Of a DNA stretch of 63,642 nucleotides, positions 1 to 63,642 are shown in pieces. Under the pieces are notes generated by a model, which saw only the letters and a list, made by a program, of their open reading frames with translations, was not told where the DNA came from and did no database searches. Made by a program: the position numbers and the translations under genes. Position 1 is the stretch's first letter, and every line of letters begins with the position of its first letter. Source of the stretch: Clostridiales bacterium DTU053 (GTDB lineage Bacteria; Bacillota; Clostridia; Oscillospirales; Acutalibacteraceae); contig LFSO01000021.1 in assembly GCA_001512765.1 (NCBI GenBank), positions 1 through 63,642 on the forward strand. The letters are read 5' to 3'.

Positions 1-117
1 AATCTCAAACATCCGCGATGTCCAGCTCTACCCCAGAACACCTAAGGAAATTAGAGTTTAAAAAGAGGAAGCCGAAGGGCGTCCTTTAATTTTCCCGCTT
101 TTGGGGACCGTCAATTA

Positions 118-146
118 TTGACACTAATAAAAATAAATTGTAAACT
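118..146 (+). promoter_or_regulatory. sigma-A promoter for the CFI-box gene
   Basis: TTGACA (118-123) and TAAACT (141-146) are separated by 17 bp, leaving an untranslated leader of about 135 nt before the start codon. Bases 1-117 hold nothing else that I recognise. Confidence 0.6.
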
Positions 147-287
147 TTCTTCATAGTATCGAATTTCGGCGAAAACAGAAAATTTTGCCGAGATTTAATC
201 TTTTCGGCTTTATAAATGTGTTTGCGATTCATACAGCCGAGCAAAGCTTGCATAATTTTTTTAGATAACAGATTTAGGGTGCGTGTA

Positions 288-1343
288 ATGAAGAATCTTA
301 TTTGCGACAAGTGCGGAAGCTCGGAGTTTGAAAGAAAAGACGGCAAATATGTCTGTCTTTACTGCAGGAGCAAGGTTGCTCCCGAGCAGGAGAAAACTTT
401 AAGGGTAAGCATGGACAGCAGGGGCAGCAAAGTTAAATTCGATGCCTCCCTTGAGCTCTCCAATCTCTATGAGCTTGCCCGCCGCTACTTGGAAATCGGC
501 GATTACGAAAAGGCCTTAAAGTATTATGAAATGATTTTGCTTCAGGACCCCACAAACTGGGAAGCAACTTTCTATATTGAATATATCGAAGCGGCAAAAT
601 GCAAGCTTCATGAGATATACAGAGAAGGCGCATCGTTAAATAACTCCATTAATCCTGTAATGAGGCTTATTAAGAATCACATCAGCTCTAAAGACGAACA
701 AATCAGAGGGGTTAATGAAGTTGTAACCCGCTGCTTTGAGCTTTCAAATCTCTTTTACAGATCTTCGGTAAATCATTTTAACAGCCTAATGGCGGACGCA
801 AAGAAAGCTTTTTTGGCAGCCCATAATGATAACCTGCTTGTAGCAAGGACTATCCCGTATGCCCTCGGCGACAGCATTGAGAGCTGCTTCGGCAATTACC
901 CCGAACTGCATCCCATTATGGTAAACTCTTGGAAAGAGGGCATAGTCAAGCATGTCGGTTCGCTGAAGTACCTTAGAATAAGGTACAGCAACAAGACAAT
1001 AAAAGAAAATATAGCAATAATTAAGGCATACGAAGCCAAAGTAAAAAGATTTGAGCCGGCATATAATCATCCCAATCTCAACGGCTGCTATGTGGCGACC
1101 GCGGTTTACGGTTCTTACGATTGCCCCGAAGTCCGGACACTCAGGCGTTTTCGCGACAACACTCTCTCAAAATCTGTTTGGGGCAGAGCATTCATACATA
1201 CTTATTACGCCATAAGCCCCACGCTGGTAAAATGGTTTGGCGGCACAGCATGGTTCACAAGGTTTTTCCGCAAAAGGCTTGACCGCTTTGTCGCAAAACT
1301 GAATCAAGAGGGCATAGAGAACACCCCTTATCAGGACAAATAA
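288..1343 (+). CDS. Zinc-ribbon/TPR protein with CFI-box C-terminal domain
   Basis: The 351-residue product opens with a zinc ribbon (C6, C9, C23, C26), followed by a TPR-like helical pair at about residues 58-100 (YELARRYLEIGDYEKALKYY). From about residue 267 it carries a CFI-box-type C-terminal module: CYVATAVYGS, then LRRFRDNTL, then a YY..SP segment and a hydrophobic stretch. That module recurs at the C-termini of otherwise unrelated bacterial proteins and its function is not known to me. I chose the ATG at 288 over an in-frame upstream start at 216 because the zinc ribbon begins directly after it. A signal peptide is absent, so the N-terminal part is probably cytoplasmic. The gene is monocistronic between its own promoter and terminator. 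Confidence 0.8.
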   Translation: MKNLICDKCGSSEFERKDGKYVCLYCRSKVAPEQEKTLRVSMDSRGSKVKFDASLELSNLYELARRYLEIGDYEKALKYYEMILLQDPTNWEATFYIEYIEAAKCKLHEIYREGASLNNSINPVMRLIKNHISSKDEQIRGVNEVVTRCFELSNLFYRSSVNHFNSLMADAKKAFLAAHNDNLLVARTIPYALGDSIESCFGNYPELHPIMVNSWKEGIVKHVGSLKYLRIRYSNKTIKENIAIIKAYEAKVKRFEPAYNHPNLNGCYVATAVYGSYDCPEVRTLRRFRDNTLSKSVWGRAFIHTYYAISPTLVKWFGGTAWFTRFFRKRLDRFVAKLNQEGIENTPYQDK

Positions 1344-1372
1344 ACAAACAGCAAATATCTATGAAAAACTTA

Positions 1373-1401
1373 GACCGCATCATATCCGATGCGGTCTTTT
1401 T
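1373..1401 (+). terminator. Rho-independent terminator
   Basis: The stem GACCGCATC / GATGCGGTC with a six-base loop is followed by TTTTT, 30 bp after the CFI-box gene. Confidence 0.9.
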
Positions 1402-1494
1402 GCGTTTTCTATTGAATTCCGCCGCCTGCTTTAGTCATTAAATCGCACTTTTGCTTATAGAATAGTACAAATACCGACAGGCAGGTGTTTGAAG

Positions 1495-2526
1495 GTGAAA
1501 AGAAAAAACGAGGATTTATCGGAAGCCTGCTTTATCCGCAGAAGCGGCAGCGACAAATCAATACTGATTACCGGCATCCCCGGCTGCGACAAGGATGTAA
1601 TACTGTCCGCCCTTTCGGGTCTTAACATAGACAGTGGGGGCTGGAACGGAAACGGTAGCTGCTCATCCCAAATACACATAAAATATAAGGGAAAGCAAAT
1701 TGACCTTTTGAGCCTGCCCGAAACCTATTCCCTTTGGCTGAGCGGAAACGGCGCGGGATTTACGGGTAACTGCTTTGCCTTTGCCGACTACGACGCCTTT
1801 ATTATCGTCTGCAAAAGCGGCAGCATAGCCTATGGTGAGAGCCTTTATGCCGAGGCGACTAAATTCTGCCCCGAGGGCTATCTTTGCATCAACAGTCTTT
1901 CGGGCAATTTCAGATTTCAGTTTAAGAGATTTCTGTCTGCGCCGTTTCAGTCAAAGTACGGAAAAGCCGGAGCAAAAGGCTCAAATCAAAGCCTTGCGGG
2001 CTCAGCCGACAGCTGCATATTCAATGCGGGCTCAAAGTGTAAATACAAGGATATAAAACCACTTGATTATGAAGAAATCCCCTTGCTTTCATGCTTTGAG
2101 TTTAGGTCTAAGACGGAGATTCTGCACAAGGCGAAAAGAATCGAGGTGAGCGGCATTAAGGACATAAAGAGGCTTAAAAAAGTCCTGTTTGATACTGAAA
2201 ATCTCGATGGCGCAGGCAAGAAAACGGCTGCGGTATCCGACGAAGTATTGTCGGCAGTCAATCTCCCCCAGCTTTTCGAGCCTTTGATTGCCATGCTCAC
2301 AGGACTGAATCCCAATGCCGACCCCTATCTTGAGGCAATAAAGTTCGTGCTGCTCGCTCAGGAGGGGGTAAAGCTCCCCTTTGCCTGCTTTTTGCCGGTG
2401 CAGCTGAATCTCACAAAGGAGTTTATAATGTGCGTAAATAAAATCTGCCATCAGTTGAATGAGCATAATATTAGACTCAAAGACTGCTCCCTCGCCGTAA
2501 AAGACAAACTCAAAGAGGATATGTAA
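1495..2526 (+). CDS. Degenerate FeoB-like G-domain protein (likely no GTP binding)
   Basis: This 343-residue protein has no transmembrane segments. Its first 140 residues track the G domain of the ferrous iron transporter FeoB: a GIPGCDKD segment (27-34) where FeoB has GNPNCGKT, then SGLNIDSGGWNG where FeoB has TG......GNWPG, then LSLPETYSL (72-80) for VDLPGTYSL, and CINSLS (131-136) for the NxxD motif. The lysine of the P-loop is kept, but its neighbouring Gly and Thr are both Asp, DxxG has lost both D and G, and NxxD has lost the D. The rest is unlike anything I know. The GTG at 1495 is preferred over the TTG at 1489 because GGCAGGTG lies 8 bp before it. Homology to FeoB is inference from motif order. 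Confidence 0.65.
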   Translation: MKRKNEDLSEACFIRRSGSDKSILITGIPGCDKDVILSALSGLNIDSGGWNGNGSCSSQIHIKYKGKQIDLLSLPETYSLWLSGNGAGFTGNCFAFADYDAFIIVCKSGSIAYGESLYAEATKFCPEGYLCINSLSGNFRFQFKRFLSAPFQSKYGKAGAKGSNQSLAGSADSCIFNAGSKCKYKDIKPLDYEEIPLLSCFEFRSKTEILHKAKRIEVSGIKDIKRLKKVLFDTENLDGAGKKTAAVSDEVLSAVNLPQLFEPLIAMLTGLNPNADPYLEAIKFVLLAQEGVKLPFACFLPVQLNLTKEFIMCVNKICHQLNEHNIRLKDCSLAVKDKLKEDM

Positions 2527-2534
2527 TACATAAG

Positions 2535-2557
2535 CCCCGAAGGAAATCGGGGTTTTT
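2535..2557 (+). terminator. Rho-independent terminator
   Basis: CCCCGA / TCGGGG with a six-base loop is followed by TTTTT, directly after the FeoB-like gene. Confidence 0.85.
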
Positions 2558-2676
2558 CTTTTTCCGCAGCAAAAAGCCGAATTTCTGAGTCTAATAAACG
2601 AACGGATGATATGCTGAAATTGGCTCTTTAGGCAAAAATTTTATCGGCATTTATTTGCAAAAACCCTCTATGTTGC

Positions 2677-2705
2677 TTGACTATTGCCGTCAAATAGGAT
2701 AAAAT
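2677..2705 (+). promoter_or_regulatory. sigma-A promoter for the secreted Gly-rich protein
   Basis: TTGACT and TAAAAT are 17 bp apart. The gene-free stretch 2558-2870 holds this promoter and a leader of about 160 nt; I recognise no riboswitch in that leader. Confidence 0.55.
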
Positions 2706-2870
2706 GCAAGTAATATCAATGTATTTTAGGGATTTTAGGCTGTGGATGTCGTGAAAATCTATTTGTTATAGCCCTTATTTTGCAATCAAAACAGAGCTAT
2801 TAGCAAACGGGCATCTTACGGCTTTTTATTTAATAACTTTTTGCTTACTACCTTTTTGAGAGGAATAGAT

Positions 2871-3524
2871 ATGCGTTTAAAGAAATTCTTTGTGTTGTCG
2901 GTCGCGCTCTTTATGTGCTTTGTGTTCCCCATCGCCTCTCTCGCGGCGGAGGGGGATAAGGAGCCTGCCCTTGACGATTTCACCGGCGGTCTTTCGGGAA
3001 TCGGCGACTTTTTCGGGGGCATCGGCGACTTTGATTTGTCTAAAATCAAGGACATTGTCCCCGGGGCCGATAAGATTTCGGACTTCTTTGGGGGCATCGG
3101 CGGCGGTCTGTTTGATGGCATAGGCGGTTTGCTCCCCGGCTTTGGCAGCAAGCCCACCACAACCGAAACCGAGCCTGTGCTTGACACCACAGAGCCTACT
3201 ATTCCCGAGCTGCCCACACTTCCTCAGTCTCCCACAATGCCCAGCACCTCAAGCTCCTACGGCAGAACGACCACAAAGCCCACAACTACAGAGGATTATG
3301 AGCCTGTAACCGAGACAACCACCGAGGCAAATGCCGAGGAATCCAGCTCTCAAAATACATACACCCGTCCTTCCACAACCGTAAATTATACCGATAATGT
3401 GGACTCAATTCGCTTTGACAGCGGCGACACAATGAGCACTCCCTTCAAAATCGGTCTCGGCGCAGGAATGCTTGCGGTTTCAATCGGCGGCATTGTTCTG
3501 ATTGTATTAAAGTTTAAAAACTAA
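2871..3524 (+). CDS. Secreted Gly-rich and Thr/Pro-rich protein with C-terminal membrane anchor
   Basis: The 217-residue product has a clear signal peptide (KK, then a hydrophobic core ending near SLAA at residue 25). Next comes a Gly-rich segment in which DFFGGIG occurs twice (46-52 and 71-77), then a Thr/Pro/Glu-rich linker at about 95-170 of the kind that spaces surface domains from the membrane, and finally a single hydrophobic helix at about 194-213 ending in KFKN. It therefore looks like a small surface-exposed membrane-anchored protein. No LPxTG-type sorting signal is present. The start at 2871 follows GAGAGGAATAG with good spacing; a start further upstream (2841) would bury the signal peptide. 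I do not recognise the family. Confidence 0.75.
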   Translation: MRLKKFFVLSVALFMCFVFPIASLAAEGDKEPALDDFTGGLSGIGDFFGGIGDFDLSKIKDIVPGADKISDFFGGIGGGLFDGIGGLLPGFGSKPTTTETEPVLDTTEPTIPELPTLPQSPTMPSTSSSYGRTTTKPTTTEDYEPVTETTTEANAEESSSQNTYTRPSTTVNYTDNVDSIRFDSGDTMSTPFKIGLGAGMLAVSIGGIVLIVLKFKN

Positions 3525-3550
3525 TTTTTAGCGAACCGAATATTATGAGA

Positions 3551-3580
3551 TTTTCAGGACGGCACCCACCGTCCTGAAAA
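3551..3580. other. Intergenic hairpin before ilvE
   Basis: TTTTCAGGACGG pairs perfectly with CCGTCCTGAAAA around a six-base loop. There is no proper U-tract on either strand, so it may be a weak terminator or a leader hairpin for ilvE. Confidence 0.5.
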
Positions 3581-3605
3581 AAATATTTTAATTGGAGATG
3601 GTAAA

Positions 3606-4673
3606 ATGATGGAAATCAGTGTCGAACTTACAAAAACTCCGAAGAAAAAGCCCTCCGAAAACGAACCCCTGGGATTCGGCAAATACTACACCGACCATAT
3701 GTTCATTATGAACTATGACGAGGGCAAAGGCTGGCACAGCCCCCGAATAGTGCCCTATCAGCCCATCTCCCTTGACCCTGCCGCAATGTGCTTTCATTAT
3801 GCCCAGGAGGTATTTGAGGGACTGAAGGCTTACAGAACAAAGAAGGGCGACATTCAGCTTTTCCGCCCCGAAAAGAACATGGAAAGGCTCAATCTCTCCA
3901 ACGACAGGCTTTGCATTCCCCGCATTGATGAGGAGTTTGCCGTTGAGGCAATTAAGAAGCTTGTTTCCGTGGACAAAGACTGGGTACCCCACGGAGAGGG
4001 CACATCCCTTTATATCAGGCCCTTCATTTTCGCCGTTGACCCCTATGTGGGAGTGCATCCGGCAAAGCACCTGTTGTTCGTGATAATTCTTTCTCCCGTC
4101 GGTTCCTATTATCCCGAGGGCATTAACCCCGTAAAGATATATGTTGAGGACGAATATGTCAGGTCCGTCAGAGGCGGCATGGGCTATGTAAAAGCAGGCG
4201 GAAACTATGCCGCGTCCTTGAAGTCACAGGACAAAGCCCAGAAGCTGGGCTATACTCAGGTTCTCTGGCTTGACGGCGTTGAGCGCAAATATGTCGAAGA
4301 AGTCGGCACCATGAATGTATTTTTCGTAATAGACGGCGAGGTCATTACCCCCGCTCTTACGGGCAGTATTCTCGGCGGCATTACAAGACTTTCATGCATA
4401 GAGCTTTTAAGAGAGCACGGCTACAAAGTAACCGAAAGGCTCATCTCCATTGACGAGATTGCGAAAGCCTATGACGAGGGCAGGCTCAACGAGGCATTCG
4501 GAAGCGGCACAGCCGCGGTTATCTCTCCCATCGGCGAGTTGAGATGGGGAGATAAAGTAATGAAGCTCTCAGACGGCCAAATCGGTCCCATCTCCAGATT
4601 CCTTTACGATACTCTCACCGGAATTCAGTGGGGAGATATTGAGGATACAAGAGGCTGGATTCAGAAGATATAG
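3606..4673 (+). CDS. ilvE: Branched-chain amino acid aminotransferase
   Basis: This 355-residue protein is a fold-type IV PLP enzyme of the long (type II) BCAT group, which interconverts Leu, Ile and Val with their 2-oxo acids using glutamate/2-oxoglutarate. Visible family features are HYAQEVFEGLKAYR (64-77), the PLP-binding lysine in GYVKAGGNYA (K196), the EEVGTMNVFFV strip and the SGTAAVISPI segment near the C-terminus. The length fits the family. GGAGATGGTAAA precedes two adjacent ATGs (3606 and 3609); the first is used here. No other branched-chain genes flank it, so it stands alone after a hairpin. Confidence 0.95.
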   Translation: MMEISVELTKTPKKKPSENEPLGFGKYYTDHMFIMNYDEGKGWHSPRIVPYQPISLDPAAMCFHYAQEVFEGLKAYRTKKGDIQLFRPEKNMERLNLSNDRLCIPRIDEEFAVEAIKKLVSVDKDWVPHGEGTSLYIRPFIFAVDPYVGVHPAKHLLFVIILSPVGSYYPEGINPVKIYVEDEYVRSVRGGMGYVKAGGNYAASLKSQDKAQKLGYTQVLWLDGVERKYVEEVGTMNVFFVIDGEVITPALTGSILGGITRLSCIELLREHGYKVTERLISIDEIAKAYDEGRLNEAFGSGTAAVISPIGELRWGDKVMKLSDGQIGPISRFLYDTLTGIQWGDIEDTRGWIQKI

Positions 4674-4749
4674 CACAAGGTCCGTCAACGCCTTGCATCT
4701 CTGGAAATAAGTGGCATTGATAATTATGAACAAAAAGGGATTTTGAACC

Positions 4750-4778
4750 TTGCGCTTTTTTATAGGTTATGATATAGT
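4750..4778 (+). promoter_or_regulatory. sigma-A promoter for the GPH symporter
   Basis: TTGCGC and TATAGT are 17 bp apart, in the 141-bp gap between ilvE and the transporter. Confidence 0.6.
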
Positions 4779-4814
4779 ATTACTGTTGCAAAAAAATTAA
4801 ACGGAGGTATGGGC

Positions 4815-6419
4815 GTGGCGGATAAAGACACTAAGGCTGTGCAGACCGACAGCTCCGGCGAATTCTCCGCAGAGCAGATCAACTATGTCTATGAAAATAG
4901 GCGTTATGTCGGCAGAAAAGAAACAATCGCGTATGTTATGTTCGACATGGCGCAGAGCATCAACATCAACAAGTATAGCGGACGATTTGTAAACAATATT
5001 CTTCAGATTGACTTCAGCCTGCAGCAGCTGGCTACTTTTATAAACGGTATTTGGGATATCATCAACGATATATTTACCGGCGCTATTGTTGACAAAACTC
5101 GTACCCGCTGGGGTAAGTTTAAGCCTTACTTAATCGGTCTCGGAATCCCGGGCACAATGGGCGCGATAATTTACTGGCTCATGCCCCTGTTCTTCCCTCA
5201 GACCGGCCCCAAGGACTTAAACAAGTTCCTCATGTACCTTATACTGGCAGTCGTCCGTGAAGGCGTTGACACCTTCAGAGGCATCGCCCAGACAGGCATG
5301 CTGGCGACAATCACGCCTCACCCTGTTGACCGAACGAGGCTGATTACCATCGCCAACTTCGCATCCAGCTTCCTTGGCGAAAAGCTGCCCGAGCAGATAA
5401 TGACTCTGCTGCTTGACCTTATCGGCAACGGAATCATTAAGAGCGAAACTAAGTCGATAACCCAGATTTACACAAGCCTCTTTGTAAGCATGGGCGTTAT
5501 CACAAGCATTATCAGCGGCGCCTTCTCGCTGTACTTCTTCTTTGTAACGAGAGAGAGGGTTCTCCAGTCGGTCAAGAAACCCAGCGTAATGCAGGGCATC
5601 AAATCGATTCTCAACAACAAGCCGATACTGCTGCTGACGCTTTCTCAGACGCTTTCGGGACTCTCGGTCGGCGGCGGAAAGCAGGACTACTTCATCGATG
5701 TTCTCAACTTCGCAACCCTTGCCGCATTTACAGGTCTCCCCGGCTCAATCGTTCACCCGATAAGCTACTCGCTTGTTCCGTGGTTCAGAAGAAAGTTCTC
5801 CAGCCGCACACTTTACATACTCGGCGCATACATAGGCGACATTCTTATGGTGCCCGTATTCTTTGTAGGCGCTATCGGCGGAAAGAAGAACGGTCTTTAC
5901 AAAAAGATTATTCCCATGGCAATTGCCCTCACCGTTTGGGAGACAGTATTTATGCTGTTCTACGGCGTAAGAAAGGTTATCCCCAGCGAGCTTTACAACG
6001 AGGCAATGGACTACTGCGAATGGAAGAACGGCTACCGTACGGAGGCTATGACCTCGGTTGCAAAGGGTCTTGCTACAAAGCTTGCGTCCCTCTTCAGCAA
6101 CATGGTACAGCTGCAGATCAAAAAGCTCATCAAGTACGACCAGACGCTTTACATTTCAGGAAAACAGCAGTCTGACGATACAAAATTCGGTCTGTTCGCA
6201 ATGTTTACAATCGTTCCCTTCGCCACAACATCACTCGGCATAATCCCGATGCTGTTCTACGATTTGGGCGGCGAGAAGAGAGAGCGTATGTACGCAGAGC
6301 TCCTCGCAAGACGCGCTGAAATGTCACAGAGCGCAACCTCAGGCTCAGCAGAGGACCTTGAAAGACTTGCCGAGATGCAGATGAAGGTCGGCGAAAAGAA
6401 TAAGAAAAAAGAACTTTAA
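4815..6419 (+). CDS. GPH-family cation:sugar symporter (MFS, MelB-like)
   Basis: The 534-residue product is a polytopic membrane protein with about 12 hydrophobic segments. The key match is WDIINDIFTGAIVDKTRTRW followed by GKFKPYL, the loop after helix 2 that marks glycoside-pentoside-hexuronide:cation symporters. These carry sugars or glycosides into the cell with Na+ or H+; the substrate cannot be read from the sequence. The C-terminus is a long charged cytoplasmic tail (residues about 490-534). The GTG at 4815 is chosen because GGAGG ends 7 bp before it, whereas the ATG at 4809 is only one base from that site. The nearest carbohydrate genes lie on the other strand beyond 8 kb. Confidence 0.85.
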   Translation: MADKDTKAVQTDSSGEFSAEQINYVYENRRYVGRKETIAYVMFDMAQSININKYSGRFVNNILQIDFSLQQLATFINGIWDIINDIFTGAIVDKTRTRWGKFKPYLIGLGIPGTMGAIIYWLMPLFFPQTGPKDLNKFLMYLILAVVREGVDTFRGIAQTGMLATITPHPVDRTRLITIANFASSFLGEKLPEQIMTLLLDLIGNGIIKSETKSITQIYTSLFVSMGVITSIISGAFSLYFFFVTRERVLQSVKKPSVMQGIKSILNNKPILLLTLSQTLSGLSVGGGKQDYFIDVLNFATLAAFTGLPGSIVHPISYSLVPWFRRKFSSRTLYILGAYIGDILMVPVFFVGAIGGKKNGLYKKIIPMAIALTVWETVFMLFYGVRKVIPSELYNEAMDYCEWKNGYRTEAMTSVAKGLATKLASLFSNMVQLQIKKLIKYDQTLYISGKQQSDDTKFGLFAMFTIVPFATTSLGIIPMLFYDLGGEKRERMYAELLARRAEMSQSATSGSAEDLERLAEMQMKVGEKNKKKEL

Positions 6420-6429
6420 TCTAAAATAA

Positions 6430-6457
6430 AAGCGGCAGGGCATACGCCCTGCCGCTT
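6430..6457 (-). terminator. Terminator between convergent genes
   Basis: AAGCGGCAGGGC pairs with GCCCTGCCGCTT around a 4-base loop. Read on the minus strand the stem is followed by TTTATTTTAG, so it mainly serves the spoVA side; it may also stop the symporter transcript. Confidence 0.8.
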
Positions 6458-6470
6458 AAACTTTGGGGGG

Positions 6471-6671
6471 TTATTTCATTTCGCTCTTGATTACGGAGTA
6501 AAGCTGATACACGACTATAGCCGCCGCTGCCGCTCCTACGGCGATTTTTAAATAAGACAAAAACTTAATTGTCTTGGATGCTGTGTCGATTACCTTAATA
6601 TTATCAAGGGTCTTGCTTATATATGTGAGCGCCTTATTGCCGTTTACCTTTGCAATCTTGTTATTAGCCAT
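6471..6671 (-). CDS. Small single-helix membrane protein in the spoVA operon
   Basis: This 66-residue protein has a polar N-terminal half (MANNKIAKVNGNKALTYISK) and one hydrophobic helix at about 38-60 with a run of five alanines. AAAGGTGGTG sits at the right distance before its ATG, and it begins 20 bp after spoVAD, so it is clearly a translated member of that operon. In many Clostridia this third position is spoVAE, a protein of about 115 residues with several membrane helices; this one is far too short and shows no similarity to SpoVAE that I can see. I do not recognise the family. A role in the spore inner membrane channel is inferred from position only. Confidence 0.75.
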   Translation of the reverse strand: MANNKIAKVNGNKALTYISKTLDNIKVIDTASKTIKFLSYLKIAVGAAAAAIVVYQLYSVIKSEMK

Positions 6672-6690
6672 TACCGCACCACCTTTAAAG

Positions 6691-7713
6691 CTAGCAGCCG
6701 CTGCGAATCAGCACCGCATGGGCTATTGAGGGTATTGTTTCTCCCTGCTGGGTCAAAGTGGGCGACATCAGCGCGCCCGTGCCCACAAAGAGAACGCTCT
6801 TTAAATTGCCCTTTTCAAGCTCTTTGTAGATATATGAGCAAAGGATAGCAGCCGAGCAGCCGCAGCCCGAGCCGCCCGCGTGGACATCCTGCTTTTCAAG
6901 GTCGAATATCATCATGCCGCAGTCATTGTGAACCTTTGAAATATCCATGTTCTCTCTTGTCAGCATAAGCTCCCTGACAAGGGTGGAGCCTACTTTTCCT
7001 AAGTCGCCTGTGAGAATCAAATCGTAGTCGTCGGCGGTCGTGCCGGTGTCGTGCATAAAGTCAATAATCGTCGTAGCCGCAGCGGGAGCCATAGCAGCGC
7101 CCATGTTTGCGGCGTCTTTTATGCCCAAATCCCTTATGCGACCGAGGAAAACAGCGTCAATATAGGGCGCCCGCTTGGGACCGTTTGCGGCTACAACAGC
7201 AGCGCCCGCTCCCGTAACCGTTCTTTGAGCGGTGGTGCTCCTCTGCGCGCCGTATGCGAGGGGGTATCTGAACTGCTTTTCCGCCGAGCAGAAATGGGAC
7301 GAGGTGGAGGCAACCGCATAGTTTGCGGCATGAGTGTCCGCCATAAGACCCGCCAAGGCAAGTCCCAAAGCCATTGTGGAGCAAGCGCCGAAAAGTCCCA
7401 CAAAGGGAATGTTAAGCTCCCTTATCCCTAAAGTCGAGGCTATCTCCTGGTCCATAAGGTCGCCTGCGAAAACCATATCAATATCAAGGGGACTCAGTCC
7501 CGCCTTGTTAATAGCCCTTTCTATGGCTTCCTTATGAATAACGCTCTCCGCCTTCTCCCATGTCTCCTGACCTACATAATCATCGCTGTGGCAGTTGTCA
7601 AAATCGGGACCGTGGGGACCCTCCGCTTCCTTGGGACCCACAACGGCGGCGGTAGCCAGAATTTTAGGTTTATTCGGTAATTTCAGTACAAATCTTCCCT
7701 GTCTTTGTGCCAT
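6691..7713 (-). CDS. spoVAD: Stage V sporulation protein AD
   Basis: The 340-residue product matches SpoVAD, the thiolase-fold subunit of the SpoVA channel that moves Ca-dipicolinate into the forespore and releases it at germination. Recognisable segments are GPHGPDFD, PLDIDMVFAGDLMDQ, FGACSTMALGLALAGLMAD, CSAEKQFRYPLAYG, LILTGDLGKVGS, HNDCGMMIFD and the Gly/Cys-rich HAGGSGCGCSA. The ATG at 7713 follows AAAGGACTTGAAAGC; an in-frame start 13 codons upstream would run into the end of spoVAC. It lies 14 bp downstream of spoVAC. Confidence 0.95.
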   Translation of the reverse strand: MAQRQGRFVLKLPNKPKILATAAVVGPKEAEGPHGPDFDNCHSDDYVGQETWEKAESVIHKEAIERAINKAGLSPLDIDMVFAGDLMDQEIASTLGIRELNIPFVGLFGACSTMALGLALAGLMADTHAANYAVASTSSHFCSAEKQFRYPLAYGAQRSTTAQRTVTGAGAAVVAANGPKRAPYIDAVFLGRIRDLGIKDAANMGAAMAPAAATTIIDFMHDTGTTADDYDLILTGDLGKVGSTLVRELMLTRENMDISKVHNDCGMMIFDLEKQDVHAGGSGCGCSAAILCSYIYKELEKGNLKSVLFVGTGALMSPTLTQQGETIPSIAHAVLIRSGC

Positions 7714-7727
7714 GCTTTCAAGTCCTT

Positions 7728-8192
7728 TCAAGCGCCTAAAAACATACTGCAAATATAGTAAATTACGCCGTAAAGAGTCGCCGTGCCGCAGCCGTAAACA
7801 ATGACGGGGCCCGCGATTGTGAACATTTTTGCGCCCGTTCCGAGGATTCTTCCCTCCGTCTGATACTCAACGGCGGGGGAGACAACAGCGTTCGCAAAGC
7901 CCGTAATAGGAACCAGAGTGCCCGCGCCTGCGTGCTTTGCTATATCGTCAAACCAGCCGAGTCCCGTCAGCACTGCGGTTATGGCAATAATCGTGGTGGG
8001 AACCAAAGACCTTACCGTCTCCTCATCAATTCCCCACTTTTCATAGATAAAGAAAAGGAATTGACCGAAGGCGCAAATAAGACCCCCTATCAAAAAAGCC
8101 TTAACGGCGTTTTTCAAAATAGGGGAGTTGGGCGAGGCTTTTTCAGCCATCGCCATATATGCCTTATCCTGATGTTGATTGTTTTCAGCCAT
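7728..8192 (-). CDS. spoVAC: Stage V sporulation protein AC
   Basis: This 154-residue polytopic protein carries the SpoVAC hallmarks KAFLIGGLICAFGQ, GLGWFDDIAKHAGAGTLVP, ITGFANAVVSPAVEY and GTGAKMFTIAGPVIVYG. SpoVAC is the mechanosensitive membrane subunit of the SpoVA complex of the spore inner membrane. The ATG at 8192 is 8 bp after AAAGGGG and is preferred to the ATG two codons upstream at 8198. It follows nagB on the same strand with only a hairpin in between, so its promoter is either read-through or overlaps that hairpin. Confidence 0.95.
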   Translation of the reverse strand: MAENNQHQDKAYMAMAEKASPNSPILKNAVKAFLIGGLICAFGQFLFFIYEKWGIDEETVRSLVPTTIIAITAVLTGLGWFDDIAKHAGAGTLVPITGFANAVVSPAVEYQTEGRILGTGAKMFTIAGPVIVYGCGTATLYGVIYYICSMFLGA

Positions 8193-8217
8193 AAGCATAA
8201 CCCCTTTAACAAAAATA

Positions 8218-8254
8218 AAGCTTCGGGCATATCCATGGATATTTTGCCCGAAGC
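8218..8254 (-). terminator. Terminator after nagB / leader hairpin of spoVAC
   Basis: On the minus strand GCTTCGGGCA pairs with TGCCCGAAGC, the loop holds ATATCCATGGATAT (itself a palindrome), and TTTATTTTTG follows. It ends only about 25 bp before the spoVAC start. Confidence 0.85.
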
Positions 8255-8268
8255 CTTCTATCTTATTC
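8240..8268 (-). promoter_or_regulatory. Possible forespore (sigma-G-like) promoter for spoVAC
   Basis: On the minus strand GAATA (8264-8268) and CAAAATA (8240-8246) are 17 bp apart, a near match to the sigma-F/G pattern GNATA and CATNNTA. The -10 element lies inside the terminator loop. This is a weak call, made because there is no room for another promoter. Confidence 0.25.
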
Positions 8269-8278
8269 CTTTTTTAGC

Positions 8279-9004
8279 TCAAACAGGGAAAACCTTTGAC
8301 GCTGAGTTTTTGTCAAGATACAGCGTCCAGTTAGGGTGCGTCTTTAAAAGTGTCGCGGGAGTATTGTTGTTTACCTTCTCCGTCAGCGTTTTGTAAACCG
8401 CCTCAGCCTTAACCTCATGGGGAACTGCGGAGATAATCTTTTTGCACTGCAAAATCTGATAGCAGGTCATTGAAACAGCGTGGGTCGGCACATCCTCAAC
8501 GGTGGGGAACCAGCCCTCACGCACCTGCTGACGCTTGCACGCGTCGTCCAGCTTTACAATATGATAAGCCTCTTTAGTGTCAAAATCTGCGGGCGGGTCG
8601 TTAAAGGCAATGTGAGCGTTCTCGCCGATTCCAATAACGCCCAAATCAATCTCAGCCTCAAGCAGCTTTTCTGTCACGAATTTTGTGACCTCCTCGGAGC
8701 CGTCAAGGAAATATGCGTTTTTAAGATTAATCTTTGACGCGAAACGCTCCTTTAAATATTTGCGGAAGCTCGCCTTGTGAGTCTCCTCAATGCCCACATA
8801 TTCGTCAAGATGGAACATCTCGACCTTGCTCCAGTCAACATTGAGCTGAAGAAGAGCCTCGAACATATCAAGCTGAGACGCGCCTGTGGAGAGCACAATT
8901 CTCGCGTTTCCTTTCTCGGCTATCGCGTTATTTATCGTTTCGGCTATGTGCTGAGCCGCTGCCGCGCCCAAAGCCTTGGAGTTTTCGCTGACCACTATCT
9001 TCAT
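8279..9004 (-). CDS. nagB: Glucosamine-6-phosphate deaminase family protein
   Basis: This 241-residue protein is of the NagB/6-phosphogluconolactonase fold; NagB converts glucosamine-6-phosphate to fructose-6-phosphate and ammonia in amino sugar catabolism. Evidence is the phosphate loop LSTGASQ (38-44), MFHLDEYVG (63-71, catalytic Asp at 67) and GIGENAHIAFNDPP (125-138, catalytic His at 131). The Asp of E. coli NagB in this loop is Asn here, as in other Firmicutes NagB proteins, so activity is not ruled out. The segment QQVREGWFPTVEDVPTHA belongs to a NagB-like subgroup whose substrate is less certain. It is last in the run aminotransferase, trpS, GH2-like, nagB. Confidence 0.85.
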   Translation of the reverse strand: MKIVVSENSKALGAAAAQHIAETINNAIAEKGNARIVLSTGASQLDMFEALLQLNVDWSKVEMFHLDEYVGIEETHKASFRKYLKERFASKINLKNAYFLDGSEEVTKFVTEKLLEAEIDLGVIGIGENAHIAFNDPPADFDTKEAYHIVKLDDACKRQQVREGWFPTVEDVPTHAVSMTCYQILQCKKIISAVPHEVKAEAVYKTLTEKVNNNTPATLLKTHPNWTLYLDKNSASKVFPV

Positions 9005-9025
9005 TTTGCAACCACTCTTTCTTGT

Positions 9026-11248
9026 TTATTTGCCTGCCTGACGCTGGCGGATTATTGTAACCTTGTCGGTAATTCCGATTTCGTAGTCGCAGCTTGCGAC
9101 AATTGAGTTTTCTCCCTTTGCCAAAACCACATCGTTAAAGATGAATACGCCGTTTTCGGAGTGTAAGGTTTTGCTCTTTTTCTCCTTGCCGTTTACGGTC
9201 AGGCGCAGGTCTTTAAGGTTGGAATAAACTCTTATGCTGCACTTTCTCTTTGAGCGGAAGGAGCCGTTTTCCTCGGCAATGTAAATAAACTTCGATTTTG
9301 ACCACATCGCCTTAATAAGGTAGAAGCTGTCCCTCTTTTGCTGTCTGTCGTAGCTTACAAAGCCGCAGCTTGAAATCTCAATATTCTCCGCATAGCCGTT
9401 GATTGCGGGGGCGGACGCAGTCCTTTCCGTAGCCTCCGCTTTTTCTTCCTCAGCCTTTTCGCTTGCGGCAGCTTCCTCTGGGCTTTCCTCAGCAGGCTCT
9501 GCCTCTGCTTCCTCAGCCTTTTCGCTTTCTTCTGACTCGGCATTGTCGGCAGTTTCCTCGGATTCGGTTTCCTGAGTTTCCTCTGCTTCTGTCTCCTCAG
9601 CGGTTTCTTCTGCGGGAGCTGCGATTTCGGCGGTTTCCTCTGCCTTTGTTTCCTCAGAGGTTTCTTCTGTCGGCTCATCTTCCGCGGGAATATCCTCGGT
9701 TATTTCAAACTCTGTTCCGATTTCACGGGTGCGCTTAGCAAAGTCAAAGAGGGGACCCGCGAAAACGCCCCAGATAAAGCCCCTTTCGTCCGCCGCTTTG
9801 AAGGCGTTCTCCAAAAGGACATTTGCAGACTTTTCGGGGCTGAGCTCTGTAGAGAAGGATACTGAAATCGGCAAATCGGGATTTGCCTCGCTCATAAGCT
9901 CCAAAGTCCTAAGAGCCCTTTCGGCGGAGAACTCGTCCAGCAAATCTATGTCCGCGTTAAACGCGCCCGCGCTCTGCGGGAAAACGGGCGTGTCGGCGTC
10001 AACCTGCTCTGTGAAAACGCAAACCCTCGTCTTGTCCAAAGACCTTGCAAGCCTTGCCAAATCCTCGGCTTGTGCAAATGCCACCGAGCTGTCGCCCGCG
10101 TGCCACTTCGGGCAGTTAATTCCCCACGCCACAATCGACGGATGGTTGTAGTACTGCTTTATAAGCTCAGTTAATTGCTGACGGGCGTTTTTAAAGGCGG
10201 GGGAGTTCTTTCCTATATTGTTTCCGAAGGGGATTTCGAGCCATACGGCTATGCCCTCGCTGTCACAGTAGTCCAGAACGCTCTCATCGGGCGGGAAGCA
10301 GTTGAGCCTAACAGCGTTTGCCCCCAGCTCCTTTAACAGTTGTATCTCTTTCCTAATCTGCTCGTCGGAAGCGGCAATTCCCGTCTTTGCCCTGTCCTGA
10401 TAAAGGGAAATGCCCTTAATCTCTGTCCTTTTGCCGTTAAGATAAAAGCCGCTGCTCTTAATCTCTATATTTCTGATTCCGAAGGGAATGTCCACACGGT
10501 CAAGAATCACGCCGTCACGGATCAGCTGAGCTCTGAGAGTGTAAAGATAAGGCGAAGCGGTGCCGTTCCACAAAGAGGGATTGTGTATCCTCATAATCGC
10601 CTCAGCCTGCTTGGGGTGAGCCGTCGCTGTGCCTATGGCGTTCTCAGCGGAGTCGTAAATCGTAAAGCTGACAACATCGTAGTTAATGGGATTTGAAATA
10701 TTAGCGGCAACAGCCACAAGAGCGTCGGAGCCGGCCATCTTTGTGGAGATGAATACGCCCTTAGAGCCGTCTTCGGTCAGGGCAAAATGGCTCTTGCCCG
10801 ACACTATAAGACTTACATCCCTGTAAATGCCGCCGAAAACCGCGAAATGGGGATTTACAGGGCAGCATTTGCCCCTTTCTGTGCTGTCGGTCAGCATTGT
10901 GATTACATGGTTTCTGCCGGGGGTTACAAAGTCGGTGATTTCAAAGCAGAAGGAGGTAAAGCCGCCCTCATGGGTGCCCACCTTCTTGCCGTCTATGTAA
11001 AGCTCAGCCAAGGGACCCGCTCCCTTGAATTCAAGAAAGAGCCTGTAGCCCGAAAGCTCCAGCGGAACGGGCAGCTCTCTCTGATAGCAGTATCTGCCCC
11101 TTGTGTTGGAGCCCCTGCGCTTTAAGTCGTAAATATTCCAAGTATGGGGAACGGTAACGCTTTCCGCGTTTTCGGGTATGGCGGTTAAATCCTGCGGAAC
11201 CACCATAGAAAAGAACCAGTTGCTGTTAAGCTTTACACTCCGCTTCAT
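9026..11248 (-). CDS. GH2-like (beta-galactosidase/glucuronidase fold) pseudoenzyme with acidic insertion
   Basis: The 740-residue product follows the GH2 plan: sugar-binding N-domain (PHTWN, then EGGFTSFCFEIT), Ig-like domain, and a TIM barrel (IKGISLYQDR, LLKELGANAVRLNCFPPD, IAVWLEIPF). Where GH2 enzymes have the acid/base motif W.xGNE this protein reads AWGINCPKW, with Cys379 in place of Glu; where they have the nucleophile (vsEyG) it reads ISVSFSTE, with Phe465 in place of Glu. A Glu/Ala/Thr-rich stretch (about 518-613) interrupts the conserved stretch between DFAKR and SYDRQQKRDSFYLIKAMWS. A signal peptide is lacking. The ATG at 11248 follows GGAGGG; an in-frame TTG at 11269 precedes that site. 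It is probably a binding or regulatory protein. Confidence 0.8.
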   Translation of the reverse strand: MKRSVKLNSNWFFSMVVPQDLTAIPENAESVTVPHTWNIYDLKRRGSNTRGRYCYQRELPVPLELSGYRLFLEFKGAGPLAELYIDGKKVGTHEGGFTSFCFEITDFVTPGRNHVITMLTDSTERGKCCPVNPHFAVFGGIYRDVSLIVSGKSHFALTEDGSKGVFISTKMAGSDALVAVAANISNPINYDVVSFTIYDSAENAIGTATAHPKQAEAIMRIHNPSLWNGTASPYLYTLRAQLIRDGVILDRVDIPFGIRNIEIKSSGFYLNGKRTEIKGISLYQDRAKTGIAASDEQIRKEIQLLKELGANAVRLNCFPPDESVLDYCDSEGIAVWLEIPFGNNIGKNSPAFKNARQQLTELIKQYYNHPSIVAWGINCPKWHAGDSSVAFAQAEDLARLARSLDKTRVCVFTEQVDADTPVFPQSAGAFNADIDLLDEFSAERALRTLELMSEANPDLPISVSFSTELSPEKSANVLLENAFKAADERGFIWGVFAGPLFDFAKRTREIGTEFEITEDIPAEDEPTEETSEETKAEETAEIAAPAEETAEETEAEETQETESEETADNAESEESEKAEEAEAEPAEESPEEAAASEKAEEEKAEATERTASAPAINGYAENIEISSCGFVSYDRQQKRDSFYLIKAMWSKSKFIYIAEENGSFRSKRKCSIRVYSNLKDLRLTVNGKEKKSKTLHSENGVFIFNDVVLAKGENSIVASCDYEIGITDKVTIIRQRQAGK
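9410..9697 (-). repeat. Low-complexity Glu/Ala/Thr coding repeat
   Basis: Imperfect reiterations of codons for EET, EEA and EAE units (for example AEETAEIAAPAEETAEE) form an acidic tract of about 96 residues inside the GH2-like gene. It is a likely site of replication-slippage length variation. Confidence 0.85.
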
Positions 11249-11272
11249 ATAAACACATTCCCTCCGCAAATT

Positions 11273-12292
11273 TTATCTGTAGCTTACAAATCCAATCTTT
11301 TTCATAACCTTGTCAAGGGTGCGCCTTGCGCGCTTTTCCGCTCTTTCGGCGCCCTTTTCCATGGATGACAGAATATATGCCTTGTCGTTTATAATTCTGT
11401 CAAACTCCGCTCTGAAGGGTCTAAGTTCTTCGATAACAGCCTCAGCGACAGCAGCCTTAAAGTCGCCGTAGCCCTTGCCGTCGAACTCTTTTTCAATCTC
11501 CTCATAGGAAAGACCCGTGCATGCCGAGTATATGCTCATAAGGTTGCTGATTCCGGGTTTTTCCTCGCTGTAGTAAACCTTGCCCTCAGAGTCGGTGACC
11601 GCGCTCTTAATCTTCTTTAAAATCACATCGGGAGTATCGAGCATCGAAATAAAGCTCTTTGTATTCGGGTCGGTCTTGCTCATCTTCTTAGTGGGCTCCT
11701 GGAGCGACATTACCTTTGCGCCCGCCTTGCCTATAAAGGGAGCGGGGACGGTGAACAAATTGCCGTAAAGGTTGTTCATTCTTGTGGCAATATCCCTTGC
11801 AAGCTCCAAGTGCTGCTTCTGGTCCTCGCCAACGGGGACAAAGTCCGCCTGATAAAGAAGTATATCCGCCGCCATAAGGGTGGGGTAGGAGAACAGACCC
11901 ACATTCACATTCTCAGCGTACTTTTTGGACTTGTCCTTAAACTGAGTCATTCTTGCAGCCTCGCCGAACTGGGTATAGCAGTTCAGAATCCAGCCAAGCT
12001 GACTGTGCTGCGGCACCTGGCTTTGCACAAAAATAATGTTCTTTTCTGGATTAAGACCTAAGGATAAGAGAATAGCGTATATTTCGATTATTCTGCTTTT
12101 TAATACCTTGGGCTCGGTACGAACGGTGATGGAATGTAAATCAGCCGCGCCGAAAAGGCAATCGTAATCCTCAGCCATCTTAGCCCAGTTTTTAAAGGCT
12201 CCGAGATAATTGCCCAATGTGGGTGTGCCGGTGGGCTGAACAAGACTTAAAACAACCTGCTTTTTTTCCGTTACCTGAATATTGCCGTCCAT
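11273..12292 (-). CDS. trpS: Tryptophanyl-tRNA synthetase
   Basis: This 339-residue class I synthetase charges tRNA-Trp. It shows the HIGH-like motif in PTGTPTLGNYLG (20-31), the GAADLHSITV segment, PVGEDQKQHLELARDIA (153-169) and the KMSKS motif as KMSKT (203-207). The length fits bacterial TrpRS. The ATG follows AAAGGACAGGAAA. It starts 23 bp after the aminotransferase and ends 24 bp before the GH2-like gene, so it is probably cotranscribed with both; no T-box is visible in the short spacer. Confidence 0.96.
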   Translation of the reverse strand: MDGNIQVTEKKQVVLSLVQPTGTPTLGNYLGAFKNWAKMAEDYDCLFGAADLHSITVRTEPKVLKSRIIEIYAILLSLGLNPEKNIIFVQSQVPQHSQLGWILNCYTQFGEAARMTQFKDKSKKYAENVNVGLFSYPTLMAADILLYQADFVPVGEDQKQHLELARDIATRMNNLYGNLFTVPAPFIGKAGAKVMSLQEPTKKMSKTDPNTKSFISMLDTPDVILKKIKSAVTDSEGKVYYSEEKPGISNLMSIYSACTGLSYEEIEKEFDGKGYGDFKAAVAEAVIEELRPFRAEFDRIINDKAYILSSMEKGAERAEKRARRTLDKVMKKIGFVSYR

Positions 12293-12315
12293 TTTCCTGT
12301 CCTTTCAAGCTGAGT

Positions 12316-13500
12316 TTAGAATTTTTCGCAAACTTTTTTGAGTATCTTTACACCCTCGACGATTTGCTCATCGGTGGGGGTGGAGAAGTTTAGTCTAAAG
12401 CAGTTGGTGCGGTCGCTTTCGCTTGCCATGAAAGCTGTACCCGGTACAACCGCTACATTTTCCGCGGCAGCCGCCTTGCAGAAATCCAGCATATTTATAT
12501 TTCTGTCAAGTTCGCACCATATGAAAAGTCCGCCAAGGGGGCGCACATAGCTAATAAATCCGCTGATTTCACTGTCAAGGCAGTCGCACATAAGATTTAG
12601 CTTCCTTGAGTACACCGAGCGGATAAAGCCGATATGCTCCGCGGTGTCGCACTCAGCGAGCCATCTGTCAACAATCATCTGACAAATCATCGGGCTGTGA
12701 ACATCCGACGCCTGCTTGCCGACGGTCATTTTCGCCGTAATTTCAGCGGGAGACACAGAGTAGCCGACTCTCAGACCCGGCGACAAAACCTTTGAGAAGG
12801 AGCCAGCGTAAATCACAATGCCCTCATCGTCAAAGCTCTTGATTGAAGGCAGGTCCTCGCCGGTGTATCTCAGCTCTCCGTAGGGGTTGTCCTCTAAGAT
12901 AATGACATTGTGTTTCAGCGCCAGCTCATAAAGAGCCTTTCTCTTTTCAAGGGACATTGTATAGCCCGAAGGGTTCTGGAAATTGGGTATGGTATAAATC
13001 ATCTTTACATTTTTCTCGGTTTCCAGAGCCTTCTCAAGAAGCTCAATATCCATTCCGTCGCTTTCGACGGGGATGCCCTTTAAACAAGCGTTGTATGAGC
13101 GGAAGCAGTTTAAAGAGCCGATAAACGACGGGGATTCGCAAATGACCGTATCACCCTCGTTTAAAAACACCTTCGCGGCAAGGTCCACAACCTGCTGAGC
13201 GCCCGCCGTTATTATTATTTCATCAAATTCCCTGCCTATGTTAAATCTTGCCTTTAAATCTTCGGATATTCTCTCTCTTAAAGGCAAATATCCCTCCGTC
13301 ACGCCGTACTGCAAAGCGGTGACGGGCTGCTGACGCAGTATTTTTGAGGCGATATTCTCTATAACATCGGCGGGAAAGACCTCGGGAGCAGGATTGCCCG
13401 CGGCAAAGGGAATCACATTCCCTCCTGAGGTAACTTTCAGTATTTCCCTTATAGCCGATGGCTTCAGCGCGGAAATTCTGTCGGAAAAGACATACTTCAT
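12316..13500 (-). CDS. PLP-dependent aminotransferase (2-aminoadipate/KAT-II-like)
   Basis: This 394-residue fold-type I aminotransferase resembles the LysN/kynurenine aminotransferase II group, which acts on aromatic, branched-chain or 2-aminoadipate substrates. The features are IPFAAGNPAPEVFP, LQYGVTEGYLPLR, ITAGAQQVVDLAAKVFLN, IPNFQNPSGYTMS (171-183), ILEDNPYGELRY (PLP-binding Asp204 and Tyr207) and the Schiff-base lysine in AGSFSKVLSPGLRVGY (K237). There is no N-terminal GntR-type helix-turn-helix, so it is not an MocR regulator. The substrate cannot be fixed from sequence. It is the first gene of the operon, downstream of its own promoter. Confidence 0.88.
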   Translation of the reverse strand: MKYVFSDRISALKPSAIREILKVTSGGNVIPFAAGNPAPEVFPADVIENIASKILRQQPVTALQYGVTEGYLPLRERISEDLKARFNIGREFDEIIITAGAQQVVDLAAKVFLNEGDTVICESPSFIGSLNCFRSYNACLKGIPVESDGMDIELLEKALETEKNVKMIYTIPNFQNPSGYTMSLEKRKALYELALKHNVIILEDNPYGELRYTGEDLPSIKSFDDEGIVIYAGSFSKVLSPGLRVGYSVSPAEITAKMTVGKQASDVHSPMICQMIVDRWLAECDTAEHIGFIRSVYSRKLNLMCDCLDSEISGFISYVRPLGGLFIWCELDRNINMLDFCKAAAAENVAVVPGTAFMASESDRTNCFRLNFSTPTDEQIVEGVKILKKVCEKF

Positions 13501-13535
13501 TTATATCCTGTCCTTATTCTCATAAATCTCTATTA

Positions 13536-13563
13536 AGTTTAGCATAAAACTTCCAAAAATCAA
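13536..13563 (-). promoter_or_regulatory. Promoter for the aminotransferase-trpS-GH2-nagB operon
   Basis: On the minus strand TTGATT and TAAACT are separated by 16 bp, about 35 bp before the aminotransferase start. Confidence 0.4.
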
Positions 13564-13617
13564 AGTTTTCATACTAAAAATATGAATTTGCTTAATTTAT
13601 CTTTTTCGGCAAAGCGC

Positions 13618-13646
13618 AAAAAATCCCCGCGGTAAAGCGGGGATTT
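13618..13646 (-). terminator. Terminator of the DUF4838 gene
   Basis: AAATCCCCGC pairs with GCGGGGATTT around a 6-base loop, with a T-run on the minus strand just after the stem. Confidence 0.85.
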
Positions 13647-13653
13647 TTATCAT

Positions 13654-15561
13654 TTACTTTTTCTGCTCATACCAGGTGTTAATTTTTTGCCTGAAGTTTA
13701 TTTTCTCCTTGGGATACAGCGGAACCCTTTCCTTTGTACGGGTTATGCCGAAGCGCATTAGGTCGTCATACAAGGCCTCGCCGGTAGCGGCGGTGTTGTT
13801 GAAGATATTGAACTCGCCCTTTCTAAGGAAGTTTTTATAATATCTAATCTGTATCCTTGAGCACTGAATGCGGTCAAGCTCCTCTTGAGTCTTGGCCATT
13901 GACTCTGCTTTGTCAAACCATTCGTCAATCTTCTTTAAGTCGGATTCGGAGAAGTAAACAATCTCTTCGGGGCTGCTATTGTAATGGATGTGGAAAAGCT
14001 GAGCCCTGTCAACGGCAAAGTCAATGTACCTGCGGATGTACTGATAGCCCTCGCCGTAGTATGCCAGCATAAACTCGTTCATGTGCTTTTCAATATCGGT
14101 ATAGGGGTCCCAAAGGAGCTTTGCCAGCAGATAAGCCTTGAGCTGAGCGAACTCGCCGTTGTTTACCATCTGATAGCAGCCCTGCTCAAAGACGCTCTTT
14201 ACATTATGCTCCGCAAAGAACTGGACATTGGGCTGCAGAACCGCAAAGTTCGGGTAAGGAGTAAGGTAGTGGGAGAAGTTTGTGGTGTAATCCCAAATAT
14301 GAATGTTATCGCATATAGCTGCCCATTCTCTTATGTCGTTGGTTATTCTCTTGCCGGATTTGTCGGGAACGGGGCACTCGTCAAGGGGATGGGAGAAGCA
14401 GCACTCAATGGTGCAAAGCCTTATGACCACATTGTGCCTCGGCTTTGTGATTTTCGGAGCCTTGCGGGTGTAGGTATAAGCAAGGGTGTCGATATATACA
14501 TTCGGGAATTCCTTTTCCACTTCCTCTGCAATAGCGTTTACAAAGCGCAGCAGAGTTCCCGAATGGCTGCCCTCTGCGTCGTCAATGGCTTTGCAGTTCG
14601 GGCACTCGCAGTAGCCGTCCTTGCCGTCATTCTGAGATACGGAAATCACATTAGCGGTGGGGTCGGCTCTCAGCCAGCTCAGAACCGTTTCTGTGGCAAT
14701 CCTTAAAACATCGGGATTTGTAAGGCAAAGCTGAGTTGTCTCTCTTATGCCGTTTGCTGTAAGAGCATAGTATTCGGGGTGCTCATCAAAGTAAACTGAA
14801 GGCGGCACGAGAAAATTGAATGTGTGGACAAAGTGCGGACCGCCGTATTTGATTCCGCCTCCGCCGTATTTGCCCGAAAGGTCAAGGGATACTATGCCGT
14901 TTATCTTGTTCGCCACGCTGAAATCCGCGTCTCTTGCGCAGCTCCAGTATACATCGCGGTTGTAGAAGTACGGAATCTGCTCAATATCTATATCTTTGCG
15001 GACGCTGACTATGTCAAGCTCGGGCACGACTGTAAGGTCTGCGGCGAACCAGCGGCAGCCCAGAGCCTCCTCAAGGAAGGTAAACACGCCGTAAAGCGCG
15101 CCCCTCTTTTCTCCGCCGGCGATTACGAGCTTATCCTCATATGTAAAAATCCTCAGACCTTCGTCGCCCAGCATTTCACGGTCAACGGTAAAGGTATTCT
15201 CACCCTCGCGGTTTGTCTTGCCCACGATAATTTCCTTTTCCTGCTGGGGGGCGGTGTCGTTTACAATGGGGATTTGAACGCCGCTGATTCTCTTTAAATA
15301 ATCCTGAAGAACCTCGGCGGCATATGCTTCGCTCTCTATCGCGTCGCTGCCTTTGACGATTACATACTCGCTTTCCCCGTTCTCAATAAGGAAAAGTCTC
15401 GGAACCGTCATGTCAAGGTCAATCTTAATCTCACCCAAGGTCGGGTCGTATTTGTCGGAGTTTTCGTACTTTTCAAAAACAGAAGGCAATCCCAAAAAGC
15501 TCGAAACTACGGCAAAAACCAGCGCCAAAGCCGCCGTAATTCGCTGTATAAGGTTCTGCAT
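13654..15561 (-). CDS. Membrane-anchored DUF4838 protein (alpha-glucuronidase-like N-domain)
   Basis: The 635-residue product has an N-terminal hydrophobic segment (about 5-25), so it is exported or anchored. Residues about 60-180 resemble the alpha-glucuronidase/GH20-type N-domain (AAEVLQDYLKRISGVQIPIV, EIIVGKTNR, RGALYGVFTFLEEALGCRWF). The DUF4838 domain follows, with QLCLTNPDVLRIA, ISVSQNDGKDGYCECPNC and FVNAIAEEVEKEFPN, then IHIWDYTTNFSHYLTPYPN. Proteins of this type occur in polysaccharide-degrading gut bacteria and planctomycetes; their activity is mostly untested. The ATG at 15561 lies 7 bp after GGAGG and is preferred to the one at 15567. It is monocistronic. Confidence 0.85.
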   Translation of the reverse strand: MQNLIQRITAALALVFAVVSSFLGLPSVFEKYENSDKYDPTLGEIKIDLDMTVPRLFLIENGESEYVIVKGSDAIESEAYAAEVLQDYLKRISGVQIPIVNDTAPQQEKEIIVGKTNREGENTFTVDREMLGDEGLRIFTYEDKLVIAGGEKRGALYGVFTFLEEALGCRWFAADLTVVPELDIVSVRKDIDIEQIPYFYNRDVYWSCARDADFSVANKINGIVSLDLSGKYGGGGIKYGGPHFVHTFNFLVPPSVYFDEHPEYYALTANGIRETTQLCLTNPDVLRIATETVLSWLRADPTANVISVSQNDGKDGYCECPNCKAIDDAEGSHSGTLLRFVNAIAEEVEKEFPNVYIDTLAYTYTRKAPKITKPRHNVVIRLCTIECCFSHPLDECPVPDKSGKRITNDIREWAAICDNIHIWDYTTNFSHYLTPYPNFAVLQPNVQFFAEHNVKSVFEQGCYQMVNNGEFAQLKAYLLAKLLWDPYTDIEKHMNEFMLAYYGEGYQYIRRYIDFAVDRAQLFHIHYNSSPEEIVYFSESDLKKIDEWFDKAESMAKTQEELDRIQCSRIQIRYYKNFLRKGEFNIFNNTAATGEALYDDLMRFGITRTKERVPLYPKEKINFRQKINTWYEQKK

Positions 15562-15593
15562 GCCCATTCCTCCATTTTCTGATTGATAAAGAT

Positions 15594-15622
15594 ATAATAC
15601 TAAACTTTACTCTTGTATTCAA
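15594..15622 (-). promoter_or_regulatory. sigma-A promoter for the DUF4838 gene
   Basis: On the minus strand TTGAAT and TATTAT are 17 bp apart, about 30 bp upstream of the start. Confidence 0.65.
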
Positions 15623-15692
15623 GCAAAATTTACTATAAAATGCAGGCAAGGAGAATAATTTTTATGCAAAGCGGCAATAAAGGAGGGGCAGT

Positions 15693-16505
15693 ATGATAAA
15701 CAATAAAAAAATAGTCCTCACAGGCTGCAACAGCGGCATAGGTCTTGAAGTTTTGAAAATCCTGCTCAAAGGCGAAAACAAAATCCTCTGCGTTGACAAA
15801 GATATAGATGTGCTGAAAAGCCTTAACAGCGAGAAAATCATCATCCTTCAAAAGGATGTATCCTCAAAAGAGGCGGTTGACGAGGTTTTTGAGTTTGCGG
15901 AAGAAAACCTTGGCATTATCGATATTTTCTTTGCCAACGCGGGCTACGCCTATTATGAGGAGATTGACTACACCGACTGGGACAGGGTGGAGAGAATCTT
16001 TAAAACCAATGTCTTTTCCCCGATTTATTCATACCAGAAATACATAAAGCACCTTGGCGGCAGAAAGGGAGTTTTCGCCGTCACAATCTCCGCCATCGGC
16101 ACCATGGCAATGCCCGGCTTTACCCTTTATTCATCGACAAAATTCGCCCTCCACGGTTTTCAGCAGGGAATCAGGTTCGAAAAGCCTGAAAATATGCAGC
16201 TTACCTGCATTTATCCCGTCGCCACAAACACAAACTTCTTTAAAACCGCTAACCAAATGGACTTTAAACGGCCCTTCCCCGTACAGCAGCCCGATGTGGT
16301 GGCAAGAAAGGCCGTAAAAGGCATTGAAAAGGGCAGAAAGACAGTCAGCCCCAGCGCACTTTTCATAATCTCACAGCAGCTTATGAAATTCCTTCCCTTT
16401 GTGAGAAGCGCATACTGGGCTTTGGAGAATAAGAAGTTCCGGGAGTTCAGAAAAAGGGCAAGGGAGAACAAAGCCCAAACCCCAAAAGAAGAAATAACTG
16501 TATAA
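15693..16505 (+). CDS. Short-chain dehydrogenase/reductase
   Basis: This 270-residue classical SDR has the nucleotide-binding TGCNSGIG (10-17), the NAG motif (82-84) and the catalytic triad S133, Y146 and K150 (YSSTK). Such enzymes are NAD(P)-dependent oxidoreductases of alcohols, sugars or lipids; the substrate is not evident. A basic tail (FRKRARENKAQTPKEE) follows a hydrophobic segment near residue 225-240, perhaps membrane association. The ribosome site AAAGGAGGGG is strong. It is transcribed divergently from the DUF4838 gene and ends on a terminator shared with rmlB. Confidence 0.9.
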   Translation: MINNKKIVLTGCNSGIGLEVLKILLKGENKILCVDKDIDVLKSLNSEKIIILQKDVSSKEAVDEVFEFAEENLGIIDIFFANAGYAYYEEIDYTDWDRVERIFKTNVFSPIYSYQKYIKHLGGRKGVFAVTISAIGTMAMPGFTLYSSTKFALHGFQQGIRFEKPENMQLTCIYPVATNTNFFKTANQMDFKRPFPVQQPDVVARKAVKGIEKGRKTVSPSALFIISQQLMKFLPFVRSAYWALENKKFREFRKRARENKAQTPKEEITV

Positions 16506-16506
16506 C

Positions 16507-16540
16507 AAAAAGCCGAGGTTTAACCTCGGCTCTCGTTTTC
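16507..16540. terminator. Bidirectional terminator
   Basis: AGCCGAGG pairs with CCTCGGCT, with TTTT tracts on both sides, between the convergent SDR and rmlB genes. It overlaps the rmlB stop codon. Confidence 0.8.
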
Positions 16541-17494
16541 TATAAGGCTTTTTACCGTTCTCTCAAGGCTTTCGTCAAAGTCATATATAAACTCAAAGCC
16601 CAGCTCGGAAAGAAGCTTATTTGAATTTATCCTGTACTTAATGTCGTGACCCTTTCTGTCATCCGCCTTTGCGATAAGGCTTTCGGGCTTATTCATTATC
16701 TTCAAAATCTTCTCAACAAGGCTTTTGTTGTCAATGCTGAATGAGGGTGAAATGTTGTAAATACAGCCGTTTTTGCGCTTTTGTATAATGCCGTAAATCG
16801 CCCTGCAAGTGTCCTTTACATAAACCCACTCCCTGAAAACGCTGCCCCCGTCGCCGTAAAGGGGAATTGGCTTTCCCTCAAGGGCGTTTTTGACCGTCAG
16901 GGGAATCAGCTTTTCGGGATACTGCCTTTCGCCGAAGTTGTTGCAGGGGCGGGAGATGCTGATGTTAAGAGAGTATGTACGCATAAAGGAGAGTGCCGCC
17001 ATCTCCGCAGACGCCTTTGACGCGGCATAGGGGCTTGAGGGCAGAAGCGAAGCATCCTCCGTAAAGCCGTTTGGATAGAGGCTCTCCCTCTCCGAATAGT
17101 CCCCGTAAACCTCATCGGTTGAAACCTGATGAAAGAGAGATACTTTGTGCTTTACCGACAGCTCAAGGAGATTTACCGTGCCCATAAGATTAGTGCTGAA
17201 AAAGATTTCGGGGGAGGTAATGGAGCGGTCAACATGGGTCTGAGCGGCAAAGTTAATCACGACATCGGGCTTAAACTCAGAAAAAACATTATCGGTAAAA
17301 TCCTTGTCGCAAATATCTCCCTTAACAAAGCGGAAATTTTCGTGCCTCTCAGCCTCGGCAAGGTTTTTAAGATTTCCCGCGTATGTAAGGTTGTCAAGGC
17401 ATAATACCATATCGTCCCTGCCGATTTCGCTCAGCAGGAAGTCTGTAAAATGACTGCCTATAAAGCCCGCTCCGCCTGTTACAAGATAGTTCAT
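16520..17494 (-). CDS. rmlB: dTDP-glucose 4,6-dehydratase
   Basis: This 324-residue extended SDR has the GGAGFIGS NAD-binding motif (7-14), LDNLTYAGN, FAAQTHVDRSI, the catalytic STDEVYG (125-131 with Asp127 and Glu128) and YAASK (156-160). It converts dTDP-glucose to dTDP-4-keto-6-deoxyglucose, the first committed step to rhamnose and other deoxysugars for surface polysaccharides. No rmlA, rmlC or rmlD lies nearby, so the rest of the pathway must be elsewhere. It starts 16 bp after the FAD oxidoreductase gene and is the last gene of that operon. Confidence 0.93.
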   Translation of the reverse strand: MNYLVTGGAGFIGSHFTDFLLSEIGRDDMVLCLDNLTYAGNLKNLAEAERHENFRFVKGDICDKDFTDNVFSEFKPDVVINFAAQTHVDRSITSPEIFFSTNLMGTVNLLELSVKHKVSLFHQVSTDEVYGDYSERESLYPNGFTEDASLLPSSPYAASKASAEMAALSFMRTYSLNISISRPCNNFGERQYPEKLIPLTVKNALEGKPIPLYGDGGSVFREWVYVKDTCRAIYGIIQKRKNGCIYNISPSFSIDNKSLVEKILKIMNKPESLIAKADDRKGHDIKYRINSNKLLSELGFEFIYDFDESLERTVKSLIENESRG

Positions 17495-17510
17495 ACACCC
17501 TCACATCTCT

Positions 17511-18782
17511 TTAATAAAGTGCGCCGTTTCTGTCGAGTATTGACTGTACCTCTTTAATGTCAACATCCTTCATTCTCTCGTTTTTGTTCTTTATATAAAC
17601 GGCTGCCGCGGTACCCGCGCCCTCGCCTATGCAGCAGACAATCGGAATAACCCTGTATGCCGACTGCGCCTCATGGGTGGAGGAAATGCACCTACCCGCA
17701 ACAAGGAGATTGGCGAGATTTTTGGCCACAAGCGACCTGTATGGAATTGTGTAATATTTATCCTCGGGTATGCGCTTGATAACCGTGCCGGTGCCTCCGG
17801 GGTTGTGAATGTCAATTTCGTACGCGCCCCGTGCGATAGAGTCATCGAACTGCTTGCAGCTTAAAATGTCCTCAGCCCTGAGTATGTATTCACCGATAAT
17901 CTTTCTGCTTTCCCTGACTCCGATTTCCGCGGCGGTCATAATTAAAGTAGCGTCCTCAAAGCCGGGTATGTTCTCTTTAAGGAAATTAAGCAGCTCCAAA
18001 CCCTGCTCCCTTGCCTCAGCCTCGGCTTGGCTTAAATCAAAAGGGGAGATGGGGTTCTTTTTTATTATCCTTGTCGTGTTAAAGTGAATTACTCCCTCGG
18101 ACATATGCTCAAAGAAAAGAATGTTCTCTCTGGGGTTTTTGATTTTTCCCTCTGCCTGCAGCTTGTTAAAAAGCTCGTTCATTTTTGGTCTGAGCTTGGA
18201 TACGGTTTCCTTATCCGCCTTAATGTTCGCTATTCTAAGGCACAAGGTCATGGGCTGGCAGAGATTGTCCGTTTCTCTGCCGAGGATAAAGTCACAGCCC
18301 GCAAGAGAAGCGAGATTTCCGTCGCCGCTGCAGTCAATAAAGCAGTCCGCGAAGAAACTCATTTTCTGACCCGTGCTGTAAACCTCAATGCCCGTTATCT
18401 TGTCGCCCTCTTTATACACATCGGTGACCATCGTATGTAAAAGCACCTTGACGCCGTACCTTTTGCACAGCCTGTCCAGAACTATTTTAAGGTATTCTTC
18501 ATTGAAAGTCTTGCGGTTCTTGTGCAGTCCGCCCATAGCCTCAAGGTCACCCAGTATTTCCTTAAAAATGCCGCTGTTTACAGGCTTTGCTTCGCCTGAC
18601 TTAGGGTCTTTGAACATATAGTTCATAAAGGGGTTTACAAGGCAGTTGGTGGCGGCTCCGCCAAGAAAGCCGCTTTTTTCTATGAGCCAAACATCTCTGC
18701 CTTCTCTCGCGGCCGCCGCGGCAGCCGCGACTCCCGTAAAGCCTCCGCCGACAACAATAATTTCAGCCTTATACGAATTCAT
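17511..18782 (-). CDS. FAD-dependent oxidoreductase (FAD_oxidored family)
   Basis: The 423-residue protein begins with a Rossmann fold FAD site (IIVVGGGFTGVAAAAAAA, then WLIEK) followed directly by SGFLGGAATNCLVNPFM, the start typical of this family. Further matches are DCFIDCSGDGNLASLAGCDF and the C-terminal FAD contact LANLLVAGRCISSTHEAQSA, then GEGAGTAAA. The family is annotated as FAD-dependent oxidoreductase and often sits with carbohydrate genes; the substrate is unknown. The start follows GGAGATATATT. It lies between the metal exporter and rmlB, 15-16 bp from each, and is probably cotranscribed with both. Confidence 0.85.
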   Translation of the reverse strand: MNSYKAEIIVVGGGFTGVAAAAAAAREGRDVWLIEKSGFLGGAATNCLVNPFMNYMFKDPKSGEAKPVNSGIFKEILGDLEAMGGLHKNRKTFNEEYLKIVLDRLCKRYGVKVLLHTMVTDVYKEGDKITGIEVYSTGQKMSFFADCFIDCSGDGNLASLAGCDFILGRETDNLCQPMTLCLRIANIKADKETVSKLRPKMNELFNKLQAEGKIKNPRENILFFEHMSEGVIHFNTTRIIKKNPISPFDLSQAEAEAREQGLELLNFLKENIPGFEDATLIMTAAEIGVRESRKIIGEYILRAEDILSCKQFDDSIARGAYEIDIHNPGGTGTVIKRIPEDKYYTIPYRSLVAKNLANLLVAGRCISSTHEAQSAYRVIPIVCCIGEGAGTAAAVYIKNKNERMKDVDIKEVQSILDRNGALY

Positions 18783-18797
18783 AATATATCTCCTCTA

Positions 18798-19958
18798 TCA
18801 GACATCTCTTCTGTCTATGGTTATAACCGAATGATATGTGGGGTCGAGCTGCTTTACAGCCTTGGTAAGCTGCGCTTTAATCTCTTTATCAGGTGTCTTG
18901 TCCCCGTAGGGCACGCTTGTGTCAAAATACAAGGTAAGACCCTCCGGGGTCCTCAGAACCCTCAAATCGTGAATGGAGTAATTCCCGTTTACCTCTTTTA
19001 TAGCTTTAATAAGGCTGTCTCTTATCTCCTCAAAATGGGAGTCGAAACAGACGGGGTCTATGTGAACTACCGCCTCAACCCCAAGGCTTTCAAAAAGCTC
19101 CCTTTCGATAATGTCCACAAGGTCGTGGGCGGTGCTGATGTCGTATTCCGATGACATCTCCGCGTGAAGGGATACCATTTTCCTTTCGGGGCCGTAGTCG
19201 TGATACGAAATATCGTGAATGCCCGATATGCCCTTGTGGGAGAGGACAATATTTTCGAGCCGTTTTATAAACTCAGCAGACGGAGCCTTGCCGATAAGCA
19301 GCGTACCCGACTCTTTGGCGGAGCTAAGACCCGTGTAAACAATAAATATCGAAACCGCCGCGCCGAAAAATCCGTCAGCGTAAAAGTTTGTAAGCCTCGT
19401 AATCAGTACGGCCGCCAAAACTCCCAGAGTAGCCGCCACATCGCTAATGCTGTCCTTAGCGGTGGCAATCATGGATGAGGAATTTATCGCCTTGCCTATG
19501 TTTTTATTGTAGAAGTACATATAGAGCTTAATCAAAACGGAGAAAAGGAGAATAACGACGGTGATAATATCCAAAGTGATTTCCTCGGGAGAGACAATCT
19601 TCTTTATGGCGTATTTTCCGCTCTCGTAGCCCATCACTATGATAAGCAGCGACACCAAGAAGCTCGCCACATATTCTACCCTGCCGTGACCGTTCGGGTG
19701 CTCGGTATCCGCCCCCTGCTTTGATAGCTTAAAGCCCACAAGGGTAATGACGGAGGAAGCCGCGTCGGAAATATTGTTAACGGCGTCAGCGATGATTGAA
19801 ACCGAGCCGCTAAGCAGAGCCGCAGTAAGTTTTATAACAAACAAGAGCACATTAAGACCTATGCCGACACATGAAGCGGTAAGGCCGTAAATATGCCTGT
19901 TTTCGAGGTTTGGATTCTGTTTTACCTTTAAAAATCGCTTTACAATTAACTTAATCAA
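18798..19958 (-). CDS. CDF-family metal cation exporter, probably manganese type
   Basis: The 386-residue product is a cation diffusion facilitator with six membrane helices and a C-terminal cytoplasmic domain (about 210-290). Family marks are GSVSIIADAVNNISDAASS, HPNGHGRVEYVAS and DSISDVAATLG. The transport site reads NxxxD in helix 2 (N61, D65) and DxxxD in helix 5 (D169, D173), the pattern associated with manganese rather than zinc exporters; that specificity is inference. An additional C-terminal ferredoxin-like stretch (about 300-386) extends beyond the usual length. The start is a TTG at 19958, 7 bp after AGGAG. A palindrome lies in its promoter. Confidence 0.88.
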   Translation of the reverse strand: MIKLIVKRFLKVKQNPNLENRHIYGLTASCVGIGLNVLLFVIKLTAALLSGSVSIIADAVNNISDAASSVITLVGFKLSKQGADTEHPNGHGRVEYVASFLVSLLIIVMGYESGKYAIKKIVSPEEITLDIITVVILLFSVLIKLYMYFYNKNIGKAINSSSMIATAKDSISDVAATLGVLAAVLITRLTNFYADGFFGAAVSIFIVYTGLSSAKESGTLLIGKAPSAEFIKRLENIVLSHKGISGIHDISYHDYGPERKMVSLHAEMSSEYDISTAHDLVDIIERELFESLGVEAVVHIDPVCFDSHFEEIRDSLIKAIKEVNGNYSIHDLRVLRTPEGLTLYFDTSVPYGDKTPDKEIKAQLTKAVKQLDPTYHSVITIDRRDV

Positions 19959-19988
19959 GTCGCTGCTCCTAAAAAAATGCTCACAGTC

Positions 19989-20017
19989 ATATTATTTCAC
20001 TTTCGACCGAAAGTTCA
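19989..20017 (-). promoter_or_regulatory. Promoter with palindromic operator for the CDF exporter
   Basis: ACTTTCG and CGAAAGT form a perfect inverted repeat with a 2-base centre (19999-20014). It falls between a candidate -35 TGAACT (20012-20017) and a -10 TAATAT (19989-19994) on the minus strand, 17 bp apart, which is a classical repressor position. Confidence 0.5.
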
Positions 20018-20078
20018 CAAAAATATGACTTTATTATTTAGAGAGTATCACAATTCGCCCCAAAACTCAATCGGCATA

Positions 20079-20113
20079 AAAAAATAGGGCAGAGTATTCT
20101 CTGCCCTATTTTT
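20079..20113 (-). terminator. Terminator of the aspS-gatCAB operon
   Basis: AAAAATAGGGCAGAG pairs with CTCTGCCCTATTTTT around TATT; the stem overlaps the last codon of the DUF4430 gene. Confidence 0.85.
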
Positions 20114-20519
20114 AATAGAATCCTACCGAAAATATAAGCTCAAACCTGTCGCCGTCGTTTATGGGGGTATCTTTAGCGCCTGTCATCAAATCCTCGCCGT
20201 TCTTTGTTATTTTCCACCATTCCTCTTTAGCGGTCTCGGCAGTAATGCCGTCAACACTGCTTATAAAGCCGTCCGCCATATCCTCGCTTGTGACAAGCCC
20301 CTTTTCCAAAAGAGCGTCGGCAAGGTTGCTTTTGGTTGTAGAGATTTCAAAGTCCTTTTTAGTGCCGTCTTTGTAGCTGACACTAACCACAATATTTTTT
20401 ACGGCGGAATTGTCCGTATTTACGGGCGGCTTTAAGAACTTAAAGTAGGCGGGGATAAGAGCGGCAATAATGATAATCAGTACAATACCCCATATTAAGT
20501 GCTTTGATGCCCTTTTCAT
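20112..20519 (-). CDS. Membrane-anchored DUF4430 protein
   Basis: The 135-residue product has one N-terminal membrane helix (about residues 8-28, LIWGIVLIIIIAALIPAY) and an external domain of about 100 residues. The segments DALLEKGLVTSED, GFISSVDGITAE, WWKITKNGEDLMTGAKDTPI and GDRFELIFSV fit DUF4430, a domain related to the C-terminal beta domain of transcobalamin-type proteins, suggesting ligand or surface binding. It overlaps the end of gatB if the upstream ATG (20540) is used; the ATG at 20519 is chosen because GGAGG precedes it. Its presence at the end of a tRNA-charging operon is unexplained. Confidence 0.75.
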   Translation of the reverse strand: MKRASKHLIWGIVLIIIIAALIPAYFKFLKPPVNTDNSAVKNIVVSVSYKDGTKKDFEISTTKSNLADALLEKGLVTSEDMADGFISSVDGITAETAKEEWWKITKNGEDLMTGAKDTPINDGDRFELIFSVGFY

Positions 20520-20526
20520 TTTACCG

Positions 20527-21942
20527 TTAAGCCTCCTCATTAAGCAGCTCCTTGAGCTTTGCCTCGGTCTGAGCGGGATTTGCGGCGCCCCTTGTAAGAC
20601 GCATTACATAGCCGATAAGAGCCTGGAACGCCTTTTCCTTGCCGCCCTTGTAGTCGGCGACAGCGGCGGGGTTTTCCTCAATAGCCTTTCTGCAAATAGC
20701 CTCAAACTCAGCCTCATCAACTCCGCCCAACTTTTCCTTCTCGATGATTTCGGCAGGCGCTGAGCCCGTCTCAAGCATTCTGTCAAGAACACGCTTTGCG
20801 ATGTTTCTGTTAATCTTGCCGCTGCTTGTGAGCTTTACCAGCTCTCTGAAGTTCTCGGGCGAAACTTTAATCTGCCACTCCTCGCGCTCAACCTCGGTGG
20901 GAACGGATTTGAATATATTCGTAAGGATGAACGCCGCGGCGGTTTTCGCGTCGATATCCGCAGCCGCCTCAAAGAATTCCGCGACGCGCCTGTACTTTAC
21001 AAGGAGCTTAGCGTCAGTCTCTGTAAGACCAAGGTTCTCAACATATCTTCTCATTCTCTGGTCGGGCAGCTCAGGGAGAGAAGCCAAAAGCTCATCGTAC
21101 TCCTCCTTTGATACCCTGACCGTCACAACATCGGGTTCTCTGAAATACCTGTAGTCGTTGGCGTTTTCCTTGTCTCTCATGCTGACGGTCTCGCCTGTGT
21201 CGGAGTTAAAGTGGAGAGTTTCCTGCTCAACCTGACCGCCGCTTTCGAGAATGTCCACCTGACGCTCGAACTCGTAGTTTATAGCGTTTTCAATAGCTGT
21301 AAAGGAGTTGAGATTCTTTATCTCCGTCCTTGTACCGAATTTGTCAGAGCCCTTCGGGCGTACCGACATATTGACATCGCAGCGCAGCGACCCTTCCTGC
21401 ATTCTGCAGTCGGAAACTCCTATAGTTCTCATTATGCCCTGCAGCTTTTCAAGGTACAAAAGCACATCCTCAACGCTTCTGAAGTCGGGTGCGGTGACTA
21501 TTTCTATAAGGGGAACGCCGCAGCGGTTGTAATCAACAAGATAGGTGCTGCCTTCATGTATGAGCTTTCCGGCGTCCTCCTCAATGTGAATGCGGTTTAC
21601 CCTGATTGTGGTGCCGTTTTCAAGCTCCACCTTTCCATGCTCGCACAGGGGAATATCAAACTGAGAAATCTGATAAGCCTTCGGCATGTCGGGGTAAACA
21701 TAGTGCTTTCTGTCCATCTTTGAAACAAGGTTTATATGGCAGCCCAGAGCCAGACCCGCCTTTACGCCGTAGCGCACAACCTCTTTGTTGAGTAAAGGCA
21801 GAGAGCCGGGCTGACCTGTGCAAACGGGACAGCAGTGAGTGTTCGGCTCGCCGCCGAACTGTGTAGTGCAGGAGCAGAATATCTTGGTCTTTGTGGAAAG
21901 CTCAACATGGGTCTCAAGACCTATTACCATTTCCCACATCAT
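20527..21942 (-). CDS. gatB: Asp-tRNA(Asn)/Glu-tRNA(Gln) amidotransferase subunit B
   Basis: The 471-residue subunit binds the misacylated tRNA and phosphorylates its Asp or Glu side chain before amide transfer. Visible marks are WEMVIGLETHVELSTKTKIF, CPVCTGQPGSLPLLN, RKHYVYPDMPKAYQISQ, VDYNRCGVPLIEIVT and DVNMSVRP; the YqeY-like tail domain covers about the last 150 residues. The start ATG at 21942 overlaps the gatA stop as ATGA, implying translational coupling. A GTG three codons upstream is a less likely alternative. Confidence 0.96.
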   Translation of the reverse strand: MMWEMVIGLETHVELSTKTKIFCSCTTQFGGEPNTHCCPVCTGQPGSLPLLNKEVVRYGVKAGLALGCHINLVSKMDRKHYVYPDMPKAYQISQFDIPLCEHGKVELENGTTIRVNRIHIEEDAGKLIHEGSTYLVDYNRCGVPLIEIVTAPDFRSVEDVLLYLEKLQGIMRTIGVSDCRMQEGSLRCDVNMSVRPKGSDKFGTRTEIKNLNSFTAIENAINYEFERQVDILESGGQVEQETLHFNSDTGETVSMRDKENANDYRYFREPDVVTVRVSKEEYDELLASLPELPDQRMRRYVENLGLTETDAKLLVKYRRVAEFFEAAADIDAKTAAAFILTNIFKSVPTEVEREEWQIKVSPENFRELVKLTSSGKINRNIAKRVLDRMLETGSAPAEIIEKEKLGGVDEAEFEAICRKAIEENPAAVADYKGGKEKAFQALIGYVMRLTRGAANPAQTEAKLKELLNEEA

Positions 21943-23393
21943 ACGCCGCACCCCATTTCCGAAAGTTTAATATATTCGCCGCCGGTTTCTTTCTCAAAGG
22001 CGTAAGCGGCATTGAGTATAACATCCTCTTTGAACCTGCCGCCGATAAGCTGAATGCCAACGGGCATATTGTCGTCGGTAAAGCCGGCGGGAACGGATAT
22101 TGACGGCAGACCGACGATATTCGCGGCGCAGGTGCAGATATCCGTTCTGTAAAGGTCAACGGGACTAAGATTTGCCCCTGCCTTTAAGGGAGCCACGGGA
22201 ACAGTGGGAGCCAGAACGATATCGCAGGATTTAAAGATTTTGTCAATTTCCTTAATAATGCTCTCGCGCAGACGCTGAGCCTTTTTATAGTAAGCGTCAA
22301 AGTATCCCGAGCTTAAAACATAGGTGCCGAGAATTATCCTTCTCTTTACCTCGTCGCCGAAGCCCTCGCTTCTTGTGCGTGAAATCATGTCATTAAGGTC
22401 CTCATAGTCCTCAACATGATAGCCGTATCTTATGCCGTCAAATCTTCCAAGATTGGAGGACGCCTCCGCGCAGGCGAGGATATAGTAAACGGGCAGACAC
22501 TCTTTGATGAAGGGTATCTTGATTTCCTCAACCTCAGCGCCCATGGACTTAAAGACATTAATCGTGTTCTCCACGGCGGAGTTTACGAACTCGTCGCTTG
22601 CCATAAGGTCCTCGGTTGCGATGCCGATTTTAAGACCCTTAACGCTGCCGCTGAGGCTCTCGTATGTGCTCTTTTTAAAGCCGACGGACCTCATATCCCT
22701 TTCGTCATACTTTGAAATCACATCAAATACAAGGGCTGTGTCCTCGGCGCAGCTTGCAAGCACACCCGCCTGGTCGAATGACGAGGCATAGGCGACGATG
22801 CCGTAGCGGGATACGGAGCCGTATGTGGGCTTAAGTCCGTATATTCCGCAGAAGCTTGCGGGCTGTCTTATGGAGCCGCCGGTATCTGTGCCGATTCCGT
22901 ACGCCGCGAGCTTTCCCGCGACAGCGGCCGCAACGCCGCCCGAGCTGCCGCCGGCGACATATTCGGGATTGTGGGGGTTCTTTACAATGCCGAAATATGA
23001 TGTTTCGCTGGTGGAGCCCATGGCGAATTCGTCCATGTTGCCCTTGCCTATGAGCACCGAGTTCTGAGCCTTAATATGCTCCCAAACGGTTGCGTCGTAG
23101 AAGGGCACATAGTTCTCGAGCATTTTTGAGGCGCATGTGGTTCTAATGCCCTTTGTGCAGATATTGTCCTTAATTATTACGGGAATTCCCTCAAGGGGCT
23201 GAAGGCTTTCGCCCCTTGCTATCTTCTCGTCAACTTCAGCGGCTGTCTTTAAGGCTTCTTCTTTGGTAATGCTTATATATGCGTTTAAGGACGGGTTTTC
23301 CTTCTCTGCCGAGTCCAAAAACGCCTTTGTCAGTTCTGTGCAGGAAAGAGCCTTGGTATCAAGGAGCTTTTTGTAATATGAAATATTAACCAT
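21939..23393 (-). CDS. gatA: Asp-tRNA(Asn)/Glu-tRNA(Gln) amidotransferase subunit A
   Basis: This 484-residue amidase-signature enzyme releases ammonia from glutamine for transfer to the tRNA-bound amino acid. The Ser-cisSer-Lys triad is visible as K75 (PVIIKDNICT), S150 (AGGSSGG) and S174 (GTDTGGSIRQPA); the 24-residue spacing of the two serines agrees with known GatA proteins. It overlaps gatC by 8 bp upstream and gatB by 4 bp downstream. Confidence 0.97.
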   Translation of the reverse strand: MVNISYYKKLLDTKALSCTELTKAFLDSAEKENPSLNAYISITKEEALKTAAEVDEKIARGESLQPLEGIPVIIKDNICTKGIRTTCASKMLENYVPFYDATVWEHIKAQNSVLIGKGNMDEFAMGSTSETSYFGIVKNPHNPEYVAGGSSGGVAAAVAGKLAAYGIGTDTGGSIRQPASFCGIYGLKPTYGSVSRYGIVAYASSFDQAGVLASCAEDTALVFDVISKYDERDMRSVGFKKSTYESLSGSVKGLKIGIATEDLMASDEFVNSAVENTINVFKSMGAEVEEIKIPFIKECLPVYYILACAEASSNLGRFDGIRYGYHVEDYEDLNDMISRTRSEGFGDEVKRRIILGTYVLSSGYFDAYYKKAQRLRESIIKEIDKIFKSCDIVLAPTVPVAPLKAGANLSPVDLYRTDICTCAANIVGLPSISVPAGFTDDNMPVGIQLIGGRFKEDVILNAAYAFEKETGGEYIKLSEMGCGV

Positions 23394-23688
23394 ATCTTCT
23401 GCCTGCCTTTGCTGTGTCTTTTACCATAAAGAAGTTGCCCTGAGTGCCGCCTGAATTCAGTAAGATGTCGTTAATATCGGATGAGGGGCGAACCTCGTCC
23501 TCTCTGTACTCTGTTCTGTCGTATTCGTTGATAAGCTCTTCCTCGCTGACCGGCAGGGAGGAGTTGTTTATTTCATCGGCAAAAGCAATAATGCTGCTCA
23601 TCTGCTCTGCGAGCTGGTTTGCTTCTTCTTCGCTGATGTGGATTTTGGCTAAGTTCGCTATTCGTTTAATCTTATCGACGGAAACCAT
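23386..23688 (-). CDS. gatC: Asp-tRNA(Asn)/Glu-tRNA(Gln) amidotransferase subunit C
   Basis: This 100-residue small subunit stabilises GatA in the GatCAB complex. It shows the family start VDKIKRIANLAKIHISEEE and the C-terminal stretch REDEVRPSSDINDILLNSGGTQ, then GNFFMV. It lies 33 bp after aspS and overlaps gatA. Confidence 0.93.
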   Translation of the reverse strand: MVSVDKIKRIANLAKIHISEEEANQLAEQMSSIIAFADEINNSSLPVSEEELINEYDRTEYREDEVRPSSDINDILLNSGGTQGNFFMVKDTAKAGRRYG

Positions 23689-23721
23689 AAAATCCCCCTA
23701 TCCTTTATATTTTGCGCAAGG

Positions 23722-25455
23722 TTATCTGAGTTTTATATGAACCTCACGGAGCTGCTTTTCGGTAACCTCATTGGGAGCGCCCAGAAGTAAATCCTGAGCG
23801 TTGGAGTTAAGCGGGAAGGCGATGACATCTCTGATATTGTTCTTGCCCGCAAGGAGCATTATCATTCTGTCAACGCCGGGAGCCATGCCCGCATGGGGCG
23901 GAGCGCCGTAGGTAAAGGCGGTATAGAGGGCGCCGAATTTGGCTTTAAGCTCTTCATGGCTGTATCCGGCAATCTCAAATGCCTTCTGCATGATTTCGGG
24001 ATGGTGGTTTCTGACGGCTCCAGAGGAAAGCTCAACGCCGTTGCATACTATGTCGTACTGATAAGCGAGTATTGTAAGCGGATCCTGATTATTCAGAGCC
24101 TCAAGACCGCCCTGGGGCATGGAGAAGGGGTTATGGGTAAAGTCAATCTTGCCCGTCTCCTCATTTATCTCATACATCGGGAAGTCGGTGATAAAGCACA
24201 TCTCAAAGCGGTCTTTATCGAGAAGACCAAGCTGATTGCAAAGCTCTGTTCTGATTTGACCGGCGTATGTGTTTACAATGGGCAGAGAGTCGCAGATAAA
24301 GAATACTGTCTCTCCGTCTTTAAGGTCGACTATTCTGATAAGCTCCGCCTTCTTTTCAGGAGTCAGGAACTTGTCGATGGGGCCTTTAAATGTGTCGCCC
24401 GCAAGGGTAAGGTAACCCAGACCCTTCATGCCGATGGAAAGGGCGAATTTGAGCATATTCTCAAAGAAGGAGCGGGATTTGCCCGTGCAGTCTGCCTTAA
24501 TGCCTCTTACGGGTCTGCCCTTGAATGCGGGGAAGTCAACATCGGCAAAGAGGTCTGTCAAATCCTTTATAATAAGCGGATTTCTGAGGTCAGGCTTGTC
24601 TGTGCCGTATGTCAGCATAGCCTCGGCATAGGGGATTCTCTTAAAGGGAGGCTTTGATACGGGGAAATCGGAGAAGGCGGTAAATGTCTCATAAAGCACC
24701 GTCTCGGCGACCTTCAGTACATCCTCCTGCTCTGCAAACGCCATCTCAAAGTCAAGCTGATAGAACTCGCCGGGGGAGCGGTCAGCCCTTGCGTCCTCAT
24801 CTCTGAAGCAGGGAGCGATCTGGAAGTATTTATCAAATCCCGATGCCATCAAAAGCTGCTTAAACTGCTGAGGAGCCTGGGGCAGAGCATAGAACTTGCC
24901 TTTGTGCTTTCTGCTGGGAACAAGATAGTCCCTTGCGCCCTCGGGGGATGAGCAGGTGAGAATCGGGGTCTGAATTTCCACAAAGCCCAGCTCCTCCATC
25001 TTCTTTCTGAGGAAGCTGATAACCTTTGAGCGCAGAACTATAACATCGTGCATCTCGGGGTTTCTCAGGTCAAGGAATCTGTATTTGAGCCTTACATCCT
25101 CCCTTGTGGCGGTGGACTCACCGGGGATAAAGGGCAGGCGGGCAATGGCGGGGCCCAGAACCTCTATTTTGTCAACAACAACCTCAACCTGACCGGTTGC
25201 GATTTTGTTGTTTACTGTTTCCTCATCTCTTTTTACAACCTTGCCTTCAACGCTTATTACGGATTCCCTTGAAATGCCCTCAAGCATAGTCTCGTCATGG
25301 AAAACGGTCTGCGTTACTCCGTAGTGGTCGCGCAAATCAAGGAAAATGACTCCGCCGTGGTCTCTGACGGTGTCCACCCAGCCCGCGAGCTTGACATTCT
25401 GACCTATATGCTCCGTTCTGAGCTCTCCGCAATTATGAGTTCTATATTTAGACAT
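23722..25455 (-). CDS. aspS: Aspartyl-tRNA synthetase (probably non-discriminating)
   Basis: This 577-residue bacterial-type AspRS has the N-terminal OB fold (VKLAGWVDTVRDHGGVIFLDLRD), class II motif 1 and 2 regions (FVEIQTPILTCSSPEGARDYLVPSR, QIAPCFRDEDARADR), an inserted GAD domain (about 300-410) and motif 3 (PPHAGMAPGVDRMIM). Its operon with gatCAB suggests that it charges tRNA-Asn as well as tRNA-Asp, with GatCAB correcting Asp-tRNA-Asn; that is inference from context. The ATG follows GGAGGG with a T-box leader upstream. Confidence 0.96.
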   Translation of the reverse strand: MSKYRTHNCGELRTEHIGQNVKLAGWVDTVRDHGGVIFLDLRDHYGVTQTVFHDETMLEGISRESVISVEGKVVKRDEETVNNKIATGQVEVVVDKIEVLGPAIARLPFIPGESTATREDVRLKYRFLDLRNPEMHDVIVLRSKVISFLRKKMEELGFVEIQTPILTCSSPEGARDYLVPSRKHKGKFYALPQAPQQFKQLLMASGFDKYFQIAPCFRDEDARADRSPGEFYQLDFEMAFAEQEDVLKVAETVLYETFTAFSDFPVSKPPFKRIPYAEAMLTYGTDKPDLRNPLIIKDLTDLFADVDFPAFKGRPVRGIKADCTGKSRSFFENMLKFALSIGMKGLGYLTLAGDTFKGPIDKFLTPEKKAELIRIVDLKDGETVFFICDSLPIVNTYAGQIRTELCNQLGLLDKDRFEMCFITDFPMYEINEETGKIDFTHNPFSMPQGGLEALNNQDPLTILAYQYDIVCNGVELSSGAVRNHHPEIMQKAFEIAGYSHEELKAKFGALYTAFTYGAPPHAGMAPGVDRMIMLLAGKNNIRDVIAFPLNSNAQDLLLGAPNEVTEKQLREVHIKLR

Positions 25456-25495
25456 TTTTTACCCTCCAAAGAAAGTACTATTATTTTGATACTAT

Positions 25496-25534
25496 AAAAA
25501 AAGCCCGAAACTGCCTTATAAGGACAATTTCGGG
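25496..25534 (-). terminator. T-box-controlled terminator upstream of aspS
   Basis: On the minus strand CCCGAAA pairs with TTTCGGG and an inner CCTTATAAGG, followed by CTTTTTTTA. It lies directly after the T-box sequence and is the alternative to the antiterminator. Confidence 0.9.
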
Positions 25535-25748
25535 ACGGGATATACTAACCCCGCGGTGCCACCCGCATTAGCTTTAAAGAAAGCTCACTCGTATTTACTT
25601 GTAAGGGCAAAGCCCCAAAAAATACGGTAAAAGCGTTCCCCGACTTACTACTCATCTGATCCGCACTTCCAGTCCACGATGCGGACTCCCTGTCAGACTT
25701 TCCACAAAAGCGGAGTCTTTTGCCGTGCCGAAATGTCAGCAGTTTAAT
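25498..25748 (-). promoter_or_regulatory. T-box leader of the aspS-gatCAB operon
   Basis: On the minus strand the core GGGTGGCACCGCGG (about 25550-25563) is the T-box that pairs with the acceptor end of uncharged tRNA. The TGGC reading predicts a tRNA with discriminator G, which fits tRNA-Asp and tRNA-Asn. Upstream are the usual helices, including GTCCGCAT...GTGCGGAT and an AGTGAG-bearing stem, and downstream is a strong terminator. I could not fix the specifier codon by eye. Low charging of the cognate tRNA should switch the operon on. Confidence 0.92.
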
Positions 25749-25765
25749 CTAACATAACATTTATA

Positions 25766-25794
25766 TATTTAACACAGACTAAAAATCTTGTCAA
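25766..25794 (-). promoter_or_regulatory. sigma-A promoter of the T-box transcript
   Basis: A perfect TTGACA is 17 bp from TAAATA on the minus strand, just upstream of the T-box leader. Bases 25795-26015 hold nothing else recognised. Confidence 0.75.
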
Positions 25795-26015
25795 GCAGTT
25801 ATGACTTTACTTTTTTAAACAAAGTCTTAATCAAACCTTAATTTTTTGTTTCCCAATAAGCAATATATGGAGATTAGTATTTATTGCAAAGGAAACTGCC
25901 GTATGCTAAACTCTCTAAGTGGCATTGTGACGCTAAACCAAATGTATTCTTTCAAAAATTGATTAAATAATAAGCGTAAGCTAATGAAAATATTTTGTGC
26001 CGCATTGGAGAGTTT

Positions 26016-26849
26016 ATGAAGAAAACCGTATACATTTCCGACCTTGACGGAACGCTTTTAACTTCCGACGCTGAAATAAGCGCAAAATCCGCTGAGATTA
26101 TAAACCGCCTGATTTCTAAAGGAATGCTCTTTACCGTCGCCACCGCGAGGAGCGTATCCTCATCAAAGCGGATTCTTTCCTGCCTTGATTTGAACCTCCC
26201 CGTTGTTTTGATGAACGGCGTCTTTATAGCCGACATTAAAAGCGGCAGGGTAATCGAGAGCGTTCCCATTGAAAAGAATACAGCGCTTAAAATCATTGAA
26301 ATCTTTAAAAGCTTTAATGTCAGCCCCTTTATGTACTGCGCGGAAGGGGATATGCTCGATGTGGTCTTTGAGAAAATTGACTCAAAGCAGAACGAAATGT
26401 TTTATAAAAGGCGGGAAAAGCAGTATTACAGACGCTTTGAGCAGGTGGAGAAGCTCACTCCGCCCGACAACGGAGAGTGCGTTTACTTTAATATCGTTGA
26501 CAGCTACAGCCGCTTAAAGCCCCTTGCGGATAAGCTGAGAAGCGTCAAGGGCGTATCAGTGGCGTTTTATGAGGACACTTATCTTGAGGACTCATGGTTT
26601 TTGGAGGTTTTCAGCTCAAAGGCGAGCAAGTGCAGCGGCATGCTGAGAATAAAAGAAATGACGGGCGCCGAAAGGGCGGTCGTTTTCGGCGACAATCTTA
26701 ACGACATCTCAATGTTTGAGTGCGCCGACGAGTCTTTTGCGGTCAGCGAAGCGGTGCCCCAGCTTAAAAAAATCGCCACCGGCGTAATAGGCAGCCATGA
26801 CGAAGACGCCGTCGCGAAGCATCTTGAAAAAATTTTTGAAAACAGATAA
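26016..26849 (+). CDS. HAD-IIB (Cof-type) phosphatase
   Basis: This 277-residue HAD hydrolase has motif I DLDGT (9-13, nucleophile Asp9), motif II TVATARS (about 39-45) and the late motif IV GDNLNDISMFE, with the C2B cap between. Family members dephosphorylate sugar phosphates, flavin or cofactor phosphates; the substrate is not predictable. The ATG at 26016 follows GGAGAG and starts exactly at the family N-terminus; an upstream in-frame codon at 25995 is not needed. Confidence 0.9.
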   Translation: MKKTVYISDLDGTLLTSDAEISAKSAEIINRLISKGMLFTVATARSVSSSKRILSCLDLNLPVVLMNGVFIADIKSGRVIESVPIEKNTALKIIEIFKSFNVSPFMYCAEGDMLDVVFEKIDSKQNEMFYKRREKQYYRRFEQVEKLTPPDNGECVYFNIVDSYSRLKPLADKLRSVKGVSVAFYEDTYLEDSWFLEVFSSKASKCSGMLRIKEMTGAERAVVFGDNLNDISMFECADESFAVSEAVPQLKKIATGVIGSHDEDAVAKHLEKIFENR

Positions 26850-26886
26850 AATTTTCATAATAAATATCTAAAACGGAGTGTAAAGC

Positions 26887-27432
26887 GTGGGTTTTCTTTA
26901 TGACGCCTATATCCGCTCATATTCTTTGAACACAGAGGATGACGCGGATTTCTTTCAGTATATAGATGATTTGTATTTCAGGGAAGAGCTGCAGGGAATG
27001 TCCGTCTATCCGCAGCACGGGGACATTAACAGGGTGCAGCATATCCTCAGCGTGGCTTACTTGAGCTATGTGCTTGCCAAAAAGTATAACGCGAGAGTTA
27101 AAGAAGTATGCAGGGGAGCCATACTCCACGACCTTTTCTATTACGACTGGCATGTGGGCGAAAAAGGCCACAGACTGCACGGCTACCGCCACCCCGGCTT
27201 TGCTTTGAAAAACGCCAGGGCTCTGACCGTTCTTAACAAAATCGAGGAGGATATCATAAAGCGCCATATGTGGCCTCTGACTCCCACCCCTCCCAGATAC
27301 AAAGAGTCCTACATCGTCACCCTTGCGGACAAATACTGCGCTTGGCAGGAGATTCTTATCTGCCGCATCAAAAGTCATAGAGAAAAGTTTCAAAAAAATC
27401 TTAATACACTCAATAAGGTAAGAGAGTTATGA
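26887..27432 (+). CDS. HD-domain phosphohydrolase
   Basis: The 181-residue protein has the HD pattern: H52 in QHILSVAY, HD at 81-82 in AILHDLFYYD, a later His pair region (RHPGFA, IKRHMWP) and an Asp in TLADKYCAW. Metal-dependent phosphohydrolases of this kind act on nucleotides or other phosphomonoesters; the substrate is unknown. The GTG start follows GGAGTG, 37 bp after the HAD gene. It overlaps the next gene by 4 bp (ATGA), suggesting coupling. Confidence 0.85.
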   Translation: MGFLYDAYIRSYSLNTEDDADFFQYIDDLYFREELQGMSVYPQHGDINRVQHILSVAYLSYVLAKKYNARVKEVCRGAILHDLFYYDWHVGEKGHRLHGYRHPGFALKNARALTVLNKIEEDIIKRHMWPLTPTPPRYKESYIVTLADKYCAWQEILICRIKSHREKFQKNLNTLNKVREL

Positions 27433-28301
27433 AAACAGTAATCGACTATGTGTTATATTTCTTTTTCTACAGTGCCCTCGGCTGGCTGGTTGAGTCCATA
27501 TACTGCTCCGTCGGCGAAAAGAAGTGGATAAACAGAGGTTTTTTAACAGGTCCCATTTGCCCCATATACGGCACGGGAGCGGTTGTTTTATCGGTATGCC
27601 TTACGCCGTTTAAAGATAAATGGTATCTTGTGTTTATAATAGGTCTTATCCTTGCCGACATAGTGGAGTTCATCACCAGCGTAATTATGGAAAAGCTGTT
27701 CCACGCCAGGTGGTGGGACTATTCCGACAGATTCCTTAACATACAGGGAAGAATCTGCTTCAGACACTCCATCTATTGGGGCATAGCGAGCCTTGCCTTT
27801 ACATACCTTGTTCACCCCTTCTTCTTAAATAACATTTTCGTTCATCTCCCCGATAAATATAAAACCCCTCTGCTTACCGTAATCCTTGTGATTTTCGCCT
27901 TTGACCTTATCAACGCCGTCAGGGCGGCCATGGACATAAGAAAGTTCATGATGAAGCTTACGGGACTCTACGACAACATAGCCTCCACAATCGGCGAAAT
28001 CAGAAACAATGTGGAGCAGCGGCTTGAGAATGTTCAGAACAAAATCACAAAGCAGGGCATGAAGCTGGCCACATGGACCGCGGAAGTAAACCAGCAGCTG
28101 TCAGACGCGAGAAAGAAATTCGACAAGATGCAAAAAGAGCCGGAGAACAAGGACGCGGGCAGAGAGGAAAAGAAGATTTACAGAATCCTTACCCGCTCCT
28201 CAGCGTTAAGGGACTCCGCCAGCCGCAGAATGGACTATATTCAGGAAATCCTTGACGACATAATCGCCCGCATTAAAGACGAAGACGATGAAATGTATTA
28301 A
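27429..28301 (+). CDS. CmpB-type membrane protein (putative ABC-transporter type IV, PF06541-like)
   Basis: The 290-residue product has about five hydrophobic segments in its first 170 residues, including the family signature YSALGWLVESIYCSV..WINRGFL, GPICPIYGTGAV and VMEKLFHARWWDYS..NIQGRIC. The last 110 residues are a charged, probably coiled-coil cytoplasmic tail (KLTGLYDNIASTIGE onward). The family has been called putative ABC-transporter type IV, but I know of no demonstrated transport. It is the last gene of the HAD-HD-CmpB set. Confidence 0.82.
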   Translation: MKTVIDYVLYFFFYSALGWLVESIYCSVGEKKWINRGFLTGPICPIYGTGAVVLSVCLTPFKDKWYLVFIIGLILADIVEFITSVIMEKLFHARWWDYSDRFLNIQGRICFRHSIYWGIASLAFTYLVHPFFLNNIFVHLPDKYKTPLLTVILVIFAFDLINAVRAAMDIRKFMMKLTGLYDNIASTIGEIRNNVEQRLENVQNKITKQGMKLATWTAEVNQQLSDARKKFDKMQKEPENKDAGREEKKIYRILTRSSALRDSASRRMDYIQEILDDIIARIKDEDDEMY

Positions 28302-28306
28302 AACAG

Positions 28307-28331
28307 AAAACCGCCGAACGGCGGTTTTTTT
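28307..28331 (+). terminator. Rho-independent terminator
   Basis: AAAACCGCC pairs with GGCGGTTTT around GAAC, within a run of seven T. Confidence 0.9.
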
Positions 28332-28349
28332 GTGCCCGAAAGCAAAAGC

Positions 28350-28378
28350 TTGAAGAACAAATAATCATCGATTATCAT
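28350..28378 (+). promoter_or_regulatory. Promoter with palindromic operator for the DtxR-family gene
   Basis: TTGAAG and TATCAT are 17 bp apart. The inverted repeat ATAATC-ATC-GATTAT (28361-28375) overlaps the -10 element and could be an autoregulatory site. Confidence 0.5.
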
Positions 28379-28410
28379 AATATTAGTTTAGAAACAAAAA
28401 AGGAGGATTT

Positions 28411-28773
28411 ATGACTCCCAACAAAGAGGATTATATAAAACAGCTTTATAAACTGGGCGCTGAAGGCGATATGGTCAGCAACAAAAGCCTCTCACATGCC
28501 CTTGGCGTTTCACCCGCGTCGGTGACAGAGATGCTCACGAAACTCAAGCGAGACGGCTATATAGAGCTTTTGCCATACAAGGGCTCAAGGCTTACCGAAA
28601 GGGGAGCGGCTTTGGCGGCAGAGCTTATTAAAAACCACAGGCTTTGGGAGGTTTTCCTTGTAAGAATTCTAAATATGTCCCCCGAGGAAGCCCACGAAAA
28701 CGCAGAAATGCTGGAGCACTCAACAAGCGCCGAAGTTTGCTCAAGGCTGGCTGATTTCCTCGGCAATCCCTAA
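28411..28773 (+). CDS. DtxR/MntR-family metal-dependent regulator
   Basis: This 120-residue protein has the winged helix (residues about 3-64, with VSPASVTEMLTKLKRDGYIE) and the dimerisation helices of DtxR/MntR. Positions equivalent to MntR metal ligands are kept: D7, H76, E99, E102 and H103; the position of MntR Glu11 is Lys10, as in other family members. It is shorter than B. subtilis MntR (142) at the C-terminus and has no SH3-like domain. It likely senses Mn or Fe. A good AAGGAGG precedes the ATG. Its regulon is not shown by the sequence, and the operator upstream differs from the one at the CDF exporter. Confidence 0.88.
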   Translation: MTPNKEDYIKQLYKLGAEGDMVSNKSLSHALGVSPASVTEMLTKLKRDGYIELLPYKGSRLTERGAALAAELIKNHRLWEVFLVRILNMSPEEAHENAEMLEHSTSAEVCSRLADFLGNP

Positions 28774-28959
28774 AAACTTTACTCGGAAAGCTGATTGGAC
28801 TATTTGCCGTTTATACGGCTCTGTCCCAATAAAAGCACCCAATAAGCTAATTTACATAATTTTGGACAGGAATAAAAATAGAAAAACACAATATAATATA
28901 TCCTGCGAAAGACCTGCTATGATTTATTAAAGAAACGCAAAATTATATAAAATTAGTCC

Positions 28960-28988
28960 TTGACAAAACATTTAAATCTCATTATAAT
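28960..28988 (+). promoter_or_regulatory. Consensus sigma-A promoter for tRNA-Gln
   Basis: TTGACA, 17 bp, TATAAT: both hexamers are perfect. It lies 22 bp before the tRNA. Confidence 0.9.
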
Positions 28989-29010
28989 TACCTATGCCGA
29001 AAGCGAGTAA

Positions 29011-29084
29011 TGCGGAATTGTGTAACGGTAGCACGGCAGACTCTGACTCTGTTTGTCTGGGTTCGAATCCTAGTTCCGCAGCCA
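29011..29084 (+). tRNA. tRNA-Gln (anticodon CTG), CCA encoded
   Basis: The acceptor arm TGCGGAA/TTCCGCA (including the U1-A72 pair typical of tRNA-Gln), D arm GTGT/GCAC, anticodon arm GCAGA-CTCTGAC-TCTGT with anticodon CTG, and T arm with TTCGAAT fold into a full cloverleaf. Discriminator G and CCA are encoded. It reads CAG codons. In this organism it may be charged with Glu and corrected by GatCAB. It stands alone with its own promoter and terminator. Confidence 0.97.
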
Positions 29085-29088
29085 CGGC

Positions 29089-29122
29089 AAAAGCCCTGAC
29101 CGATAGGTCAGGGCTTTTCTTT
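29089..29122 (+). terminator. tRNA-Gln terminator
   Basis: AAAAGCCCTGACC pairs with GGTCAGGGCTTTT, followed by CTTTTG. Confidence 0.9.
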
Positions 29123-29133
29123 TGCATTAATAA

Positions 29134-29161
29134 CGCCCGACATTGTGTCGGGCGAAATTTT
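29134..29161. terminator. Hairpin between convergent tRNA-Gln and esterase
   Basis: CGCCCGACA pairs with TGTCGGGCG around TTG. On the plus strand AAATTTTTTT follows; on the minus strand it ends the esterase transcript with a weak T-tract. Confidence 0.7.
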
Positions 29162-29166
29162 TTTAT

Positions 29167-30036
29167 TCAGCAGAACCTTGCGGCGTATTCCATTAGAACC
29201 TCAAGGAATCTTTCGCTTACATCCTTATCGTTTTCAAGACCGTGACCGGAGTTCGGGTAAGTAAGGAATGTATGCTCAACTCCCATTTCAGTAAGTTTCG
29301 CGTCCAGATTTACGCCGTTTGAATACGGTACAAGAGTGTCCTTAAAACCGTAGCAGAGTATTGTGGGCGGAACATCCGGGGTTACATGATAGTAAGGCGA
29401 CGCAGCCTTAATAATATCTTCGTGTTCACTAAAGTTTTCATTTATAATTTGTACGCCCGTCAGATAAGAAATGAGTGAAAGCTGATGCTCTCCCAGAGTT
29501 TCACCAAAATTCGGGTCAAGGAAGTCTACGGGAGCTACCTGACCTACAACAAAGGCTATGGGCAGAGGGGAGGTTTCATAATGTGTGTAAGCGTAAAGCA
29601 GGGAGAGATGACCGCCAGCGGAGGCGCCCATAAGAGCGATTTTGTCAATCTCAATACCGTCGGCTTCCGCCTTTTCTTTAAGCTTTGTGATGGCGAGGTT
29701 AATATCCTCAAGCATTTCAACAAATGTGGCGTTCTGCTGGAACATTCTGTAGTTCATGGTAGCGGCAACATAGCCGTTCTCAGCGACCTTCTTGCAGTAG
29801 CTTGCATATACGCTCTTGTCGCCGGATGACCATGCTCCGCCGTGGATGAACAGCATTGCGTCCACAGAGCCCTCAATGTTTTCGGGTTTGTCGGGATAAT
29901 AAACATCCATAACCTGCCTTGCGGCAGTGCCGTATGCCACATTCCTGTAGGTCTGAACTTTGCCCAGATTAATGCCGAACCAAGACAAAATCAAAGTAAT
30001 GAGCGTCGTAAAAAACGCAACTATTCTTTGCCACAT
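29167..30036 (-). CDS. Exported alpha/beta-hydrolase (carboxylesterase-like)
   Basis: This 289-residue protein has a hydrophobic N-terminus (residues 5-22), suggesting export or anchoring. It carries the oxyanion motif FIHGGAW (63-69), the nucleophile elbow GASAGG (S139), and Asp233 (KDTLVP) and His265 (SGHGL) to complete the triad. It resembles BD-FAE/hormone-sensitive-lipase-type esterases, several of which remove acetyl or feruloyl groups from plant polysaccharides; the substrate here is unknown. GGGGGAAGAAAT precedes the ATG. It stands alone. Confidence 0.87.
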   Translation of the reverse strand: MWQRIVAFFTTLITLILSWFGINLGKVQTYRNVAYGTAARQVMDVYYPDKPENIEGSVDAMLFIHGGAWSSGDKSVYASYCKKVAENGYVAATMNYRMFQQNATFVEMLEDINLAITKLKEKAEADGIEIDKIALMGASAGGHLSLLYAYTHYETSPLPIAFVVGQVAPVDFLDPNFGETLGEHQLSLISYLTGVQIINENFSEHEDIIKAASPYYHVTPDVPPTILCYGFKDTLVPYSNGVNLDAKLTEMGVEHTFLTYPNSGHGLENDKDVSERFLEVLMEYAARFC

Positions 30037-30207
30037 ATTTCTTCCCCCTTTTTATTCCAGTTTATATTCTCAAAAGTCAAATATCAAGTAAATTTTATGG
30101 AATTATGGCAGATTTTCTCTTGCCGCCTGTTTTTATAAGCAGGATAAGGGACTTTACAAGAGCAATAATAATTTTGCAACTAATTTTTTGGCGGCGGGGT
30201 GAAGGCA

Positions 30208-32112
30208 ATGAACATACGGAAATTTAAATTTTCAAAGCTGTTTTCACTTGTCTTTTTCCTCTGCCTTGCAATTGTTTTCTTAATTCTAAGTCCTGTCGCG
30301 AAGGTCTATAATGTGGAAGGCTATGAAATAGACACCGAAAATTTAAAGCCCATACAAAAGGGCTACAAAACCGCCCCAATCCCCGTATTCATGGGCAGTG
30401 ACAAGGATTTACTCCCCAAATCCTTGTCAAGCTATATATCGCTGAATGAGAAGATTTACTACAAAAGCCCCTCAATGACCGTATTTACCGATAAGAACGA
30501 AAAGCAGTCCGTAATCGCCGCAGCCGTAAAAAGCAGCAGCGGCGGCGCATACGGCACTGGCGAAATAGTTGTAAAGAAAAGTGAGGACAACGGTCTTACA
30601 TGGGACAGCGAGCGCACAGTATTTAAACTCCCCGTAAGACAAAAACCGAATTCAAACAAGGACTATGCCGCCGCATTCAATTCAGAGTGTCTGATTTTCT
30701 CCGCCGACGGCGAGATTATTCTGATGACTATAATGTACCCCGAAAGCAAGGGTCCCGAGGACAAAACATGGATTGAAAACGCGGATGTCTACAAGCAAAT
30801 TGGCGATGTTTTATATCCCGTGCTTTACGACGAGCCTTCAAGCGTGGGCAAAACCATAAGCGCGGCAGTGCCCCAGAACGAATACACAGTCCGCGAGGAC
30901 GGCTTTGTCTACACCCCCGATGGCAAGAAAACTGCCTATTATCTCCCTCAGTTTCATTCCCCCGAATACGCCTACCAAACAATGGGCGATATGTACTACT
31001 GCGTGGGAGAGCCTGATTATAAGACCACCCCTCCGCCCCTTTTGCCCGAATATAAGCCGGGTACCGAGCGGGACATTTATGTGGGGAACATTTATCTCAG
31101 CGAGAATAAGCCGAGTTTCAGTCTTAATGAGCCCATACCGGTTACAAAGAAGAAAAACGGCGGCATTGTGGAAACCTCCCCGGCGCCTTTGCGCGCTCCC
31201 GTTACAGCAAATATTTTCGTTCTGAAAAGCCGCGACGGTGGAGAGAGCTTTTCCCAGCCCGTCAATATCACCTATCAGATTAAAGGCAAGGCGGACAAGG
31301 GTATTCTCAGCTTTGCCTCAAGCTCCGCTGTCGTTCTCAAAAACCAAGTTTATTACGACAAGAACGGCAGAATAATAGTGTTTTTCAAAAACTCCGACGG
31401 CGTCTTTGCCGTTTACAGCGACAATAACGCCGATATGTTCAAAAGAAGGCAGGTGGTGCATTTCAGAAATGCTGAGTTTTCCGCCTGCTTTGAGGACGAG
31501 GAAGGCAGCTTAATAAGCCTTTCCTCAAAAAAGAAGAGCAACAAAGTAAAAGCTTTTGAGAGCATAGACAGCGGGGTCAAATGGAACAGAGACGAGCCGG
31601 CGGGAATCCCGGCAGACGGCGCCGCCTTGTCGGCGCTGAGGCTCCCCGTAGACTACGGCAAGGAAAATAGCTTCAAGTACGCAGACGGAATGGAGCTGGG
31701 CAGGGAGTATATCATAGTCGCCCACAGCATAAAAGACTCGGGCAAAGACACTGCTGTTCTCACCATAGGAGCTTTAAATCCCAAGGACAGAATAAGCTGG
31801 AATTCCGAGAAAAAACTGAATGACGATGAATTCTTCTCCCCGAACGAAAAGTACAACAGCTTTATCGGTCAAAGCTCTCTAACCGTTCTTGAAAACGGCA
31901 ATATCGGTATTCTTTACGAATCATCGCCGGCCTCACTCATCCTTTTCAGACAGTTCAGCCTCGAGTGGATAATAAACGGCGCGTCGCCAAAAATAAAAAC
32001 CGAAACCCCTCCGCTAATAATTCTTTTAATGCTCGCGATAGGTCTTTCAATTATCCTTTTAACTCTGTACGCGGCGGTCAAAGCCCTGCTAAAAAAGTGC
32101 TCAAGCAAATAG
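30208..32112 (+). CDS. Membrane-anchored sialidase-fold (BNR/Asp-box) protein, degenerate active site
   Basis: The 634-residue product has an N-terminal membrane helix (about 10-32) and a C-terminal one (about 603-625), so the central part is held outside the cell. Asp-box-like repeats typical of sialidase propellers are visible: KKSEDNGLTWD, KSRDGGESFS and ESIDSGVKWN, and the last blade reads IGILYESSPASLILFRQFSLEW as in GH33. The sialidase motif around the first catalytic Arg (RIP) is YYKSPSMTVF here, so that Arg is Lys. Activity is doubtful. The ATG at 30208 is 6 bp after GGGGTG; a GTG at 30199 is less likely. Confidence 0.75.
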   Translation: MNIRKFKFSKLFSLVFFLCLAIVFLILSPVAKVYNVEGYEIDTENLKPIQKGYKTAPIPVFMGSDKDLLPKSLSSYISLNEKIYYKSPSMTVFTDKNEKQSVIAAAVKSSSGGAYGTGEIVVKKSEDNGLTWDSERTVFKLPVRQKPNSNKDYAAAFNSECLIFSADGEIILMTIMYPESKGPEDKTWIENADVYKQIGDVLYPVLYDEPSSVGKTISAAVPQNEYTVREDGFVYTPDGKKTAYYLPQFHSPEYAYQTMGDMYYCVGEPDYKTTPPPLLPEYKPGTERDIYVGNIYLSENKPSFSLNEPIPVTKKKNGGIVETSPAPLRAPVTANIFVLKSRDGGESFSQPVNITYQIKGKADKGILSFASSSAVVLKNQVYYDKNGRIIVFFKNSDGVFAVYSDNNADMFKRRQVVHFRNAEFSACFEDEEGSLISLSSKKKSNKVKAFESIDSGVKWNRDEPAGIPADGAALSALRLPVDYGKENSFKYADGMELGREYIIVAHSIKDSGKDTAVLTIGALNPKDRISWNSEKKLNDDEFFSPNEKYNSFIGQSSLTVLENGNIGILYESSPASLILFRQFSLEWIINGASPKIKTETPPLIILLMLAIGLSIILLTLYAAVKALLKKCSSK

Positions 32113-32142
32113 ACCCTCCGAGAAACGGAGGGTCTTAAATTT
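32111..32142 (+). terminator. Rho-independent terminator
   Basis: AGACCCTCCG pairs with CGGAGGGTCT around AGAAA, then TAAATTTT. Confidence 0.8.
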
Positions 32143-32269
32143 TGGACTTGAAATTATAAAGGCACTTAAATTCATTCAGTGTATAAACTGTATATAGACA
32201 GGCAAATTGTTTAAATCTTTATTTTTATACTCTTACCACTCGAATTCTACATTGGAAGGGATGAAATAT

Positions 32270-32941
32270 ATGAAAACAAGTGAAGGACTTATAGAATTCG
32301 TAAAATCTAAAATTGGGTGTCCCTATTGGTATGGTACATTTGGAAATATAGCATCCGAATCGCTCCTTAAGTATAAATCTCAGCAATATCCCAAGCATTA
32401 TACGGAGAACAGAGAGGCTACTTATCGTTCCCAATTCGGCAAGCAGGTTTTCGACTGTTCGGGTTTGGTTAAGGCATATCTGTGGACTGACGAAAACGGT
32501 AAAATCGTATACAACAGCGCTCAGGATTTAAGCGCAAACGGTTTTTACAAGAACTGCCCCGTATCGGGAACTATTTCAACCATGCCGGACCTGCCCGGAC
32601 TCCTTGTGTTTATGCCAGGTCACATGGGAGTTTATATCGGCAATGGCGAAGTTGTTGAGGCAAGAGGCTTCAGCTACGGAGTCGTAAAAACCGAGCTGCT
32701 TAAACGCCCGTGGAAGAACTGGGGCGTATGTCCGTGGATACAGTACAAGGGCACAGGCGACATCGATGTGGACAATAAGCTTACCGCCAAAGACGCAAGA
32801 CTTGCTCTCAGAATCGTGGCGGGACTTGAAAAGGCAGACGCGGTCAAAAAACTGCTTGCGGATATTGACGGCGACGGAAAAGTAACCGCTAAGGACGCCC
32901 GCATGATTTTGCAAAAGGTTGCGGGTCTTTTGGAAGAGTAA
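32270..32941 (+). CDS. Endolysin-type NlpC/P60 peptidase fused to a dockerin-like module
   Basis: Residues 1-160 of this 223-residue protein resemble the NlpC/P60 domain of clostridial phage endolysins: GCPYWYGTFG, the long YPKHYT segment, FDCSGLVKAYLW (nucleophile C63), SAQDLSANGFY, PGHMGVYIGNGEVVEARG (H118) and RPWKNWGVCPW. Such enzymes cut gamma-D-Glu-diamino acid bonds in peptidoglycan peptides. Residues about 161-222 are two duplicated Ca-binding repeats (DIDVDNKLTAKDARLAL and DIDGDGKVTAKDARMIL), the layout of a type I dockerin. A signal peptide is absent when starting at the ATG at 32270, which lies 9 bp after GGAAGGG. No holin or other phage gene is near. Confidence 0.85.
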   Translation: MKTSEGLIEFVKSKIGCPYWYGTFGNIASESLLKYKSQQYPKHYTENREATYRSQFGKQVFDCSGLVKAYLWTDENGKIVYNSAQDLSANGFYKNCPVSGTISTMPDLPGLLVFMPGHMGVYIGNGEVVEARGFSYGVVKTELLKRPWKNWGVCPWIQYKGTGDIDVDNKLTAKDARLALRIVAGLEKADAVKKLLADIDGDGKVTAKDARMILQKVAGLLEE

Positions 32942-32960
32942 CGGTAAATTAAAACCCATT

Positions 32961-32989
32961 AAAAACAGCCGAGTCTTTCGGCTGTTTTT
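32961..32989 (+). terminator. Rho-independent terminator
   Basis: AAAAACAGCCGA pairs with TCGGCTGTTTTT around GTCTT, then GTTTTTG. Confidence 0.9.
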
Positions 32990-33045
32990 GTTTTTGCGCA
33001 GAGCAAAAAACCGCGATAAAAACTTTGAGCTTTTTGTCCTTTTTA

Positions 33046-33075
33046 TTGTTTTGCTTTAAAGGCTTGTGCTATAAT
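33046..33075 (+). promoter_or_regulatory. Promoter for the PHP gene
   Basis: TTGTTT and a perfect TATAAT are 18 bp apart, 40 bp before the PHP start. Confidence 0.55.
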
Positions 33076-33115
33076 TAATCCATATTGCGACGAAGTAAAC
33101 AGAAGGAGCTATCTT

Positions 33116-33859
33116 ATGTATCTCAGAGAACCCTGCTATGACATTGACGAGCTTAAAAAAGAGAACCTGCATATCCATACCTTCTATTCCTCATGCGCAA
33201 AGCCCAGCATGGATATTGAAACGATAGTAAGACAAGCCGAAAAGGCGGGTCTTAGGAGAATCGCCGTAACCGATCACTTTAACGACCCCGATTTCCCCGT
33301 TGTAGAGTATAACGAGGAGATGCGAAAAAAGGTAAAACAGCTTGGCGCCAAGGTTGATGTGCTTTTCGGAGCCGAGCTTTCAGCATACGGTATAGGCAAA
33401 TTTCTTGACAGAACAGAGATAAACAAAGCCCTTGATTACAGGCTCTATTCCTGCAACCATTATCACCTTGACTACTGGGAGCACCCCGAGGATAAGACCC
33501 CCAGAGGCTATGCCGAGCACGCATTAAAGGTGGTGGAGGCCCTCGCGAAATCCGGCAGAGCCGACTGCGTTGCCCACCCCTTTATAGGCAGATTTGTCAA
33601 AATCTTTGAGGACAGAAACCTTATCACAAACTCAATTACGGACAATGAAATCGGCGACATTCTCACAATTCTCAAAGAGAACAATGTGGCGTACGAGCTT
33701 AACGCCGGCGCGGTAATCGGCTATCCCGAATTCGCAAGGAGAATCTGGAACATCGGCAAGGAGGTCGGAGTGGTATTCCACATGGGCATGGACGCCCACA
33801 GACCCGAAAGCGTAGACACCGCAGATGCGGCGGAGAATTTTAAAAAGATTTTATTATGA
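33116..33859 (+). CDS. PHP-domain phosphoesterase
   Basis: This 247-residue protein belongs to the PHP superfamily, as in histidinol phosphatase HisK. Metal ligands are visible in NLHIHTFYSS (H19, H21), TDHF (D53, H54), GAELS (Glu), SCNHYHLDYW, CVAHPFIGR and GMDAHRP near the end. No histidine biosynthesis gene lies close, so the true phosphoester substrate is unknown. The ATG follows AGAAGGAGC at good spacing. It is followed after 66 bp by an aminotransferase with its own possible promoter. Confidence 0.87.
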   Translation: MYLREPCYDIDELKKENLHIHTFYSSCAKPSMDIETIVRQAEKAGLRRIAVTDHFNDPDFPVVEYNEEMRKKVKQLGAKVDVLFGAELSAYGIGKFLDRTEINKALDYRLYSCNHYHLDYWEHPEDKTPRGYAEHALKVVEALAKSGRADCVAHPFIGRFVKIFEDRNLITNSITDNEIGDILTILKENNVAYELNAGAVIGYPEFARRIWNIGKEVGVVFHMGMDAHRPESVDTADAAENFKKILL

Positions 33860-33861
33860 GC

Positions 33862-33890
33862 TTTATTCGTTCATTAAATAATGATATAAT
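33862..33890 (+). promoter_or_regulatory. Possible promoter for the class I aminotransferase
   Basis: TTTATT and a perfect TATAAT are 17 bp apart; the -35 is weak. Confidence 0.4.
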
Positions 33891-33925
33891 ATGTGTTTGA
33901 CAGACAATTAGATACGGAGGTTTAT

Positions 33926-35206
33926 ATGAAAGCATTATCGGCATACTCACGCGAGGAATTGCTTGCCTTTGAGGCCGCTGCGAGAAAGCAGTACGAAGAA
34001 TTCCTCTCACAGAATCTCAGCATCGATATGTCAAGAGGTAAGCCCTGCACCGAGCAGCTTTGCCTATCTGACGAAATCCTCAACAATGTCAACAAAGATA
34101 CGGGATTCAAAAGCGCTAACGGCACCGAATGCCGAAACTACGGCGTTCCCGCAGGCATCGACGAGTGCAGGCAGCTTTTTGCCGATATTTTGGAAGTAAA
34201 GCCCGAGAATATCTTTGTCGGCGGAAACTCCAGCCTTAACTTAATGTTCGACTATGTGGCTCAGTGCATGCTCAAGGGTCCCATGGGCGAAAAGGGCTGG
34301 TGCTATGAGGACGAGGTAATTTTCCTTTGCCCCGCCCCCGGCTACGACAGGCATTTCTCAATCTGTGAATACTTTGGCATTAAGATGGTTAATGTCCCCA
34401 TGCTCTCCACCGGTCCCGACATGGATGTTGTCGAGGAGCTTGTAAAGAACCCCAAGGTCAAGGGCATGTTCTGCGTACCCAAGTATTCAAACCCCATGGG
34501 CATTACATTCTCAGACGAAACGGTCATTAGATTCGCAAAGCTCAAACCCGCCGCAAAGGATTTCAGAGTAATCTGGGACAACGCCTACTGCGTTCACGAC
34601 CTTTACGACGAGGGCGACAAGCTGCTTAACATCCTCGCTGAGGCCGAAAAGTACGGCAACGAGGACCATTTCGTCGTATTTACCTCCACTTCAAAGATTA
34701 CATACCCCGGCGCGGGCGTATCGGCGCTCGCCTCGTCCGTAAACAATATAAAAGCCATCATGTCAAGGGTTACAATGCAGACAATTGGACATGATAAGAT
34801 TAATCAGCTCCGTCATGCCCGCGCGTTCAAGGACCTTAACGGCATTAAGGAGCACATGAAGCTTCACGCAAAGATACTCGCTCCCAAGTTTGAGGCGGTT
34901 CTGGATATCCTCTCAGAGGAGCTTGAGGGTCTTGAGATTGCCTCATGGAACAAGCCCAGAGGCGGATATTTCATAAGCCTCGACATCGACTGCGGCAGCG
35001 CAAAGTATGTGGGACAGCTCTGCAAGGAGGCAGGACTTGTTCTGACTCCCGTGGGAGCCACCTTCCCCTACGGCGTTGACCCCGAGGATAAGAATATCAG
35101 AATCGCTCCCACCTTCCCGCCGGTTGACGAGCTGAAGCTCTGCTGCAGACTTCTGTGCTGCTGCGTAAAGCTCGCCGCCGCAAAAGAGCTTTTGGAAAAG
35201 GCTTAA
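33926..35206 (+). CDS. Aspartate aminotransferase-like PLP enzyme (PF12897 type)
   Basis: The 426-residue fold-type I enzyme has LSIDMSRGKPCTEQLCLS near the N-terminus, NYGVPAGIDECRQLFADIL, FVGGNSSLNLMFDYVAQ, FLCPAPGYDRHF, CVPKYSNPMGITFS (183-196), VIWDNAYCVHDL (PLP-binding Asp218) and the Schiff-base lysine in TSTSKITYPGAG (K257). This fits the PF12897 group of aspartate/alanine-type aminotransferases. The ATG at 33926 follows CGGAGG; the in-frame codon at 33893 lies upstream of that site and is rejected. ispF follows after 25 bp. Confidence 0.88.
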   Translation: MKALSAYSREELLAFEAAARKQYEEFLSQNLSIDMSRGKPCTEQLCLSDEILNNVNKDTGFKSANGTECRNYGVPAGIDECRQLFADILEVKPENIFVGGNSSLNLMFDYVAQCMLKGPMGEKGWCYEDEVIFLCPAPGYDRHFSICEYFGIKMVNVPMLSTGPDMDVVEELVKNPKVKGMFCVPKYSNPMGITFSDETVIRFAKLKPAAKDFRVIWDNAYCVHDLYDEGDKLLNILAEAEKYGNEDHFVVFTSTSKITYPGAGVSALASSVNNIKAIMSRVTMQTIGHDKINQLRHARAFKDLNGIKEHMKLHAKILAPKFEAVLDILSEELEGLEIASWNKPRGGYFISLDIDCGSAKYVGQLCKEAGLVLTPVGATFPYGVDPEDKNIRIAPTFPPVDELKLCCRLLCCCVKLAAAKELLEKA

Positions 35207-35231
35207 AGTATTGAAGATTTAGGAGCCGATA

Positions 35232-35714
35232 ATGTTTAGGATTGGTCAGGGCTATGATGTGCATAGGTTCGCCGAGGGCAGAAAGCTGATCCTTGGCGGA
35301 GTTGAGGTTCCTTATGAAAAGGGACTTCTCGGTCACTCCGACGCCGATGTCCTTTGCCACGCCGTCAGCGACGCTCTTCTCGGCGCCGCCGCTTTGGGCG
35401 ACATAGGCAGGCACTTTCCCGACAGCGACGAGAGATACAAGGACGCCGACAGCGTCGAGCTTTTAAAGAAAGTCGTCGCTCTTTTAAAGGATAAAGGCTA
35501 TAAAATCGTTAACATAGACTCAACCGTTATAGCGCAAAAGCCGAAGCTGAAGGACTATATCGGCCGAATGGTACAAAATATTGCCGCGGCCTGCGAAATA
35601 GACGCAGACTGCGTAAATGTTAAAGCTACAACCGAGGAGGGGCTCGGCTTTACGGGCGCCCTTCTCGGCATTGCCGCTCAGGCGGTTTGCCTCATCGAAA
35701 AAATAAATGATTAA
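35232..35714 (+). CDS. ispF: 2-C-methyl-D-erythritol 2,4-cyclodiphosphate synthase
   Basis: This 160-residue enzyme of the MEP isoprenoid pathway converts CDP-methylerythritol 2-phosphate to the cyclodiphosphate, releasing CMP. The family motifs are complete: [10 protein letters not shown] (zinc ligands), [32 protein letters not shown] and [12 protein letters not shown]. It is of normal length. ispD is not adjacent. AGGAGCC precedes the ATG. It sits just upstream of cdaA and may share its transcript. Confidence 0.97.
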
Positions 35715-35753
35715 ATCTAAATTCATGTATTCCCAAATTTAAAGGCGGTGTCT

Positions 35754-36635
35754 GTGCTGAGTTCTGCAATTTCAGATTTGTTTGCCAATGTGCGTAATGT
35801 ATTTTACGGCTTCAATTTAATAACGGATGTTCTGGATATTCTCTTTGTAACTTTCCTCATTTACAGCCTTATCGTACAGCTCAGAAAGAGCCAGTCGATA
35901 CAAGTTATTAAGGGACTGGTTCTTGTTGCCGTAATTTACGCCGTTGTGCATTTTCTCGAAATGCAGACGAGCGAATATATATTCAACCAGCTCTTCTCCA
36001 ACGCCTTTTTGATTGCGGTTATAGTCTTCGCGCCCGAGATTAGACAAGCTCTGGAGCATGTGGGAAGAAGCAACTTCGGCAAATTCTCGCTGATAGCCCC
36101 CTCTAAGCCGGAGGCGCAAATCCTTGACTCCATCAACGCCGTTGTCAGGGCATGCTCCTCAATGAGCCGCGACAAAATCGGCTCTCTGATTATTTTCCAG
36201 CGCAAATCCTATCTGGGCGAGCTTACAAACGACGGCGTAATGATTGACGCGGTCACCACGACGGATATGATTCTCAGCATTTTCTATCCCAAATCCTCAA
36301 TGCACGACGGCGCAGTTGTCATAAAAGACGGCAGAATCGTTGCCGCAAGGTGCATTATCCCCATGAGAAACGACAGGGAGCTCTCCGGCGACATGGGCAC
36401 AAGGCACAGAGCCGCTTTGGAAGTCAGCATCAAGAGCGACGCCATTGCCGTAGTCACATCCGAGGAAACGGGCATTATCTCCATCGCCGTGGAAGGTCAG
36501 CTTTGGAGAGGTCTTAAAGACAGCGAGCTGAGAGAAAAGCTTACAACCCTGCTTTTGCCTTCAGCCGACAGCAAAGACACCTTAAAAGATAAAATCCGCC
36601 GTGTCTTTGAAAGGAGGAAGAAGGATGAAAAATAA
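35754..36635 (+). CDS. cdaA: Diadenylate cyclase CdaA
   Basis: This 293-residue membrane enzyme makes c-di-AMP from two ATP. It has three N-terminal membrane helices (about 20-95) and the DAC domain with the catalytic DGA in SSMHDGAVVI (185-187) and RHR in MGTRHRAALEVS (217-219). c-di-AMP governs potassium, osmotic and wall balance in Firmicutes. The GTG at 35754 has AAAGG 8 bp upstream; the GTG two codons earlier is too close to it. It overlaps cdaR by 11 bp, as expected for a regulated pair. glmM, often the next gene, is missing here. Confidence 0.95.
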   Translation: MLSSAISDLFANVRNVFYGFNLITDVLDILFVTFLIYSLIVQLRKSQSIQVIKGLVLVAVIYAVVHFLEMQTSEYIFNQLFSNAFLIAVIVFAPEIRQALEHVGRSNFGKFSLIAPSKPEAQILDSINAVVRACSSMSRDKIGSLIIFQRKSYLGELTNDGVMIDAVTTTDMILSIFYPKSSMHDGAVVIKDGRIVAARCIIPMRNDRELSGDMGTRHRAALEVSIKSDAIAVVTSEETGIISIAVEGQLWRGLKDSELREKLTTLLLPSADSKDTLKDKIRRVFERRKKDEK

Positions 36636-37944
36636 CCCTTCCTCACAAAAAAAGATCTCCAATATAAAGAAACGCCTGAGCCTTGACACGCTTCTCAGCG
36701 ACGGCAAGGTTGTTCTGGCTATTTCGTTTTTGTTCGCGATGGTTTTGTGGGTGCTTGTTTCAATGTACGCAAGCCCAGTTGATATAAGGGAAATCAAGAA
36801 TGTAAAGGTCACCTTAAACCTTGAGGACAGCCTGCCCGCAAAGCTCAATCTTGCCATTTTCGGCGAAAAGGATTTCTATGTTGATGTAACCGTCAGGGGC
36901 AGAAGGTATCAGCTCAGCGACTCCGCCCTTGCCGCAGAAAATCTTCAGGTAGTGGCGCAGATGAACTATGTGGACAAAGCGGGAATTAACACCCTGCCGT
37001 TAAAAGCGAGCTTTGCCAACGGCGGCGGCGACCTTGAGATAATCAGCCTTTCCCGCACTGAAATTGATGTTTATTTCGATACTCTCAAAACACAGCAGTA
37101 CACCCTTGAGCCTCAGATAGTGCATGACGGCTTTGAAATAGCGCAAGAAGGCTTTATTAGCGAAACTCCCATACTTTCATCATCTGTTATAGAGCTTTCG
37201 GGTCCCGAAATGGAAATCAACAAAATAAGGAATGTGTACGCAAAGGCTTCCATCAAGGAACCCCTTGCCGCGAACATCACTCTGCCCGTAAGCATAGTCC
37301 CTCAGGGCGACAACGGGGAGCCGATAAAGTATGTGGAGAGCAGCTCCGACGATATTACTGTGACAATCCCAATAAAGAAGATTATGACCCTTCCCACAAC
37401 GGTCAGCTTTATAAACGCGCCGCTTGCGTACAGCGAGGGCTTCCTTAATATGCGCTTTGAGCCGAGAACGGTCAAAGTAGCCGTCTCCACTGATATTGCG
37501 GATACGGTTGACAGCTTCCCCATAGGCATTATAGATTTCAGCACCCTGCCTCTGGGCGTTATCACAAGGGAATTCCCGCCCGTATCCACCAAGGCGATTA
37601 CAATTCTTGACGAAAAAGTCAAAACCTTTAGAGTTACAATAGATACAAGCAAGATGCGTGAGCAGGTCTTTGACATACCTCTCACCAACTTCAGCGCGGC
37701 GAATGTGCCGGAGGGCAGGAGAGTCACCCCCATGGACACAACCCTCAAGGGCGTCAGAATCATAGGTCTTGAAAATGACATTGCCTCCCTCAGCGCGGAC
37801 GGAATTTATGTGGAAAGCGATTTTTCAAATCTTGAAGCCACTGAGGGCATAGTCACCGTTCCCGTAAGAATCTTTGTAAAGAGCAACACAAGTTGCTGGG
37901 CATACGGAGACTATAAGATAAGGGTCAGAATTTCAAACTCATAG
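36625..37944 (+). CDS. cdaR: CdaA regulator CdaR (YbbR-domain protein)
   Basis: The 439-residue product has one N-terminal membrane helix (about 30-50, VLAISFLFAMVLWVLVSMY) and an extracytoplasmic part with about four YbbR repeats of roughly 80 residues (for example VDIREIKNVKVTLNL, and later repeats containing VxVxVRGRRYQL and ITVTIPIKK). YbbR/CdaR proteins bind CdaA and modulate its activity. AAAGGAGGAAGAAGG precedes the ATG at 36625, inside the end of cdaA, so translation is coupled. Confidence 0.92.
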   Translation: MKNNPSSQKKISNIKKRLSLDTLLSDGKVVLAISFLFAMVLWVLVSMYASPVDIREIKNVKVTLNLEDSLPAKLNLAIFGEKDFYVDVTVRGRRYQLSDSALAAENLQVVAQMNYVDKAGINTLPLKASFANGGGDLEIISLSRTEIDVYFDTLKTQQYTLEPQIVHDGFEIAQEGFISETPILSSSVIELSGPEMEINKIRNVYAKASIKEPLAANITLPVSIVPQGDNGEPIKYVESSSDDITVTIPIKKIMTLPTTVSFINAPLAYSEGFLNMRFEPRTVKVAVSTDIADTVDSFPIGIIDFSTLPLGVITREFPPVSTKAITILDEKVKTFRVTIDTSKMREQVFDIPLTNFSAANVPEGRRVTPMDTTLKGVRIIGLENDIASLSADGIYVESDFSNLEATEGIVTVPVRIFVKSNTSCWAYGDYKIRVRISNS

Positions 37945-37999
37945 GCCAAAGAGCCTGAGCAATAAGTCATATTTACGCAAAAAGCAAAGGAGGGCTGTT

Positions 38000-39403
38000 A
38001 TGGAAAAGAAGATACCCGCGCTTATAGCCCTTTGTTTGCTTTTTTGTTTTGTTTTAAGCGGCTGTTCAGTAGGTCTTAAAGCGGTAGACAACCTCCTCAG
38101 AGCCCCAAAGCTTACCGGAGAGAACGCCGACCTTAACATGGCTTTTGAGGAGGCAGCCCGCAGAGTCAGAGATGCGGGAATCGTCCTTAAAAGACCCTCA
38201 AACGGCAATTACCGCTCCTCATTTATCCTTCACGACATAGACGGCGACGGCACAGAGGAGGCGTTCGTTTTCTACGCCTTCTCCGATGATAAGAGCGCCA
38301 CAAGAATGAATGTTCTCTCAAGAGCCGGCGGCAGATGGGAGTCCGTATCCGACTTCCCCGGTTCGGGCATCGGAGTTTATGAAATTCTTTTCTCCGACCT
38401 TAACGGCGACTCAATCAAAGAGATTATAGTCGCGTGGAAGATTTCCGAAACCACCACCATTAAGCACATGACTATCTACGGCGGTCAGGAGGAGAAAGGT
38501 CTTACTAAGGATGTCTTGAAACCGAGAGCAAACGAGCTTTATTCCGCTCTGACGGTGCTTGACATAGACGGCGACGGCCGCAACGAGGTGCTTTTTACCC
38601 ACTTTGACACCACGACCGAGCGCAGCCGAGCCTTTGCGAGAGTTCTCAAAATGAACGACAAGGGCGAAATAAAGCCCGCGGGCGAAGCTCCCTTAAACCC
38701 CAAAATCAGCTCCTATACAGGCTTTAAAACCGAGTATGTGGGCGAATTGCCAAGAGTTTATATAGACGCCTACGCCAGCGGCGTTCAGATGCTCACCGAA
38801 ATGCTCTACTGGGACAAAGAAACGGGCAAGCTGGTTTCACCCTTCTATACCAGCGACCCCGCCGCAAACCCCGTAACACTCAGAAATGTTATTGTGGAAA
38901 GCTCCGATATAAATCAGGACCGCAATATTGAAATCCCCCTTACATCGGTTCTCCCCGGAAGCAGCATTATAGGCAGCGACGAGTCAAAGAGCACAGCTCT
39001 TTACATTGTCAACTGGTCGCACTATGAGAACGGCAAATTCCGCACCGTAAAGCGAACATATTACAACACAAACGATATGTTCTCGATAGTCTATCCCGAT
39101 GAGTGGAAGAATCAGGTCACCATTCAGCAGCACCTTACAAACAGGCTGACCACCTTCACATATTACGCGCCGGGCACAAAGCGCAACGGGCTGGAGCTTT
39201 TCTCAATCAAGGCATTCCCCGTTATGTCCTTCCACACCGATTTGCTCGGCGATTATGAGCAGTTTTTAAGCAACAAAAACTTTACCTACGCTTACAGAAT
39301 CACCGAAGAGGGCAGAAAGTTCGGCATTACCGAGGATTTCATCACCTCCGAGTTCAATGCCGTTAAAACCCAGTCCCAGTCATCTATGAATATAAAATTT
39401 TAG
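38000..39403 (+). CDS. Lipoprotein with FG-GAP/VCBS-like calcium loops
   Basis: This 467-residue protein has a lipoprotein signal peptide ending in LSGC (lipidated Cys22). The mature part contains repeated Ca-binding loop motifs in beta-propeller context: HDIDGDGTEEAF, SDLNGDSIKEII, LDIDGDGRNEVL and SDINQDRNIEI. The C-terminal region (about 335-467) has no recognised motif. It is on the outer face of the membrane. It sits 55 bp after cdaR and 29 bp before a response regulator, so it may be a sensory or substrate-binding accessory of that two-component system; that role is inference. Confidence 0.8.
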   Translation: MEKKIPALIALCLLFCFVLSGCSVGLKAVDNLLRAPKLTGENADLNMAFEEAARRVRDAGIVLKRPSNGNYRSSFILHDIDGDGTEEAFVFYAFSDDKSATRMNVLSRAGGRWESVSDFPGSGIGVYEILFSDLNGDSIKEIIVAWKISETTTIKHMTIYGGQEEKGLTKDVLKPRANELYSALTVLDIDGDGRNEVLFTHFDTTTERSRAFARVLKMNDKGEIKPAGEAPLNPKISSYTGFKTEYVGELPRVYIDAYASGVQMLTEMLYWDKETGKLVSPFYTSDPAANPVTLRNVIVESSDINQDRNIEIPLTSVLPGSSIIGSDESKSTALYIVNWSHYENGKFRTVKRTYYNTNDMFSIVYPDEWKNQVTIQQHLTNRLTTFTYYAPGTKRNGLELFSIKAFPVMSFHTDLLGDYEQFLSNKNFTYAYRITEEGRKFGITEDFITSEFNAVKTQSQSSMNIKF

Positions 39404-39432
39404 CTCTGACAGCTTGGAAAGGAGATAGGGCT

Positions 39433-40140
39433 TTGAAAAGAATACTTGTAGCGGAAGACGAAGCCTCCATAAGAGATTTTATCGTCATCAATCTGCAAAG
39501 GAGCGGCTATGATGTCGTTGCCGTTGCAGACGGTGAAGAGGCTATCAGAGAGTATGAAGAAAACGAGGGCGACTTTGACATAGCCCTGCTTGACATTATG
39601 ATGCCGGGCGTTGACGGACTTGAGGTCTGCAAGTATCTAAGAAAGAAAAGCAGCTCAATCGGCATTGTAATGCTCACCGCAAAAACTCAGGAGATGGACA
39701 AGGTCACGGGTCTGCTTGTGGGCGCCGACGACTACATAACAAAGCCCTTCTCACCGTCGGAGCTTATGGCAAGAATAGACGCTATCTACAGGCGCGTCGC
39801 CCTTAATAAAGAGGCTGCCAAAGCAAGCAGCAGACAAAGCGACGAGATAACTCTGGGCGAATTTACCTTAAAAATCAGAAACAGAACACTAACCAAACGG
39901 GGGCAGCCCATAGACCTTACACAAGTTGAATTTCAGATTATGGAGCTGTTTTTCAACAACCCCGGAGCGGCCCTCTCAAGGTCTGAAATACTTAAAGCAG
40001 TTTGGGGCGACTCCTACTACGGCGACGAAAAAGTCGTGGATGTAAACATAAGACGCCTCAGAATGAAAATCGAAGACGAGCCTTCACACCCCCGCCACCT
40101 TACGACAATCTGGGGCATCGGCTACAAGTGGGTAGTATAA
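39433..40140 (+). CDS. OmpR/PhoB-family response regulator
   Basis: The 235-residue protein has a receiver domain with the acidic pocket EDE (8-10), phosphoacceptor D54 (LLDIMMPGVDG), MLTAKT and the conserved Lys in DDYITKPFSPSEL. Its C-terminal winged helix contains LTQVEFQIMELFFNNPGAAL, then YYGDEKVVDVNIRRLRMKIE and TIWGIGYKW. The start is a TTG after GGAGATAGGG. It pairs with the histidine kinase that follows 40 bp later. The signal and the target genes are not evident; the order resembles PhoP-PhoR and ResD-ResE type pairs. Confidence 0.93.
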   Translation: MKRILVAEDEASIRDFIVINLQRSGYDVVAVADGEEAIREYEENEGDFDIALLDIMMPGVDGLEVCKYLRKKSSSIGIVMLTAKTQEMDKVTGLLVGADDYITKPFSPSELMARIDAIYRRVALNKEAAKASSRQSDEITLGEFTLKIRNRTLTKRGQPIDLTQVEFQIMELFFNNPGAALSRSEILKAVWGDSYYGDEKVVDVNIRRLRMKIEDEPSHPRHLTTIWGIGYKWVV

Positions 40141-40180
40141 ATACAAACTTATTAAACTTTGAAAGAAAGGACGGAACGCC

Positions 40181-41623
40181 ATGCGCAAATGGAGCATAAC
40201 AAACAGATGGCTTTTGAGTACGCTTGGCGTTACCGTTATTTTAATGCTGACTATTGTCTTTGTCAGCTCAAAGGCTATAAGGGATTACTACTACGACACC
40301 GCCTACATGACAATCTACTCAAGGGCAAGGAGTCAGAGTATTAACACCTTCTTCAGCCAGTATCTTGACGCTCCCGACGATGTGTTCAGCGCAAGAGCGG
40401 GCGAGTTTATAGAAAACTTTACCGAGCAAAGCCTTATGGAGGTCTGGGTAATCGACCGCAACGGAAATGTGGTCGCCACATCCACAGGCTTTTCCGTAGA
40501 GAATGAGATATACCCCGACTATCAGGCCGCCCTTAATTCCAACACGGGCACCGCGACATGGATAGGCGAAACCTCAACGGGCGAGGCAATAATGGCAGTG
40601 ACGGTGCTTTTGCCTTCAAAACAGGGTCACGCTGTCAGATACATAATCTCCCTGCAGGACCTTAACACTCAGCACAGGGTATTCACCGCCATAATCGCCG
40701 TTGTATGCACAATAGCGGTAGGTTTAGTTGCCCTTTCCGGTCTGTTCTTTATCCGCTCAATCGTAAAGCCCGTTAAAAAGATTAACGAAACCGCCAAGAG
40801 AATCGCCGCGGGAGATTTCAGCGCAAGGCTTGAGCCCCACAGGTACAACGACGAAATAGGCGAACTTGTAACCACCTTCAACCGCATGGCAAAGGAGATA
40901 GGCGAGGCGGACAAGCTGAAAAACGACTTTATCTCAACCGTCTCCCATGAGCTCAGAACCCCCCTCACCGCCATTAAGGGCTGGGGCGAGACAATTCTGG
41001 AGCTTCACGACTCCGACCCTAATATGACCAAAAAGGGCCTTGAGGTCATAATCGACGAGTCCAGCCGCCTTTCAAGAATGGTAGAGGACCTTCTCGACTT
41101 CTCCAGAATGCAAAGCGGCAGGATGACTTTAAGGCTTGAAAAGATAGATGTTCTCGCTGAGCTTGACGAAACCGTCTTTGTATTTAAGGAAAGAGCTTTA
41201 AGAGAGGGCGTGGAGCTTACCTACAACGCTCCCGAGCTGCCCGCTCCCATGATGGGCGACCCGAACCGCATAAGACAGGTCTTTGTCAATATTCTGGATA
41301 ATGCCTTGAAGTACACCAAGCAAGGTGATAAGATATTGGTAACGGCGGAAATTTTACCCCGCCGCCTAAAGATTCTCATAACCGATACGGGCTGCGGCAT
41401 CCCGCCCGAGGCTCTGCCCCATGTAAAGGAGAAATTCTTTAAAGCCAATGTATCCGTCAGAGGCTCCGGCATAGGTCTTGCCGTATCCGACGAGATAGTA
41501 AGGCTCCACAAGGGCAGCCTAAATATCGGCAGCGTGCTCAATGAAGGCACGACGGTGGAGATAATTCTCCCCATAGACACTTCTCCCCCCTTAAATGAAA
41601 GGACTTCGGAAGATGAAAAATAA
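40181..41623 (+). CDS. Membrane sensor histidine kinase
   Basis: The 480-residue kinase has an N-terminal membrane helix (13-31), an extracellular sensor domain of about 135 residues, a second helix (168-191), a HAMP domain (about 190-243), the H-box FISTVSHELRTPLTAIKGW with phosphoacceptor H256, and the ATPase domain with the N box NILDNALKYTKQ and the G boxes DTGCGIPPE and GSGIGLAVSDEIV. The sensor part resembles the double CACHE/PAS-like folds of PhoR-type kinases (VWVIDRNGNVVATS). It is the partner of the regulator just upstream. Confidence 0.94.
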   Translation: MRKWSITNRWLLSTLGVTVILMLTIVFVSSKAIRDYYYDTAYMTIYSRARSQSINTFFSQYLDAPDDVFSARAGEFIENFTEQSLMEVWVIDRNGNVVATSTGFSVENEIYPDYQAALNSNTGTATWIGETSTGEAIMAVTVLLPSKQGHAVRYIISLQDLNTQHRVFTAIIAVVCTIAVGLVALSGLFFIRSIVKPVKKINETAKRIAAGDFSARLEPHRYNDEIGELVTTFNRMAKEIGEADKLKNDFISTVSHELRTPLTAIKGWGETILELHDSDPNMTKKGLEVIIDESSRLSRMVEDLLDFSRMQSGRMTLRLEKIDVLAELDETVFVFKERALREGVELTYNAPELPAPMMGDPNRIRQVFVNILDNALKYTKQGDKILVTAEILPRRLKILITDTGCGIPPEALPHVKEKFFKANVSVRGSGIGLAVSDEIVRLHKGSLNIGSVLNEGTTVEIILPIDTSPPLNERTSEDEK

Positions 41624-42719
41624 AAAAGACACAGCCTGCCCCGCCGCAAATGTGGGCGGTCAGGCTCTTTTGGAAGGAATAATGATGAACGGGCCGCTGG
41701 GCGCGGCAATGTCCGTCAGAATGCCCGACGGCAGAATATATACGCAGATTAAAGACTTTGTGTCCGTCAAGAAAAAGTACAAGATTTTGAACCTGCCCAT
41801 AATCAGAGGCGTTGTAACCTTTATCGAGTCAATGGTTTTCGGCTACAAATGCCTTATGGAGTCGGCGGAGCTTTCCATGACCGAGGAGGAGCTCGCCGCT
41901 GAAAGCTCAAAGCTGGACAAATGGCTCGAAAAGCATCTGGGACCAAAGCTTCAGTCGGTGATTTCCGCAGTGGGCATGGTACTCGGCGTTCTTTTGTCCG
42001 TCGCCCTCTTTTTATATCTCCCGTCTTTAATCGCGGACCTCACCCTGGGCTGGATTGACAAAAGGCTCATCCCATTGGTAGAGGGTCTAATCAGAATCGC
42101 TGTTTTCATTCTTTATATTTACCTAACCTCAAAGAACAGCTATATCAAAAGAGTATATATGTACCACGGAGCAGAGCACAAAAGCATATTCTGCTACGAA
42201 GCGGGAAAGCCCCTCACCGTGGAAAATGTAAAGGGCTTTAAGCGTTTTCACCCCCGCTGCGGCACCAGCTTTATTTTCGTGGTGCTTATAGTAAGCATAC
42301 TCATTTTCACTTTAGTGCTTGTGCTTTTCCCAAACATACGCGAGTACAGACCCGTTTGGGTGGCAATAAAGCTGCTCGCGACGCCCCTTATCATGGGCAT
42401 TGGCTACGAATTCATCCGCCTTGCGGGCAAGTACCAGAACCCCGTAACAAAGCTCCTGTCCGCCCCCGGTCTTTTAATGCAAAGGCTTACCACCTTGGAG
42501 CCCACTGACGACATTATCGAGGTGGGCATAGCCGCTTTAAAGGCGGTAACGGATGAAGAGTGCTGCAAAGCCGCAAAGGCCGCTCCCAAAGAGAAAAAGA
42601 CCGAAGAACCTGAAGAACCTAAGGAAAAGGAAGAAACACCCGCAGAAAACGCAGAAACACCCCAAGAGAGCATCGAAGCTCCCGAATCCCCTCAGGAAAA
42701 TGAGGCAGAGTCGGTATGA
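41613..42719 (+). CDS. YqhQ-like DUF1385 membrane protein
   Basis: The 368-residue product carries the DUF1385 marks CPAANVGGQALLEGIMMNGP near the start, LNLPIIRGVVTFIESMVFGYKCLMES, VYMYHGAEHKSIFCYEAG and FHPRCGTSFIFVVLI, with about five membrane helices. The last 70 residues are acidic and Pro/Glu-rich. The function is not known to me; B. subtilis YqhQ is the named relative. It starts inside the end of the kinase gene (11-bp overlap) with AAAGGA upstream and overlaps prmC by 4 bp. In Firmicutes this gene is often next to prmC. Confidence 0.87.
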   Translation: MKNKKDTACPAANVGGQALLEGIMMNGPLGAAMSVRMPDGRIYTQIKDFVSVKKKYKILNLPIIRGVVTFIESMVFGYKCLMESAELSMTEEELAAESSKLDKWLEKHLGPKLQSVISAVGMVLGVLLSVALFLYLPSLIADLTLGWIDKRLIPLVEGLIRIAVFILYIYLTSKNSYIKRVYMYHGAEHKSIFCYEAGKPLTVENVKGFKRFHPRCGTSFIFVVLIVSILIFTLVLVLFPNIREYRPVWVAIKLLATPLIMGIGYEFIRLAGKYQNPVTKLLSAPGLLMQRLTTLEPTDDIIEVGIAALKAVTDEECCKAAKAAPKEKKTEEPEEPKEKEETPAENAETPQESIEAPESPQENEAESV

Positions 42720-43600
42720 CAATCGGCTGTCTTTTAAAAGAGGGCAAGGATTTTCTTAAAAGCATAGCGGGCGAGAGCGCCGACTTTGAGGCTTTATGCC
42801 TTTTGGAGCAGTGCCTTAAAAAAGACAGGACTTATATTTATCTTCACTCCGATAAAGAAGCCGACACTGTCATAGAAAACTTATACAAAGAGATGCTCGG
42901 CCGCCGCAAAAACGGCGAGCCGCTGCAGTACATCCTTGGCGAGTGGGAGTTTTTCGGCAGGCGCTTTAAGGTAGGAAAAGGCGTTCTCATCCCCCGTCCC
43001 GAAACGGAAGAAATGGTTGAGCGGGCTCTTTCCTATATTAAGAAGCTAAACAAACCCCTCATCGTATTTGACCTTTGCGCCGGAACGGGCTGCATAGGAA
43101 TCAGCATCGCAAAGGAAGCCCCAAATTCAAAGGTCTACCTTTTTGAAAAATACCCCGATGCTTTCTATTACCTAAAAGAAAACATCAGCCTTCACAATGC
43201 CGAAAACGCCGTCCCCGTTTTGTGCGATGTGCTTGACGGCTTTGAAAGTTTAAAAGATATACCTATCCCAGACCTTATCATTTCGAACCCGCCCTATATT
43301 AAAAGGGACGAGCTGCCCGGCCTTCAAACGGAGGTGCAGGCAGAACCCGCAACAGCTCTTGACGGCGGGGAGGACGGTTTGGATTTCTATAAAGCCTTCT
43401 CTCAAAAATGGCTGCCATATTTAAATGACGACGGCGCCTTTATTTTCGAATGCGCCGAGGAGCAGCCGCCAATAATAGCCGAAAGGGAAAAGAATAATTT
43501 TTTCTGCGACACCATAAAGGACATTTACGGCAATATGCGCTTTGTCTGCGGCAGCAGAAAACACGAAAATCCCTCAAAGCTGTTTTCACTAAACATTTAA
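42716..43600 (+). CDS. prmC: Peptide chain release factor glutamine methyltransferase
   Basis: This 294-residue SAM-dependent enzyme methylates the Gln of the GGQ loop in RF1 and RF2. It has a helical N-domain, LIPRPETEEMVE (91-102), the SAM-binding FDLCAGTGCIGIS (118-130) and the catalytic NPPY (191-194). The length is normal. It overlaps the previous gene as ATGA. prfA, its usual neighbour, is not in the window next to it. Confidence 0.94.
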   Translation: MTIGCLLKEGKDFLKSIAGESADFEALCLLEQCLKKDRTYIYLHSDKEADTVIENLYKEMLGRRKNGEPLQYILGEWEFFGRRFKVGKGVLIPRPETEEMVERALSYIKKLNKPLIVFDLCAGTGCIGISIAKEAPNSKVYLFEKYPDAFYYLKENISLHNAENAVPVLCDVLDGFESLKDIPIPDLIISNPPYIKRDELPGLQTEVQAEPATALDGGEDGLDFYKAFSQKWLPYLNDDGAFIFECAEEQPPIIAEREKNNFFCDTIKDIYGNMRFVCGSRKHENPSKLFSLNI

Positions 43601-43612
43601 GGAGTTGAGAAA

Positions 43613-44293
43613 TTGCTTTCCCAATTCTACAAAGCTGTCCAAACAGGAGATTTCACGACATTCCTTATCGGAATGAGCGCTATAATATTCGTTCTTTTCT
43701 GCACCCTGCCCGTACATGAGTTCGCTCACGCATGGGCGGCGGTGAAACTGGGAGATGAAACGCCCAAAAATCAGGGCAGACTGACATTAAACCCCCTTGC
43801 CCACCTATCCCTTTTGGGCTCACTTATGATTCTTGTGGCAGGCTTCGGCTACGCAAAGCCCGTGCCCGTGAATACAAGGAATCTTAAAAACCCCAAAAAG
43901 GATTTCGCTCTCATTTCCCTTGCGGGACCCGCCTCAAACCTTATAATGGCAGCAATATTCTTCCTTCTTACAAACATAACCTTTAGGTTTTTATCGCCGT
44001 CGCTTTTGTCGCAGGTTATATACTACTTCTTCTATTTTGCGGCTACCATAAATGTAAACCTTGCGGTATTCAATCTTCTTCCCATACCGCCCCTTGACGG
44101 CTCAAGACTTTGGGGACTCGTTCTCCCCGACAAATACTACTATACGGTCCTTCAGTATGAGAGATATATAATGCTGGCGTTACTCTTTCTTCTGTTTACG
44201 GGAGCTTTAACCGCTCCTCTGAGCTGGCTTTCAAATCTTATCGCGTCCGCTATAAAATTCATTGTGGGCTTGCCCTTTAGGTTGTTGCCATGA
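43613..44293 (+). CDS. Site-2-protease-family (M50) intramembrane metallopeptidase
   Basis: This 226-residue polytopic protein has the zinc motif HEFAH (35-39), the NPLAHLS...GS strand and the second motif PIPPLDGSRLWG. It is of the short S2P type without PDZ domain found next to scpA in many Clostridia. No substrate is known. The start is a TTG with AAGGAG 8 bp upstream. It overlaps scpA by 4 bp. Confidence 0.9.
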   Translation: MLSQFYKAVQTGDFTTFLIGMSAIIFVLFCTLPVHEFAHAWAAVKLGDETPKNQGRLTLNPLAHLSLLGSLMILVAGFGYAKPVPVNTRNLKNPKKDFALISLAGPASNLIMAAIFFLLTNITFRFLSPSLLSQVIYYFFYFAATINVNLAVFNLLPIPPLDGSRLWGLVLPDKYYYTVLQYERYIMLALLFLLFTGALTAPLSWLSNLIASAIKFIVGLPFRLLP

Positions 44294-45075
44294 GTACATT
44301 AAATCCGGAATTTAAGCTGGAGGTCTTTGAAGGTCCCCTTGACCTGCTTTTGCACCTCATCACAAAGAACAAGCTGAATATCTATGATATTCCCATAATA
44401 ACTCTTGTCGAGCAGTACACCGAGTATATTGAAAAATGCATCGGCGAGGGCTTTGACATTGATTCCGCCAGCGAGTTTTTAGAGATGGCGGCAAGGCTTT
44501 TGTATATAAAATCCGCCGCTTTGCTCCCCGTTCATGAGGAGGCTGAAAAGCTTAAAAAGGAGCTGACGGGTGAGCTTATAGAGTATCAGGAATGCAAGAA
44601 GATGGCGGCAAAACTCGCAGAAATGGGCAAGGGTATAAATAGTTATGTCCGCGAACCCATGGAAATTAAGGCGGACATGCGCTATAAGAGAGTCCACAGC
44701 CCAAAGGAGCTTTTAGAGCACTATCTTCTCGCCGCGGGCAAGAAGCTAAGGCGTCTGCCCCCGCCCGTCGACGCTTTCAGAGGTATAGTCGCAAGGCGTA
44801 TAGTGTCCGTAAGCTCCAAAATAAGCCTTATAAAAAATCTTTTTGCTAAGCACAAAAGGCTGCGCCTTATAGAGCTTTACAAAAGGAGCGAAACCCGCTC
44901 CGACCTTGTGGCAACCTTCCTTGCCGTTCTCGAGCTCTCAAGGCAGGGCAGCATTTACATAACCGATTCAATGGACATTGTCCACACGCCCGAAAGGGAG
45001 AAAAACGAGCCAACCCAGCTTGATACCACTGAAAACCTCGGAGGAAACAAAGAAAATGAACTCAGCACAGCTTAA
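44290..45075 (+). CDS. scpA: Segregation and condensation protein A (kleisin)
   Basis: The 261-residue kleisin joins the SMC dimer with ScpB to compact and segregate chromosomes. The N-terminal SMC-binding segment FEGPLDLLLHLITKNKLNIYDI and the middle FLEMAARLLYIKSAALLP are diagnostic, and the C-terminal winged helix is seen in DLVATFLAVLELSRQGSI. It overlaps the M50 gene by 4 bp and scpB by 20 bp. Confidence 0.96.
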   Translation: MSTLNPEFKLEVFEGPLDLLLHLITKNKLNIYDIPIITLVEQYTEYIEKCIGEGFDIDSASEFLEMAARLLYIKSAALLPVHEEAEKLKKELTGELIEYQECKKMAAKLAEMGKGINSYVREPMEIKADMRYKRVHSPKELLEHYLLAAGKKLRRLPPPVDAFRGIVARRIVSVSSKISLIKNLFAKHKRLRLIELYKRSETRSDLVATFLAVLELSRQGSIYITDSMDIVHTPEREKNEPTQLDTTENLGGNKENELSTA

Positions 45076-45688
45076 AAGCGCTCTTGAGGCCGTGCTCTTC
45101 GCTTCGGGCGAGCCGATTGAACTGGAAAGGCTCGCTGAGGCAGTAGAGGCAGGCGTTGACATAACCGAACAAGCCCTTTTGGAGCTGTCGGCGGAATATG
45201 AAAAGAGAAACAGCGGAATTGAGCTTTTAAGGCTCGAAAACAAATATCAGCTTGCCACCAGACCCGAATACGCTGACTGCATAAAAAGGGCGATGGAAGA
45301 AAAAAGACAGGCCCCGCTGTCCCAAGCGGCTCTCGAAGTGCTTGCCATCATCGCGTACAATCAGCCGGTTACCAAGTCGTTTATAGAGCAGGTCAGGGGA
45401 GTCGACTGCTCCGGCGTCATATCCTCGCTTTTGCGCCGCGAGCTGATTGAGGAGGCGGGCAGGCTTGACTTGCCGGGCAGACCTTTGTTATACTGTACTA
45501 CGACAAATTTCCTTAGAACATTTTGTATTTCTTCCCTTGACGAACTCCCGCCGCTGCCCGAAAATGACGACGCCGTAAAGATTATTTCCGAGAATCTTGC
45601 GGAAATGGAAAAGGCACAAACAGAGCATTCAGAAACAGCGGACGGCGGCGCGAAAGACGAAAAAGAACCCCTTGCGCTGACAAGCTAG
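45056..45688 (+). CDS. scpB: Segregation and condensation protein B
   Basis: This 210-residue protein has two winged-helix domains: LKSALEAVLFASGEPIELERLA at the N-terminus and ALEVLAIIAYNQPVTKSFIEQ further on, then GLPGRPLLYCTT-type ending (LPGRPLLYCTTTNFLRTF). The ATG at 45056 follows GGAGGAAACAAAGAAA. An in-frame start at 44978 would add 26 residues unlike ScpB and is rejected. It is translated within the end of scpA. Confidence 0.96.
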   Translation: MNSAQLKSALEAVLFASGEPIELERLAEAVEAGVDITEQALLELSAEYEKRNSGIELLRLENKYQLATRPEYADCIKRAMEEKRQAPLSQAALEVLAIIAYNQPVTKSFIEQVRGVDCSGVISSLLRRELIEEAGRLDLPGRPLLYCTTTNFLRTFCISSLDELPPLPENDDAVKIISENLAEMEKAQTEHSETADGGAKDEKEPLALTS

Positions 45689-45715
45689 CTAAGAATACAT
45701 AAGGGAGGCATAGAA

Positions 45716-46456
45716 ATGAAAGCACTGGCAATTATCATAGGAATAATTGTCTTCTTTGCTCTTGTGCTTTCAATCAGGGTAAAAGTCTCCCTTGACTACG
45801 CCGAAAAGCCCGCTTGCTCCGTAAGGTGGCTTTTTATAAAGATTCCTGTTTACCCGCCGAAGGAAAAGACTAAAAAGCCCAAAAAGGAAAAGGCTAAAAA
45901 GGATAAGAAAAAGAAAGAGAAAGCGGAAGAACCCCCCGCAGAAAAGGCTCCCGCGGAAAAGAAAGAAAACCCCTTCATGGTTTTCTTTAAAAAAGAGGGC
46001 GTTGAGGGCGTTTATTCCCTTCTCAGCAAAACCGTATCCGCCCTTAACAGCATGATTGGCAAGATTATAAGGCAGTTCAGAATCGAGGAGCTGTATCTCT
46101 ATATGCTTATCGGCGCGGGCGACGCGGCGGAAACAGCTCAGAAATACGGCGAAACCTGCGCAAAGTTTTTCCCGCTTTTGGGCGCGATAGTCAGCAACTT
46201 CAAGGTTAAAAAATACGATATAGACATCTCTCCCGATTTCCTTGCGAACAAGGACAAGGCAGAGTTCCATACCGTAATATCTCTTAGCCCCAGAAAGCTT
46301 ATAAACAGCGTACTCGTATTCGGACTTAAACTCCTGTTCGGCGTATTGCTGAAATTCCTTTTAAAGTCAAGGCCAAAAAAGAATAAAGCCGCAAAGCAAA
46401 ACACAAAAACGCCGCCTGCCCCCGCAAAGGAAACAAGTGAAGCCGCGGCGGTATAA
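45716..46456 (+). CDS. DUF2953 membrane protein (YtfI-like)
   Basis: The 246-residue product has an N-terminal membrane helix (3-20), a very Lys-rich segment (about 52-85, KKPKKEKAKKDKKKKEK) and a body with GAGDAAETAQKYGETCAKFFPLLG..KKYDIDISPDF as in DUF2953. B. subtilis ytfI, of the same family, also precedes ytfJ (gerW), so the order supports the call. The function is not established; a link to sporulation or germination is inferred from the partner. GGGAGGC precedes the ATG. Confidence 0.83.
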   Translation: MKALAIIIGIIVFFALVLSIRVKVSLDYAEKPACSVRWLFIKIPVYPPKEKTKKPKKEKAKKDKKKKEKAEEPPAEKAPAEKKENPFMVFFKKEGVEGVYSLLSKTVSALNSMIGKIIRQFRIEELYLYMLIGAGDAAETAQKYGETCAKFFPLLGAIVSNFKVKKYDIDISPDFLANKDKAEFHTVISLSPRKLINSVLVFGLKLLFGVLLKFLLKSRPKKNKAAKQNTKTPPAPAKETSEAAAV

Positions 46457-46515
46457 AGCAAGGAAAATATTAGGCTCTCAGTCCATTTCAAATAAAGGAA
46501 AGGAAAGATAATGCC

Positions 46516-46953
46516 ATGAAAGAAAAAACAGCAGCAGGTATCCTTGAAACCACAATCGAAAAGGTAAGAAACCTTGTAAATGTAAGCACCATTATCGGCG
46601 AGCCCATTTATCTCAACGACGGAATCACCATCATTCCGGTTTCAAAAGTAACCTACGGCTTTGCTTCCGGCGGCTCCGACTTCCCCTCAAAGAACAATGT
46701 TCAGCTTTTCGGAGGCGGCGGAGGAGCAGGCATAACAATCAACCCTGTTGCTTTCCTTATCGTCAAGGACGGGGAAGTCACCCTCAAGCATATCACTTCA
46801 AGCGACAATGCGGCTGAGCGCATAGTAAACCTTGTCCCCGAAATGTTCGACAAGGTAACGGGCCTTGTAAACAAATCCAAGAAAAAGAAAGAAGAAGAGG
46901 CTCTCGACAAACTGGAAAAGGAGATAATGGACGAGATAAACAAGGCTGAATAA
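46516..46953 (+). CDS. gerW: Spore protein GerW (YtfJ family)
   Basis: This 145-residue protein has the GerW/YtfJ features NVSTIIGEPIYLNDGITIIPVSKVTYGFASGG, the glycine-rich LFGGGGGAGITINPVAFLIV and a Lys/Glu-rich C-terminus. In B. subtilis GerW sits in the spore and is needed for germination with L-alanine-type signals. It has a strong AAAGGAAAGGAAAGA site, 60 bp after the YtfI-like gene. It may also be driven by a sporulation promoter that I could not pick out. Confidence 0.93.
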   Translation: MKEKTAAGILETTIEKVRNLVNVSTIIGEPIYLNDGITIIPVSKVTYGFASGGSDFPSKNNVQLFGGGGGAGITINPVAFLIVKDGEVTLKHITSSDNAAERIVNLVPEMFDKVTGLVNKSKKKKEEEALDKLEKEIMDEINKAE

Positions 46954-47011
46954 GTCGAATTTTCTCGGATTATATCCCTTTTTATCAACATAGTATTATT
47001 TTAACAGATTG

Positions 47012-47064
47012 CCCGCATAAGCATGTATAGTGCGACTCTTTGCCGCGCTAAATTCCTATGCGGG
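47012..47064 (+). promoter_or_regulatory. Leader inverted repeat covering the dacF ribosome site
   Basis: CCCGCATA (47012-47019) is complementary to TATGCGGG (47057-47064). The right arm includes the first bases of the GGGTGA ribosome binding site, so the fold could lower translation. Confidence 0.4.
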
Positions 47065-47073
47065 TGATGTATT

Positions 47074-48303
47074 ATGAAAAAAAAGGCAGCAATAATCTTT
47101 ACCGCTGTTTTTTTAATCGTCACCGTTATTATGCATGACGGTGACCTTGCAGTAATAACAAGCTCATTCAACGCAAGCTCCATCTCTGCCAAAGCCGCCG
47201 TGCTTATGTGCGCGGATACGGGAGAGGTGCTTTTTTCTCTAAATAAAGATTTAAGACTGCCCATGGCAAGCACAACTAAAATAATGACCGCGCTCATAGC
47301 CCTTGAGGACCCTTCCCCCATGCGGGAGATAAAGGTTACCAAAGAAATGGTAGCCGTTGAGGGAACCTCAATGGGCCTTTTGCCCGATGATACGATTTCT
47401 CTTTATACCTTGGCAGCGGGCATGCTCCTTGAGTCCGGCAACGACGCGGCTAATGTCACCGCCTACGCGATTGCGGGCGGGCTCAATGAGTTCGCAAAGC
47501 TGATGAACAAAAAGGCGAAAGAGCTGGGGCTTAAAAACACGAATTTTGTCACTCCCTCGGGTCTTGACGCCGATAAGCACTATTCCACAGCCTACGACCT
47601 TGCTCTTTTGGGAGCTGCCGCCATAAAAAACCCGCTGTTTAAAGAAATCTGCTCCCAAAAAAGCATGAAGGTGGAGTTCGGCAATCCCCCATATCCCAGA
47701 TGGCTCTACAATCATAACAGGCTGCTTTCCTCATATGAGGGCACAATCGGCATTAAAACGGGATATACCAAAAAGAGCGGTCGCTGCCTTGTCTCCGCCG
47801 CGGAGCGAAACGGCATTACGCTTGTCGCCGTGACACTCAACGCCCCCGACGACTGGAACGACCATAAAAAGATGTTCGACTATGGCTTTTCGGTTATGAA
47901 GCAGCACGACCTAAACGACGATTTCTCTAATATTTATGTGGATGTCGTGGGCGGCAAGGAAAAAAGAGTCGCCGTCACAACTCAAAGCAAGCCCCAGGCA
48001 GCCGCCGCGAACAATTTAAATCTTTCAAAGGTCAAGCGCGAGATACTTATAAAACCCTTTGAGTATGCTCCGATAAAGAGCGGCGAAATTCTCGGCACCG
48101 TAAGATATTATCTGGGCGATAGGCTCCTTGAAGAGCAGCCCCTTTGCGCCGCCGCCGATGTTGAAATAATGGAGTATGAAATAAAAGAAAAAGAAAGGGA
48201 AACCTTATTTGAAAAGCTGAAAAACTTCTTTAGCGGCAATAATAAAGATAATAAAACCGAAAAACCCACCAAGCAAAATAAGGAAGAATTCAAGGCAGAA
48301 TAG
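47074..48303 (+). CDS. D-alanyl-D-alanine carboxypeptidase (DacF/DacB type)
   Basis: The 409-residue S11 peptidase has a signal/anchor helix (4-20), the active-site SxxK in MASTTKIMTAL (S66, K69), the SGN motif (ESGNDAANV) and KTG (about 227-229, IKTGYTKKSGRC). The penicillin-binding protein 5-type C-domain follows. The tail after about residue 370 is Lys/Glu-rich and lacks an obvious amphipathic anchor. It trims terminal D-Ala from wall pentapeptides; position beside gerW suggests a spore cortex role like DacF, which is inference. GGGTGATGTATT precedes the ATG. Confidence 0.92.
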   Translation: MKKKAAIIFTAVFLIVTVIMHDGDLAVITSSFNASSISAKAAVLMCADTGEVLFSLNKDLRLPMASTTKIMTALIALEDPSPMREIKVTKEMVAVEGTSMGLLPDDTISLYTLAAGMLLESGNDAANVTAYAIAGGLNEFAKLMNKKAKELGLKNTNFVTPSGLDADKHYSTAYDLALLGAAAIKNPLFKEICSQKSMKVEFGNPPYPRWLYNHNRLLSSYEGTIGIKTGYTKKSGRCLVSAAERNGITLVAVTLNAPDDWNDHKKMFDYGFSVMKQHDLNDDFSNIYVDVVGGKEKRVAVTTQSKPQAAAANNLNLSKVKREILIKPFEYAPIKSGEILGTVRYYLGDRLLEEQPLCAAADVEIMEYEIKEKERETLFEKLKNFFSGNNKDNKTEKPTKQNKEEFKAE

Positions 48304-48325
48304 ACTAATTGAGGATGTATAAGGA

Positions 48326-49063
48326 ATGGAAAAAATAAGGCTACAGAAATTTTTATCTGACTGCGGCGTTGCTTCAAGGCGAAAGGCCGAGCAGTTGATA
48401 ATAGAAAACAGAGTCAGGGTCAACGGAGTTATCGCTTCAATCGGCGACAAGGTTGACCCTCAAAAAGATGTGGTAACCGTTAACGGAAAAAGGGTAACAA
48501 AGCCCGAAGGCTATAAATATATAATGCTAAACAAGCCCCGCGGATATATAAGCACCATGAGCGACGAATTCGGCAGAAAAAGCGTCGCCGACCTTGTAAA
48601 AGATGTAGGCATAAGAGTCTACCCCATAGGCAGACTCGACAAGGATTCCGAGGGGCTGCTGCTTTTTACAAACGACGGCGAATTTTCAAATCTCTTAATG
48701 CACCCCTCCTCCCATGTGGAAAAAACCTACAGGGTCACAGCAAAGCCCGCTCTCAAAGACGAGGACATAGACAGACTCTCCCTGCCTTTTATGATGGACG
48801 GCAAAGAAACCACTCCCGCGGTTGTCACGGTGCTTGAGCAGAAAGAAGACAGAACCGTCCTTGAAATTAAGCTTAAAGAGGGCAGAAACCGTCAGATAAG
48901 GCGCATGCTTGAGGAAATCGGCGCCGAAACCGCAAGGCTCAAGCGCACCGCAATAGGCGGCATTAAGCTCGGCATGCTGAGACCCGGCAAATGGAGGGAG
49001 CTGATGCAGGAGGAAGTCGCCTCACTCTACAAGGCGGCAAGGACAAAAAAGGGCAAGGAATAG
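48326..49063 (+). CDS. rluB: 23S rRNA pseudouridine synthase RluB family
   Basis: This 245-residue enzyme has an N-terminal S4 RNA-binding domain (RLQKFLSDCGVASRRKAEQLI) and the RsuA-type catalytic motif GRLDKDSEGLLLFTNDG with Asp105. KEGRNRQIRRMLE is the second family motif. It isomerises a uridine in 23S rRNA; the exact site is assumed from family. In Clostridia it frequently follows scpB and dacF genes, as here. It is 22 bp downstream of the carboxypeptidase. Confidence 0.93.
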   Translation: MEKIRLQKFLSDCGVASRRKAEQLIIENRVRVNGVIASIGDKVDPQKDVVTVNGKRVTKPEGYKYIMLNKPRGYISTMSDEFGRKSVADLVKDVGIRVYPIGRLDKDSEGLLLFTNDGEFSNLLMHPSSHVEKTYRVTAKPALKDEDIDRLSLPFMMDGKETTPAVVTVLEQKEDRTVLEIKLKEGRNRQIRRMLEEIGAETARLKRTAIGGIKLGMLRPGKWRELMQEEVASLYKAARTKKGKE

Positions 49064-49086
49064 TAAGCAAAATCTTAGACAAATGT

Positions 49087-49115
49087 TTGACAAATAATAT
49101 CCGCGCCTCTATAAT
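49087..49115 (+). promoter_or_regulatory. Consensus sigma-A promoter for the yicC-rsgA cluster
   Basis: TTGACA, 17 bp, TATAAT: both hexamers are perfect. It is followed by a structured leader of about 130 nt. Confidence 0.92.
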
Positions 49116-49127
49116 ATTTACTATATA

Positions 49128-49205
49128 AAAGCGGTTTTCCGCTTTGTGAGTTTTTCAGTTTGCCTTTAATTCTGAGGCCTTCAGTAAGCCTTAAAGTTAA
49201 AGGCA
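49128..49205 (+). promoter_or_regulatory. Structured leader upstream of yicC
   Basis: AAAGCGG / CCGCTTT (49128-49145) forms a small hairpin right after the start of transcription. TGCCTTTAA (49161-49169) pairs with TTAAAGGCA (49197-49205), with AGGC/GCCT inside; TTTTCTTTTTT follows within about 20 bases. It could be a terminator or attenuator. Confidence 0.45.
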
Positions 49206-49249
49206 GCTTATCTTTTCTTTTTTATCAAAATGCGGAATGGTAGGTCTAT

Positions 49250-50128
49250 ATGATAAAAAGCATGACAGGCTACGGCAGGGCAAAGCAGCAGATAGGCGAC
49301 ATTACCGTCTCTGTGGAAATAAAGAGCGTAAATCACAGGTATTTTGAGTTCAGCCCCAAACTCCACAGGAATTTTGCCTTTCTTGAGGACAAACTTAAAA
49401 ACGCTGTGCAAAATAAGGTTTCAAGGGGCAAAATAGAATGTATAGTTCAGATTGACGCCCCCGAGGCTGAAGAGGCTGTTGTTCAGCTCAACATCTCACT
49501 GGCAAAAGCCTATATTGACGCTTTCACAAAGCTCTCCGAAGAATTCGGCATAGAAAACGACATAAAGCTGTCTGACCTTGCCTTAAAGACGGATATTTTC
49601 ACGGTGCACAAAGAGCCCGCTAACGAGGAGCTCATCTGGAACGCGGTTTCTCAGGTTCTTGACGAGGCGATTGACGCCTTTGTGGCGATGAGAGAAACCG
49701 AAGGAAAGCAGCTCTCCGAGGATATAGCGAGCCGCTGCGACATTATTTTAAAGTTTGTCGAGGAAATCGATCAGCGCTCACCGATTGTCGTGTCGGAATA
49801 CTTTGAAAAGCTTGCTCAGCGCATCAAAGAGCTGCTCCATGACGCAAAGGTGGACGAGCAGAGACTGCTTACCGAGGCAGCCGTATTTGCCGACAAAACC
49901 GCGGTCACCGAAGAAACCGTCCGCCTGCGCTCACATATAGACCAGATGAAGAGCCTTCTTAATTCCTGCGAGCCCGTCGGCAGAAAAATGGACTTTCTCG
50001 TTCAGGAGATGAACAGAGAGGCCAACACAATAGGCTCCAAGTGTCAGGACACTGCCATCGCGTCCCTTGTAATCAACATCAAGGCGGAAATAGAAAAGAT
50101 AAGGGAGCAAATCCAAAACATCGAGTAG
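49250..50128 (+). CDS. yicC: YicC family endoribonuclease
   Basis: This 292-residue protein has the diagnostic start SMTGYGRAKQQIGDITVSVE, SVNHRYFEFSPKLHR and the DUF1732 tail (EPVGRKMDFLVQEMNREANTIGSK). YicC proteins are metal-dependent endoribonucleases of RNA decay. It is the first gene of the cluster and is normally found upstream of remA and gmk, as here. Confidence 0.94.
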   Translation: MIKSMTGYGRAKQQIGDITVSVEIKSVNHRYFEFSPKLHRNFAFLEDKLKNAVQNKVSRGKIECIVQIDAPEAEEAVVQLNISLAKAYIDAFTKLSEEFGIENDIKLSDLALKTDIFTVHKEPANEELIWNAVSQVLDEAIDAFVAMRETEGKQLSEDIASRCDIILKFVEEIDQRSPIVVSEYFEKLAQRIKELLHDAKVDEQRLLTEAAVFADKTAVTEETVRLRSHIDQMKSLLNSCEPVGRKMDFLVQEMNREANTIGSKCQDTAIASLVINIKAEIEKIREQIQNIE

Positions 50129-50155
50129 TTTTTGCGACATAGAGAGGTGTTCGGT

Positions 50156-50431
50156 TTGAAGCTGATTAATATAGGCTTTGGAAATATGCTAAATGCCGAC
50201 AGGCTGCTTGCGGTCCTCAGCCCCGATTCGGCTCCAATAAAAAGAATCATACAGGAGAGCAAAGAAAGGGGCAGGCTGATTGACGCGTCCCACGGCAGAA
50301 GAACAAGGGCTGTGCTCATAATGGACAGCGACCATGTGGTGCTCAGCTACCTGCAGCCCGAAACAATCGCCTCCCGCCTTAAATCAGCAGAGTCTGAAAT
50401 AGATGCGGAGGTTGAAAGCGCCGATGAATAA
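50156..50431 (+). CDS. remA: DUF370 regulator RemA homologue
   Basis: The 91-residue product matches Rem[32 protein letters not shown], then [22 protein letters not shown] and QPETIASR. RemA is a DNA-binding biofilm and osmotic-stress regulator in Bacillus that forms ring-like oligomers; in Clostridia its targets are less known. The start is a TTG at 50156 after GAGAGGTG; earlier in-frame codons from 50132 precede that site. It overlaps gmk by 8 bp. Confidence 0.93.
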
Positions 50432-50996
50432 TAATGGAAAAATGGGGCAGCTTGTGGTTGTGTCAGGGCCATCGGGCAGCGGCAAGGACACAATCCTGAA
50501 CGAAATCTTTAAAATGGACCCCGACATTATCCCGTCTGTTTCAGCCACCACAAGACCGCCCAGAAAAGGCGAAATCAACGGCGTAAACTATTACTTTATG
50601 TCCGTTGAGGAGTTTGAGGAAAGAATCAAAAGGGACGAGTTCCTCGAATATGTCCAGTACGGCGACAATTACTACGGCACATTAAAGCCCCAGCTCGAAG
50701 AAAAGCTTAAAACAGGCAAGACCGTAGTTCTCATAATAGATGTCAGGGGAGCGGTCAATGTAAGAAAGGTCTATCCCACCGCAAAGACAATCTTCATTCT
50801 CCCTCCCACCGAATCGGAGCTTGAAAAGAGGCTCAGATGCAGGGAGTCGGAAACCGAAACCTCGCTTCTCAAAAGACTCGAGGTCGCAAAGGATGAAATT
50901 AAGCGGGTCAACGAATACGATTACGCCGTAGTCAACGACGAGCTTGAAAAAGCAGTCGAGAAAGTTTATAATATCATTAAGAGTGACAATTGCTGA
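50424..50996 (+). CDS. gmk: Guanylate kinase
   Basis: This 190-residue enzyme phosphorylates GMP to GDP. It has the P-loop GPSGSGKD (15-22), the GMP-binding [20 protein letters not shown] and [10 protein letters not shown]. The ATG at 50424 is chosen because the ATG at 50403 precedes the GCGGAGG site; the ATG at 50442 is an alternative. rpoZ follows, the usual Firmicutes order. Confidence 0.95.
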
Positions 50997-51034
50997 ATTT
51001 TATATATATAAACACATTTGCAAGGGGGGATTTT

Positions 51035-51244
51035 ATGCTGAATCCTAATTTAAAGCTCCTTCTCAAAGGCAACCTCAGCCGCTATTCCCTTGTAACCGCA
51101 ACCGCAAAAAGGGCAAGAGAAATAGTTGAAGAAGCGAACGAGAGAAAAGAATTGCTTACCGAAAAGCCCGTAACACTCGCTATCGAGCAGTTTTTAAACG
51201 GCGAGTATAAAATAGTGGAACCCGAGGAAATCAGATACATCTAA
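51035..51244 (+). CDS. rpoZ: RNA polymerase omega subunit
   Basis: The 69-residue product fits RpoZ, with SRYSLVTATAKRAREIVEEA and KPVTLAIEQFLNGEYKI, the helices that hold the beta-prime C-terminus. The ATG at 51035 follows AAGGGGG; a start at 50990 upstream is not needed. The spacing gmk-rpoZ-priA is conserved across the phylum. Confidence 0.92.
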   Translation: MLNPNLKLLLKGNLSRYSLVTATAKRAREIVEEANERKELLTEKPVTLAIEQFLNGEYKIVEPEEIRYI

Positions 51245-51316
51245 GTCAAAGCATCAGCTTTACGGCTGGTGCTGCCTTAAATTAGAGCAGAAAAACGCGA
51301 AAGGATGGCAAGGTCA

Positions 51317-53803
51317 ATGAAATCTGCCATAGCGGCAGGAGTTGCTGTCGAGAATACCGCCTTTGACTTTGACAAGCTGTTCCACTATCTGATTCCCGAG
51401 GATTTAAAAGACAAAGCCGTTCCGGGCGTCAGAGTCATAGTTCCTTTCGGCGGCGGCAACAGAATGAGGACTGGAATTATCCTGTCCGTCGAAGATAAGC
51501 TGTCGGAAGAAGCCGCAAAAAATCCAAAATCCATATACGCGGTGCTCGACGAAGCACCGCTTATTTCTAATGAGGGAATTAGCCTTTGCCGCTATCTGAA
51601 GGACAGAACCTTCTGCACCTATTTTGAAGCGGCGAAAGCCATGCTGCCGCCCTCGTTCTTTATGAAAAAGAACGAGTCCTACATCCTCTCGCCCGATGTT
51701 GACGAGAGCACTCTCTCAAACCTCTCAAGCGGTGAAAAGAAAGTAATCTCCGTTCTGCCCAAAAACGGCGGCTACATATCAAGGGACAGCATAATTAAAA
51801 AGGTCGGCTCCGCTAAGGCGGGCGGCGACATCGACAAACTCGCCGCGGCAGGCATCCTTGTGCCGAATTTCTCGCAAATCGAAAGGGCGGGGGCGAAATT
51901 CCAAAAGGTTATAAGCCTCGTTCTTGACGATGATGAACTTTCTGAAATCATGCCCACCCTTACCGCAAAGCAGCGCAGCGTCGCAAAAGTGCTCTCGGAT
52001 GTGGGCAGCGCAAGTTTAAAAGAGCTTTGCGAATTTACCTCCGTTACTCCCGCGGTCGTAAACGCCCTTGTTAAAAAGGGCATCTGCGAGGAGAGCGAGG
52101 AAAGAATTGAGAGAACCGTAGACCCTGACTCCTCAAACAGAGAGGGCAGCTATAAATCCGACCCCATAATGCTCACGCCCGCTCAGGAAAAGGTTTACAA
52201 TGAAATTAAGAATAAACTTGAAGCCAAAGAGAATGGCGTGGGGCTCCTCCACGGCGTTACGGGCAGCGGCAAGACAAAGATATATCTAAAGCTCATTGAC
52301 GATATTATCACTGAGGGCAAAACCGCCATCCTCATGGTGCCCGAAATCTCACTCACGCCCCAGACCCTTGCCCTTCTCTATGAGAGATACGGCAGAAAAA
52401 CAGCGGTTTTCCACAGCGGTCTGTCCATCGGCGAAAGGCTCAGTGAGTGGCAAAGAGTAAAAAACGGCGAGGCAACAATCGCCGTCGGCACAAGAAGCGC
52501 GGTCTTTGCTCCCCTTGAAAACATAGGACTGATAATTATCGACGAGGAGCAGGAGCATACCTACAAATCCGACCGCTCGCCCCGTTATCACGCCCTTGAT
52601 GTGGCAAAGTGCCGAGCCGCTTATCACGGCGCATATGTGCTCCTTACATCCGCCACTCCTTCCGTTGAATCCTATTCCGCCGCCGTATCGGGAAGATACG
52701 ACCTTTACGAACTGAATGAACGCTACGGCAACGCCGTTCTGCCCGAAGTCGAAACGGTGGATATGACAAGGGAGCAAAACCCCCTCGGCATGACCGCCAT
52801 AAGCGAAAGACTTTCGCAATTAATTGCCGAAACTTTAAAAAACGGTAACCAAGTCATTTTGCTTATCAACAGAAGAGGGTATAATACATTTATAGTCTGC
52901 AAATCCTGCGGCAAGGTTGTCACTTGCCCTTACTGCAGCATTTCCCTGACTTACCACAGCTATAACGAAAGGCTGATGTGCCACTACTGCGGCTATTCCG
53001 AGCCCTTTACAGCCGCATGCAAGGAGTGCAATGCGGAGAATATCAGATATTCGGGCTTTGGAACCCAAAGAGTGGAGGCGGAGCTTTCAAGACTCTTTCC
53101 GGACGCCAGAATCCTCAGAATGGACGCCGACACCACTGCCGCGAAGAACTCCCACAAGAAAAAGCTCACAGCCTTTAAAAACAAGGAGTACGACATACTG
53201 CTCGGCACCCAGATGGTGGCCAAAGGGCTTGACTTTGAAAATGTCACCTTAGTCGGTGTTATATCCATAGACCAGCAGCTTTATCAGGACGATTACAAAA
53301 GCCTTGAAAGAGCCTTTGACCTTTTGACGCAAGTCGTCGGCAGGGCGGGCAGGGGAGAATTCCCCGGCAAGGCGGTAATTCAGACCATGATGCCCGAAAA
53401 CAACATCATCACCCTTGCCGCAAGGCAGGATTACAAGGCATTTTATAATTCCGAAATAAGGCTCAGAAAGGCTCTCATTTACCCGCCCTACTGCGATATT
53501 TGCACCGTAGGCTTTACCGGCGAGGACGAAGCCCTTGTGAAAAACGCGGCAAAAGCTTTCTTTGATATGCTGCGAGAAAAGAACGAGGGCGAATATAATG
53601 ATTTAAAGCTGATTGTCCTCGGACCCATGACGCCAAGAATCGCAAAAATTAGCAACAAATACAGGTACAGGCTTATAATAAAATGCAGGAACACAAAAAG
53701 GTTCCGTGAGTTTATCTCAAATCTTTTAATATCATTCGCTCTCGACAAGACCTATTCAAAGGTCAGAGCTTACGCGGATATTAACCCCACAAGTTTGATA
53801 TAA
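51317..53803 (+). CDS. priA: Primosomal protein N' (PriA helicase)
   Basis: This 828-residue helicase restarts stalled replication forks. Visible are the 3'-DNA-binding N-domain, Walker A GVTGSGKT (about 312-319), DEEQEHTYKSD (about 406), the two zinc sites made by eight cysteines between about 527 and 570 (CKSCG..CPYC, CHYCG..CKEC), and the late helicase motifs GTQMVAKGLDFENV and QVVGRAGR. The ATG at 51317 is preferred to one at 51305 because AAAGGA directly abuts the latter. rpoZ and priA are separated by a gap with a weak hairpin at 51249-51270. Confidence 0.96.
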   Translation: MKSAIAAGVAVENTAFDFDKLFHYLIPEDLKDKAVPGVRVIVPFGGGNRMRTGIILSVEDKLSEEAAKNPKSIYAVLDEAPLISNEGISLCRYLKDRTFCTYFEAAKAMLPPSFFMKKNESYILSPDVDESTLSNLSSGEKKVISVLPKNGGYISRDSIIKKVGSAKAGGDIDKLAAAGILVPNFSQIERAGAKFQKVISLVLDDDELSEIMPTLTAKQRSVAKVLSDVGSASLKELCEFTSVTPAVVNALVKKGICEESEERIERTVDPDSSNREGSYKSDPIMLTPAQEKVYNEIKNKLEAKENGVGLLHGVTGSGKTKIYLKLIDDIITEGKTAILMVPEISLTPQTLALLYERYGRKTAVFHSGLSIGERLSEWQRVKNGEATIAVGTRSAVFAPLENIGLIIIDEEQEHTYKSDRSPRYHALDVAKCRAAYHGAYVLLTSATPSVESYSAAVSGRYDLYELNERYGNAVLPEVETVDMTREQNPLGMTAISERLSQLIAETLKNGNQVILLINRRGYNTFIVCKSCGKVVTCPYCSISLTYHSYNERLMCHYCGYSEPFTAACKECNAENIRYSGFGTQRVEAELSRLFPDARILRMDADTTAAKNSHKKKLTAFKNKEYDILLGTQMVAKGLDFENVTLVGVISIDQQLYQDDYKSLERAFDLLTQVVGRAGRGEFPGKAVIQTMMPENNIITLAARQDYKAFYNSEIRLRKALIYPPYCDICTVGFTGEDEALVKNAAKAFFDMLREKNEGEYNDLKLIVLGPMTPRIAKISNKYRYRLIIKCRNTKRFREFISNLLISFALDKTYSKVRAYADINPTSLI

Positions 53804-53836
53804 GAATCTTCGCATTACTGAAAGGAATGTCCCATC

Positions 53837-54325
53837 ATGGCAATTAGAAAAATCAGAGAAGACAGCGACCCGATTTTAAGAAAAAAGAGCAGGCCGGTAA
53901 CAGAGTTCGACGAGCGTCTGTTCACCCTGCTTGACGATATGGCAGAAACCATGTACAGCGTCGACGGCGTAGGACTTGCGGCGGTGCAGGTCGGCGTTTT
54001 AAGGCGCGTTGTGGTAATGGATACAGGCGACGGTCTTATTGAGCTTATAAACCCCGAAATTGTGGAGCGGGGCGGCGAGCAGGTAGAAACCGAAGGCTGC
54101 CTTTCCATCCCCGGCAAAAGAGGCTATACACTCAGACCCGCCTATGTTAAGGTCAGGGCCCAGAACCGCAAGGGTCAGTGGTGCATGTATAAAGGCGAGG
54201 GTCTTAAAGCCCGCTGTTTCTGCCACGAAATAGACCATCTTGACGGAATACTTTTCACCGACAGACTTGCTCCCAGAGAGAAATGGCCCAAGGAAGAAAA
54301 ACAGGAAGAACTTACTGCAAAATAA
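53837..54325 (+). CDS. def: Peptide deformylase
   Basis: This 162-residue metalloenzyme removes the formyl group from nascent proteins. All three motifs are intact: GVGLAAVQ (44-51), EGCLS (86-90) and HEIDH (130-134), giving the Cys-His-His metal site. It lies 33 bp after priA and 14 bp before fmt, in the standard order. Confidence 0.97.
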   Translation: MAIRKIREDSDPILRKKSRPVTEFDERLFTLLDDMAETMYSVDGVGLAAVQVGVLRRVVVMDTGDGLIELINPEIVERGGEQVETEGCLSIPGKRGYTLRPAYVKVRAQNRKGQWCMYKGEGLKARCFCHEIDHLDGILFTDRLAPREKWPKEEKQEELTAK

Positions 54326-54339
54326 TTGGAGTGACTCCG

Positions 54340-55278
54340 ATGAAAGATGTTCGAATAGTTTTTATGGGAACGCCCGATTTTGCGGTTCCGGCGCTCAAAA
54401 GGCTTTATGACGAGGGTTTTAATGTTACCCTTGTAGTAACACAGCCGGATAAACCCAAGGGCAGAAAAAGAATCATCACCCCGCCGCCCGTAAAGGAATT
54501 GGCTTTACAGCTCGGGCTCGAGGTTTACCAGCCGCACTCTTTAAAAACAGACGAAGCTGTTGAGAAAATCAGCGCCGAAAAGCCCGACTTTATAGTCGTT
54601 GCGGCATACGGAAAAATACTTCCAAAATCGGTTCTCGACATACCAAAGCACGGCTGCGTCAATATCCACGCCTCCCTCCTGCCCAGGTTCCGCGGCGCCT
54701 CTCCCATTCAGCAGGCGATACTAAGCGGCGACAAGGAAACGGGCATCACCACCATGCTTATGGATGAGGGGCTTGACACGGGCGATATTCTCGAAGTCGT
54801 AAAAGTCGAAATCGGAGAGAACGAAACCGCGGGCGAGCTTTTTGACAGACTCTCAAGCTTGGGCGGCGACATAATCGTATCCACCCTCAAAGGCATATTA
54901 AACGGCACAGTAAAGCCCACTCCCCAGCCTGAGGAGGGCGTAACCTACGCACCGCAGCTTACAAGAGAGGACGGCATAATCGACTGGTCAATGCCCGCTG
55001 AAGCGGTGCACAACAAAATTAGAGGGCTTTCCCCGTGGCCCGTTGCCGAAAGCAGCCTTGCGGGTAAGAGAATAAAGATTTACTCATCTCTCAAAACAGA
55101 CATAAAGAAAGACGGCAAAGGCGGTCAAATCTTTGCCGAAAAGGATAGGCTTTTTGTAAGATGCGGCGACGGACAGCTTTTAGAGATTGTCACTCTCCAG
55201 CCCGACGGCTCAAAGGTGATGCCTGCGGCGGACTTTTTAAGAGGCTATCAAGTGAAAGAAGCAGTTTTCGGAGAATAA
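54340..55278 (+). CDS. fmt: Methionyl-tRNA formyltransferase
   Basis: The 312-residue enzyme formylates initiator Met-tRNA using 10-formyl-THF. It has IVFMGTPDFAVPAL, VTQPDKPKGR, the catalytic NIHASLLPRFRGASPIQ and ETGITTMLMDEGLDTGDIL. The ATG at 54340 follows GGAGTGACTCCG; a longer in-frame form from 54283 would overlap def and is rejected. Confidence 0.97.
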   Translation: MKDVRIVFMGTPDFAVPALKRLYDEGFNVTLVVTQPDKPKGRKRIITPPPVKELALQLGLEVYQPHSLKTDEAVEKISAEKPDFIVVAAYGKILPKSVLDIPKHGCVNIHASLLPRFRGASPIQQAILSGDKETGITTMLMDEGLDTGDILEVVKVEIGENETAGELFDRLSSLGGDIIVSTLKGILNGTVKPTPQPEEGVTYAPQLTREDGIIDWSMPAEAVHNKIRGLSPWPVAESSLAGKRIKIYSSLKTDIKKDGKGGQIFAEKDRLFVRCGDGQLLEIVTLQPDGSKVMPAADFLRGYQVKEAVFGE

Positions 55279-55399
55279 ATCTAAATAAATTCTTAATCGC
55301 ATATTAATAACTGGGTAATGCTTTACTAATCATAACTTAATTTTTATAGGCTATAATAGCCTTAGCAAGCAAAAAATGCAGGAAAGGAGAGTGCAGGCT

Positions 55400-56119
55400 T
55401 TGTATTTTGGCTCATACGGCTACTATTCACCCTACTATTTTGACCCCTATCTTTTAATCTTAGTGCTTCCTGCTTTCATCTTCTCCGTCATCGCAAGCAT
55501 AAGAGTCAGAACCGTTTACAGCCGAATGGCAAAAAGGTTTGCCACAAACGGCCTTACGGGCGCCCAGGCGGCTGCGGAGGTTTTGAGATATTACGGAATA
55601 ACAAATGTACAGATCACCAGCATACCCGGAAAGCTCACCGACCACTTTAACCCCAAGACCAACACCATAGGTCTTTCCGAATCGGTTTACAGGGGCACAA
55701 GCGTTGCGGATATAGGAATCGCCTGCCATGAGGCGGGTCACGCCGCGCAGTATGCTCACAGCTACCTGCCGATAAAGCTCAGGAACATGATACTTCCCAT
55801 CGCCAATATCGGCTCATTCGCCGGCATACCCCTTGCTTTAATCGGCTTTGTGCTTCAGTGGCAGGGCCTTGTAACTTTCGGACTTATGCTTTACGCTGCA
55901 ATCGCCGTATTCCAGTTCATCACCCTTCCCGTTGAAATCAACGCCAGCAGAAGGGCATTGAAGGTCATAAACGAAACTGGAATTCTCGTTACACCCGAGG
56001 AAAGAGCAGGGGCAAGGAGTGTGCTTTTCGCCGCGGCAATGACATACATCGCTGCCCTTGCGGTATCCCTCGCAAACCTTGTAAGATTTATAGCATTGTT
56101 CGGCAGAAGAAACAGATAA
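55400..56119 (+). CDS. YugP-like zinc membrane metallopeptidase
   Basis: The 239-residue product is a membrane peptidase of the Zn_peptidase_2 (YugP) family with HEAGH (110-114), a hydrophobic N-terminus rich in Tyr, and three more membrane helices. NPKTNTIGLSESVY and LPVEINASRRA are also typical. The function is not established. The TTG at 55400 is taken as start because AGGAG lies 10 bp before it; the ATG at 55376 precedes that site. A possible -10 TATAAT at 55352-55357 lies upstream. fmt-yugP-rsmB is a common Clostridia order. Confidence 0.85.
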   Translation: MYFGSYGYYSPYYFDPYLLILVLPAFIFSVIASIRVRTVYSRMAKRFATNGLTGAQAAAEVLRYYGITNVQITSIPGKLTDHFNPKTNTIGLSESVYRGTSVADIGIACHEAGHAAQYAHSYLPIKLRNMILPIANIGSFAGIPLALIGFVLQWQGLVTFGLMLYAAIAVFQFITLPVEINASRRALKVINETGILVTPEERAGARSVLFAAAMTYIAALAVSLANLVRFIALFGRRNR

Positions 56120-56138
56120 AAAGCCTACGGACCACCTC

Positions 56139-56164
56139 AGCGGCATGGCACTTGCCATGCCGCT
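56139..56164 (+). terminator. Hairpin after the YugP-like gene
   Basis: AGCGGCATGGCA pairs with TGCCATGCCGCT around CT, then TTATATG; the U-tract is weak. Confidence 0.65.
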
Positions 56165-56180
56165 TTATATGTGGTATAAA
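56152..56180 (+). promoter_or_regulatory. Promoter for rsmB overlapping the hairpin
   Basis: TTGCCA (56152-56157) and TATAAA (56175-56180) are 17 bp apart. The -35 element is part of the 3' arm of the preceding hairpin. Confidence 0.5.
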
Positions 56181-56275
56181 GTAAAATGGCTCTATGCTGT
56201 ATAAAACCGGAAAACTGTATAAGACGGCAAAAAGCGCCTAAATTTTAAAGATAGAAAGCTATAGGGGGCGGATTT

Positions 56276-57619
56276 GTGAGCACAGGCAGGGAAGCGGCAT
56301 ACAAAATACTTTTAAAGATAGAGAAAGACTCGGCGTATTCAAATCTCGCCCTTAAAGATTTTTTCAAGGATTCCACGCTTCCCCCAAACGAAAAAGCCCT
56401 CTCATACAATATTGTTCTCGGAGTGCTTGACAGGCGTCTGACCCTTGACTTCATACTTTCCCGATACCTTGCAAAGCCCATAAACAAACTTGACCCCAAG
56501 GTTTTGACCCTTCTCAGAATGGGCTCGTATCAAATCCTATACATGGACAAAATCCCCGACTTTGCCGCAATTAACGAAACGGTAAAGCAAGCCGCAAAGA
56601 TAGCCGCCTATTCAAAGGGTCTTGTAAACGCGGTTTTGAGAAAGGTCGCGAAAAAAGAACCCTTAAACATAAACAAAGAGGAAAACCCCGTTCTTTATTA
56701 CAGCATCAGATACTCCTTTCCCGAATGGCTTGTAAAGCTCTTTATTGAATCATACGGGGAGGAAAACGCCGAGGGCATTATGGCCGCCTCTTTGCAGGCG
56801 GGCGAAACCGTCTGCTGCGCGAATCCCTTAAAAACAAGCAGGGATGAGCTTATAAAAAACCTTGCGGCAAAGGGCATTGAGGCTGCCGAAGATAACAGAC
56901 TTAAAGACGCCTTTTATATAAAGGGATCGGTCAATCTCTCAGAGCTGAGGGAGTTTAAGGATGGACTCTTTGCCGTTCAGGATATTTCCTCACAGCTTTG
57001 CGCTGAGGCTGTCGGGGCAAAAGAGGGCGATACGGTCATTGATGTCTGCGCCGCCCCGGGAGGAAAAAGCATAAGGCTCTCTCAGCTTATGAACAACAAG
57101 GGCAGGATAATCTCCTGCGACATTCACGAGCATAAAACTAAAATCATAGAAAGCTACGCTAAAAGAATGGGAGCCGATATAATTTCCGCTCATGCAAGAG
57201 ACGCTGCATCCCCAGACACTTGTATAGACGGTGAGGATTTTAGAGGAAAAGCTGACAGGGTTCTCTGCGACGCGCCCTGCTCAGGCTTTGGCGTTATCAG
57301 AGGAAAGCCCGAAATTAAGTATAAACCCAAGGAAGAAATCGAAAAGCTCCCCGAGCTGCAATTTAAAATCCTCCACTCAAGCGCTCAGCTTGTAAAAAAG
57401 GGCGGCACTCTGGTATACTCAACCTGCACCCTGAATCCCGCCGAGAACGAAAGAGTCTGCGACAGATTCCTTTCGGAAAATGGCGAGTTTGAGGCAATAA
57501 AACCTCTTGAAGGAGCTTTGGGCGGCGAAATCAAATACGGTGAATCGAATTATCTTACACTTCTGCCGCATATTTATAACACCGACGGATTTTTCATTGC
57601 CGCTTTCAGGAGAAAATAG
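56276..57619 (+). CDS. rsmB: 16S rRNA (cytosine-967) methyltransferase
   Basis: The 447-residue enzyme has an N-terminal NusB-like domain (LKDFFKDSTLPPNEKALSYNIV) and a C-terminal methyltransferase: VCAAPGGKSIRLSQLM for SAM, CDAPCSGFGVIRGKPE and the catalytic Cys in YSTCTLNPAENE. The start is GTG after GGGGGCGG. rlmN follows after 98 bp. Confidence 0.94.
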   Translation: MSTGREAAYKILLKIEKDSAYSNLALKDFFKDSTLPPNEKALSYNIVLGVLDRRLTLDFILSRYLAKPINKLDPKVLTLLRMGSYQILYMDKIPDFAAINETVKQAAKIAAYSKGLVNAVLRKVAKKEPLNINKEENPVLYYSIRYSFPEWLVKLFIESYGEENAEGIMAASLQAGETVCCANPLKTSRDELIKNLAAKGIEAAEDNRLKDAFYIKGSVNLSELREFKDGLFAVQDISSQLCAEAVGAKEGDTVIDVCAAPGGKSIRLSQLMNNKGRIISCDIHEHKTKIIESYAKRMGADIISAHARDAASPDTCIDGEDFRGKADRVLCDAPCSGFGVIRGKPEIKYKPKEEIEKLPELQFKILHSSAQLVKKGGTLVYSTCTLNPAENERVCDRFLSENGEFEAIKPLEGALGGEIKYGESNYLTLLPHIYNTDGFFIAAFRRK

Positions 57620-57717
57620 TTTTTCGGCTTTGAAAGCGGACAAGTGCGCAAAAAGAGTTATAAATGATATAAAATCAAGCAAATTTCTCAATAATAAAAA
57701 TAAAGCAAAGTCCACAG

Positions 57718-58800
57718 GTGGGGAAGGAAGGCGTAAATTCCATAGCTAAGATAGATAATTTAGAGAAAAAGGACATAAAATCATACGATTTGGTGGAGCT
57801 TAAAGCCCTAATGGGGGAAATAGGTCAGCCCGCCTTTCGCGCGGGTCAGGTTTTCCGCTGGCTCCACAAAGAGTGCGTTCAGTCTTTCGAGGAAATGACC
57901 AATCTCCCCCTGAATTTAAGGCAGCAGCTTAATGACAATTTTGTCATAATTGGCGCAGCTATTGAAAAAAAACTCATTTCGGAGTATGATAACACAGTAA
58001 AATACCTTTTTAGACTTTTTGACGGACAATGCATAGAAAGTGTCTTAATGCAATATAAGCACGGCTATTCTCTGTGCGTTTCCACTCAGGCAGGCTGCAA
58101 AATGGGCTGCAGCTTCTGCGCATCCACAAAAAACGGCTGCGCAAGGAACCTTACAGCTTCCGAGATTTTGTCTGAGGTTTATACAGCGGAAAAGGACACA
58201 GGAGTCAGGGTTTCCAACATAGTTCTTATGGGCATAGGAGAGCCCCTTGACAATTACGATAATGTAATAAAGTTCATAAGGCTCATCTCCCACCCGGAGG
58301 GAAAAAACATAAGCGTCAGGAACATAACCCTTTCAACCTGCGGAATAGTTCCTGGAATTTATAAGCTGATTGAAGAAAACCTTCCCATAACCCTGTCCGT
58401 TTCCCTTCACGCCCCGAATGACGAAAAACGCTCCGAAATAATGCCCGTAAACAAAAAATGGGGCGTAAAAGAAGTGGTTCGGGCGGCAAAAGACTATTAC
58501 GAAAAGACGGGGCGCAGAGTTTCCTTTGAATACGCGCTCGTAAAAGGCGTAAACGATTCCAAATCCGATGCAGATGAATTGTCTTCACTGTTAAAGGGCT
58601 TAAACTGCCATATAAACCTTATTCCGGTGAACGAAATAGAAAAGTCAGGTCACAAAGCTCCCGACAAGGAACATGTCAGGAGATTTACAGAATATCTTTC
58701 GGAAAAAGGTCTTAATGTAACCGTCAGAAGAACGCTGGGCGCCGATATAAATGCTTCCTGCGGTCAGCTCAGAGCATCTGCAATTAAGGAAGTGGAGTGA
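57718..58800 (+). CDS. rlmN: 23S rRNA (adenine-2503-C2) methyltransferase
   Basis: This 360-residue radical SAM enzyme methylates A2503 of 23S rRNA and A37 of some tRNAs. It has the CxxxCxxC cluster site CKMGCSFC (127-134), GGEPL-type GIGEPLDNYDN and the C-terminal methyl-carrying Cys in DINASCGQLR. The start is uncertain: GTG at 57718 has no clear ribosome site, while the GGAAGGAAGG just after it would fit an ATA codon at 57742. The end of the gene lies only 4 bp before the phosphatase. Confidence 0.93.
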   Translation: MGKEGVNSIAKIDNLEKKDIKSYDLVELKALMGEIGQPAFRAGQVFRWLHKECVQSFEEMTNLPLNLRQQLNDNFVIIGAAIEKKLISEYDNTVKYLFRLFDGQCIESVLMQYKHGYSLCVSTQAGCKMGCSFCASTKNGCARNLTASEILSEVYTAEKDTGVRVSNIVLMGIGEPLDNYDNVIKFIRLISHPEGKNISVRNITLSTCGIVPGIYKLIEENLPITLSVSLHAPNDEKRSEIMPVNKKWGVKEVVRAAKDYYEKTGRRVSFEYALVKGVNDSKSDADELSSLLKGLNCHINLIPVNEIEKSGHKAPDKEHVRRFTEYLSEKGLNVTVRRTLGADINASCGQLRASAIKEVE

Positions 58801-58804
58801 TTAA

Positions 58805-59533
58805 ATGAAAATATCCGCAAAAACCGATAGAGGGCGGGTTCGTCCCGATAATCAGGATTCCTATGCTGTCGGCGAAATGACCGGCGGCGTGGCATGGGCT
58901 GTCGTATGCGACGGCATGGGCGGAGCTGCGGGCGGATATTTGGCGAGCACCGAGTCGGTGCGCATAATCTCAGAGCGTCTTGCGTCCTCATATCGTCCCG
59001 GTATGAACGAAACATCGGTTAAGAACATACTCGTTTCGGCAATCAACGCCGCGAATGTGAACATATATGATATTTCATCCACCAACAGCGAGTTTTCCGG
59101 AATGGGCACAACCGTTGTCGCCGCCATAGTTTGCGAGGATACGGTTTACATCGCCCATGTAGGCGACAGCAGAGCCTATATTATCAATTCACAGGGAGTT
59201 CGCCAGCTCACAAGGGACCACTCCCTTGTTCAAAACCTTCTCGATGTGGGCAAGCTTTCGCCCAACGAAGCAAAAGAGCATCCTTACAAAAATGTGATTA
59301 CCAGAGCTCTCGGAGTGAATGAAACTGTAGAAGTTGACTTTTGCGTCGAAAGTTTTTCAAAAGATGACGCGCTTTTAATCTGTACCGACGGTCTTACCAA
59401 TTTTGTAAGCACCGATGACATACTCAAATCCACAGCCGACGGCAAGGTCTACGAATTTGCCGAAAGGCTTGTGACTGCTGCCAATAACAATGGCGGAGGG
59501 GACAACATCACCGCCGTGGTTATTTCGCATTGA
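58805..59533 (+). CDS. PP2C-type protein phosphatase (Stp/PrpC)
   Basis: The 242-residue metal-dependent Ser/Thr phosphatase has all main motifs: RPDNQD, VVCDGMGG (34-40 region), GMGTTVVAA, HVGDSRAY, LTRDHS, CTDGLTN and GGGDNITAV. It reverses phosphorylation by the PASTA kinase encoded next. GGAGTGATTAA precedes the ATG. The kinase starts 14 bp after its stop. Confidence 0.95.
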   Translation: MKISAKTDRGRVRPDNQDSYAVGEMTGGVAWAVVCDGMGGAAGGYLASTESVRIISERLASSYRPGMNETSVKNILVSAINAANVNIYDISSTNSEFSGMGTTVVAAIVCEDTVYIAHVGDSRAYIINSQGVRQLTRDHSLVQNLLDVGKLSPNEAKEHPYKNVITRALGVNETVEVDFCVESFSKDDALLICTDGLTNFVSTDDILKSTADGKVYEFAERLVTAANNNGGGDNITAVVISH

Positions 59534-59547
59534 CAGAGGTGTATCAT

Positions 59548-61839
59548 ATGGAGAATTATGTAGGCAAGATACTCGGCAGCCGATACAGAGTTCTTGAGCT
59601 GATTGGCGTAGGCGGAATGGCAACGGTTTACAGAGCCTATGACAGCATAGACGACCGTACAGTTGCCATAAAAATACTAAAGGATGAATTCCTTGCAAAC
59701 GAGGAGTTCCGCAGACGCTTTAAAAACGAGTCAAAGGCAATCGCAGTTCTTTCACATCCGAACATTGTAAAGGTTTACGATGTTAATTTCGGCGACAGGC
59801 TCCAGTACATTGTAATGGAGTATGTAGAAGGCATAACGCTGAAGGAATATATAGAAACAAAGAAGCAAATCGACTGGCGAGAGGCTGTGCATTTTGTGTC
59901 GCAGATTCTCAGAGCCCTTCAGCATGCCCATGACAAGGGCATAGTTCATAGGGATGTAAAGCCCCAGAACATAATGCTCCTTCAAAACGGCACTATAAAG
60001 GTAACAGACTTCGGCATCGCAAGGTTCTGCCGCGGCGACACAAGGACTCTTGCGGCTGAAGGCCCCATCGGCTCCGTCCACTACATCAGCCCCGAGCAGG
60101 CAAGGGGAGACATCACAGACGACAAGGCAGATATCTACTCTGTCGGCGTGGTTCTTTACGAAATGCTCACGGGCACAGTTCCCTTCAAGTCCGACAGCGC
60201 TGTTTCCGTCGCCATAATGCAGGTGCAGGAGGAGGCAAAAAAGCCCACGGAGATTAACCCCAACATCCCCAAGGGCCTTGAGCAGATTACCCTCCACGCT
60301 ATGCAGAAAAATCCCCAGGAACGCTATCAGTCCGCGGCTGAAATGCTTCTTGATATCGACGAGTTCAAGCGCAACCCGCAGATTAGATTCGACTATTCCT
60401 ACTTTGTGGACAACGAGCCCACAAAGCATATACCCGTTACGGGTCTGCCCCAGGCAGACAACACTTATTCCGGCGGCTACAACGACTCCGAAGACGACAT
60501 CGGCAGCGAGGAGTTTGACGAGGAGGTCAAAAACAAGACCGTGCCCGTGCTTACGGGAATTATGATTGCCCTTGCATGTGTAGTTGTGATTGGTGGTCTT
60601 ATTGCCGCTTTCAAAACCAATCTTTTCGGACTTAAAAAGGTCGAGGTTCCGTACTTTATCAATATGACCTATGAAGAGGTCATTGCAAAGTATCCGAACT
60701 GGAAGTTCGAAAAATCCCTTGAATATTCAACTACTTACGAAGAAGGCATAGTCTTTGCACAGAGACCTGCGCCTCATGAAAAGGTAAAGGCAAACACAGT
60801 TATAATTCTTTCCGTCGCCACAAGGGGTGAGACCATACAGATTCCCGTTCTTGAGGGCGACCAGTTCCCCGTAGCCGAAACAAAGCTCAGACAGCTCGGC
60901 TTTAATGTTCAGGGAATTGAGCAGTACGAGCCGGATATGGAGGAGGGCATAGTCCTCAAAACCAACCCCGAGGCAGGTCAGTACGCCGCATACGGAGAGG
61001 TTATATTCGTCTATTACTCCACAAAGGTCAACACCAATGTCATCTATGCCCCCAATACCGTGGGCAACACCCTCTCTGTCGCTAAGAGACAGCTCGAGGC
61101 TGTTAAGCTCAAAGTGGGCAAAATAACCTACGCCCCCAGCTCCGTTGCTCTTAAAGACTTTGTTTTAAGCCAGAACCCGCCCGCCAGCTCACCCATGCAG
61201 CCCAACATGGTCGTTGACCTTGTTGTGGGCAGCGGCGTTCCCGAAAGCTCCAATGTGGACATCACCGTAACTTTACCCAAGCTCGCGTCGGGCTCTACGG
61301 GCAATGTTCAGGTCTTTATAGGCAACACACTCGCTAACAGCTACAAGAGCGTCCTTATGGACGGCGGCAGCTACAGCATCAACCTCTCAGGCAAGGGCAG
61401 CAACAACACATTCAAAATCTATGTGGATGACCTGCTCCTTTGCGAAGGCAAGGTTGACTTTACAAAAGAGCCCGCGGAGATTTCAAACAGAAAAGACTAC
61501 AAAATACTGCTGATGCAGAATGTTGAAAATATTCAGTACGAAAAGGCTGTGGAGAAACTCGTTTCCGCAGGCTTCGCGAAGGCAAACATCACCGCCGAGT
61601 ACGCCTTTAACGAAAAAGTTCCAATCGGCTATGTCTATGCGCAGTCACCTAAAGACATTAAGGGCTACCCGGCAGACCAGAAGATTACCCTTTATGTAAG
61701 CCGCGGACCCGAGCCGACAACAGCTCCGCCGGTTACCACAACACAGCCGCCTGTTACAACGGAGCCGCCAGCTCCGCCTCAGACAACCGAATCTGCTACT
61801 CAGCCAGCAAACGCCACAACGGTAAAAACTACTGAATAA
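59548..61839 (+). CDS. prkC: PASTA-domain Ser/Thr protein kinase (PrkC/Stk type)
   Basis: This 763-residue kinase spans the membrane once (about 334-356). The cytoplasmic kinase has the G-loop GVGGMATVY, Lys42 (VAIK), HRDVKPQNI (catalytic Asp136), DFG (154-156) and GSVHYISPEQARG. Outside are three PASTA repeats (about 366-577), then a distinct beta-rich segment (about 578-650, STGNVQVFIGNTLANSYKSV), then a fourth PASTA (about 655-727) and a Thr/Pro tail. PASTA domains bind muropeptides and beta-lactams; the kinase links wall state to germination and growth. The ATG at 59548 follows AGGTG. Confidence 0.95.
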   Translation: MENYVGKILGSRYRVLELIGVGGMATVYRAYDSIDDRTVAIKILKDEFLANEEFRRRFKNESKAIAVLSHPNIVKVYDVNFGDRLQYIVMEYVEGITLKEYIETKKQIDWREAVHFVSQILRALQHAHDKGIVHRDVKPQNIMLLQNGTIKVTDFGIARFCRGDTRTLAAEGPIGSVHYISPEQARGDITDDKADIYSVGVVLYEMLTGTVPFKSDSAVSVAIMQVQEEAKKPTEINPNIPKGLEQITLHAMQKNPQERYQSAAEMLLDIDEFKRNPQIRFDYSYFVDNEPTKHIPVTGLPQADNTYSGGYNDSEDDIGSEEFDEEVKNKTVPVLTGIMIALACVVVIGGLIAAFKTNLFGLKKVEVPYFINMTYEEVIAKYPNWKFEKSLEYSTTYEEGIVFAQRPAPHEKVKANTVIILSVATRGETIQIPVLEGDQFPVAETKLRQLGFNVQGIEQYEPDMEEGIVLKTNPEAGQYAAYGEVIFVYYSTKVNTNVIYAPNTVGNTLSVAKRQLEAVKLKVGKITYAPSSVALKDFVLSQNPPASSPMQPNMVVDLVVGSGVPESSNVDITVTLPKLASGSTGNVQVFIGNTLANSYKSVLMDGGSYSINLSGKGSNNTFKIYVDDLLLCEGKVDFTKEPAEISNRKDYKILLMQNVENIQYEKAVEKLVSAGFAKANITAEYAFNEKVPIGYVYAQSPKDIKGYPADQKITLYVSRGPEPTTAPPVTTTQPPVTTEPPAPPQTTESATQPANATTVKTTE

Positions 61840-61850
61840 GCGGGGGATTT

Positions 61851-62741
61851 ATGAGCAAAGCTCTACTGAATGCCACCATTATCAAAGGCGTAGGGGGATT
61901 ATACACTGTCCTCGCCGATGACGGCAGCACCTTAGAGTGCAAGGCAAGGGGCATTTTCCGCAAGGACAATATTGTTCCTTTGGTCGGAGACAAAGTGCTT
62001 GTAAGTCTCAAAGACGGCTCAAATGTAATAGAAGAAATCTTGGAGCGAAGGAATTTCCTTCTGCGTCCCGCCCTTTCAAATATCGACAGGCTCGTAATCG
62101 TTTCATCGGTCATAGAGCCCAGACCCAACCTTCTCTTGATTGACAGGCTCGCCTGCCTTGCGATTTATAATAATATTGAGCCTGTAATCGTCTTTACAAA
62201 AACCGACCTTGCCGACGCCTGCAATCTCAAAAGAATTTACACCTCAGCGGGTTTTAAAGTATTCACCATCGGCTTTGGCAAAGAGGAGGAAGTAGGGGAG
62301 CTTATTGAAACCCTTTCAAGCGGAATTTCCGCTTTTGCGGGCAATACGGGCGTAGGCAAATCGACGCTAATAAACCTCATTGAGCCGTCGCTTAATCTCT
62401 CCACAGGCGAGATAAGCAAAAAGCTGGGCAGAGGCAGACACACCACGCGCAGCGTTGAGCTGTTCAGATTCAAAGACGGTTTTTTAGCCGACACACCCGG
62501 CTTTTCGTCCCTTGACTTTAAGGGCAATGTATCCATCCCCAAGGACGAACTCCAGCATTGTTTCCCTGAGTTCAAACCCTACCTTCAGGATTGCCGCTTT
62601 TCGGGCTGCGCCCATTTAAAGGATAAAGACTGCAAAGTCAGAGAGGCAGCCGAAAACGGGGAAATCCCGATGGAAAGGTACAGAAGCTATCAGGAGCTTT
62701 ACCTTGAGGCTAAAGAAAAAGAAGACGAAATGTACAGATAG
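61851..62741 (+). CDS. rsgA: Ribosome small subunit-dependent GTPase
   Basis: This 296-residue circularly permuted GTPase checks 30S subunit maturation. G4 (FTKTD, about 115-119) precedes G1 (GNTGVGKST, about 163-171) and G3 (DTPGF, about 213), the order unique to this family; an OB fold comes first, and the zinc site CRFSGCAHLKDKDC comes near the end. GGGGGA precedes the ATG, 11 bp after prkC. rpe and thiN, which often follow, are absent. Confidence 0.96.
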   Translation: MSKALLNATIIKGVGGLYTVLADDGSTLECKARGIFRKDNIVPLVGDKVLVSLKDGSNVIEEILERRNFLLRPALSNIDRLVIVSSVIEPRPNLLLIDRLACLAIYNNIEPVIVFTKTDLADACNLKRIYTSAGFKVFTIGFGKEEEVGELIETLSSGISAFAGNTGVGKSTLINLIEPSLNLSTGEISKKLGRGRHTTRSVELFRFKDGFLADTPGFSSLDFKGNVSIPKDELQHCFPEFKPYLQDCRFSGCAHLKDKDCKVREAAENGEIPMERYRSYQELYLEAKEKEDEMYR

Positions 62742-62757
62742 GTTAAACAAAAATACA

Positions 62758-62799
62758 ACAGCCGCAAAAGGCGCAAAGCCTTTGCGGCTGTTTTTATTA
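62758..62799 (+). terminator. Terminator of the yicC-rsgA cluster
   Basis: ACAGCCGCAAA pairs with TTTGCGGCTGT, inner GGC/GCC, followed by TTTTTATT. Confidence 0.9.
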
Positions 62800-62843
62800 T
62801 GCGTGAGTTTGACTGAAAACTTGTAAAAAATCCCAAAAATTAA

Positions 62844-62871
62844 TTGCAATTTTGCGAGAATTATGTATAAT
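62844..62871 (+). promoter_or_regulatory. sigma-A promoter for the ABC transporter locus
   Basis: TTGCAA and a perfect TATAAT (with TATG just before it) are 16 bp apart. The leader to the ATPase start is about 160 nt and holds no motif that I recognise. Confidence 0.65.
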
Positions 62872-63037
62872 TGTTACATAGTTTCCAATTAATTTCCATC
62901 CCCGGATATAATCTCAACCGAACGGGAAGTGTCTTAGCCACATACGAAAACGCATTGGCAAAAATTAAGCGACTCCGAAATTACCGTTTTCGAAGAAGGC
63001 TATATAAAAAATCTTGAAATTGAAAAGGGAGAATGAC

Positions 63038-63638
63038 ATGGCTTTTATTCAACTTAGAGATTTATCCCTTTCCTTTGGGGAAAAGAAGGTACTTGATTCG
63101 ATTACATACACCTTTAAAGACGGCATTACCGTTCTGCACGGAGAATCGGGCTCCGGCAAAACAACCCTGCTTCACTGCATTGCGGGAATCTACAAAAACT
63201 ATACGGGCGAAATAATCTTAAACCCGCCCGAAAAACCCGCCTACTGTATGCAGGAGGATTTGTTCTTCAGCAATCTGACCGTCGAGGATAATATGCACCT
63301 AAAGTATGTTGCCCTGAATAAGCCTGCCGACAAAGAAAAAGAGCTGGTAATAGAAGCACTTTCAATGTTCGGCATAGATTCTCTTATAAAAAGCCCTGCC
63401 AAAAACCTTTCGGGCTGAGCGTCAGCGCTTAAAAATGGCCATGGTGTCGTTGTCCGACCCAGATATAATCCTCCTTGACGAGCCAACGGCAAAGCTGGAT
63501 GACTACAACATCAGCCTAACCCTTGAAGCCATAGAGCGGGTTTGGCAGAATAAGCTGGTTTTAATAGTAAGCCACGACAAGCTGTTATTCTCTGTACCGT
63601 TTACCGAGCTTTGCCTTGAAGGAGGAAAACTCAGATGA
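63038..63638 (+). pseudogene. ABC transporter ATPase, frameshifted in the signature motif
   Basis: The first frame (63038-63418) has the A-loop, Walker A HGESGSGKTTLLH and Q-loop YCMQEDLFFSN, and stops right after NLSG. In the +1 frame the gene goes on as AERQRLKMAMVSLSDPDIILLDEPT (Walker B) and ends with the switch VSHDK and LEGGKLR. Restoring LSG-AERQR needs two inserted bases, so the reading frame is broken inside the ABC signature. The rest of the sequence is intact, so this is either a recent mutation or an assembly error. The ATG follows AAAGGGAGA. Its usual partner, a permease, seems to start at the end of the window. Confidence 0.8.
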
Positions 63639-63642
63639 GAAG
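63635..63642 (+). CDS. Start of the next gene (probable ABC permease), cut by window end
   Basis: ATGAGAAG begins 9 bp after GGAGG and overlaps the stop of the ATPase as ATGA. Only two codons are visible, so the product is inferred from context alone. Confidence 0.35.

Follow-up and report, generated by a model that had tools for sequence, protein, structure and literature searches.

A predicted GH2 pseudoenzyme of beta-glucuronidase origin, probably retained for another role, in four genera of one bacterial family

What does a glycosidase do once its catalytic residues are gone, and why would a genome keep it? The question is raised by a gene of Clostridiales bacterium DTU053, located in a stretch of 63,642 nucleotides of contig LFSO01000021.1 that was analysed as a whole (hereafter the window). 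A preliminary description had taken its product for a cytoplasmic sugar-binding or regulatory protein derived from a beta-galactosidase or glucuronidase. In this work, we considered its domains, its active site, its distribution, the selection acting on it and its gene neighbourhood. Our main reading, to which we give a probability of about 0.6, is that this protein (pseudo-GH2) would be a non-catalytic cytoplasmic derivative of a beta-glucuronidase (GUS), retained in a binding or scaffold role through its N-terminal domains, possibly with the neighbouring protein NagB2.

The features discussed below are collected in Table 1. A GGAGG motif lies about 11 bases 5' of the pseudo-GH2 ATG at 11248. 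Assignment to the GH2 sequence family relies on N-terminal, middle and TIM-barrel domains scoring over their gathering cut-offs, and the three were found in the window protein (Pfam jelly-roll 47.7 bits for a cut-off of 28, Ig-like 36.9 for 23, TIM barrel 71.6 for 21), in agreement with the three-domain plan first described. Inspection revealed no N-terminal hydrophobic stretch, so that the reported absence of a signal peptide holds. The best NCBIfam model was NF050095 (beta-glucuronidase LacZ4), with 370.5 bits and a cut-off of 950 that three intact relatives tested also missed (587-592 bits). Domain matches alone would label such genes beta-glucuronidase or beta-galactosidase and thereby inflate the counts of those enzymes.

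Table 1 Features of the locus, in window coordinates
Feature	Position	Strand	Basis or remark
trpS, upstream neighbour	11273..12292	-	NCBIfam 351.5 vs cut-off 176.75
pseudo-GH2 gene, 740 aa	9026..11248	-	intact ORF
Domain 1, jelly-roll, residues 1-154	10787..11248	-	Pfam PF02837; boundary approximate
Domain 2, Ig-like, residues 155-260	10469..10786	-	Pfam PF00703
Degenerate TIM barrel, residues 261-512	9713..10468	-	Pfam PF02836 match at 261-416
Cys317 replacing conserved His (AHYQ)	10298..10300	-	alignment
Cys379-Pro380 replacing Asn-Glu (acid/base)	10109..10114	-	alignment
Phe465 replacing nucleophile Glu	9854..9856	-	by motif
Acidic Glu/Ala-rich insert, residues 513-622	9383..9712	-	g1 members only
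DUF4982-like C-terminal domain, residues 623-740	9029..9382	-	Pfam 23.4 bits, just below cut-off 23.9
Ser626 to Cys628 replacing N-x-K motif	9365..9373	-	alignment
NagB2, glucosamine-6-phosphate deaminase-like	8279..9004	-	Glucosamine_iso family
spoVAC-like gene, same operon (inferred)	7728..8198	-	
spoVAD gene, same operon (inferred)	6691..7752	-	
Terminator-like hairpin after spoVAD	6430..6457	-	pattern match only

The C-terminal part sets the protein apart from its intact relatives. Five of the six that were read full length continue beyond the DUF4982 domain (L028 stops soon after it), and the window protein ends at its DUF4982-like domain without that extension. Between barrel and DUF4982, the members of its genus (g1) carry an insert of about 110 residues with 45 D/E vs 5 K/R, which at the threshold used was the sole acidic stretch of its kind among window ORFs of at least 100 aa. 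Homologues in genera g9 and g14 have acidic tails, and those of genus g44 neither insert nor tail.

Active-site columns were read from a MAFFT alignment of 47 rows, i.e. 10 degenerate and 37 intact, the latter representing 35 distinct genes from within the same order, with two entered twice (L010/L091 and L011/L108); 'intact' means intact by motif, from sequence. Fragments (L025, L026, L031), distant paralogues (L002-L005, L032-L034), L013, which duplicates L096, and L024, almost identical to L023, were left out, and L007-L009 were entered as L081, L082 and L084. All 37 intact rows possess His281, His315, Asn375, Glu376, Glu463, Trp509, Asn528 and Lys530 (L014 numbering). The equivalents of the two His in the window protein are Tyr283 and Cys317, the second being the His-to-Cys change already described, the beta-8 Trp has become Gly498, and Ser626 and Cys628 stand in for the N-x-K Asn and Lys that read glucuronate; residues in structural places (Q284, D285, E338, D502) were retained. 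The acid/base column had been assigned to Cys379, which proved to be one position off: no gap is required between W375-G376 and the site, so that Pro380 occupies the Glu column in the ungapped alignment and Cys379 the preceding Asn column. Replacement of the nucleophile Glu by Phe465 was recovered with the ungapped motif (DLPISVSF vs DIPIGCSE); MAFFT places a gap there, and Glu is found in neither case.

According to PMC8748916, GUS are recognised by four residues (E413, E504, N566 and K568 of EcGUS, equal to E395, E476, N547 and K549 of BfGUS). With columns matched via the intact relatives rather than by direct EcGUS alignment, none of the four is found in the window protein (Pro380; gap or Phe465; Ser626; Cys628). 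The window protein likewise lacks the conserved catalytic motifs whose absence from the sequence defines a pseudoenzyme in PMC10211241. Sequencing or assembly error was ruled out, since the same losses recur in G001, an independent genome from this genus (gene L035, 77% identical). Taken together, domains, relatives and residue losses support the cytoplasmic pseudoenzyme of beta-glucuronidase or beta-galactosidase descent that was initially proposed.

To what extent is this gene an isolated case? When 398 family genomes were searched with a profile, ten genes reached at least 756 bits and all other matches 635 bits or less; five of the ten were themselves in the search profile, and the roughly 100 further GH2 matches were judged by score, not residue by residue. 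The ten originate from the window genome G000 and G001 (g1), G009 (g9), G014 (g14) and G044, G388, G200, G430, G340 and G279 (g44), i.e. four genera, with open frames in each. In a 49-row tree, inferred by a quick method and including long branches, a single branch (SH-aLRT 98) separates them from all other rows. In three of the g44 genomes (G388, G340 and G279), a further GH2 gene scored 558-566 bits, inside the intact-group range. At the order level (394 genomes), no further clade-level match was obtained, the best other match being L120 at 579 bits. Viral contigs, scanned to deepen the alignment, yielded only four distinct contigs; in two IMG/VR contigs (L118:2156-6355 and L119:1793-6355) the GH2 domain lies inside a frame of 1399 aa and 1520 aa, respectively, and that of L118 has intact motifs and is preceded by a 706-aa frame resembling, by eye, a phage structural protein.

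All ten members lack the acid/base Glu and the Asn preceding it, the two His, the N-x-K Asn and the beta-8 Trp; the nucleophile Glu is gone from three only (both g1 members and g14) and retained in seven. The loss common to the clade is thus that of the acid/base site and the sugar contacts, and inactivity is less certain for the seven that retain the nucleophile. As judged from sequence, the pseudo-GH2 group is a lineage-restricted set of GH2 pseudoenzymes and not a lone decaying gene.

The many intact relatives within the same bacterial family offer a matched control for where selection went after catalysis was lost. Barrel identity exceeded that of residues 1-260 in 664 of the 666 intact pairs vs 0 of the 45 clade pairs; the two non-conforming intact pairs are probably the duplicate entries (lowest ratio 1.000). 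For an N-terminal identity of 0.35-0.60, mean barrel identity was 0.627 in intact pairs (n = 608) and 0.298 in clade pairs (n = 29), and at a matched N-terminal identity of 0.45-0.46 it was 0.63 and 0.30, respectively. Conserved columns (at least 9 of the 10 clade members, or at least 90% of intact rows) amounted to 36 of 106 in domain 2 of the clade vs 13 of 106 in intact relatives, and to 39 of 255 vs 97 of 255 in the barrel, counts that are descriptive only as group sizes differ. Domain 2 is the most constrained clade domain relative to intact relatives, and its clade-specific residues include P187, N189, Y190, D191, G206, A208, P212, K213 and R244. On these comparisons, the constraint has shifted away from the barrel and now lies in the jelly-roll and Ig-like domains; we regard this inversion, relative to many intact relatives, as the strongest result of the analysis.

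Between G000 and G001, dN/dS was 0.133 overall; by region it was lowest in residues 1-260 (0.073), followed by the barrel (0.115) and the acidic insert (0.209). Five neighbouring genes gave 0.054-0.075, and within g44 the values were 0.05-0.19 in those 12 of the 15 pairs for which dN/dS was computable. These values are rough, dS being about 1-2 and near saturation. Maintenance by selection suggests that pseudo-GH2 performs another job inside the cell.

Which partner might it have? Gaps of 24 bases (trpS to pseudo-GH2) and 21 bases (pseudo-GH2 to the NagB-like gene) separate the first genes of a run continued by spoVAC and spoVAD, which plausibly forms one operon. The gene had been placed between trpS and nagB, inside a tRNA synthetase operon. 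The trpS assignment stands; the downstream protein belongs to the Glucosamine_iso family and scored 125.3 bits with the nagB model TIGR00502, under its curated cut-off of 236.9. As for the operon, trpS adjacency was found in the window only; the loci of G009 and G014 lack it, and the G001 contig stops at this point. A conserved trpS link was consequently rejected. Upstream of the operon, positions 13654-15567 (minus strand) encode a DUF4838 protein whose N-terminal part has GH67-N- and GH20b-like matches and which, by eye, carries an apparent signal peptide.

NagB2 lies directly downstream of pseudo-GH2 in all four loci outside g44 (both g1, g9 and g14), these paired copies being 62-89% identical to that of the window. 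NagB2 belongs to a subfamily apart from the second NagB-type gene in the genome, with which it shares 28-29% identity, and another, distant NagB-type gene is present in each of the ten clade genomes. The DEY and GIGxNxH motifs, which we take to be catalytic, are kept in NagB2 copies both paired and unpaired with pseudo-GH2. NagB2 occurs in 20 of the 398 family genomes, only four of which have pseudo-GH2. Stretches were taken around NagB2 in the other 16 and genes listed for 11 of them; none of these 11 listings contained a gene matching the window pseudo-GH2, and outside the family, NagB2 in five genomes of the order likewise had no pseudo-GH2 neighbour. An amidohydrolase gene adjoins NagB2 in four of the 11 listed loci (L150, L151, L152 and L156), and Gfo/Idh genes occur nearby in L150 and L151. 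All six g44 members have lysA as the next gene (identified by Pfam in L039 and by similarity to L039 in the others) and lack a close NagB2; the lysA of G388 (L110:6422-7718) has an apparently broken frame, due to assembly error or real loss. NagB2 is thus not a universal partner, and an obligate partnership was rejected with only four of its 20 family genomes among the ten that have pseudo-GH2. Its amidohydrolase and Gfo/Idh neighbours would place the NagB2 subfamily in a catabolic pathway of the amino-sugar or a related type.

The spoVAC and spoVAD genes follow in g1 and g14 only; in G009 and throughout g44 (six genomes) spoVAD is carried on a different contig, and spoVA was rejected as a conserved neighbour. 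In G001, a metallophosphoesterase gene (L036:3371-4750), missing at this place in the window, lies between an MFS_2 gene and spoVAD.

According to our main reading, an 'FMN-binding'-type beta-glucuronidase devoid of signal peptide would have lost glycoside hydrolysis and been maintained for a binding or scaffold role. Its interaction surface would lie on the N-terminal domains, above all domain 2 (P187, N189, Y190, D191, P212 and K213), the barrel being retained mostly as a structural core. In three genera the partner could, speculatively, be the co-located NagB2, with its activity or location set by pseudo-GH2. A more specific proposal, which we find doubtful, is that of a regulatory or scaffold subunit binding NagB2 (LysA in g44) via the Ig-like domain and controlling amino-sugar or diaminopimelate flux, perhaps for the cell wall or spore cortex, in view of the spoVAC-spoVAD genes located downstream in two genera. 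The regulatory role envisaged in the preliminary description may apply, on the basis of synteny and the shift in constraint only.

A cytoplasmic sensor that would hold a sugar or glycoside uncut in the old pocket and regulate NagB2 or the operon appears unlikely: it agrees with the retained GH2 fold and with the co-located amino-sugar-type enzyme, but no clade member retains either pocket His, the beta-8 Trp, the NxK Asn or the Asn that precedes the acid/base residue, and within the clade proteins conservation is lowest in the barrel. As the sugar contacts were lost along with the catalytic residues, sugar binding in the old active site, as originally suggested, is not supported and seems unlikely; a sugar site may lie in the jelly-roll domain. 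Slightly less probable still is a new enzyme with a different catalytic site in the barrel, for which Glu415, Asp418 and Asp420 after beta-5 are candidates in the g1 pair (FTEQVDAD and FTEYIDAD) and with which retention of the nucleophile Glu by seven other clade members is compatible; however, conservation of the three residues does not extend to g9, g14 or g44, the barrel evolves fast in the clade and the quality of the models does not allow these residues to be positioned.

We consider it just as improbable that the gene is decaying and bound for loss, held for now by its operon position. Open frames in all ten members, purifying selection in g1 and g44, stronger conservation of domain 2 than intact relatives show and a single clade across four genera argue against decay, although catalytic loss, a relaxed barrel and the rarity of the clade (10 of 398 genomes) would fit it. 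The least probable alternative is a structural or spore-associated protein whose fold would serve as bulk or surface component, together with the acidic insert in g1: spoVAC and spoVAD lie downstream in g1 and g14 and acidic inserts or tails occur in g1, g9 and g14, but spoVAD is on another contig in seven genomes (G009 and six of g44) and g44 members have no acidic part. The shift of constraint seen against the intact relatives makes the role of a dead glycosidase testable, with named residues and a candidate partner.

The closest solved relatives by sequence are the R. gnavus and R. hominis beta-glucuronidases 6mvg, 8ges, 8get and 6mvh, 6mvg and 6mvh being FMN-binding according to their PDB titles. 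Two structures of the window protein were predicted from only six input sequences and were poor (mean pLDDT 49.5 and 56.5); residues after 411-413 were not modelled reliably, so that a new catalytic pair there could have escaped notice. The weak model of residues 1-515 (mean pLDDT 56.5) nevertheless found its best structural matches in this group, with 8get (R. hominis; Z 26.0, rmsd 4.2, 415 residues aligned) and 6mvg (R. gnavus; Z 25.5, rmsd 3.7, 413 residues aligned), i.e. the GH2 fold.

Compared with the FMN-binding gut GUS (R. gnavus 6MVG; R. hominis 6MVH, 8GES, 8GET and 7KGZ; F. prausnitzii 6MVF), the window protein keeps the order of the GH2 domains, DUF4982-like domain included, but has lost NxK, both catalytic Glu and further pocket residues. 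PMC9377255 and PMC8748916 describe a C-terminal domain after DUF4982 as needed for full activity of FMN-binding GUS; the window protein has none, and instead of the extension seen in intact relatives the clade has an acidic insert in g1, an acidic tail in g9 and g14, and neither in g44. Neither FMN-site residues nor a GH2 pseudoenzyme were found in the literature covered, which largely excludes subscription papers. Pseudoenzymes in general are common, and a glycoside hydrolase fold without catalysis, as in pseudo-GH2, is described in reports on beetle polygalacturonases (PMC6549527) and heparanase 2 (PMC12406646), both of which are eukaryotic and belong to other glycoside hydrolase families and contexts.

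Follow-up and report, generated by a model that had tools for sequence, protein, structure and literature searches.

What would a bacterium gain from an enzyme of the phage endolysin type that ends in a dockerin and bears no export signal? Endolysins are aimed by wall-binding domains. In the window analysed here, a stretch of 63,642 nucleotides of contig LFSO01000021.1 from the uncultured Clostridiales bacterium DTU053, the open reading frame at 32270..32941 (223 amino acids, stop included in the coordinates) combines an NlpC/P60 endopeptidase domain with a C-terminal type I dockerin. Its ATG (32270) follows a Shine-Dalgarno-like GGAAGGG (32254..32260) at a distance of 9 nt, and all features of the gene and the hairpins that flank it are given for the forward strand. 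The phage-endolysin-type catalytic domain, as delimited by Pfam, homologue alignment and a phylogenetic tree, comprises residues 1-160 (32270..32749) and matches NLPC_P60 (PF00877) with an E value of 4.4e-8 and 33.5 bits against a cut-off of 23. Its residues C63 (32456-32458), H118 (32621-32623) and E130 (32657-32659) are invariant in all six homologues aligned, and we infer that E130 is the third catalytic residue. By profile and conserved residues the protein is thus predicted to be an NlpC/P60 (C40-type) endopeptidase with putative peptidoglycan-cleaving activity.

The dockerin spans residues 163-216 (32756..32917; Dockerin_1, PF00404, E value 7.6e-6, 26.5 bits against a cut-off of 22.9). 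Sequence and repeat comparison place its two 12-residue Ca-binding loops, DIDVDNKLTAKD and DIDGDGKVTAKD, at residues 164-175 (32759..32794) and 198-209 (32861..32896), respectively, each with aspartate at positions 1, 3, 5 and 12. A comparison of 48 dockerin repeats from the source genome and its sister species yielded the common pattern D-x-[DN]-x-[DN]-G-K-x-x-A-x-D-A-R-x-x-L-R-x-x-A-K-L, which the focal repeat matches apart from two departures from the consensus of the genome, a K at repeat position 11 and a G instead of K at position 22. Since the AlphaFold model of the single focal sequence is unusable (pLDDT 38), the dockerin fold is assigned from sequence. No signal peptide is found in the protein: its top N-terminal mean hydropathy is 0.89, and values of 0.6-1.1 are shared by its orthologue, its paralogue and an M23 peptidase-dockerin protein, whereas eight dockerin proteins of the same genome that do bear signals range from 2.5 to 3.5. 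An alternative TTG start at 32207 does not supply a signal peptide either, as the resulting extension is not hydrophobic and the start is absent in the sister species. The first-pass annotation, which had described an NlpC/P60 domain fused to a dockerin pair without a signal peptide, is therefore borne out by the Pfam scores, the intact Ca loops and the low hydropathy.

Where does the catalytic domain come from? Although PHROGs returned only a tail-protein match for this part of the protein, protein searches found the domain in 17 phage records at 38-43% identity, one of them annotated as an endolysin; these matches include Dulem virus 39 (41%) and a Christensenellales phage endolysin (38%). 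The domain is also present in 53 IMG/VR loci. When a maximum-likelihood tree is built, the dockerin lysins are nested within a clade of IMG/VR lysins (support 95/88, 97/86 and 96/83). The focal protein and its orthologue group with viral L062, on which genes for a phage DNA polymerase and a terminase lie, and the two paralogues with viral L061, on which a terminase large subunit gene is found. Judged by sequence, the focal catalytic domain is a member of a phage endolysin family. It is 61% identical to that of viral L060 and 58% identical to that of its own paralogue. These relationships hint that each of the two dockerin lysins may go back to a phage capture and a dockerin gain of its own, with the proviso that contigs are sparsely sampled and that trees of single genes are weak grounds for such a claim.

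Genome surveys recovered the domain from 47 of 394 members of the order and from 17 of 391 of the class. Inspected by eye, the tails are SH3-like, PG-binding, SPOR, glycosidase-like or SLH, and the tails of viral relatives are SH3 or PG-binding, with a dockerin in none of those inspected. The dockerin of the focal protein hence sits where wall-binding modules usually sit, much as had been noted from the DNA sequence at the outset. In two proteins of the class survey (L158 and L170) this place is taken by SLH-like tails, a further module for surface attachment. In-frame TGA codons of some relatives were considered as recoding and dismissed, because the stop, where visible, lies at or just past the end of the lysin domain. 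With the endolysins of Clostridia phages, such as Christensenellales phage NatCom_6392 and Dulem virus 39, the focal protein shares the catalytic family (38-61% identity), the lack of a signal and a C-terminal targeting module. It differs from them in the nature of that module, which in the phage proteins is SH3, PG-binding or of other kinds and in none of the viral tails inspected a dockerin.

Is the gene still part of a phage? Its neighbours are predicted by Pfam to encode an alpha/beta hydrolase, a BNR-type membrane protein, a PHP protein and an aminotransferase, and terminator-like hairpins lie on both sides, one between the upstream BNR gene and the lysin-dockerin gene (32111..32135) and one 3' of the latter (32960..32990). 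The gene thus looks monocistronic, and, given the flanking host genes and the two hairpins, no holin adjoins it. The hydrolase-BNR-lysin block is conserved in the sister species. Its BNR/sialidase-like protein (window 30199-32112) has a signal-like N-terminus and a C-terminal membrane stretch and adjoins the lysin gene in both species. A tRNA-Gln(CTG) gene at window 29011-29084, about 3.2 kb upstream of the lysin gene, is possibly an old integration site; no integrase was seen among the scanned neighbours, and a plasmid search gave no match.

The sister-species orthologue (G001:C80) shares 86% identity with the focal protein and is likewise devoid of a signal peptide. Comparison of the two genes gives a dN of 0.088 and a dS of about 1.8, and hence a dN/dS of about 0.05, and the paralogues of the two species differ by a dN of 0.165 at a dS of about 1.8; both genes are under purifying selection. 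These values bear on the idea that we are looking at the lysin of a decaying prophage that acquired a dockerin by chance and has no function, for which one could cite the phage relatives and the fact that no phage or holin gene stands alongside the focal gene. A dN/dS of this size over the whole gene contradicts decay and argues for a functional gene rather than a chance product. Moreover, the orthologue keeps the same upstream genes, an intact triad and intact Ca ligands, and a similar fusion has been maintained in four species of another family (see below). We therefore regard decay as extremely improbable.

A second NlpC-dockerin gene of the source genome (G000:C27:4974-5639) lies on another contig and in very different company. 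It is part of a cassette (G000:C27:2553-5954, L046) that encodes a sigma-70 region 4 protein, two tail-like proteins with weak PHROG matches, the lysin-dockerin protein and, after it, a holin-like protein, the last of which matches phage hemolysin/XhlA-type families (phrog_937) and is a holin candidate. In the sister species the corresponding cassette (G001:C2:91-3475, L049) has an identical gene order and adjoins the same rhamnosidase-like gene. In the genera g15 (G015, L052) and g48 (G048, L053) cassettes of this kind lie at other chromosomal sites, their lysins having SH3-like tails and being accompanied by holin-like proteins. No further phage genes were noticed around the cassettes in the stretches read, and host genes flank that of the paralogue; "domesticated" is a fitting term for this sigma/tail-like/lysin/holin arrangement. 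The earlier statement that no holin is present consequently applies to the focal neighbourhood but not to the genome. Conversely, the suspicion of a domesticated lysin is now well supported, since the catalytic domain is that of a phage lysin family and the paralogue resides in a cassette conserved between two species.

The cassette also invites a quite different explanation, namely a Type 10-like secretion or programmed lysis system in which its holin and the dockerin lysins open the walls of a subpopulation and release cytoplasmic proteins, the dockerin keeping the cut local at cohesin sites. Type 10 secretion systems use a holin and an endolysin, and the C. difficile PaLoc (tcdR-tcdE-tcdL) presents a sigma-holin-endolysin-remnant arrangement (PMC12150058). 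Like the PaLoc, the cassette keeps a phage-origin sigma factor, a holin (here of the XhlA/hemolysin type) and an endolysin on the chromosome, at the same place in two species, and its lysins lack signal peptides, as this explanation would have it. It differs from the PaLoc in that no cargo gene is seen, that tail-like genes are present and that the lysin bears a dockerin, and secretion is putative. Moreover, the focal gene is unlinked to the cassette and has no holin of its own, and the arrangement would be equally compatible with an ordinary remnant. On this evidence we consider a secretion or lysis system unlikely.

Does the cell possess anything for the dockerin to bind? Dockerins are numerous in non-cellulolytic Clostridia, whose genomes frequently encode a single cohesin or lack one altogether. 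The docking suggested by the first-pass annotation hinged on a cohesin being encoded somewhere in the genome. At the default threshold of Pfam (PF00963) the source genome contains none, whereas 55 of 80 genomes of the family have at least one above the cut-off. A relaxed threshold pointed to a single place, G000:C11:61490, at 15.7-16.8 bits against a cut-off of 24.1. The open reading frame there (G000:C11:61364-62047; L050:17365-18048) encodes a signal peptide, one domain, a TTKAPATTK linker, the motif IPKTG, a membrane stretch and KKKK. Its domain scores 33.0 bits with a family cohesin profile, the best of 10,000 shuffles reaching 12.3, and a profile built from this protein and its relatives finds a ScaB cohesin as its best match in the PDB (E value 1.1e-7). 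The predicted model of the domain (pLDDT about 80 over the strands) has cohesins as its best Foldseek matches, with an E value of 6e-6 and a probability of 1.0. Relatives of the protein exceed the Pfam cut-off, and its sister-species orthologue shares 74% identity with it. Profile, shuffle control and predicted fold concur that this protein is a cohesin, so that the search did turn up one wall-anchored candidate, albeit below the threshold of Pfam.

A second protein with an IPKTG tail suggests that this motif is a sorting signal, and sortases are encoded in the source genome, clustered with two dockerin genes. That surface-display cluster (L155:1514-9216, G000:C9) comprises two sortase-like genes, one assigned by Pfam and one by resemblance, followed by genes for a SpoIID-dockerin and a second dockerin protein. 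At least 15 dockerin domains are encoded in the genome, and the C11 cohesin is the probable partner of these, the focal one included. Then again, co-occurrence of dockerins and a cohesin is to be expected anyway, as cohesins are common in the family. The scanned dockerin proteins are wall hydrolases (two M23, GH25 and SpoIID types), a phosphatase, and lipase-like, Ig-like and leucine-rich proteins, with no cellulase among them. A multi-cohesin scaffoldin combined with cellulolytic dockerin enzymes, which would define a cellulosome, was not found; there is one single-cohesin protein. An M23 peptidase-dockerin protein (G000:C22:615-1253, minus strand; L047) has no signal peptide. It was considered as a conserved third lysin and set aside, since the sister species yielded no match over its full length. 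At a distance of about 8 kb from the cohesin gene, L050:8117-9784 encodes an SH3-GH25 lysozyme with a signal peptide and a degenerate dockerin-like C-terminus.

The presence of one anchored cohesin and at least 15 dockerin domains makes for a surface display system, and other displayed proteins are wall enzymes as well (again the two M23, GH25 and SpoIID types). One might therefore picture the focal enzyme as a bystander weapon or wall scavenger, which leaves dying cells, is attached by its dockerin to surviving kin and is used against neighbours. The solitary position of the gene between terminator-like hairpins would be in accord with this, but both release and action on other species are conjectural, and we think this role distinctly unlikely. 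Alternatively, the EF-hand pair may serve solely as a Ca switch or stabiliser, or bind a partner other than cohesin. In R. albus strains dozens of dockerins face one cohesin or none (PMC4081043), so dockerins can lack cohesin partners, and the deviations of the focal repeats at positions 11 and 22 point in the same direction. However, the focal repeats have the signature DAR..LR..A.L in common with the secreted dockerins of the source genome, and a cohesin is present in that genome, which together make a non-docking role rather unlikely.

Known systems of this kind resemble the present one in part. Sortase-anchored single cohesins, as exemplified by R. flavefaciens ScaE and by non-cellulosomal systems, likewise combine one cohesin on a wall-anchored protein with many dockerin proteins. 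The source genome differs in that the clients include several wall hydrolases, some of them signal-less lysins, and no cellulase among those scanned. The closest published protein that we found is RflaF_05439 of Ruminococcus flavefaciens, with a signal peptide, two NlpC/P60 modules and an X-dockerin (PMC3573020). Its dockerin is reported there, as an unpublished result, to bind ScaE, a single cohesin anchored by sortase. RflaF_05439 shares with the focal protein the NlpC/P60 module and the C-terminal dockerin, but differs in its signal peptide, its two catalytic modules, its X module and its being part of a cellulosome, and it has not been reported as a phage-type lysin or as holin-linked. In the literature on dockerins and endolysins, as represented by titles and abstract openings with subscription journals largely uncovered, no natural fusion of the two is described.

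Is the fusion then a peculiarity of one genus? The first survey of tails suggested so, and this had to be given up. Four species of the genus g151 in the unrelated family f19 (L177-L180) encode NlpC/P60-dockerin lysins with two loops and no signal peptide, and G087 (L181) encodes a lysin with a one-loop half-dockerin followed by further tail sequence. The dockerin signature of the g151 proteins (ANDYNMAR, ARDYLLIRR) differs from the focal one. In two of the four species (G174 and G210) the gene lies between those for a phage-type transcriptional activator and a short tail-like open reading frame. The occurrence of dockerins in the g151 lysins as well as in the focal lineage indicates that the wall-attachment position was taken by a dockerin more than once.

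Going by the focal genome, a genome with a lysin-dockerin would be expected to hold a surface-anchored cohesin too. We checked one g151 genome, G174, which was scanned nearly whole (about 2.03 Mb, overlaps counted). The open reading frame ranked first by a home-made seven-sequence cohesin profile, on contig C16, encodes a signal peptide, a domain, an acidic linker, a membrane stretch and KKK. With this profile the candidate could not be separated from shuffles, so the claim rests on Pfam, which scores the protein as a cohesin at 31.0 bits, over the cut-off. About a dozen open reading frames of G174 encode dockerins. The survey for the same fusion elsewhere has thus produced four species of another family and, in the one genome checked, an anchored cohesin. 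As cohesins are common, we take this single positive outcome as support, not proof.

Taken together, we are inclined to the reading, which we rate as somewhat probable on balance, that the focal protein is a host-adopted phage endolysin that would be released by a holin or by lysis and tethered to the wall through a cohesin. Its catalytic domain would stem from the Clostridia phage lysin family and, as an NlpC/P60 cysteine endopeptidase, would be expected to target peptidoglycan stem peptides, with the dockerin in place of the SH3, PG-binding or SLH wall-binding tail of other family members. The enzyme, having no signal peptide, would be kept in the cytoplasm and would exit through the holin of the sister cassette on the other contig or by cell lysis, export through so distant a holin being conjecture since no holin or phage gene lies beside the focal gene. 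Outside the cell the Ca-loaded dockerin would plug into the only cohesin protein of the species, which is of the sortase type, and the enzyme would thereby be held on the wall of its own species, so that collateral killing is limited or wall opening focused. What counts against this docking model is that the cohesin is outside the wall whereas the lysin acts first from inside. Docking would therefore matter only after exit, which makes it more plausible that the enzyme is held to the species' own cells or debris, or displayed on survivors, than that it is aimed from inside.

Could this be a general device? More tentatively, and with doubts that outweigh our confidence, we suggest that Clostridia may have repeatedly converted a phage lysis module (a sigma factor or activator, a tail-like protein, a lysin and sometimes a holin) into a host device for lysis or secretion that addresses itself: a dockerin, by latching onto the one cohesin that the cell displays on its surface, would take the place of the lysin's wall-binding domain and so of carbohydrate recognition. 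The chromosomal sigma/tail/lysin/holin cassette of gut and digester Clostridia may be a secretion or lysis device. In the lysins described here the dockerin would aim an endolysin by protein-protein recognition, a solution that two families seem to have reached separately. This offers a testable role for the numerous dockerins of non-cellulolytic Clostridia and would provide a natural design for tethering a lytic enzyme to a surface in a reversible, Ca-dependent manner.
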